Shown here piece after piece: positions 1-25,085 of a stretch of DNA of 25,085 nucleotides. Origin of the DNA: Pseudomonadota bacterium (lineage in GTDB: Bacteria; Pseudomonadota; Gammaproteobacteria; Steroidobacterales; Steroidobacteraceae). The position numbers were made by a program, and so were the translations under genes. Numbering within the stretch: position 1 is the first letter of the stretch; the number at the start of each line of letters is the position of its first letter. Below the pieces are notes generated by a model that was not told the DNA's origin, did no database searches, and saw only the letters and a program-made list of their open reading frames with translations. The DNA is taken from assembly GCA_021780395.1 (NCBI GenBank), contig JAJXYU010000275.1, positions 1 to 25,085 of the forward strand, in the 5' to 3' direction.

Positions 1-1256
1 GCTGGTCGGCGAGAACGTATAGCCGCTGAGCGAGGGCGTCACGGTGTAGTTGCCCGGGGCGAGTCCGGTGAACGTGTAGCTGCCGTTGGCGGCGGTTGTG
101 GTCGTGCCGGTGCCCGCGCCGGACAGGGTGATCGTGACGCCGCTCGCGACCGCGCCGCTCACGACGCCGGAGATCGAATAGGTCGCGGCGACAACCGCGG
201 TCGAAGTGAAGTTCGTGCCGGTCACGTTGGAACTGCTGATCGTGACCGCGGTGCTGGTCGGCGAGAAGGTGTAGCCGCTCGCCGTCGGTGTCACGGTGTA
301 GTTGCCCGGGGAGAGTCCGGTGAACGTGTAGCTGCCGTTGGCGGCGGTCGTGGTGGTGCCGGTGCCCGCGCCGGACAGGGTGACCGTGACGCCGCCCGCG
401 ACCGCGCCGCTCACGGTGCCGGAGATCGAATAGGTCGCGGCGACGACCGCAGTCGAGGTGAAGTTCGTGCCGGTCACGTCGGAGCTGTTGATTGTGACCG
501 CGGTGCTGGTCGGCGAAAAGGTGTAGCCGCTCGCCGTCGGTGTCACGGTGTAGTTGCCCGGGGCGAGTCCGGTGAACGTGTAGCTGCCGTTGGCGGCGGT
601 TGTGGTCGTGCCGGTGCCCGCGCCGGACAGGGTGACCGTGACGCCGCCCGCGACCGCGCCGCTCACGGTGCCGGAGATCGAATAGGTCGCCGGGGGAGTC
701 GGGGTCGCGACGAAGGTCGTCGCGCTCAGGTTGGTGTTCGAGATCGTCACCTGGGCGCTCGTCGGTGCGAAGGTGTATCCGGCGAGCGTCGGGGTCACCG
801 TGTAACTGCCGGCCGCGAGGTTCGCGAACGAGTACTGGCCCGACGCGTTCGAGGTCTGCGTCGCGCTCGCCGCACCGCTCAACTGCAACGAGACCCCGGC
901 GAGCGCGCCGCCGTTCGAGGTCTGCACCGCGCCGCTCAAGGTGTAGGTCGTGGCCGCGGCGGTGAAATTCTCGGCGCTGAGGTTGGCGCCGCTGATGGTC
1001 ACGGAGAGGTTCGTCGGGCTGAACGTCTCACCCGCGAGCGTTGGCGTGATCGTGTAGCTCCCGTTCGCGAGTCCGGTGAACTGGTAATTGCCGGACGAGT
1101 CGGTGGTCGTGGTCGCGCTGGACGCGCCGCTCAACGCGACGCTGACTCCGGGGGTGCCGCTGATGGTGCCGGAGATCGTGTAGGTGTTCGTCTGGGTTCC
1201 GCTCCCGCCACCGCTGCTGCCTCCGCAGGCGGCGACCGCGAGGAACGTCGCCATGA
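1..1256 (-). repeat. Tandem 252-bp (84-aa) coding repeats
   Basis: Equivalent positions recur at 1, 253, 505, 757 and 1009, an exact 252-bp period with no indels. Units beginning at 1, 253 and 505 are almost identical in DNA over roughly their first 185 bp, differing at only a few positions between the second and third. The match stops near 690; the two signal-peptide-proximal units are clearly diverged in DNA but keep the protein motif. This suggests recent duplication or gene conversion at the distal end. Confidence 0.9.
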
Positions 1257-1305
1257 TGAGTCCCCGATAGATGCCCCGAACGAGAAAGCCGACTGTGCCG
1301 TTCAC
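1..1305 (-). CDS. Repeat lipoprotein with carboxypeptidase-regulatory-like repeats (3' end cut by window)
   Basis: Partial gene; 435 codons are visible and the C-terminus lies off the left edge. The chosen GTG start gives a signal peptide with two arginines, a hydrophobic core LIMATFLAVAA and a lipobox Cys (VAAC at residues 24-27), followed by a Gly/Ser linker, so an exported lipidated protein is expected. An in-frame ATG at 1254 also exists, but it would remove the charged n-region; GGGGTGAGG precedes the GTG. After the linker come about five tandem units of exactly 84 residues (252 bp), each with Y-[ST]-[IL]-S-G-x-[IV], V-x-[LV]-S-G-A, N/S-G-x-Y-x-F-x-x-L, G-x-Y-T-[IV]-T-P and FSPT. This is the pattern of CarboxypepD_reg/SdrD-B-like beta-sandwich domains. 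Surface adhesion or a structural role is inference. The distal units are nearly identical in DNA. Confidence 0.85.
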   Translation of the reverse strand, partial: MNGTVGFLVRGIYRGLIMATFLAVAACGGSSGGGSGTQTNTYTISGTISGTPGVSVALSGASSATTTTDSSGNYQFTGLANGSYTITPTLAGETFSPTNLSVTISGANLSAENFTAAATTYTLSGAVQTSNGGALAGVSLQLSGAASATQTSNASGQYSFANLAAGSYTVTPTLAGYTFAPTSAQVTISNTNLSATTFVATPTPPATYSISGTVSGAVAGGVTVTLSGAGTGTTTTAANGSYTFTGLAPGNYTVTPTASGYTFSPTSTAVTINSSDVTGTNFTSTAVVAATYSISGTVSGAVAGGVTVTLSGAGTGTTTTAANGSYTFTGLSPGNYTVTPTASGYTFSPTSTAVTISSSNVTGTNFTSTAVVAATYSISGVVSGAVASGVTITLSGAGTGTTTTAANGSYTFTGLAPGNYTVTPSLSGYTFSPTS

Positions 1306-1368
1306 GATGCCTCACCCCGTTGATGGAACTGCGCGCGAGTGACGGTACGCGGGATGTGCGCGCCTGAC

Positions 1369-1386
1369 GTCACCCTTTAGGGTGAC
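1369..1386. promoter_or_regulatory. Perfect 7-bp inverted repeat upstream of the lipoprotein gene
   Basis: GTCACCC-TTTA-GGGTGAC is a perfect dyad lying 64-81 bp upstream of the GTG at 1305 and downstream of yfcF. It could be an operator for the lipoprotein gene or a weak hairpin. No T-run follows on either strand, so a terminator is less likely. Confidence 0.35.
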
Positions 1387-1410
1387 AAGCGCGCTCAACG
1401 TGAATCGGAT

Positions 1411-1434
1411 CACGGGCGCCGGCGCGCGCCCGTG
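1411..1434 (-). terminator. Possible terminator hairpin after yfcF
   Basis: A 9-bp perfect stem (1411-1419 with 1426-1434, loop CGGCGC) begins about 6 bp beyond the yfcF stop. It lacks a clear T-tract, so intrinsic termination is uncertain. Position and stem strength are the only support. Confidence 0.4.
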
Positions 1435-1440
1435 CGGCGT

Positions 1441-2070
1441 TCAATAGTCGACGATGGGCGGACGCCGCTGCGCGATCCAGCGCGCGACGCTCGGGCGGCG
1501 CCACTGGCGATGCGCGTACTCGGCGAGCGGCGCCGGCACGGGATCGCCGTGTGCGACCAATCGCTGCAACATCATCGCGAGGTCCACGTCCGCAATCGAC
1601 CAGCTTCCGCATAGATATCCGCGCGAACCGTCGAGCCACGCGAGTGCGGCGGTCGTGAGCTTGTCCGCCGCGGCTCGCGCCGCCGCCGACAGCGGTGGCC
1701 GCTTCGTCCCGCAGAAAACGACGAACGTCGGGCGCTCCTCGCGGATCGGCATCAGGTCGCTGCGCACCCAGGCCTGAACCTGGCGCGCCCGCGCCCTCTC
1801 GCGCGGCCCGCCCGGGTAGAGCCGCGTGCCGCCCGGGAAGGCCTCGTCGAGGTATTCGGCAATCGCCGAGGACTCCGACAGCGCGAAATCCTCGTGGATC
1901 AGGGTCGGGACGCGGCGGGTGAGCGACGCGCGCGCGTAATGCGGGTTCTCGTTCGCGTGTTTCGCGAGGTCGAGCGGCTCGACGTCGAAGGCGAGTTCCT
2001 TCTCGACGAGGCTCACGAACGCGGTGAGCGCGTAAGGGCTCACGTAGTTGGAATCGACATATAGTCGCAT
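1441..2070 (-). CDS. yfcF: Glutathione S-transferase, YfcF-type
   Basis: 209 residues, close to E. coli YfcF (about 214). The ATG at 2070 gives MRLYVDSNYVSPYALTAFVS, matching the family N-terminus; an in-frame extension to 2133 has no family support. The thioredoxin-fold N-domain (about 1-80) carries RRVPTLIHEDFALSESSAIA, with the cis-Pro after V and the ES pair that binds the glutathione gamma-glutamyl group. The helical C-domain has the very characteristic RARARQVQAWVRSDLMPIRE and a terminal region with SIADVDLAMMLQRLVAHGD. Family members have glutathione transferase or peroxidase activity and help in oxidative stress; the physiological substrate is unknown. It is monocistronic and diverges from the ammonium transporter gene across a 296-bp gap. 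Confidence 0.93.
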   Translation of the reverse strand: MRLYVDSNYVSPYALTAFVSLVEKELAFDVEPLDLAKHANENPHYARASLTRRVPTLIHEDFALSESSAIAEYLDEAFPGGTRLYPGGPRERARARQVQAWVRSDLMPIREERPTFVVFCGTKRPPLSAAARAAADKLTTAALAWLDGSRGYLCGSWSIADVDLAMMLQRLVAHGDPVPAPLAEYAHRQWRRPSVARWIAQRRPPIVDY

Positions 2071-2177
2071 GCGTGCCGTCCTCGTGTGTGGAGCGCGGAC
2101 CCGGCCGGCGCCGGGCAATCTGCAAAATACCATGCGATCGACGCCCGGCTCGACCCCTCTTCAGATGCCCGCGCCGC

Positions 2178-2192
2178 GCACCACCCCGGTGC
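2178..2192. promoter_or_regulatory. NtrC-binding dyad 1 (distal)
   Basis: GCACC-ACCCC-GGTGC is a perfect match to the NtrC enhancer consensus GCACC-N5-GGTGC. Its centre (2185) is about 130 bp upstream of the start site predicted from the sigma-54 element. Confidence 0.85.
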
Positions 2193-2198
2193 GGCAAT

Positions 2199-2213
2199 GC
2201 ACCGGATCGGTGC
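2199..2213. promoter_or_regulatory. NtrC-binding dyad 2 (proximal)
   Basis: GCACC-GGATC-GGTGC is a second perfect NtrC dyad. Its centre (2206) is 21 bp, two helical turns, from the first and about 109 bp upstream of the predicted start, the geometry of an NtrC enhancer as at glnAp2. Confidence 0.85.
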
Positions 2214-2288
2214 GTCACGCCGTCGTGCGCACTGCGGAAGCCACCTGCCCGGCCTGCGGCCGGCGGATTTGCATCGCAGGTCAGGGGT

Positions 2289-2304
2289 TGGCATCGGAAT
2301 TGCT
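2289..2304 (+). promoter_or_regulatory. Sigma-54 promoter of the ammonium transporter gene
   Basis: TGGCATCGGAATTGCT fits the sigma-54 consensus TGGCAC/TG/C-N4-TTGCT, with GG at -24 and GC at -12. Transcription would start near 2315, about 52 nt before the ATG at 2367. Together with the two NtrC dyads it implies induction under nitrogen limitation. Confidence 0.87.
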
Positions 2305-2366
2305 TCCGTGTTCGCAGAGTCTGGTTCAGGCATGGCCGTTCGTGGGCACGGAGGAACGTCGCACCG

Positions 2367-3689
2367 ATGAATCGTTCGCGGAGATCGTTCTGGCGGCAAG
2401 TCGTCCCGCTGGCTGCGCTGCTCGTGGCCGGGCATGCCGCTGCGGCGCCGATCCAGCCGGATATCGTTCCGTTCGCGCGGATCAGCGCCGGCGACACCGC
2501 GTGGATGCTCACCTCCACCGCGTTGGTGTTGATGATGACGGTACCGGGACTTGCGCTCTTCTACGGGGGCATGGTCCGCAAGAAGAACGTGTTGTCGACC
2601 TTGATGCAGAGCTTCGCGATCACCTGCGTGGTCACGATCCTGTGGTGGGCCGTCGGCTACTCGCTCGCATTCACGCCGGGTCCGACGCCATATCTCGGCG
2701 GCCTCGGCCGGGCGTTCTTCGACGGCATCGTCTATCTGCACGACGCCGGCCGGGTGAGTGTATCGCCGCTCGCGCCGACGATTCCCGAGTCCGTGTATGC
2801 GATGTTCCAGGGCACGTTCGCGATCATCACGCCGGCGTTGATCTGCGGATCCCTCGCCGAACGCATGAAATTCTCGGCGATGTTGTGGTTCATGTCGCTC
2901 TGGCTGCTCATCGTCTATTGTCCGGTCGCGCATTGGATGTGGGCGCCGGGCGGCTGGTTCGCGGCCACGCAGCTCGACTTCGCGGGTGGCACCGTCGTCC
3001 ACGTCAACGCGGGGATCGCGGGCCTCGCGTCGGCGTTGATGCTCGGGAAGCGCATCGGTTACGGACGAACGGCGATGGCGCCGCACAACCTGACCTTGAC
3101 CGTGATCGGCACGGCCCTGCTGTGGGTGGGCTGGTTCGGGTTCAATGCGGGATCGGCGCTCGTCTCCGATGGGCGCGCCGGCATGGCGTTCCTGGCCACC
3201 CACGTCGCCGCGGCTGCCGCGGCGATCACCTGGATGTTCACGGAGTGGCTCCTGAAGGGCAAACCGAGCGTGCTCGGCATCGCGTCCGGCGCAGTCGCGG
3301 GACTCGTCGCGATCACGCCGGCAGCGGGCTTCGTCACGCCGGACGGGGCGGTGCTGATCGGCGCGCTGGCGGGCGTCGTCTGTTATGGGTCGGCTACGTC
3401 GATGAAGAAGTGGTTCGGCTATGACGATGCACTGGACGCATTCGGCGTGCATGGCGTCGGTGGAATCCTCGGTGCATTGCTCACCGGCGCGCTCGTCAGC
3501 AAGGCGGTCAGCGGCGCGACCGGCAGTGTCCTCACGCAGTTGAAGGGCGTGACCGCGACCTTGGCGTGGAGTTTCCTGGCGAGCATTGCGATCCTCAAGG
3601 CGATCGACCTCACGATCGGGCTGCGCGTGAGTACGGACGAGGAACGCGAAGGACTCGACATCGCTTTGCACGGCGAAGCGATCGAATGA
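2367..3689 (+). CDS. amtB: Ammonium transporter (Amt family)
   Basis: 440 residues, full length for an Amt/Mep/Rh channel that moves ammonium across the inner membrane. The ATG at 2367 gives a signal peptide (MNRSRRSFWRQ, hydrophobic core, AGHAAAA), as known for AmtB, and GGAGG lies 12 nt upstream; the frame is open much further 5' but that part looks unlike Amt. Hallmarks seen: GLALFYGGMVRKKNVLSTLM, GSLAERMKF, DFAGGTVVHVNAG and FGVHGVGGILGALLTG. The last two carry the twin pore histidines (H212 and H362). About 11 membrane helices follow the signal peptide. The C-tail DEEREGLDIALHGEA is the conserved segment that contacts the PII protein GlnK. No glnK is adjacent, unlike the usual glnK-amtB pair. 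Regulation by NtrC and sigma-54 is indicated by the upstream sites. Confidence 0.97.
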   Translation: MNRSRRSFWRQVVPLAALLVAGHAAAAPIQPDIVPFARISAGDTAWMLTSTALVLMMTVPGLALFYGGMVRKKNVLSTLMQSFAITCVVTILWWAVGYSLAFTPGPTPYLGGLGRAFFDGIVYLHDAGRVSVSPLAPTIPESVYAMFQGTFAIITPALICGSLAERMKFSAMLWFMSLWLLIVYCPVAHWMWAPGGWFAATQLDFAGGTVVHVNAGIAGLASALMLGKRIGYGRTAMAPHNLTLTVIGTALLWVGWFGFNAGSALVSDGRAGMAFLATHVAAAAAAITWMFTEWLLKGKPSVLGIASGAVAGLVAITPAAGFVTPDGAVLIGALAGVVCYGSATSMKKWFGYDDALDAFGVHGVGGILGALLTGALVSKAVSGATGSVLTQLKGVTATLAWSFLASIAILKAIDLTIGLRVSTDEEREGLDIALHGEAIE

Positions 3690-3704
3690 TCGCTCGGGGT
3701 GCGA

Positions 3705-3722
3705 TGGCGGCCCGTGCCGCCA
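3705..3722. terminator. Stem-loop between convergent genes
   Basis: TGGCGGC-CCGT-GCCGCCA, a perfect 7-bp stem, lies 16 bp after the transporter stop and before the convergent beta-barrel gene. There is no T-run, so a role as bidirectional terminator is only suggested by position. Confidence 0.4.
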
Positions 3723-3761
3723 CCGCCCTCCCCGCATGGCGATCCGGTAAAGTGCGGATCC

Positions 3762-4310
3762 CTAGAAGCGCCAGCTCACACCCGCGCTGAACACGTCCGA
3801 GTTGTAGGAATATCCCGCGTCGGTTCCGCCCGGGAAATGCGTCCATTCGAAGTTCAATCCGAGCGCGCCGCGCAATGCGACGTCGCCGCCGACGCCGAAC
3901 GACAGGCCAGTGTTGGTGGTGTGCCCGTCACCGAAGTTGCGGCTGAGGCTAACCGTGCCGAGTCCGGCGACGCCATAGACCGAGAACGTCGGCAGGATCG
4001 GGTAGGAACCCTTGAGATACGCGCCGCCGATCGTGTCGACGCTCACCGCGGCGCCGGCACTGTTGTCGCTCGAGAGTCCGGTCCCGATCCGGCCCTCGAT
4101 GCCGAAATAATCGGACAGCGGCATGCCGATGCGCGCGATGATCAGGCTGGGGCTCACGGTCGAGAGTCCGCTTTCGTCGTAGCGCATGATCCCGATATTC
4201 GCACCGACGTAAGGTTGGAAGTCGTACTGGGACGTTCCAAATCCGGCCGCGCCGGCGGTGCCGGACAGCACGAGCAAGGGTGCCGCGAACGGCAGACATC
4301 GTTTGATCAT
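3762..4310 (-). CDS. Outer-membrane beta-barrel protein
   Basis: 182 residues. A classic Sec signal peptide (MIKRCLPFAAPLLVLSGTAG, cleavage likely after AGA) is followed by a glycine-rich alternating pattern typical of an eight-stranded OmpA/OprF-N or Opa-like barrel (PF13505-type). Examples are QPYVGANIGIMRYD, YFGIEGRIGTGL, FSVYGVAGLGTVSLS and a final strand SAGVSWRF ending in Phe, the BAM recognition signature. FGIEGRIG and YGVAGLG are common in the porin-family small-barrel proteins. The function (adhesion, membrane stability or small-molecule passage) cannot be told. It is transcribed alone, convergent with the ammonium transporter. Confidence 0.88.
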   Translation of the reverse strand: MIKRCLPFAAPLLVLSGTAGAAGFGTSQYDFQPYVGANIGIMRYDESGLSTVSPSLIIARIGMPLSDYFGIEGRIGTGLSSDNSAGAAVSVDTIGGAYLKGSYPILPTFSVYGVAGLGTVSLSRNFGDGHTTNTGLSFGVGGDVALRGALGLNFEWTHFPGGTDAGYSYNSDVFSAGVSWRF

Positions 4311-4417
4311 CAGAAGTCCCCACGGTGGTTCGTTGTAAGAAGGTCGACTCCACCGTCGCGGCGGAGTTCCCGGGTCGCCAATCGGCGACAGTGCCGTCGG
4401 GCGCGCGGGCGTCAGGG

Positions 4418-4435
4418 GACTCGCGGGGCCGAGTC
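4418..4435 (-). terminator. Stem-loop downstream of doxDA
   Basis: GACTCG-CGGGGC-CGAGTC forms a 6-bp stem about 21 bp past the doxDA stop, in the gap before the beta-barrel gene. There is no T-run on the minus strand; it is a weak terminator candidate. Confidence 0.3.
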
Positions 4436-4456
4436 ACATTCGCGCGGATGCCTCGG

Positions 4457-5530
4457 TCAACGGGTGGTGCCGAGCGTGGCGCTCGTCGTGAACCGAATCG
4501 CGTCGATCGTGGTCGCCTCGATCACGTAACGGCCCGGCGCGAGGCGCAGTCCGGTTTGAGCCGCCGGCAACGCGATGGTCGCCTTGGAGCCGACGCCCGC
4601 CTGGATGCTCTCGAACCCGGGCCCGAACCGGTTGTACGCGTAATCGTTCGCGAACGCGGCTTTCGGCAGCGCGCCAAGATTCGAACCGTTCCAGGTCTCG
4701 ACGGCGCGCCCGTCCGGTCCGCGGAGCACGATCCGCACGATGTGCGCCGGGACGGCCGGCGTGCCCCCGTCGAGGTAGGCGTGGAACGAGACGCCTCCGT
4801 CGCCACGCACGACCGCGTCGCTCAGGGTCACATGATGCTTCGACGGGCTGACGGGACCGGAATGGAATGGCGTCACGACCGAACCCCGGTAGTAGTGATA
4901 GGTCGATACCACGAACAGGATCGTCACGACCCAGAGCGCCTTGCCGAGCGATTCGAGGGTCTTCTCCGGCAAGGCTCCGCTCGCGACCCAGCGAAACCAC
5001 GGCTTCCCCGCGAGCGCCGGCCGCGTCCGCCCGAGCCAGGCGTCGATCGAATAGGCACCCGCGCCACCCGCGAGCAGCGTCGCGCCGATCCCGAAATTGC
5101 ACGCCGCCATCGTCCACTCGTCGATGCAGGTGGCCCCTTGCCAGCCGAACAGCAACATCAGCACGACGCTCAGACCCATCGTGACCAGTGCGCTCAGCCG
5201 GGTCAGGAAGCCGAAGATCAGGAACAGACCGAAGATCAACTCCGCCGCGCTGAAGACGATGACGCCCGCATAGAGCAGGTAGAAATGCTGCAGCAGGTAG
5301 CTGACCAGGTGGTCCATTCCGAGGAGCGCGCCCGGCATCGCGGTCTGGAACTTGTTCGCCATCCAGTGCGCCGCGTGCGGATCGAGCTTCTTCGGCGCGT
5401 AGATGAATCGGCGGCTGCCACCGCCCCAGTAGATCCATCCTTGCACGAAGCGGGCGCTGAGCAGCGCGATGCCCGCGATCCGCCAGTCGGCGGATCGCGG
5501 GTTCCCGGTCGTCTTGGCATCGGTCGACAT
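4457..5530 (-). CDS. doxDA: DoxDA: thiosulfate:quinone oxidoreductase, DoxD-DoxA fusion
   Basis: 357 residues, the length expected of DoxD fused to DoxA, as in acidithiobacilli (the two are separate subunits in Acidianus). The DoxD part (about 15-170) is a DoxX-like four-helix membrane domain: RFVQGWIYWGGGSRRFIYAPKK, HFYLLYAGVIVFSAAELIFGLFLIFGFLTRL, then LFGWQGATCIDEWTMAACNFG. A further helix (about 197-211) anchors a C-terminal DoxA domain (about 213-350) with beta-rich segments and NRFGPGFESIQAGVGSKATI. In characterised enzymes thiosulfate is oxidised to tetrathionate and electrons pass to the quinone pool. It is the last gene of a three-gene operon, 33 bp after the binding-protein gene. 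A 13-bp perfect hairpin lies at codons 10-19. Substrate specificity here is inferred. Confidence 0.88.
   Translation of the reverse strand: MSTDAKTTGNPRSADWRIAGIALLSARFVQGWIYWGGGSRRFIYAPKKLDPHAAHWMANKFQTAMPGALLGMDHLVSYLLQHFYLLYAGVIVFSAAELIFGLFLIFGFLTRLSALVTMGLSVVLMLLFGWQGATCIDEWTMAACNFGIGATLLAGGAGAYSIDAWLGRTRPALAGKPWFRWVASGALPEKTLESLGKALWVVTILFVVSTYHYYRGSVVTPFHSGPVSPSKHHVTLSDAVVRGDGGVSFHAYLDGGTPAVPAHIVRIVLRGPDGRAVETWNGSNLGALPKAAFANDYAYNRFGPGFESIQAGVGSKATIALPAAQTGLRLAPGRYVIEATTIDAIRFTTSATLGTTR
5472..5501 (-). repeat. 13-bp perfect inverted repeat just inside doxDA
   Basis: Arms 5472-5484 and 5489-5501 are perfectly complementary with a 4-nt loop (AGTC on the plus strand). It encodes codons 10-19, beginning about 30 nt after the A of the start codon, so the mRNA would fold into a very stable hairpin close to the translation start. 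Confidence 0.8.
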
Positions 5531-5563
5531 GGCGCGGACCTCGTGACGTTCTGGACCGGCGTT

Positions 5564-6532
5564 TCAGTGGCGGTAGGGCGCGAAACCGTAGCGCGCGAAG
5601 ATCGCGAGCGCCGGCGGGGACTTCAGGAAGTCGACCCAGGCGCGCGCGGCCCGCGGGTGCGGCGCGCTCTTCAGGATCCCGGCGGCGTAGATCGCGGTCA
5701 CGTTCTGGGCGGAGGGGATCGCGACGTTTGCGATCGGATGCCCGGCCTGTTCCTGGAACATCGCCTCCGACTTCCACGTCACGCCCGCGTCGGCCTTGCC
5801 TTGCATCAGGAACAACGGCGTCTGCCGGTGATGGATGTGCGTGAGGATCGTCTCGCCGCTCTTCACCTTCGTCGCGTAGACCGCGGTCTCCAACGACCGT
5901 CCGCCCGCCTTCACGAGCGCCCCCTGGATCTGCCGCGCGACGCCCTCGAAGCGCGGGTTCGGCATCACCACGCGCACCCCGGGACGCGCGAGATCGGCGA
6001 GCGATGCGATGTGCGCCGGATTGCCCTTCGGGACCATGATCGTCAGATCGTTGGTGACGTACGGAACCGCCGGCCCGAGCACGTACCCCCGGGCGATCAT
6101 CGCCTGCACGCCGCGCAGCCCGGCCGCGAACACGTCCGCCCGCACGCTCCAGGTCATGTTGCCGACCGTGATCGTGCCGCCGTTCTCGATCTGCCGCACC
6201 AGCAATCCCGGGGGGATCGTCTCGTAGTAGATCTCACCGCGCAGCTCGGGATGCGCCTTCTCGAACGCCGCGACGAGAGGCGCCATCGCGAAGTAGTAGT
6301 TGCCGCCGACGAAGATCGTCAGTCGTGCGCCGCAAGGGTTGCCGTGGAAGTCGGGCAGGTCGTCGACCTCAGGCACCGTGAACTCGAGCCCGCGCCGCAC
6401 CGCCGGGTCGTTGGTGCCATGACTCCAGGGCGGATAGATCGAGTCCGCTCCCTGCGCGGCGCAAGCGGACGAGCCGCACCATGCGACGCACGCGGCGAGC
6501 GCCGCGACCATCGGCCAGATTCGCTGTCGCAT
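5564..6532 (-). CDS. Periplasmic substrate-binding protein, ModA/oxyanion-like
   Basis: 322 residues with a Sec signal peptide (MRQRIWPMVAALAACVAWC, then SSACAAQG). The mature protein looks like a type II periplasmic binding protein of the ModA/WtpA/sulfate-binding sort: LTIFVGGNYYFAMAPLVAAFEKAHPE, TNDLTIMVPKGNPAHIASLADLARPGVRVVMPNP, and a hinge with ADAGVTWKSEAMFQ. ATG at 6532 was chosen because GAGGG lies 7 nt upstream; an adjacent GTG at 6535 is possible. The gene sits 10 bp after the Tat-protein gene and 33 bp before doxDA. No ABC permease or ATPase is next to it, so it may present an oxyanion such as thiosulfate to the enzyme instead of feeding a transporter. That role is inference; a molybdate or sulfate binder is the alternative. 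Confidence 0.8.
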   Translation of the reverse strand: MRQRIWPMVAALAACVAWCGSSACAAQGADSIYPPWSHGTNDPAVRRGLEFTVPEVDDLPDFHGNPCGARLTIFVGGNYYFAMAPLVAAFEKAHPELRGEIYYETIPPGLLVRQIENGGTITVGNMTWSVRADVFAAGLRGVQAMIARGYVLGPAVPYVTNDLTIMVPKGNPAHIASLADLARPGVRVVMPNPRFEGVARQIQGALVKAGGRSLETAVYATKVKSGETILTHIHHRQTPLFLMQGKADAGVTWKSEAMFQEQAGHPIANVAIPSAQNVTAIYAAGILKSAPHPRAARAWVDFLKSPPALAIFARYGFAPYRH

Positions 6533-6542
6533 CACGTATCCC

Positions 6543-7337
6543 TCACTTCGCGTATTGAAAGCCCGCCGTGCCGAGTTCCGGCAGCGTCCCGACGATGCCC
6601 GGCGTCAGCACGGCGCCGGGGATCAGGTGGTTCGTGAACTCCGCGCCCATCCTCGCAAGGCTGAGCTTGTCCGGATTCACGCCCGTCGCATGCAACCTCG
6701 AGGACAGCTCGAAGATCGCATTGTGGCATGCGAGGAACACGACGCCGCGCGCCTGCAAGGTCGGGATGCTGTTGTCCTTCGGCGAGAACACGCCCGCCGG
6801 GTCTTCGAAGTCGGCTGCGTCGGCGTGCGCCGCCGCGGGGACGTCGAGGAACGAGTTGCGCGCGAATTTTCCGCCGGTGAGCTTCGCAAGCCCGTATTTG
6901 TCCCACAGGTACTGGTCGTACAGCGCAAGATGGGCGGTCCCATGGGTCGCAGAGACGACGAGGAAGTCCGGATGCTTGAACGCCCAGATCTGCGCGTTCA
7001 GCGAGTTGCGCATCAGGTTGAGCCAGGGACTGTCGATCGCGGTGTTGTCCCAGACCTGCTTCGGGCCGCCCCGGTAATGAGTCAGCAAAGCCAGGGCCTC
7101 GTGGTCCCATTGTTCCGGCGACGCGACGATCATCGGCACTTCCTTGAAATCGCGGCGGCGCGGCGCCTTCGCGAGCGCGGCGATCAGCGCCTTGAGATGT
7201 CCGCCGCCGGACTCGATCAGCGATGGGAGCGGCGTGCTCGCAGGTTGCGCGCGGGCGGATGCAAAGGGGTCCAACGCCATGCCGGCGATGCCGGTCGTCG
7301 CGACGATGCCCAGGAGATCTCTGCGGGTGACGGTCAT
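6543..7337 (-). CDS. Tat-exported protein, possibly DsrE-like
   Basis: 264 residues. The N-terminus MTVTRRDLLGIVATTGIAGM is a Tat signal (RRDLLG plus a mild hydrophobic stretch, then ARA before the mature protein), so export of a folded protein is expected. AAGGAG precedes the ATG by 9 nt. The C-terminal part has a long hydrophobic strand ending in the only cysteine (FLACHNAIFELSSRL, C204), then GVNPDKL and a terminal VGTLPELGTAGFQYAK. This resembles the way DsrE/DsrF-type sulfur-relay proteins place their cysteine and end, but the resemblance is weak and remembered, not computed. Proteins of this kind are often auto-annotated only as Tat signal proteins. It is the first gene of the operon with the binding protein and DoxDA, pointing to periplasmic sulfur chemistry. 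The function is not established. Confidence 0.75.
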   Translation of the reverse strand: MTVTRRDLLGIVATTGIAGMALDPFASARAQPASTPLPSLIESGGGHLKALIAALAKAPRRRDFKEVPMIVASPEQWDHEALALLTHYRGGPKQVWDNTAIDSPWLNLMRNSLNAQIWAFKHPDFLVVSATHGTAHLALYDQYLWDKYGLAKLTGGKFARNSFLDVPAAAHADAADFEDPAGVFSPKDNSIPTLQARGVVFLACHNAIFELSSRLHATGVNPDKLSLARMGAEFTNHLIPGAVLTPGIVGTLPELGTAGFQYAK

Positions 7338-7618
7338 GGTGATCTGCTCCTTGCCATACGGTTGCCATGCGGTTCCCGCGAACCCCGGGCGCCGCGAAAT
7401 GTATCGAGATTTGCTAATATTTGCGGACAGCCCTGGATATTAAGCCCGACGTCCTGCGATGCGCAATCCTTCCGGGTCGGCGCCAACCGGGGGTGGCGCA
7501 CCGTGGTCCCCGAACGGTTGCGGGTTGACCGGCTGTGGCCGCCCGCCGACAATCCCCCCAGATACGGTCGCCCGTTGCCGCGCCGCGGCGGCCCGCGCTC
7601 CGCAGAGGAGTCCCAGCG
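7338..7618. promoter_or_regulatory. Divergent intergenic region with an AT-rich patch (promoters likely)
   Basis: The 281 bp separate the sulfur operon (-) from ybjQ (+). A strikingly AT-rich island at about 7397-7443 (containing GATTTGCTAATATTTGC) stands out from the GC-rich background and is the best place for promoters in both directions. On the minus strand TTGCGC-N18-TAATAT is a possible -35/-10 pair. Near the operon start, CGCATGGCAA and CGTATGGCAA form a short direct repeat (about 7348-7368). Nothing here is a firm promoter call. Confidence 0.4.
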
Positions 7619-7942
7619 ATGCTCGTCGTCACCACCGAGAACGTCCCCGGTCAGCGCGTCTCGCAGGTCAAGGGCCAGGTCTTCGGCGTCGTCGTTCGCA
7701 GCCGCGGAATCGGCGGCAACGTGATGGCCGGCCTGCGTTCGCTGGTCGGCGGAGAGATCCACGAATACACCCAGATGCTCGAGGAGGCGCGCCGCCACGC
7801 GCTCGATCGGCTGGTTACGAACGCGCGGGCGATGGGCGCGAACGCCGTGGTGATGATGCGATTCGACTCCGCCGAGATCGGACAGACGATGAGCGAGATC
7901 GTCGCGTACGGCACCGCGGTCGTGATCGAGCCTGCGACCTGA
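7619..7942 (+). CDS. ybjQ: YbjQ/UPF0145 family protein
   Basis: 107 residues, the same length as E. coli YbjQ. The ATG at 7619 follows AGAGGAG by 8 nt; the upstream in-frame extension is Arg/Pro-rich and unlike the family. Family features: VTTENVPGQRVSQVKGQVFG at the start, GIGGNVMAGLRSLVGGEIHEY in the middle, then ALDRLVTNARAMGANAVVMMRFDSAE and a final AYGTAVVIEP. YbjQ proteins form compact beta-rich oligomers and were once proposed to bind heavy metals, but no biochemical role is agreed. It starts a two-gene unit with the small membrane protein 10 bp downstream. Confidence 0.93.
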   Translation: MLVVTTENVPGQRVSQVKGQVFGVVVRSRGIGGNVMAGLRSLVGGEIHEYTQMLEEARRHALDRLVTNARAMGANAVVMMRFDSAEIGQTMSEIVAYGTAVVIEPAT

Positions 7943-7952
7943 AGAGACGCGA

Positions 7953-8249
7953 ATGCTGCCGATCGTGCTGTACGCGCTCGGCGCGATCCTGCTGATCGGC
8001 GCCGGCGTGGCGGCGGTGACCGGCATGTTCGTCATGTTCGTGCCCCAATTGCTGATCGCAGGAGCGTTGCTCGTCGTCGGCCTCGCGATCGAGCGCTGGC
8101 GGTACAAGCCGTTGATCGAGACCGGCCCTGATGCCGCATGGACCGATACCGGCGAGCGTTTCGTCGATCCGTCGAGCGCTCGCCTGACCGCGGTCTATTT
8201 CGATCCGCGCGACGGCACACGCCACTACGTCGTCGCGCCGCGCCGCTGA
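7953..8249 (+). CDS. Small membrane protein
   Basis: 98 residues. The first half is two hydrophobic helices, about residues 2-24 (LPIVLYALGAILLIGAGVAA) and 28-46 (FVPQLLIAGALLVVGLAIE), followed by a basic ERWRYKP stop-transfer. The C-terminal cytoplasmic or periplasmic tail has WTDTGERFVDPSSARLTAVYFDPRDGTRHYV, a pattern I associate with conserved proteins beside ybjQ genes. Spacing of 10 bp from ybjQ indicates co-transcription, and GAAGAG lies near its ATG. No function is known; a membrane partner for YbjQ is a guess. Confidence 0.8.
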   Translation: MLPIVLYALGAILLIGAGVAAVTGMFVMFVPQLLIAGALLVVGLAIERWRYKPLIETGPDAAWTDTGERFVDPSSARLTAVYFDPRDGTRHYVVAPRR

Positions 8250-8401
8250 CGCCCCGGCGCACGTCGCCGTCGTTCGCACCCGGTTGCAACCCAACCGCCA
8301 TCCAAGCGTCACGCAACGTTCAGGAACTTTCCGCAAGATCGGCGGATCGAACCGCAAGACGTCGTCTCTCGATGCACGCGCGGTAACCGGAGGAATGAGC
8401 G

Positions 8402-9388
8402 ATGAACGATCCGGTGGAACCTTGGTCGATCGTGCTCGCGGCCGGCGCGGGCACGCGGCTCCAGAGCCTGACGAGCGACCCCGCGGGAGCCGCGACGCCA
8501 AAACAGTTCTGCTCGTTGTATGGCGCGACGACGCTGCTCGGCGACGCGCTGCGGCGGGCGCAGGCGGTGTCGTCGCCGGAGCGCGTCGGAACGATCGTCG
8601 CCGCCCAGCATCGACGCTGGTGGCGGAGCGAGGTCGACGATCTGCGTCCCGAGAACGTGTTCGTCCAGCCGGAGAATCGCGGTACCGCCAACGGCATCCT
8701 GCTGCCGACGCTGCATATCGCCGCGCGCGAGCCCGACGCGGTGATCGTGTGGCTGCCGTCCGATCACCACGTCGAGGACGAAGCGGTCCTCGGCACGGCG
8801 CTTCGCGAGGGGGCGACGCTGGCGCGCGAGACATCGGGCCTGCTGCTGCTCGGCATCGAGCCGGAAGAAGCGGACGGTGAACTCGGCTACGTCGTGCCGG
8901 ATGTCGAGATCGCCGCAGGCGTGCACACGGTCCATTCCTTCGTGGAGAAGCCCGCGGCGTCGATCGCGGCCGACCTCCTCGCTCGCGGCGCATTGTGGAA
9001 TTCCTTCATCTTCGCCGCGACCGCTCGCGCGTTGCTCGCACTCTTCGAGCGGCGGTTGCCCGGGCTGGTCGAACGCATGCAGCACGCCCTCGAGCGCGAT
9101 GGTTACCGTTGCGACGGCGGCGCGGCGCTCAGCGCCGAATATTCCGAGATGCGCCCGCTCGACTTTTCGCGCCATTTGCTCGCCGGCGCGGAACCCGACC
9201 TCATCGTGAAGCGGGTTCCGGCCTGTGGATGGAACGACCTCGGGACGCCGCGCCGGCTTGCCGCGACCCTCGGCCGGCGCCCCGGCGTCACCGCCGTCGC
9301 GCTCGACGGCGCGCGGGTCGACCGGCCGTGCCTTGCGGCCCGGCATGTCCGTCAACGCGTCGCCGAGGCGGCCGCGATCGCGCGCTGA
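8402..9388 (+). CDS. Sugar-1-phosphate nucleotidyltransferase, mannose-1-phosphate guanylyltransferase-like
   Basis: 328 residues; GGAGGA precedes the ATG. The pyrophosphorylase signature AAGAGTRL (residues 13-20) is followed by a ManC-type PKQF, then PENRGTANGILLPTLHIA, PDAVIVWLPSDHHV, GELGYVVPD, FVEKP and ALWNSFIFAAT, all typical of GTP:mannose-1-phosphate guanylyltransferases. Such enzymes make GDP-mannose for exopolysaccharide, LPS or glycoprotein sugars. The protein lacks the C-terminal phosphomannose isomerase cupin of the bifunctional ManC/AlgA form and ends in a short Arg/Ala-rich tail. There are no other sugar genes nearby, so the pathway cannot be read from context; another hexose-1-phosphate is possible. 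Confidence 0.85.
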   Translation: MNDPVEPWSIVLAAGAGTRLQSLTSDPAGAATPKQFCSLYGATTLLGDALRRAQAVSSPERVGTIVAAQHRRWWRSEVDDLRPENVFVQPENRGTANGILLPTLHIAAREPDAVIVWLPSDHHVEDEAVLGTALREGATLARETSGLLLLGIEPEEADGELGYVVPDVEIAAGVHTVHSFVEKPAASIAADLLARGALWNSFIFAATARALLALFERRLPGLVERMQHALERDGYRCDGGAALSAEYSEMRPLDFSRHLLAGAEPDLIVKRVPACGWNDLGTPRRLAATLGRRPGVTAVALDGARVDRPCLAARHVRQRVAEAAAIAR

Positions 9389-9493
9389 CCCGCGCGTCGA
9401 TTGGCGCGCGGCGGGGCTCGACAGGATCGGGCCGCGGCGCGCAAGATCGCGTCCGGCGGGAGCGAACGAGAACGATCGGCCGGGAGAGGCGCG

Positions 9494-9826
9494 ATGGGAT
9501 TCAGCGACGCGGTCAAGCGGTGCTTCTCGAGGTATGCGCAGTTCCAAGGGCGCGCGTCACGCCCGGAATACTGGTGGTTCTGGCTGTTCGTGTTCGTGGT
9601 CACTGCCGCGGCCCGGATCCTCGGTGACTTCGTGAACGCGATCACCGCGCTCGTGATGATCCTGCCACTGGTCTCGGTCGGTGTTCGCCGGCTCCACGAC
9701 ACCGGACGGAGCGGCTTCTGGCTGCTGCTGGGGTTCATACCGGTCGTCGGTTGGATCGTCGTCCTGATCTTCCTGGTCGAGCGGGGATTCCCGGGTCCGA
9801 ACGACTACGGGCCGCCGGACGGCTGA
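9494..9826 (+). CDS. DUF805 inner-membrane protein
   Basis: 110 residues. The ATG at 9494, with GGGAGAGG upstream, gives the classical DUF805 opening: an amphipathic segment AVKRCFSRYAQFQGRASRPE followed by YWWFWLFVFVV. Then come PLVSVGVRRLHDTGRSGFW and GFIPVVGWIVVLIFLV, and the terminal GPNDYGPP; all are diagnostic of the YhaH/YhaI family. Three to four short membrane helices are expected. No biochemical role is known for the family. It converges on mtnK with a 25-bp gap. Confidence 0.93.
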   Translation: MGFSDAVKRCFSRYAQFQGRASRPEYWWFWLFVFVVTAAARILGDFVNAITALVMILPLVSVGVRRLHDTGRSGFWLLLGFIPVVGWIVVLIFLVERGFPGPNDYGPPDG

Positions 9827-9851
9827 ATCACCCCGGGGCGGCGCGTCGGGC

Positions 9852-11129
9852 TCAAGCCGCGGCGATCTCCGGCAGTGCCGCCAGCGCATCCTCGATCGAC
9901 CCATATTCCCGGCGTCGCGCGAGCCAGTGCCTCGCGATTCCGAGCGCGCTGCGCTCACAGCAGGCGCGCCTCGCCGGGTCGGCGATGTCGTCGAGGTCCG
10001 CAACGTGCGCAAAGCCGACGACCCGGCGGATCATCTTGCAGGCTGCATAGCCCAGCATGTCGGCGAACAATGCATCCAGATACTGTCGTCGCGCCGATTC
10101 GAGCGCCGCCCCGTCGCCGGGTTCGCGGAACAGCGCCGCGGGCCATGCGTCGCCATGTCCTGCCGTCCGCCATAGACCCAGGAAGCGGTCGTGGAACGCC
10201 GTCCAGAACGCCCTTGCCTGCTCGAGGATCCAATCGCGATATGCGTCGCGTTCGCCGGGGCGAAGTGCGAGACCGGGCTGGGCGCACCATGCCAGCACGA
10301 GGTTGCCGAGAAAAGCCCCCAGGTCGAATCCGAGCGGTCCATAGAACGCGAACTCCGGATCGATCACGCGCGTGTCCGCGTCCGTGACCATGATCGAACC
10401 GGAATGCAGATCGCCATGGATCAGCGCCTGCGTCTCGCCGAGGAACCGCCGGCCGAGTTCGGCGGCGGCCCCCTTTGCCGCGGCGTCACAACGCAGCGCC
10501 GCGACGTCGCGATCGAGGTGCGGGCGGGTATGGCGGTTGCGCGGGTGCTCGAAGTACGGATCGGTGAAGATCAGGTCGACCGAAATCCGGACCAGGTCGG
10601 TGTTGCCCGCGAAGCGGGCGATGCGATCGAATTTGCGCTCGAACGGCTCCGCCAGGTCGGACGTGAAAAATCCGGCGCGGGCGACGTAGTCACCGATGTC
10701 CTGCCCGACGCTCGCATAGCGATGGCCGGCGATCAGCCCGCGCCGCAGGATCACGTGCGGCGTCAAGCGCTCCATCACGATCGCGTACTGGTCGGGATCG
10801 TAATGAAAGACGTGCGGAATCGCCGCGCCGACGTGCGGCGCGACGGCCGCATAGTAGGCCTGCTCGTAATAGGCCCGCTCGAGCGTCATCGGCCAGGAGG
10901 GCCCGGCGACTCGCAGGTAGGGGAGCGCTTGCTTCACGCAAATCGACCCCTCGGGACCGTCGACGATAAACACGAGGTTCAGGTTGCCGTCGCCGACCTC
11001 GCGCGCCGTCCAGCGCCCCGGCGCGCCGCCGAGCCGTTCGCGCACCGCCGGCAATGCCGCGAGCCAATTCGCGAGCGATGCCGTCTCGAGCGTGCGGTAG
11101 CCGGCCGGTACCTGCGCCGTCGTGTTCAT
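9852..11129 (-). CDS. mtnK: 5-methylthioribose kinase
   Basis: 425 residues, the usual size. MtnK phosphorylates 5-methylthioribose (from methylthioadenosine cleavage) with ATP to give 5-methylthioribose-1-phosphate. Visible motifs: nucleotide loop GDGNLNLVF (46-54), VKQALPYLR with the ATP-binding Lys (about K66), catalytic HGDLHSGS (238-245) and metal-binding DPEFAFYGPLGFD (257-269), all highly characteristic of methylthioribose kinases within the aminoglycoside-phosphotransferase fold. The open frame extends well 5' of ATG 11129, but that part overlaps the aldolase gene and is Arg-rich. The ATG overlaps the aldolase stop as ATGA (11126-11129), so translation is probably coupled. It is the third gene of the salvage operon. 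Confidence 0.97.
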   Translation of the reverse strand: MNTTAQVPAGYRTLETASLANWLAALPAVRERLGGAPGRWTAREVGDGNLNLVFIVDGPEGSICVKQALPYLRVAGPSWPMTLERAYYEQAYYAAVAPHVGAAIPHVFHYDPDQYAIVMERLTPHVILRRGLIAGHRYASVGQDIGDYVARAGFFTSDLAEPFERKFDRIARFAGNTDLVRISVDLIFTDPYFEHPRNRHTRPHLDRDVAALRCDAAAKGAAAELGRRFLGETQALIHGDLHSGSIMVTDADTRVIDPEFAFYGPLGFDLGAFLGNLVLAWCAQPGLALRPGERDAYRDWILEQARAFWTAFHDRFLGLWRTAGHGDAWPAALFREPGDGAALESARRQYLDALFADMLGYAACKMIRRVVGFAHVADLDDIADPARRACCERSALGIARHWLARRREYGSIEDALAALPEIAAA

Positions 11130-11869
11130 CGGGGTTCTTCCCGCGTTCCCGGCGGTGGATCCGTGATTCGGATCAGGTCCGGATCCGCGTCGTCCTGCCG
11201 GCCATAGGTCGCGAACCGGTCGAACACCTCGCGCATCTGCGCCGCGGTGAGCACTGCGACATTCCCGAGCCCGAGCGCGATCCGGTATTTCGCCGCGAGG
11301 TCTTCGATTTCGGCCGCGAGGCCGAGGGTCGCTTCGAGGTCGGATCCGACGCACAGCACGCCGTGATTCGCGAGCAGGCAGGCCCGCCGTCCGGTGAGCG
11401 CCGCGAGCGCGGCCTCCGACAAGGCCTGTGTGCCGAACGTCCGGTACGGTGCGCAGCGCACGTCCTCGCCGCCAGCCGCCGCCACCATGTAATGGAATGC
11501 CGGTATACCCCGTCCGGTGCAGGCGAGCGCGGTGGCCTCACGCGAATGGGTGTGCACGATCGCGGCGACCTCTGGCCGCGCCCGGTACAGATCGCGATGG
11601 ATGCGCCACTCGCTCGACGGCCGTCGGCCACCTCGCCAGCGCCCGTCGAGGTCGACGAGCGCCACGTCGTCGGACCGCAGTGCGTCATAGGGCGTCCCGG
11701 TCGGGCTGACGAAGAAGCGATCGGTATCCCGCCGGACGGAGACGTTGCCGGCGGTGCCGACGATGAGCCCCTCGCGGACCAGCCGGCGGCAACCGTCGAT
11801 CACCGCGGCACGAAGCGCCTGATCCCTGCGCCACTCGACGTCTGCCGCGTGCGTCGCCGATCCGGTCAT
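11126..11869 (-). CDS. ald2: Class II aldolase, 5-methylthioribulose-1-phosphate aldolase (Ald2-like)
   Basis: 247 residues of the AraD/FucA fold. Zn ligands and catalytic groups are all present: GTAGNVS phosphate loop (38-44), Glu in SSEWRIHRDLY (E87), HTH (H106, H108) and the ANHG histidine (H169). The middle GIPAFHYMVAAAGGEDVRCAPYRTFGTQALSEAAL resembles the aldolases encoded between mtnA and mtnK, which split 5-methylthioribulose-1-phosphate into DHAP and methylthioacetaldehyde (DHAP shunt), and 5-deoxyribulose-1-phosphate likewise. ATG 11869 overlaps the mtnA stop (ATGA), and its own stop overlaps mtnK. An MtnB dehydratase is the main alternative; the FucA-like middle and the absence of mtnC/mtnD nearby favour the aldolase. 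Confidence 0.85.
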   Translation of the reverse strand: MTGSATHAADVEWRRDQALRAAVIDGCRRLVREGLIVGTAGNVSVRRDTDRFFVSPTGTPYDALRSDDVALVDLDGRWRGGRRPSSEWRIHRDLYRARPEVAAIVHTHSREATALACTGRGIPAFHYMVAAAGGEDVRCAPYRTFGTQALSEAALAALTGRRACLLANHGVLCVGSDLEATLGLAAEIEDLAAKYRIALGLGNVAVLTAAQMREVFDRFATYGRQDDADPDLIRITDPPPGTREEPR

Positions 11870-12957
11870 CGGTCCGCTCGCCGCTCGGGATAGAGTCCGA
11901 GGAGCCCGTCGCCGGTCGCGGGGCATACGCCGCGCTCGGTGATCAAGCCGGTCACCAGTCGCGCAGGAGTGACGTCGAACGCAAGGTTCAACGCCGGGCT
12001 TCCCACCGGCACGACCCGTACGGTCGCCAACCCGCCGCCGTCGGCGAGGCCGGTCAGGTGCGTCAACTCGCGCTCGGGACGCTCTTCGATCGGAATCTCC
12101 TCGCCGTGCGCGATCGACCAGTCGATCGTGCTTGCCGGCAACGCTGCGTAGAACGGCACGCCGTTGTCGTGCGCCGCGAGCGCCTTCAGGTAGGTACCCA
12201 CCTTGTTGCAGATGTCCGCGGTCGCGGTGGCTCGGTCGCTGCCGACGATCACCACGTCGACGCGGCCGGTCTGCATCAGGTGTCCCCCGAGGTTGTCGGC
12301 GATGACCGTATGGGGCACCCCGTGGGCGGCAAGTTCGAATGCGGTCAGGGAAGCGCCCTGATTGCGTGGTCGGGTCTCATCCACCCAGATGTGCAGGGCG
12401 AGTCCTTCGTCGTGCGCACGATAGACCGGTGCGAGCGCAGTGCCCCAGTCGACGCAGGCAAGCCAGCCGGCATTGCAGTGTGTCAGCACGTTCAGGGGCC
12501 TGGCGCTCGCTGCGCCGGCGAGACGGCGCAGCAGCGCGGCGCCGTGTTCGCCGATCGCCCGGCATTGCGCGACGTCGTCGTCGCAGATCGCGGTGGCCTC
12601 CCGGAAAGCGGCGTCGGCGCGTGAGGCGGGTGCGACGTGCGTGAGTGCCAGGCGCATCCGGTCGAGCGCCCACGCCAGGTTGTGAGCGGTCGGCCGGGTG
12701 GCGAGCAGCGCTCGCGCGGCGGCTTCGATCGAGCGGTCCGACGGATCCTCGCGCACCGCGAGCGCAAGCCCGTAGGCCGCGGTCGCGCCGATCAGCGGCG
12801 CGCCCCGCACGATCATCGTGGCGATCGCGCGCGCGGCATCGGCGAGCGAGCGCAGATCGACGGTCGCGAATTCGAACGGCAGGCGCGACTGGTCGATGAC
12901 CCGTACCGCGCCGTCGGCCAGCCAGAGGGTACGATAGGAGACGCCCGCGACTTTCAC
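11866..12957 (-). CDS. mtnA: 5-methylthioribose-1-phosphate isomerase
   Basis: 363 residues. It converts 5-methylthioribose-1-phosphate to the ribulose form. The GTG at 12957 gives MKVAGVSYRTLWLADGAVRV, the normal family N-terminus; longer in-frame readings start in sequence unlike MtnA. Diagnostic segments: AIATMIVRGAPLIGATAAYG, RPTAHNLAWALDRM, THCNAGWLA with the catalytic Cys (C161), WVDETRPRNQGASLTAFEL, and VGSDRATATADICNKVGTY with the catalytic Asp (D241). No Shine-Dalgarno is evident before the GTG. It heads the mtnA-ald2-mtnK operon, with a 4-bp overlap to the aldolase gene. eIF2B-like paralogues are excluded by these motifs. Confidence 0.97.
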   Translation of the reverse strand: MKVAGVSYRTLWLADGAVRVIDQSRLPFEFATVDLRSLADAARAIATMIVRGAPLIGATAAYGLALAVREDPSDRSIEAAARALLATRPTAHNLAWALDRMRLALTHVAPASRADAAFREATAICDDDVAQCRAIGEHGAALLRRLAGAASARPLNVLTHCNAGWLACVDWGTALAPVYRAHDEGLALHIWVDETRPRNQGASLTAFELAAHGVPHTVIADNLGGHLMQTGRVDVVIVGSDRATATADICNKVGTYLKALAAHDNGVPFYAALPASTIDWSIAHGEEIPIEERPERELTHLTGLADGGGLATVRVVPVGSPALNLAFDVTPARLVTGLITERGVCPATGDGLLGLYPERRADR

Positions 12958-13252
12958 CCGCGCGATCTTAACCGATCTCCGGCAGCCCTCGGCGATTGTG
13001 CGTCCTGTCGCAGTTTGTCGAGCCGGCGCGCATCGCGGGTCGATGAATGCGGGCCGCGGCCGATAAGCCGGTGGATCCGCTGCGCATCGGCGTGGGGTCG
13101 GCTGCGCCGGATCGAGATTCGAACAACGATGCGCCCGGCGTTGACCGACGACTTCCCGCCGATGCTCGCCGAGCGAGTCGCACATCTTTCCCGGGCGATC
13201 CCGATCGCGGTGCCGCCGTGGGCTGACGCGGCCAATTCCTGAGCGCCGCCGA
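12958..13252. other. Intergenic region upstream of mtnA
   Basis: 295 bp between the NUDIX stop and mtnA, with no believable gene. The minus strand carries TAAGAT only 7 nt before the GTG, a -10-like hexamer with no convincing -35, so a leaderless start is possible. I see no SAM, SAH or other riboswitch fold. Confidence 0.35.
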
Positions 13253-13879
13253 TCAGTCGAATGCGACCGGTCGCGACGGATCCCGACGGTATGCGAACGC
13301 GGCGGCGACGTCTTCGGGCAGCGTGCGCCCGGTCGACAGAGGCGGAATCGCGCGCTCGGTGAAAAATGCGGCGTCGGTCGTCTCGGCGCCGGGTCGCGGT
13401 GCGGTCTCGTCGAGTCGTTCGCACACGAAGAACAGCTTGTAGAAGTCGCGGGTATCGGCGTCATAGCGGTGCCGCGCCTTGTGCCGGACCGCATACAGCG
13501 CCCGGGCGTCGACACGGATCGACGCCTCCTCGAGCACTTCCTTCACGATGTTCTCGCCCGGCGAACGGCCGACGTCGGCGAAGCCGCCCGGCAGGGTCCA
13601 CCGGCCGTCACTCGCCTCGCGAACCAGCAGGATGCGGCTGTCGCGATCGAATATCGCACCCCGGACCTCGACGAGCGGTGTCGCGTAGCCGCGCGCGAAA
13701 TCGGGCACCAGGTCCCGGATGCGCTGGGGCGGCACGTCGGCGAGCGCGGCGAGCATCTCGTTCGCAATGGACGCGGCCTCGGCGTAGCGTTCACGGTCGA
13801 ACGGGCTTTCGGCATAGTGCAGTCCCGTCGCCGCGATCGCGTGCAATCGCTTCGCCCAGGCGAGCCACTGATCCTCCAC
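13253..13879 (-). CDS. NUDIX hydrolase with N-terminal helical domain
   Basis: 208 residues from the GTG at 13879, chosen because GGGAG lies 8 nt upstream and the protein starts VEDQWLAWAKRLHAIAATGL, the usual opening of the Nudix_N domain; a GTG 30 bp upstream is possible. The N-domain (about 1-60) is followed by a Nudix fold with PLVEVRGAIFDRDSRILLVRE, WTLPGGFADVG and the Nudix box (about 98-120). The box keeps the metal-binding EVLEE core but has Arg where the first Glu usually sits (VGRSP instead of VGESP), Lys for Arg before the EVLEE core, and Ser for the Gly. ADP-ribose, NADH or nucleoside-diphosphate-X are usual substrates. It diverges from the methyltransferase gene. Confidence 0.9.
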   Translation of the reverse strand: MEDQWLAWAKRLHAIAATGLHYAESPFDRERYAEAASIANEMLAALADVPPQRIRDLVPDFARGYATPLVEVRGAIFDRDSRILLVREASDGRWTLPGGFADVGRSPGENIVKEVLEEASIRVDARALYAVRHKARHRYDADTRDFYKLFFVCERLDETAPRPGAETTDAAFFTERAIPPLSTGRTLPEDVAAAFAYRRDPSRPVAFD

Positions 13880-14042
13880 GCGCTCAGCTCCCTGCGGTCC
13901 CGGCAGCACCGCGAGCCGATCCCCGCTCCATTGTCCCGCGCAGAAGACCGTCGTCGTCGTTCATCGTCGAAATCGCCCCCGTGGCTCCGTCATTCACGGA
14001 TCAGCTTGCTCGGTCCCGCGATCGCCGGCAAGATCTGCGCCG

Positions 14043-14747
14043 ATGCGATCCCCACCCGACCCCGCGGCCGCGGCCACGCCGAGAGCGTTCGACGAGGCCT
14101 ACTTCCGCCGCTTCTACTTCGATCCGCGTACGCGCGTCACCTCGCCGGCGGAGATGCGCACGAAGGCGCGGATGATCACCGCGGTGCTGGATCGCTGCGA
14201 ACTGCCGGTGCGCAGCGTTCTCGACGCCGGGTGCGGCATCGGCGCGCTGCGCGCGCCATTCAAGAAACTCTGGCCCGCCGCGACCTATACGGGGCTGGAG
14301 CACAGCGAGTACCTCTGCGCACGCTACGGATGGATCCGGGGTTCGATAGAGGAGTTCGCGCCGGGCCGCACCTACGACCTCGTCGTGTGTTACGACGTCC
14401 TCCAGTATCTCGACGATCGGGCGGCCGCGCGGGCACTCGCGAACCTCGCGCGGCTCGCGGGCTTCGCGATCTACCTGTCGGCGCTCACCCACGTGGACTG
14501 GCGCGAGCACTGCGACCAGCGGCTCACCGACCGCGCAGTGCACTTGCGGTCGGGTGACTGGTATCGGCGCCGCCTCGCGCGGCGGTTTCGCTTCGCCGGT
14601 TGCGGCGTCTGGGTTCGCCGCGGCATCGCGACCTGTCAGTGGGACCTCGAACGACCCGCGTCGTCCGTCAACCGCGAGCGAGAATCCAGTCGACGAGCGC
14701 CTGATGCAGCCGCTCGGCGGCGCCGGTCGCGACCCGCGGGTCGTTGA
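14043..14747 (+). CDS. Class I SAM-dependent methyltransferase
   Basis: 234 residues. The SAM-binding glycine motif VLDAGCGIGALRAPF (about 60-74) is followed by YTGLEHSEYLC (acidic residue after strand 2) and a post-motif YDLVVCYDVLQYLDD, typical of class I (Methyltransf_23/25) enzymes. The start region DEAYFRRFYFDPRTRVTSPAEM also recurs in this group. The substrate is unknown. The last 26 or so codons form an Arg/Ala-rich tail that overlaps the 3' end of the convergent dacB gene by 80 bp; such a tail may be non-functional read-on. The ATG at 14043 diverges from the NUDIX gene across 163 bp. Confidence 0.88.
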   Translation: MRSPPDPAAAATPRAFDEAYFRRFYFDPRTRVTSPAEMRTKARMITAVLDRCELPVRSVLDAGCGIGALRAPFKKLWPAATYTGLEHSEYLCARYGWIRGSIEEFAPGRTYDLVVCYDVLQYLDDRAAARALANLARLAGFAIYLSALTHVDWREHCDQRLTDRAVHLRSGDWYRRRLARRFRFAGCGVWVRRGIATCQWDLERPASSVNRERESSRRAPDAAARRRRSRPAGR

Positions 14748-16101
14748 CCAGGGACACCAGGACGAACGTGCGCTCGCTGCGGGTTCGAACGTAGCCCGCG
14801 ACCGCGCTCACGTCGTCGATATGTCCGGTCTTCAGCCGGACTGCGCCCGGCGGCGTCTCCTGCATGTGTCGCTGGAGCGTGCCGTCGACCCCGGCGATCG
14901 GGAGCGACGCCAGAAACTCGGGGGCGAAGTCGCTGTGATACGCGAATCTCAACAGCGCGGCGAGCGTCTGCGCGTCGATCCGCGTCCGCCGCGACAGGCC
15001 GGAGCCATTCACGATCACCGTGCCGTCGAGCGGAATCCGGTGCTCGCGGGCCCAGTCCTCGATCACGGTGATCCCCTTGCCAAGCGTGGCCGGCGCACCG
15101 TAGCGCCGCTCGCCGAGCGTCAGCAGGATGGTCCGCGCCATCGTGTTGTTGCTGAACTTGTTGGTGAGCCTCACGATCTCGGCGAGCGGGAGCGATTCGA
15201 AATCCAGCACCGTCCGAGCGCGCGGCGGCGCGGCGCGGTGTGCGTAGCCGCCGACGACCCGTCCGCCGAGCTCGCGCCATAGCTGGACGAAGCTGCCATA
15301 GGCGTACGCCGGCGCCTGCATCACTGCGCGCGTGAACTGTTCAGGTCCGCAGTGCATCGACATCGTACCGCTGAATACGACCCGATCACGCTGCGGGGAA
15401 TCGACCCGGTAGCCGATCCGATCGCCGTATCCCGCACAGCGTCCACCGACCAGCCGGATGTCGTTTTCGATCGCGAAGTTCACCGGCCGCGGCAACGCCG
15501 AGACCGTGACCCGGTGCGCGCCGGGATCGGGTGCGACCCGATAGTCGATCGATTGGAAGTTCACCATCAACGCGTCCGGTATCACGTTGTAAAAGCGGTT
15601 CGGATGCCCGTCGAATGCCGCTGGATTCTCGCTGGGCAATGAGAACTCGTGGTCGTCGATCACGACGTCGCCGTCGATCGTTCGCAGTCCCGTCGCCCGC
15701 AGCTCGGCCGCGAACCGCCACCAGCGCTCGATCGTCATGTATGGATCGCCGCCGCCTTGCAGATACAGGTTGCCATGCAGGATCCCGCGCACGATCGGGC
15801 CATCGACCAGTGCGCGCGTGTGCCACTTGAATTGCGGTCCCAGCGTGTCGAGGGCCGCGTACGTCGTCAGCATCTTCATCACGGAACCGGGTCCACGCGC
15901 GATCCGCGGATTCCGTTCGATCACCACGGCGCCGGTATTTGCGTCCTCGACGATGTAACTGACCGATGCATAAGGCAAATGTCCTTGCTCGATCACCCGC
16001 TGGATCGGTGGTGGCGCGAGTTGTGGCGCGGCAAAAGCGGTGACGGCGACTGTGACGGCGACGGTGCTCGCGAACAGGGATGGAAACAGGATACGGCGCA
16101 T
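14668..16101 (-). CDS. dacB: D-alanyl-D-alanine carboxypeptidase/endopeptidase (PBP4)
   Basis: 477 residues. It trims or cleaves peptidoglycan peptides in the periplasm. The signal peptide MRRILFPSLFASTVAVTVAV ends near AFA. All three penicillin-binding motifs are present: SxxK as SVMK (S73-K76, in PGSVMKMLTTYAALDTLG), SxN as SNN (317-319, in LTNKFSNNTMA) and KTG (424-426, in RLKTGHIDDVSAVAGY). LYLQGGGDP and VNGSGLSRRTRIDAQTLAALL are class C (Peptidase S13) hallmarks, and the long insert between SxxK and SxN is typical. ATG 16101 is preferred over an in-frame extension to 16194, which lacks signal features. Its 3' end overlaps the convergent methyltransferase gene. Confidence 0.96.
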   Translation of the reverse strand: MRRILFPSLFASTVAVTVAVTAFAAPQLAPPPIQRVIEQGHLPYASVSYIVEDANTGAVVIERNPRIARGPGSVMKMLTTYAALDTLGPQFKWHTRALVDGPIVRGILHGNLYLQGGGDPYMTIERWWRFAAELRATGLRTIDGDVVIDDHEFSLPSENPAAFDGHPNRFYNVIPDALMVNFQSIDYRVAPDPGAHRVTVSALPRPVNFAIENDIRLVGGRCAGYGDRIGYRVDSPQRDRVVFSGTMSMHCGPEQFTRAVMQAPAYAYGSFVQLWRELGGRVVGGYAHRAAPPRARTVLDFESLPLAEIVRLTNKFSNNTMARTILLTLGERRYGAPATLGKGITVIEDWAREHRIPLDGTVIVNGSGLSRRTRIDAQTLAALLRFAYHSDFAPEFLASLPIAGVDGTLQRHMQETPPGAVRLKTGHIDDVSAVAGYVRTRSERTFVLVSLVNDPRVATGAAERLHQALVDWILARG

Positions 16102-16219
16102 CGTTTGAGGCTCGCTCGGGAGTTCAACGGAAGCGCCCACGCGCGGGCGCGTGGGGACGCGGGGGGATGATACATTCCCGTGATCGAGGCGCACAGTCCC
16201 GAACGGACGGAGCGAACCC

Positions 16220-16669
16220 GTGGCATCGACGTCGAGAACCTTGCACGCGCCGGCCGGCGAGGCCGAACCGCTTCCCGGTGGTTGGTGGCGCCTGAACGGG
16301 CGCGGCAGGCGTCCGTGGGAGCTGTACTTGCGCGACCCTGGTCGCCCGAGCGACCCGGCCGGCGCGGATGACCCTGCCGGTGGCGACGAGAGGCTTGCCT
16401 TGCCGACCTCGGCCGCGATCTGGGTCGAGTGGCACGGTGATGCGGTTCGCTGGAGAACCGCGGCGCACGACGCAGAGACGTGGATGCACGCGACCGCGGG
16501 GTTGTTGCACGAGCCGTGCGGTCGACTCTACGCCATGCTGCCGCTCGCGCGGTATGATTCGCGGGCGCGGCGGTATTGGGGCGCCGTGCTCTGGGCTGCG
16601 CGGTGGCCGCCCGCGCGCGGGCTGTTCGGATGGCTCGCGCGGCGGCATCGGTCGAACGACACCGCGTGA
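16220..16669 (+). CDS. Hypothetical protein upstream of the GGDEF-EAL gene
   Basis: 149 residues from a GTG with GGACGGAG about 8 nt upstream. The sequence reads as a real protein: a Trp-rich N-terminal block (LPGGWWRLNGRGRRPWELYL), then AAIWVEWHGDAVRWRTAAHDAETWMHATAGLLHEPCGRLYAMLPL and a Trp/Arg-rich end (YWGAVLWAARWPPARGLFGWLARR) that could be amphipathic or membrane-associated. I do not recognise a family. It precedes the GAF/GGDEF/EAL gene by 84 bp on the same strand, so the two may be co-transcribed and functionally linked; this is an inference from position only. It diverges from dacB across a 118-bp gap. Confidence 0.65.
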   Translation: MASTSRTLHAPAGEAEPLPGGWWRLNGRGRRPWELYLRDPGRPSDPAGADDPAGGDERLALPTSAAIWVEWHGDAVRWRTAAHDAETWMHATAGLLHEPCGRLYAMLPLARYDSRARRYWGAVLWAARWPPARGLFGWLARRHRSNDTA

Positions 16670-16753
16670 CGATTTGCGACGACGATCAACGTCGACGCCG
16701 CCGACGCCGCGCACCATGCCTTCGAGGATCACCGGGCTCACGACCCAGTCAGG

Positions 16754-19027
16754 ATGACCAACGTGACGCAACCGCCGCTTCCCGCCGGTGCCGAGTCGCC
16801 GGTCGCCACCGCGCCAGAATTCGATGCCCGGGGCGCCTTCGAAGCCTGGGCGCGGCTGTTGAAGGTGCTGCTGCCGGGCCTGTGCGCGATGTGCGTTCGG
16901 GATGGCGATGGCCGTCGGATCTGGGCGTCGGCCGATTGGTCCGTGGACGAAACCACCGCGGGCTCGGTCGCGGCGGCCGCGACCGAGCCCGCGGCCACGC
17001 TGAGCGCGACCGGCGAATTCCCGGCCGCGATGCAGGTCGTGAACGCGGACGTCGCCGTCTATGCATTCGCGTTGCCGCGCGGGCAGGGCTGGCATGGGGT
17101 CGTGATGCTCGCGCTCGCACCGACGGGCTCGCCGTCCGGGCCCCGCGCCCTCCGGTACGTGCAATCGCTGGTCGCACCCGCACTCGCCTGCTGGCGGGTC
17201 GAATGGTCGCTGCGGACCGCGCTCGGCGAGCGCGCCACCGCGGCGGCCGCCGCGGTGGTCGATGCGCAGGCCCGGATTGCGCCACCGGAGGACCCCGAGG
17301 ACGCTGACGCCGGTGACGCCGGCGAAGCCGACGAGATCGATCGCTGGCTCCGTCGGACGATGCATCGTGCCGGAGCGACCCTCGCGGCGTTGTGGGTTCC
17401 GGAACGCAAGCTCGCGCGCACCCTCACCCCGAGTGGTCAGCCGCTTGCGCCGCTTGCGTTGCAACGCGCCGAACAGCATCTGCTCGCCTGGGTTCGCCTG
17501 CAGCAGCGCACGATCGTCGTGAACCGGATCGCGCCGACGGCGACGGCCGACGCGGCACCGTACAAGATCCTCGCGAGTCCGGTCCGGCACCGTTCGGGCC
17601 GGGTGCTCGGCGCGCTCGCGCTGTTCAACCCGCCGAGCGCAGCGGATTTCCCGCCGGCCGCGGTCGCCGCGATCGAGGCGGCGGCCCGGCGCCTGTCGAC
17701 GCTGATCGATGCCGAGCACGATGCTCGCACCGGACTCCTCACGGACGTCGCATTCGGTCGGGCCGCCCAGCGGGTGTTCGCGACCGGAGCGCCCCTCGGA
17801 GCCCACAGCCTGCTCTACCTCGACGTCGATCGCATGCGGGCGATCAACGAGGCGTTCGGGATGCCCGCTGGTGACGCGGCGATCGTGGCCGTCGCCGCCT
17901 GCCTGCGGGCGACGCTGCCCGCCGACGCGCTGTGCGGGCGGTTGTCCGGCGATCGGCTCGCCGCGTTTTTGCCGAATACGAACGTCGACGCGGCGCTCGC
18001 GAACGCCGAGCGCGTCCGCAGTGCGTTCGCGGCGCGCGGTGGCGCGGCCACCCTGTCGCCGACGGTGAGCATCGGCGTCGCTTCAGTCGTCGACGCGGCC
18101 GAGCCGCTCGCCTATGCGCTCGCCGCGGCCGAGGAAGCCTGCAAGAGCGCGAAAGCGCTCGGCGGCAATCGCGTGGCGCCGGCGGCGGCGCGGGCACCGG
18201 ACAGCCATGCGGGAAACGCCGCGCTCGCGCGCCTGCTGCGGCGGGCGCTCGCGACCGGCGAGCCGCACCTGATCGCGCAGCCGATCCTGCCGCTGCGGGG
18301 CAGCTACGGCGGCGCATTGTTCGAGGTGCTGCTGCGATTGCCAAACGAGCGCGGCGAACCGCTGGCGGCGCGCAAGGTCCTGCCGGTTGCCCGGACGTGT
18401 GGACTGATGAAAGCGGTGGATCGATGGGTCGTCGGGGGGGTCTGCGCCCTCCTCGGCACGCATGCCCGTCAGGTCGGCGAGCAACGGGCGTGTTTCACGG
18501 TGAACCTCGATGGGGAATCCTTGCTCGACGACTCGTTCGTCGAATGGGTGAAGGAGCGGCTCGCGGCCGAGTGCGTACCGCGTGGTGCGCTCGGCTTCGA
18601 GATCGCCGAGGTGATCGCGGCGCGATACCCGGACGCGACACGGCGCTGCATCGAGGGGTTGCGCGGCTCGGGCTGCCGCTTCGCGTTGGACGGCTTCGGT
18701 GCCGGCGCGGGTACGCTCGGGATCCTGCGGGAACTCGCGGTCGATGCGCTGAAGATCGACGGCACGATCGTCCGGGATGCGATCGATGAGCCGCGTTCGG
18801 CCGCGATGCTCAAGGCGATCGCGCAGCTCGCGACGATGATGCGCCTGCGAACGATCGCCCTGCACGTCGAAAGCGATGCCCTGCGGTCCCGTGTCGCGGA
18901 TCTCGGCGTCGATTATGGCCAGGGATTCGCGGTGGCGCGCGCAGTGCCGCTGCGCGAGTTGCTCGGCGATCTCGCGCTTTTCGAGGCGAGCGTCGATCCG
19001 CGTCCGGGCAAGGCGGGCCCCTTGTAA
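16754..19027 (+). CDS. GAF-GAF-GGDEF-EAL protein with degenerate catalytic sites
   Basis: 757 residues, no signal peptide or clear membrane helix. Order: GAF-like region (about 25-155), Ala-rich linker, second GAF-like region (about 195-325), GGDEF domain (about 335-475, LLYLDVDRMRAINEAFG, TVSIGVASV) and EAL domain (about 490-740). The GGDEF signature is SGDRL (398-402), so cyclase activity is unlikely. The EAL motif reads EVL (524-526); N584, E616, D646, K667, E706 and Q723 are kept, but the Asp pair is D646-G647 (LDGFGAG), losing one metal ligand. A c-di-GMP-binding or regulatory protein, LapD-like in logic, is more likely than an enzyme; weak phosphodiesterase activity is not excluded. The start has only a weak ribosome site (GTCAGG). 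Confidence 0.9.
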   Translation: MTNVTQPPLPAGAESPVATAPEFDARGAFEAWARLLKVLLPGLCAMCVRDGDGRRIWASADWSVDETTAGSVAAAATEPAATLSATGEFPAAMQVVNADVAVYAFALPRGQGWHGVVMLALAPTGSPSGPRALRYVQSLVAPALACWRVEWSLRTALGERATAAAAAVVDAQARIAPPEDPEDADAGDAGEADEIDRWLRRTMHRAGATLAALWVPERKLARTLTPSGQPLAPLALQRAEQHLLAWVRLQQRTIVVNRIAPTATADAAPYKILASPVRHRSGRVLGALALFNPPSAADFPPAAVAAIEAAARRLSTLIDAEHDARTGLLTDVAFGRAAQRVFATGAPLGAHSLLYLDVDRMRAINEAFGMPAGDAAIVAVAACLRATLPADALCGRLSGDRLAAFLPNTNVDAALANAERVRSAFAARGGAATLSPTVSIGVASVVDAAEPLAYALAAAEEACKSAKALGGNRVAPAAARAPDSHAGNAALARLLRRALATGEPHLIAQPILPLRGSYGGALFEVLLRLPNERGEPLAARKVLPVARTCGLMKAVDRWVVGGVCALLGTHARQVGEQRACFTVNLDGESLLDDSFVEWVKERLAAECVPRGALGFEIAEVIAARYPDATRRCIEGLRGSGCRFALDGFGAGAGTLGILRELAVDALKIDGTIVRDAIDEPRSAAMLKAIAQLATMMRLRTIALHVESDALRSRVADLGVDYGQGFAVARAVPLRELLGDLALFEASVDPRPGKAGPL
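16956..16994. repeat. 39-bp perfect palindrome within the GGDEF-EAL gene
   Basis: Arms 16956-16974 and 16976-16994 are perfectly complementary around a single central base, 19 bp each, starting CCGCGGGCTCGG. It encodes residues 68-81 in the first GAF-like region. It is much longer than expected from GC bias alone. Confidence 0.9.
17233..17256. repeat. 24-bp perfect palindrome in the inter-GAF linker
   Basis: CCACCGCGGCGG followed directly by its reverse complement. It encodes an Ala-rich segment (codons 160-168) that is prone to palindromes because of GCC/GCG alternation, so it weighs less than the 39-bp palindrome upstream. Confidence 0.85.
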
Positions 19028-19129
19028 TTCCGCGCGAGCTGAGGCAAACAGTAGACCGGTCGGCGCGACGCAGGCCGGCCAGAAATCGATGACGTCGGTG
19101 CGGCCGCTTCGGTCGCCTCTGGGGTGTGA

Positions 19130-19636
19130 ATGGACGATACGCCGAAGGTCGCGCCGGAGTGGTCGGTGCGCCACTGGTACAACAGTGATCATCCGGTCGC
19201 GCTGTCGGCATTGCGGGGCCGGGTCGTCGTGCTCGGCGCGTTCCAGGCGCTCTGCCCGCAATCGGTCGCGTTCGGCGTGCCCCAGATCCGCCGGATCCAC
19301 GAGACGTTCGAACCGAAGGACGTCGCGGTGATCGGCCTGCACGCGACCTTCGAGCACCACGCCGCGATCACGCGGGCGGTCGTCGAGGCGTTCATCCAAG
19401 AATATCGCCTCCGGTTTCCGGTGGCGATCGACGCGCCGGGCGAGTCCGGACCGATTCCGCTCACGATGGAACGATACCGGATGCGCGGGACGCCGAGTCT
19501 GGTGCTGATCGATCGGAACGGCGTGATCCGCAAGCATGCGTTCGGTCCGATCGACGACTTGCGCATCGGCGCCGAGATCGGCGCGCTCGCGGCGGAACCG
19601 GCGGGCGTCGTGTTGTCCCGCAGTTCGGTCGCCTGA
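19130..19636 (+). CDS. Redoxin (thioredoxin-fold) family protein with CPQS motif
   Basis: 168 residues, apparently cytoplasmic. A TlpA/AhpC-like thioredoxin fold is visible: RGRVVVLGAFQALCPQS (redox motif C42-P-Q-S45), PQIRRIHETFEPKDVAVIGLHATFEHH, FIQEYRLRFPVAID, and cis-Pro region RGTPSLVLIDRNGVIRKHAFG. Related redoxins I recall carry CPGC at the motif, so the resolving cysteine is replaced by Ser here and a disulfide within the motif cannot form. There is no other Cys in the protein. A one-cysteine peroxidase or reductase mechanism, or a loss of activity, is implied. It starts 103 bp after the GGDEF-EAL gene and converges on the amidohydrolase gene. GGGGTG precedes the ATG. Confidence 0.87.
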   Translation: MDDTPKVAPEWSVRHWYNSDHPVALSALRGRVVVLGAFQALCPQSVAFGVPQIRRIHETFEPKDVAVIGLHATFEHHAAITRAVVEAFIQEYRLRFPVAIDAPGESGPIPLTMERYRMRGTPSLVLIDRNGVIRKHAFGPIDDLRIGAEIGALAAEPAGVVLSRSSVA

Positions 19637-19646
19637 GCCCGCTCGC

Positions 19647-19660
19647 GCCGGCGCCCCGGC
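19647..19660. terminator. Short stem-loop between convergent stops
   Basis: GCCGG-CGCC-CCGGC lies in the 28-bp gap between the redoxin and amidohydrolase stop codons. The stem is only 5 bp and there is no T-run; position is the main support. Confidence 0.3.
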
Positions 19661-19664
19661 AGGA

Positions 19665-20456
19665 TCAGCGGCTCCCGCACCGGTCGAGGGATTCGCGCAA
19701 CGCGGCTGCGAGCCTCGACGCCCAGGCGCGCTGACCGATCGGTGTCGCGATGAGGTCCTGGCGCACCTCGATCTCGACGTGCAGCAGGCCGCGCTTCTCG
19801 CCGTATTGCGGAATCGCGAAATCGGTCGCGTCGCCGACCGCATAGGGTTGATTGTCGCCGACGACCAGCGCCGGATCGGCGCGCAGCACCGCAAGCAGCG
19901 CCTGCGCGAGCCGCCGATCGTGGCGATAGAGGACGCCGACATGCCAAGGTCGCGCGACGCCGAGGTAGATCGGCGTAAAGCTGTGCATCGCGATCAACAC
20001 CGTCAGACGGCTGGCCGTCGCGCGCGCGTCTAGGATTGCGCTGATTCGTGCGTGGTACGGCGCGAAGATCGCCCGCTCGCGCCTCTGTCGCTCGATCGCG
20101 TCCACCCGGGCGTTGCCCGGAACCGGCGTCCGTTCGCTTTCGACGACGATCGAAGTCGGACTGCCCGGTGGCCGATTGCAGTCGATCACCAGCCGGGAGT
20201 ACCGTTGCAGCACCGCGCAGGCATCCCAGGTCGCCGACAGACGCCGTGCGACCGCGGCCGCGCCGATGTCCGAGGCGATGTGCCGCGCGAGATCGGCGCT
20301 CCCGAGTCCGAGCGATCCGAGCGCGCGCGGGATGCGCGCGCCGGCGTGATCGCAAACGATCAGGAACGGCGAGCGGCCCTGCGGGCGCCGGATCTCGACC
20401 GGCGACGGCTCGTCGATCGCCAGCAATGGCGCGACTCCACGCGGTCCGGCATCCAT
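19665..20456 (-). CDS. N-formylglutamate amidohydrolase family protein
   Basis: 263 residues. Family signatures are clear: FLIVCDHAGARIP (metal/substrate site near the start), LVIDCNRPPGSPTSI, IAMHSFTPIYLG, and DNQPYAVGDATDFAIPQYGEKRGLLHVEIEVRQDLI. The named reaction hydrolyses N-formyl-L-glutamate to formate and glutamate at the end of one histidine-degradation route, but no hut genes are here, and many family members are annotated this way without proof. ATG 20456 lies 2 bp after the stop of the upstream secreted protein, so the two are probably translated from one mRNA; the longer open frame to 21452 overlaps that gene and is rejected. Confidence 0.9.
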   Translation of the reverse strand: MDAGPRGVAPLLAIDEPSPVEIRRPQGRSPFLIVCDHAGARIPRALGSLGLGSADLARHIASDIGAAAVARRLSATWDACAVLQRYSRLVIDCNRPPGSPTSIVVESERTPVPGNARVDAIERQRRERAIFAPYHARISAILDARATASRLTVLIAMHSFTPIYLGVARPWHVGVLYRHDRRLAQALLAVLRADPALVVGDNQPYAVGDATDFAIPQYGEKRGLLHVEIEVRQDLIATPIGQRAWASRLAAALRESLDRCGSR

Positions 20457-20458
20457 GC

Positions 20459-21511
20459 TCAGGGAGGGCGCTTGTGCAAGGGCTCGGGCGGTGCCGGTGG
20501 CGGGGTCGGCGCCGGAAGCGGTGGCGGCGGGTCGATCGGCATCCCTTGATGGCGCAGGACGGCGATGACCACGTCTTCCTGCCGCGCGAGCTGGTGCATC
20601 TGCTCCACGCGCCAGCGCGCATGCGCGCTGCGCAGCCACGGCAGCAGAGGCGCGTCGAAGCGTGCGGCGTTCGCCACGCGCCACTCGAGCACGCGGCGCG
20701 CTTCGCCGAGGGCGCGGTAACCGGGGCTTCCATAACGCGCGAAGCGCCGCCCGATCGAGTAACCGGCGTACTGGGCGTCGATCGTGTCCGCATGACGCAG
20801 GAGCCGTGCGATCTTCTCGCAGGCGGTGCGTTGGGGGTTGCCCGGCCGTGAGCCGCGGCAGACCGTCGCGACCGCGGTCAGCGGCGGAACGATCAGGCGA
20901 CTCGCCGCCCGCTCGACTGCCGCCAGGATCGCCGCGTCGGTGTCGAGCGGATGGCCGGGAATGCGCGCAGCGATCGCGCGCAACGCGTCGAACGCGCGCG
21001 CGACGATCGGATTCCAGTAGAAATCGACACTCGACCCCCGCGCCATGTGTGTCAAAACGCGGTCCGTCTCGACGTCGTCGTGCGTGCCGACCGCCGAATC
21101 CAGGGTCGGAAGCCAGGCGGCGGCGTTGTCCGGATCGAGCCAGCGCATCGCGGCGGCGACGCCGCGGCTGTCGCAACCCGGGGTCGATGCGCAGACGCGC
21201 AAATCGACCCAACCGATCGCCGCGTCGTCCGGCGCGAGCTGGGCCGCGCGGTTGGCGAGCGCGAGCGCACCGGCGCCGCTGCGGCCGAGCAATGCCGCGG
21301 TGGCGAGCGAGTTCGCGTCGCCGCGAGTGCCGAGCAAACCGATCGCCGCGGCGAGCCACGGCGCCGGCCGCGACGCGCCGGCGGTCGGCGCGGCTGCGCC
21401 CTGCCGCGCCGGCAGGCATATCGCCGCGGCGAGCGTGAACCCGAGGAGCCACCGGACGAGCGGATCGCCGCGCGTGGTGGGCGCTCGCGCGAATCCCGGG
21501 GTTCGAGTCAT
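20459..21511 (-). CDS. Secreted or membrane-anchored hypothetical protein
   Basis: 350 residues. An N-terminal hydrophobic segment (WLLGFTLAAAICLPARQGAA, about 20-39) acts as signal or anchor, with AAAPTAG after it. The mature part is helical and TPR-like in look: NRAAQLAPDDAAIGWVDLRVC, AAAMRWLDPDNAAAWLP, VLTHMARGSSVDFYWNP. It has four later cysteines or fewer in CASTPGC, VCRGS and TACEK. The C-terminus is a proline-rich tail (PPPPLPAPTPPPAPPEP) suggesting a flexible extension through the periplasm or cell wall. Similar proteins occur in xanthomonads as uncharacterised products, from memory. Its ATG overlaps the DUF502 stop (ATGA at 21508-21511) and its stop sits 2 bp before the amidohydrolase, so the three are likely one operon. 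Confidence 0.8.
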   Translation of the reverse strand: MTRTPGFARAPTTRGDPLVRWLLGFTLAAAICLPARQGAAAPTAGASRPAPWLAAAIGLLGTRGDANSLATAALLGRSGAGALALANRAAQLAPDDAAIGWVDLRVCASTPGCDSRGVAAAMRWLDPDNAAAWLPTLDSAVGTHDDVETDRVLTHMARGSSVDFYWNPIVARAFDALRAIAARIPGHPLDTDAAILAAVERAASRLIVPPLTAVATVCRGSRPGNPQRTACEKIARLLRHADTIDAQYAGYSIGRRFARYGSPGYRALGEARRVLEWRVANAARFDAPLLPWLRSAHARWRVEQMHQLARQEDVVIAVLRHQGMPIDPPPPLPAPTPPPAPPEPLHKRPP

Positions 21512-22119
21512 GAAGCGCCGTGACGCGAACCGGCGGCGGTCAGACCCGCGGTGATCGCAAGACGCATCGCATCCTCGACCGAGATGTCGAGCGGCTCCAC
21601 CAGCCGGCGCGGCAGGTAGATCGTGTAGCCGCCGAATGCGTAACTCATCGGGAAATAGACGGTCACCAGGTCCTCACCGTCGCGCGCGGCGAGTGCCGCG
21701 GGCACGTCTTCACGGGTCACGAAGCCGATCGCACGCACCTCGCCGAAGTGCGCGACGACGACGCGCTGCAGGTCGCGCCGATCACCGCTGCCCGACGGCA
21801 ACAGGCTCACGACGTCGCGAAAGCCCCCGTACAGGGTCTTCACGAACGGGATTCGCCCCAGGAACTCGTCCCAGTATCTGAGGACGATACGACCGGCGTA
21901 CGCGTTGACCAGGCTGCCGATCAGCAGCAGGACGACGAAACCGGCGAGCAGCCCGAGACCCGGCCAGTAGTGCGCGGGGCTCACGATGTCGAACGTGATC
22001 AGCAGATGGCGCAGCATCAGCTCGAGCGAGTGAACCGCCCACCAGATCACGTATATCGTCAACGCGACCGGCAGGACCGTGACCAGTCCCCGCATCGTCA
22101 ATGTGAAGATCTTTCGCAT
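21508..22119 (-). CDS. DUF502 family inner-membrane protein
   Basis: 203 residues. MRKIFTLTMRGLVTVLPVALTIYVIWWAV is the standard DUF502 first helix; a second helix LGLLAGFVVLLLIGSLVNAYAGR follows after a loop with PGLGL. Then come the family block EFLGRIPFVKTLYGGFRDVV and the C-terminal globular part VVVAHFGEVRAIGFVTRED, VTVYFPMSYAFGGYTIYLPR and DISVEDAMRLAITAGL. Members are inner-membrane proteins of unknown function, sometimes linked to cell-envelope homeostasis. ATG 22119 matches the family start; the in-frame extension to 22167 does not. Its 3' end overlaps the secreted hypothetical protein by 4 bp. Confidence 0.93.
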   Translation of the reverse strand: MRKIFTLTMRGLVTVLPVALTIYVIWWAVHSLELMLRHLLITFDIVSPAHYWPGLGLLAGFVVLLLIGSLVNAYAGRIVLRYWDEFLGRIPFVKTLYGGFRDVVSLLPSGSGDRRDLQRVVVAHFGEVRAIGFVTREDVPAALAARDGEDLVTVYFPMSYAFGGYTIYLPRRLVEPLDISVEDAMRLAITAGLTAAGSRHGAS

Positions 22120-22171
22120 CGTCGTTATGAACTCTTCGCCGTGCAACGCCGAGCGGCCGCGACGCACCCCG

Positions 22172-23098
22172 TTACGGCGGGTCGATCGCGCAGTACTGGC
22201 TCGGCTTGCGCGGGTACACCGCGAGCAGTCGCAGCGACGCGGTCGTCGGATCCCAGAGAAAATACTGGGTCGCGATCACGCGGCCGCGCATCCGGGTCAC
22301 GCTGAGCAACCGGCTGTCGCGCCGGAACAGGACCGCCTCCGACGTCCGGCATGGCAGCGCGTCGTCGATCGCGGCGAGGTCCGGCACCTCGACCACGCCA
22401 CCACTGCGCCAGTCTAGCAGGAGAATGCGCAGGCAATGGGCGCCGCAGTGCGCGAGGTCAAGGGTCACTTCGCCGGCGAAATTCGGGCCGGCGGCGAGCA
22501 CGTCGCGCAGTTTCATGCGATCACGGGGGCTGAGTGCGAGGCGCCGCAGCCGCGCGGCCGCGGGTGCCGCGACCTTGGTCGCGCCGGTCGTCGCAGCCGC
22601 GGCCGGGTATTCGGAGAACCGTGGTGCCCCCTCGGGTGGCGGGCCGGGCGTCGCCGCCAGACCGCGAATCCGATCGAGCGCATCCGCATCGGCATCGCTC
22701 AACGACCAGTCGTCGACCGCGACGTCGACGCGACGCGTTCGGCGCTCGATCTCGACGGTGCGCAGGCTGTGATCGTCACAGCGCGTCGGTGGAGCCGGCG
22801 GCGCGCTGGCACTGCAGTGGGTGTATGCGCCGTAGACGTCCGGTGCGCCCGCGCCGTTCGGCGCGGCGAACACGACGTATCGGCCCGGCGGCACCGCGAA
22901 ACGGAATTCCCGCTGGCCTCGGCGCACGGGCAGTGATCGCAATCGCGCGGCGTCGAGCGAATACACGTACACGGTCATCGCCGAACCATCGCTTCCCGGA
23001 AAGCCGATCGTGCCGCCGAGGATCGCTGCCGCGGCGTGCAACGAGACGCAATAGACCAGAACCGCGCCGGCGGCGCGGATGATCGATCTGGAATCCAC
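22172..23098 (-). CDS. Secreted hypothetical protein
   Basis: 308 residues from a GTG at 23098 that gives a compact signal peptide (MDSRSIIRAAGAVLVYCVSL, cleaved near HAAAA), with GAGG 10 nt upstream. The ATG at 23140 is in frame but has no ribosome site and would add a long basic tail. After cleavage a short beta-rich region with GTIGFPGSDGSAMTVYVYSL and FAVPPGRYVVFAAPNG resembles a carboxypeptidase-regulatory-like sandwich. A Pro/Ala linker follows, then a C-terminal part with GPNFAGEVTLDLAHCGAHC, LLDWRSGGVVEVPDL and RRDSRLLSVTRMRGR, perhaps a propeller-like or lipoprotein-type fold. Family not recognised. It lies 52 bp upstream of the DUF502 start and could belong to the same transcript. 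Confidence 0.8.
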   Translation of the reverse strand: MDSRSIIRAAGAVLVYCVSLHAAAAILGGTIGFPGSDGSAMTVYVYSLDAARLRSLPVRRGQREFRFAVPPGRYVVFAAPNGAGAPDVYGAYTHCSASAPPAPPTRCDDHSLRTVEIERRTRRVDVAVDDWSLSDADADALDRIRGLAATPGPPPEGAPRFSEYPAAAATTGATKVAAPAAARLRRLALSPRDRMKLRDVLAAGPNFAGEVTLDLAHCGAHCLRILLLDWRSGGVVEVPDLAAIDDALPCRTSEAVLFRRDSRLLSVTRMRGRVIATQYFLWDPTTASLRLLAVYPRKPSQYCAIDPP

Positions 23099-23217
23099 GA
23101 GATGCGATCCTCGCGAACCCCCACGGTTCGCACCCTCCATGGTAACGACGGGCGCTCGCGCAAGCCACCGCGATCGCACGACATCCCGCGCGTCGCGGGG
23201 ACCCGGCGCGCGCGCCG

Positions 23218-23235
23218 CCCCGCCCTCGGGCGGGG
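23218..23235 (-). terminator. Strong stem-loop after gspB
   Basis: CCCCGCC-CTCG-GGCGGGG is a perfect 7-bp GC stem with a tetraloop, 10 bp beyond the gspB stop. TTGTT follows on the plus strand, not the minus strand where the genes run, so it is a hairpin in the gspB mRNA tail that may stabilise or end the transcript. Confidence 0.5.
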
Positions 23236-23245
23236 TTGTTCGGAG

Positions 23246-23941
23246 TCAGCGGCGCGGCAGCAGGAAGCGCCGGCCGTGATAGGCGAGCTCGACGCCGTCG
23301 GGCCTGATCCGGACGACCCGCGGCCCTTCGGCGAGCCTCGAGCCCGCGATGTATTTGTGTCCGTTGATGAACACGAACCGTTGTGACGGGTCCGGCGAGT
23401 ACACATGCACGTCCAGGTGCAGCGGCGGCAGCGCGTCGGCGCCGCCGAAGCGCATTTCGGCGAGCGTCGGCAAGGTCTCGAGACTCGACGGGTCGTCCGG
23501 TACGGCGCCGTCCGCGCCCGTGGACGGCGCCGTACCGGACGCGGTCAATCTTGCCCGGGCTTCGGCGACGACCGGATTGTCGGTCGCACCGACCGGAACC
23601 TCCGGCGCGAATCCCGCGGCGTCGAGCGGTGCCGGGGGCGTTGAGCCGTTTGACGTCGCCGCGACGTCCGGCCGCGCTCGCTCGCTGCGGACCGCCGTCG
23701 GTCCCGGAACCATGGCCGGGATCGCCGCCGGCCCCGCGCGTGGCGGGGCGCTCACCGAAGAGCGCCGCAACAGCACGATCCCGAGGATCAGCGAATTGAC
23801 ACCGAGCAGCGCGAGCAGTCCGATGGTGAGCGGCGTCGGACCGCTGCGCGGACGCGGGATTGCGGGTTCGATCAAGCCCGGGCTCGCCTGGCGTTGCCGC
23901 TCGGCCTCCGATTTCTTCAGCGCGTCGAGGATGAACGACAC
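23246..23941 (-). CDS. gspB: Type II secretion accessory protein GspB
   Basis: 231 residues from the GTG at 23941. MSFILDALKKSEAERQRQ is the diagnostic N-terminus of GspB/ExeB-type proteins. One inner-membrane helix follows (about 38-58, LTIGLLALLGVNSLILGIVL), then a long Pro/Ala-rich periplasmic linker, then the conserved C-terminal domain (LHLDVHVYSPDPSQRFVFIN, GHKYIAGSRL, VRIRPDGVELAYHGRRFLLP). With GspA it helps assemble the secretin of the type II system through the peptidoglycan. GspA ends 11 bp upstream, so they form an operon. The linker coding region carries a 20-bp perfect inverted repeat. No core gsp genes are in the window. Confidence 0.95.
   Translation of the reverse strand: MSFILDALKKSEAERQRQASPGLIEPAIPRPRSGPTPLTIGLLALLGVNSLILGIVLLRRSSVSAPPRAGPAAIPAMVPGPTAVRSERARPDVAATSNGSTPPAPLDAAGFAPEVPVGATDNPVVAEARARLTASGTAPSTGADGAVPDDPSSLETLPTLAEMRFGGADALPPLHLDVHVYSPDPSQRFVFINGHKYIAGSRLAEGPRVVRIRPDGVELAYHGRRFLLPRR
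23494..23541. repeat. 20-bp perfect inverted repeat inside gspB
   Basis: Arms 23494-23513 and 23522-23541 are exact reverse complements with an 8-nt loop (GCGCCCGT on the plus strand). The left arm begins CGTCCGGTACGGCGCCG. It encodes the flexible linker (around residues 134-149, ASGTAPSTGADGAVPDD), where added sequence would be tolerated. Confidence 0.92.
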
Positions 23942-23952
23942 TCCGCCGGTCC

Positions 23953-25032
23953 TCAGTCCGTGGACCGCGGCGGTGCACCGCGAACTGGATTCGGGGACGG
24001 TGCGGGCGTCGGTGCGGCGGACCGACCGCCGTTTCGCACCGCGCCACGCGATTGGACCGGCTCGCGGGCGATCGGGCCGATCGCCCGAGCGGCGTCGTCC
24101 GCGGTCGTCGGGGGATCCCGCGGTCCCTCGTGCCAGGCTTGCCAGCCGCCGACGAGTGCGGTCGCCGCCCCCAGTGCGAGGACCGCCGCCGCGATCCAGC
24201 CGAACCACGCCGGCGCGAAACGACGTCCATAGACCTCACCGGCTGCGTGCCGCACGAGTCTTGCGTTCAGCTTGCGTGCCTCGGAGGCATAGGCGCCGAG
24301 CAGCGCCCGATCGCAGCATACGTTGATCACCCGTGGAATGCCGCCGGAGATCCGGTGCACCTCGCGCAGCGCACCGGCGGTGAAGATATCGGTGGTCGCG
24401 CCGGCGACCCGCAGGCGATGGCGCACGTAGTGGCGCGTCTCCGCGCTGGTCAATGGTTCGAGATGGTAGCGGCCCGTGACCCGCTGTGCGAGCTGGCGCA
24501 GCTCCGGCAGGTCGAGCAGCGCGCGCAGTTCCGGTTGACCGATCAGCAGGATCTGCAGGAGCTTTTGCGTCGGGGTCTCGAGGTTGGTCAGCAGGCGCAC
24601 GTGCTCGAGCACCTCGGGCGACAGGTTTTGCGCCTCATCGACGATCAGGACCACGCGCCGTCCGGCGGCGTGTGCCGACAGCAGGCGCCGGTTCAGCGCG
24701 TCGACGAGGCGTTTGAGGCTGCGCCGCTCCACTTCGCTGATCGGCACGCCGAGCTCCTCGCAGATGCTCTGCAGGAATTCGGTTGGCGTGACCCGCGGGT
24801 TCAGGATCAGGGCGACGTCCGCGTGGGCCGGCATCCGTGACAAGAGCGTGCGCACGACCGTCGTCTTGCCGGTGCCGACCTCGCCGGTCAGCTGGACGAA
24901 ACCGCCGGATTCATTGATGCCGTAGAGCAGGTGCGCGAGCGCCTCGGCGTGCCGCCCGCTCATGTAGAGATAGCGGGGATCCGGCGTGATCGAGAACGGC
25001 TTTTCGCCGAGGCCGAAGTAGCTCGTGTACAT
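23953..25032 (-). CDS. gspA: Type II secretion AAA ATPase GspA/ExeA
   Basis: 359 residues. MYTSYFGLGEKPFSITPDPRY is the classic ExeA start. Walker A is GEVGTGKT (50-57), Walker B VVLIVDEAQ (127-135), and the sensor-like GQPELRALL and GIPRVIN are in place. A membrane helix (about 273-297, APAWFGWIAAAVLALGAATALV) is followed by a short disordered periplasmic tail. The C-terminal peptidoglycan-binding domain of the longer Aeromonas ExeA (about 550 residues) is missing here, so wall binding would have to come from GspB or other partners. ATG 25032 was chosen over an in-frame extension to 25053. Only 53 bp upstream are in view. It is first in the gspA-gspB operon. Confidence 0.95.
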   Translation of the reverse strand: MYTSYFGLGEKPFSITPDPRYLYMSGRHAEALAHLLYGINESGGFVQLTGEVGTGKTTVVRTLLSRMPAHADVALILNPRVTPTEFLQSICEELGVPISEVERRSLKRLVDALNRRLLSAHAAGRRVVLIVDEAQNLSPEVLEHVRLLTNLETPTQKLLQILLIGQPELRALLDLPELRQLAQRVTGRYHLEPLTSAETRHYVRHRLRVAGATTDIFTAGALREVHRISGGIPRVINVCCDRALLGAYASEARKLNARLVRHAAGEVYGRRFAPAWFGWIAAAVLALGAATALVGGWQAWHEGPRDPPTTADDAARAIGPIAREPVQSRGAVRNGGRSAAPTPAPSPNPVRGAPPRSTD

Positions 25033-25085
25033 GCCGGTTGCCGATGATACCAAGCCGCGCGCGGCGACGGCGCTCAGCGCGGATC

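Follow-up and report, generated by a model that had tools for sequence, protein, structure and literature searches.

A putative operon for periplasmic thiosulfate oxidation in a Steroidobacteraceae genome, pairing a DsrE-like Tat protein and a binding protein with an exchangeable partner, DoxDA

The stretch of DNA analysed here, hereafter the window, comprises 25,085 nucleotides of contig JAJXYU010000275.1 (assembly GCA_021780395.1, Steroidobacteraceae). Three of its genes lie head to tail on the minus strand: tsd (7337..6543, 264 residues, ATG start), which encodes a Tat-exported thiosulfate dehydrogenase (TSD) with a DsrE/DsrF-like fold; sbp (6532..5564, 322 residues), which encodes an exported type II periplasmic binding protein (SBP) of the sulfate/molybdate kind that lacks ABC partners; and doxDA (5530..4457, 357 residues), which encodes a fused DoxD-DoxA thiosulfate:quinone oxidoreductase. 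The gaps between them are 10 bp (with the sbp ATG at 6532; an in-frame GTG lies 3 bp upstream, at 6535) and 33 bp, in agreement with an earlier, sequence-only reading of this DNA, and GAGG-type ribosome-binding sites can be read ahead of sbp and doxDA. Within 4200-7700 a promoter scan gave no sigma-70-like promoter on the strand of the trio, and a terminator scan found nothing terminator-like in the two gaps separating the genes; the only such site on that strand sits inside doxDA and is within chance (1 found, 1.8 expected). Upstream of tsd there is a YbjQ-family gene on the opposite strand, and the gene next after doxDA encodes an outer-membrane barrel. A Pfam scan of 16 window proteins revealed neither an ABC permease nor an ATPase; the remaining open reading frames of the window were read as translations. 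G001, the nearest genome and 84% complete, has a single full copy of the trio, whose DoxDA is the sole DoxD match there.

The sequence-only reading had treated the Tat protein as an unknown with DsrE-like features. The DsrE likeness is borne out, as described below, but the protein is a TSD family member: it matches the thiosulfate dehydrogenase equivalog model NF052225 with 386.5 bits (cut-off 300) over model positions 1-259 of 259. This model probably stands for the family of Acidithiobacillus ferrooxidans AFE_0042, judging from Acidithiobacillus loci (L034, L056, L059, L067, L070 and L073) whose TSD relatives are 57-66% identical to the window protein. Closer named matches come from a Gammaproteobacteria MAG (L004, 87%) and a Steroidobacteraceae MAG (L006, 78%). 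The enzyme has reportedly been called tetrathionate-forming (Kikumoto, 2013). A pair of arginines is found at residues 5-6 of the window protein, and no cofactor site is recognisable in it.

Concerning the fold, neither solved structures nor Pfam yielded a useful match to the TSD sequence, and none of 40 TSD members matches PF02635 (DsrE) at E-values up to 10, TSD not being filed as a member of that family; the link to DsrE is drawn from fold and profile comparison only. The core of the TSD model has a DsrE/DsrF-like fold, with modest Foldseek E-values (best 1.8e-3, none at 0.001 or below). An hhalign comparison of TSD with DsrE-like proteins gave Prob 93.2 and E 3e-7 (one comparison, with 20 proteins hand-picked from PF02635 matches rather than drawn at random, most of which look exported by eye) and placed Cys204 on the DsrE cysteine, whereas 12 controls stayed at Prob 0.3 or below. 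Cys204 (codon 6726..6728, minus strand; motif CHN) is the sole cysteine of TSD and ends the strand 200-204 ahead of a helix, which we take to be the position of the cysteine in DsrE itself. It is kept in all 81 TSD sequences compared (the window and the 80 loci described below), 79 of these 81 being different. Fold and cysteine position are common to TSD and the DsrE/DsrF-like sulfurtransferases (2pd2, 1l1s, YchN, DsrEFH). TSD differs from them in carrying a Tat-type signal, in being extended at its N-terminus and in having a long segment (residues 132-199) that separates two strands of the core.

The second protein is, as had been proposed, a ModA-like periplasmic binding protein with no adjoining ABC transporter. 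It matches PF13531 with 188 bits, and stays below the cut-offs of the more specific models: ModA TIGR01256 (46 bits, cut-off 62.5), sulfate/thiosulfate-binding TIGR00971 (39 bits, cut-off 155.5) and CysP NF008106 (36.2 bits, cut-off 308). The closest solved structures are those of the sulfate-binding SubI (6ddn) and 1sbp. Among 57 near-full-length binding proteins, window included (matches shorter than 80% of the query were not counted), His-His-Arg-Gln at 234-237 (codons 5822..5833, minus strand) and Trp253 are invariant, 57/57 in both cases; the first of these is a candidate ligand-contact segment.

The third protein fits its earlier description as a DoxD-DoxA fusion, with both Pfam domains over their gathering scores (PF04173, 104.8 bits against 22.7; PF07680, 31.8 bits against 27). 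DoxD and DoxA domains are also those of the Acidianus ambivalens thiosulfate:quinone oxidoreductase (TQO), from which the window protein differs in being one fused chain and in not reaching the cut-off of NF041179 TQO_large_DoxD (84.9 bits, equivalog cut-off 300). Its structural model, of moderate quality (mean pLDDT 71, below 50 across much of the first helix), shows five long helices, predicted to lie in the membrane, followed by a beta domain (the DoxA beta-sandwich); simple hydropathy alone detects three of the five. The fold search gave nothing beyond beta-sandwich matches of a generic kind in the DoxA part, which were not used. Cys135 (codon 5126..5128, minus strand) lies in GWQGATCIDEW between predicted helices 3 and 4, and is kept in 20/20 near-full-length DoxDA proteins encoded next to TSD (window included, again counting only matches of at least 80% of the query). 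Charges and helix count suggest a five-helix topology in which the DoxA domain and Cys135 would face the periplasm.

Clusters of this kind have been published, and the trio is therefore an addition to a known kind. In 2008 doxDA was reported in A. ferrooxidans as clustered with genes for a Tat protein and a periplasmic binding protein, a comparable order being noted in Gluconobacter oxydans (PMC2621215), and tsd-sbp-doxDA was drawn as a cluster in 2019 (PMC6335251). The A. ferrooxidans sets, tsd-sbp-doxDA(-rhd), AFE_0042-0044 and AFE_0050-0048, have the same three families in the same order as the window; unlike there, no rhodanese gene lies beside the trio in G001. One relative, A. ferruginosus (L034), carries two divergent copies of the trio, compared with the single full copy of G001. 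In 2009, log2 expression ratios of -1.5, -2.2 and -2.3, values that favour sulfur over iron, were reported for AFE_0042, AFE_0043 and AFE_0044, and 0.3, without preference for sulfur, for AFE_0049, the second A. ferrooxidans binding protein (PMC2754497). AFE_0042 is presented in a review as a thiosulfate dehydrogenase of ~25 kDa with an optimum at pH 2.5, which reduces neither ubiquinone nor cytochrome c (PMC6335251), so that an electron partner is likely needed. The same text has doxDA present and a TSD homologue absent in A. caldus and A. thiooxidans (PMC6335251); DoxDA can therefore serve without TSD.

To see how the three genes are arranged elsewhere, named genomes were scanned, yielding 310 stretches, of which 260 have a TSD relative; the best 80 of these 260 were kept. 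In 19 of the 80 loci tsd, sbp and doxDA occur together in the order of the window, which is more than chance and answers the expectation of a conserved gene order. A binding protein lies within 1.5 kb of TSD in 58 loci, downstream and on the same strand in 58/58, and is missing from that range in the remaining 22. Within 6 kb of TSD, DoxDA is found in 20 loci, the diheme thiosulfate dehydrogenase TsdA in 31, both in none, and neither in 29, of which 13 are near a contig end and 16 away from one (cytochrome matches covering less than 60% of the query were left out of this tally). The binding protein accompanies 19/20 DoxDA loci, 28/31 TsdA loci and 11/29 of the others. One of the 16 loci with neither partner away from a contig end, the near relative L009, looked like a case of DoxDA loss; this was rejected, as in G506, on what appears to be the same contig, a DoxDA of 93.5% identity is encoded ~7 kb past the binding protein.

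As for the TsdA identity, a representative of these neighbours matches 5lo9 (3.5e-76) and 4wq7 (1.5e-46) in the PDB, PF21342 is over its cut-off in 6/6 TsdA-bearing proteins scanned, and two CXXCH haem motifs together with what we take to be the TsdA active-site Cys motif are present in 31/31 neighbours by pattern. TsdA/TsdB stand in the place of DoxDA in relatives: TsdA and TsdBA catalyse the same reaction and adjoin TSD and the binding protein there, but unlike the window trio they are haem enzymes of the SoxA kind. DoxDA adjoins TSD in Acidithiobacillus, a Ferrovum MAG and the window's relatives, among others, and TsdA does so in, for example, Ferrovum, Methylobacterium, Acidiphilium, Acidocella, Thiomonas and Planctomycetota MAGs. 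DoxDA is not the fixed centre of the set but an alternative to TsdA. The hypergeometric odds of zero overlap are 8e-6 for the 80 loci and 6e-6 for the subset of 60 not near a contig end, a figure that ignores relatedness; an independent-pairs test of the exclusion gave a median p of 0.5, with just 5 pairs on well-supported branches. A quick tree, in which 23 of 76 inner branches are weakly supported, counts 7 changes between the two partners.

Whole genomes of the phylum offer a less biased sample. TSD is found in 6/398 of them, and it is rare in the order of the window (3/97 genomes), G001 included in both counts. The other five of the phylum show TSD-SBP-DoxDA (one), TSD-SBP-TsdB-TsdA (one), TSD-SBP with a triheme cytochrome and TsdA (one), and TSD with none of these partners within the 14 kb read (two). 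Six of eight TSD-bearing genomes entered a genome-wide comparison (the remaining two, G288 and G336, stand outside it), and in these six DoxD over cut-off and TsdA never co-occur: G001, G506, G527 and G004 have DoxD and no TsdA, while G325 and G192 have TsdA and no DoxD over cut-off, G192 having a DoxD match just below it. The query that finds no TsdA in G001 does match in G325 and G192. A search for SoxB in G001 found none.

The two families are also joined covalently. Binding protein and TsdA form one chain in five Planctomycetota or Phycisphaerales MAGs (L025, L035, L049, L050 and L055); the L025 fusion was checked against PDB and Pfam, and the sequences of four of the five were read. With one fusion as query, 120 clusters were listed out of 847 matches, and 27 of these 120 fuse the binding protein to TsdA or TsdB-TsdA: 25 are SBP-TsdA and 2 are SBP-TsdB-TsdA by domains (P0266, with four CXXCH, and P0268, with three). 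Four of the 27 were re-scanned, and the TsdA cysteine motif is present in 25 by pattern and in the other two by eye. The TsdA part of P0266 is 61% identical to the Ferrovum type versus 48% to the Planctomycetota type, and its affinity therefore suggests a second fusion event. These fusions tie the binding protein to thiosulfate chemistry, as had been supposed, and raise the possibility that it feeds a redox enzyme rather than an ABC importer.

Taken together, the trio probably forms an operon by which thiosulfate is oxidised to tetrathionate in the periplasm. The analyses support the family memberships, the fold, the invariance of the cysteines, the gene order, the exchange of partners and the fusions; we infer the identity of the ligand, a thiosulfonate intermediate, the periplasmic side of DoxA and the contacts between the proteins. 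The binding protein would gather thiosulfate, or handle tetrathionate, in the periplasm. TSD would take thiosulfate onto Cys204 as Cys-S-thiosulfonate and join a second thiosulfate to give tetrathionate, and DoxDA would receive the two electrons, possibly through its Cys135 side and a periplasm-facing DoxA domain, and pass them to the quinone pool. As TsdA/TsdB take the position of DoxDA in relatives, TSD and the binding protein may act as a front end usable with either electron exit. We hold the thiosulfate role of the trio firmly and the division of labour within it loosely; the sequence-only interpretation is partly supported, being right about a periplasmic thiosulfate-oxidation set, a DsrE-like Tat protein with one key cysteine and an orphan binding protein, with the identity of the Tat protein and the centrality of DoxDA in need of correction. 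Several facts count against this best explanation: the 22 loci lacking a binding protein, the 29 with neither partner, the NF041179 score below cut-off, the AFE_0049 expression, doxDA without TSD, the independent-pairs test with its 5 pairs, and the cytoplasmic orientation suggested for the archaeal TQO in PMC4175335.

The chemistry reported for a DsrE protein bears on TSD from two sides. In PMC4175335, a DsrE protein forms Cys-S-thiosulfonate from tetrathionate and acts as a thiosulfonate carrier, DsrE3A having reacted with tetrathionate and not with thiosulfate, which is the reverse of the step proposed for TSD. TsdA, which works through a cysteine S-thiosulfonate (PMC4423706, PMC9562282), is reported to produce tetrathionate as the isolated enzyme (PMC4423706), and TSD beside TsdA would hence be redundant if both were full dehydrogenases, unless TSD has another role. 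A carrier fits this redundancy better. It is possible, though we lean against it, that the actual dehydrogenase is DoxDA (or TsdA), with TSD assisting as a thiosulfonate carrier or in product release and the binding protein supplying both with substrate; that TSD-SBP pairs stand beside TsdA, that TsdA is the fusion partner of the binding protein in the examples seen, that TSD passes electrons to neither quinone nor cytochrome c, and that doxDA occurs without TSD all agree with it, whereas the dehydrogenase activity is credited to AFE_0042 itself in the review (PMC6335251). The DsrE3A result, together with TsdA enzymes running in both directions (PMC6879331), would also suit a set acting on tetrathionate, captured by the binding protein, with TSD or DoxDA running toward thiosulfate release or sensing; this is improbable, given the dehydrogenase activity and sulfur-favoured expression reported in A. 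ferrooxidans (PMC6335251, PMC2754497) and quinone or cytochrome partners that would suit oxidation. That the binding protein is an ordinary molybdate or sulfate scavenger, here by happenstance, is very unlikely. In its favour, many homologues bear molybdate-binding-type source names, SubI and 1sbp are its nearest structures, and in the 84% complete G001 the modA model finds this gene alone, below its cut-off, and no other ModA. Scores below the ModA, sulfate and CysP cut-offs, the absence of transporter genes among the 16 proteins scanned, the constant position downstream of TSD and the TsdA fusions all speak against it.

A wider reading, with the balance slightly against it, is that TSD and SBP constitute a portable front end recombined with two unrelated exits, DoxDA toward quinone and TsdA(B) toward cytochrome c, in which SBP would be an enzyme-feeding subunit and TSD a DsrE-fold thiosulfonate carrier rather than a free-standing dehydrogenase. 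A search of open-access titles and abstract openings, no proof of absence, turned up no work that treats TSD as having a DsrE fold, the exchange of DoxDA for TsdA or the fusion of the binding protein to TsdA, nor did we find a published fold, catalytic residue or electron acceptor for the TSD of acid-living sulfur oxidizers; the fold with its invariant cysteine and the DoxDA/TsdA exchange make the latter two testable. If the binding protein does feed an enzyme, binding proteins without transporters would have a wider role, and the gene would mark thiosulfate oxidation in genomes where it is now called molybdate-binding.

The gap between the second and third genes of the trio, those for the binding protein and DoxDA, is 33 bp in the window as compared with about 7 kb in a close relative of the same genus (locus L156, 1-8801). 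At three loci of other genomes (L010, L012 and L015), the cytochrome encoded downstream of the binding protein is long, bears five CXXCH motifs and consists of a triheme part fused to TsdA, the diheme thiosulfate dehydrogenase; at L040 and L042 the triheme part and TsdA are encoded by two separate genes. The binding protein is itself fused to about 490 further residues in the P0271 protein from Candidatus Hydrogenisulfobacillus filiaventi, and a Pfam scan of this additional part returned no match.

Concerning other DsrE-like proteins, a group of them from the class sample (L125-L141 as well as others) harbor a conserved cysteine, match the profile of TSD, the Tat-exported DsrE-fold protein of the trio, and are apparently exported. 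The genome nearest to the window, G001, shows two DsrE matches side by side on contig C113 (4558-5312, locus L098), an arrangement hinting at further sulfur genes in this genome. On another of its contigs (C193, 3553-3918, locus L002) there is a partial and weak match to the TSD model which, at 20.6 bits, lies under the cut-off and is possibly another DsrE-like protein.

Elsewhere in the window, the Pfam scan yields minus-strand genes at 9852-13515 with matches to the APH-type kinase, class II aldolase and IF-2B families, the combination that a pathway for methylthioribose (methionine) salvage would be expected to contain. The left end (1-804) is occupied by a tandem array of approximately three copies of 252-base units, with 87-94% matches, which perhaps belongs to a gene for a large surface protein of repetitive make-up.
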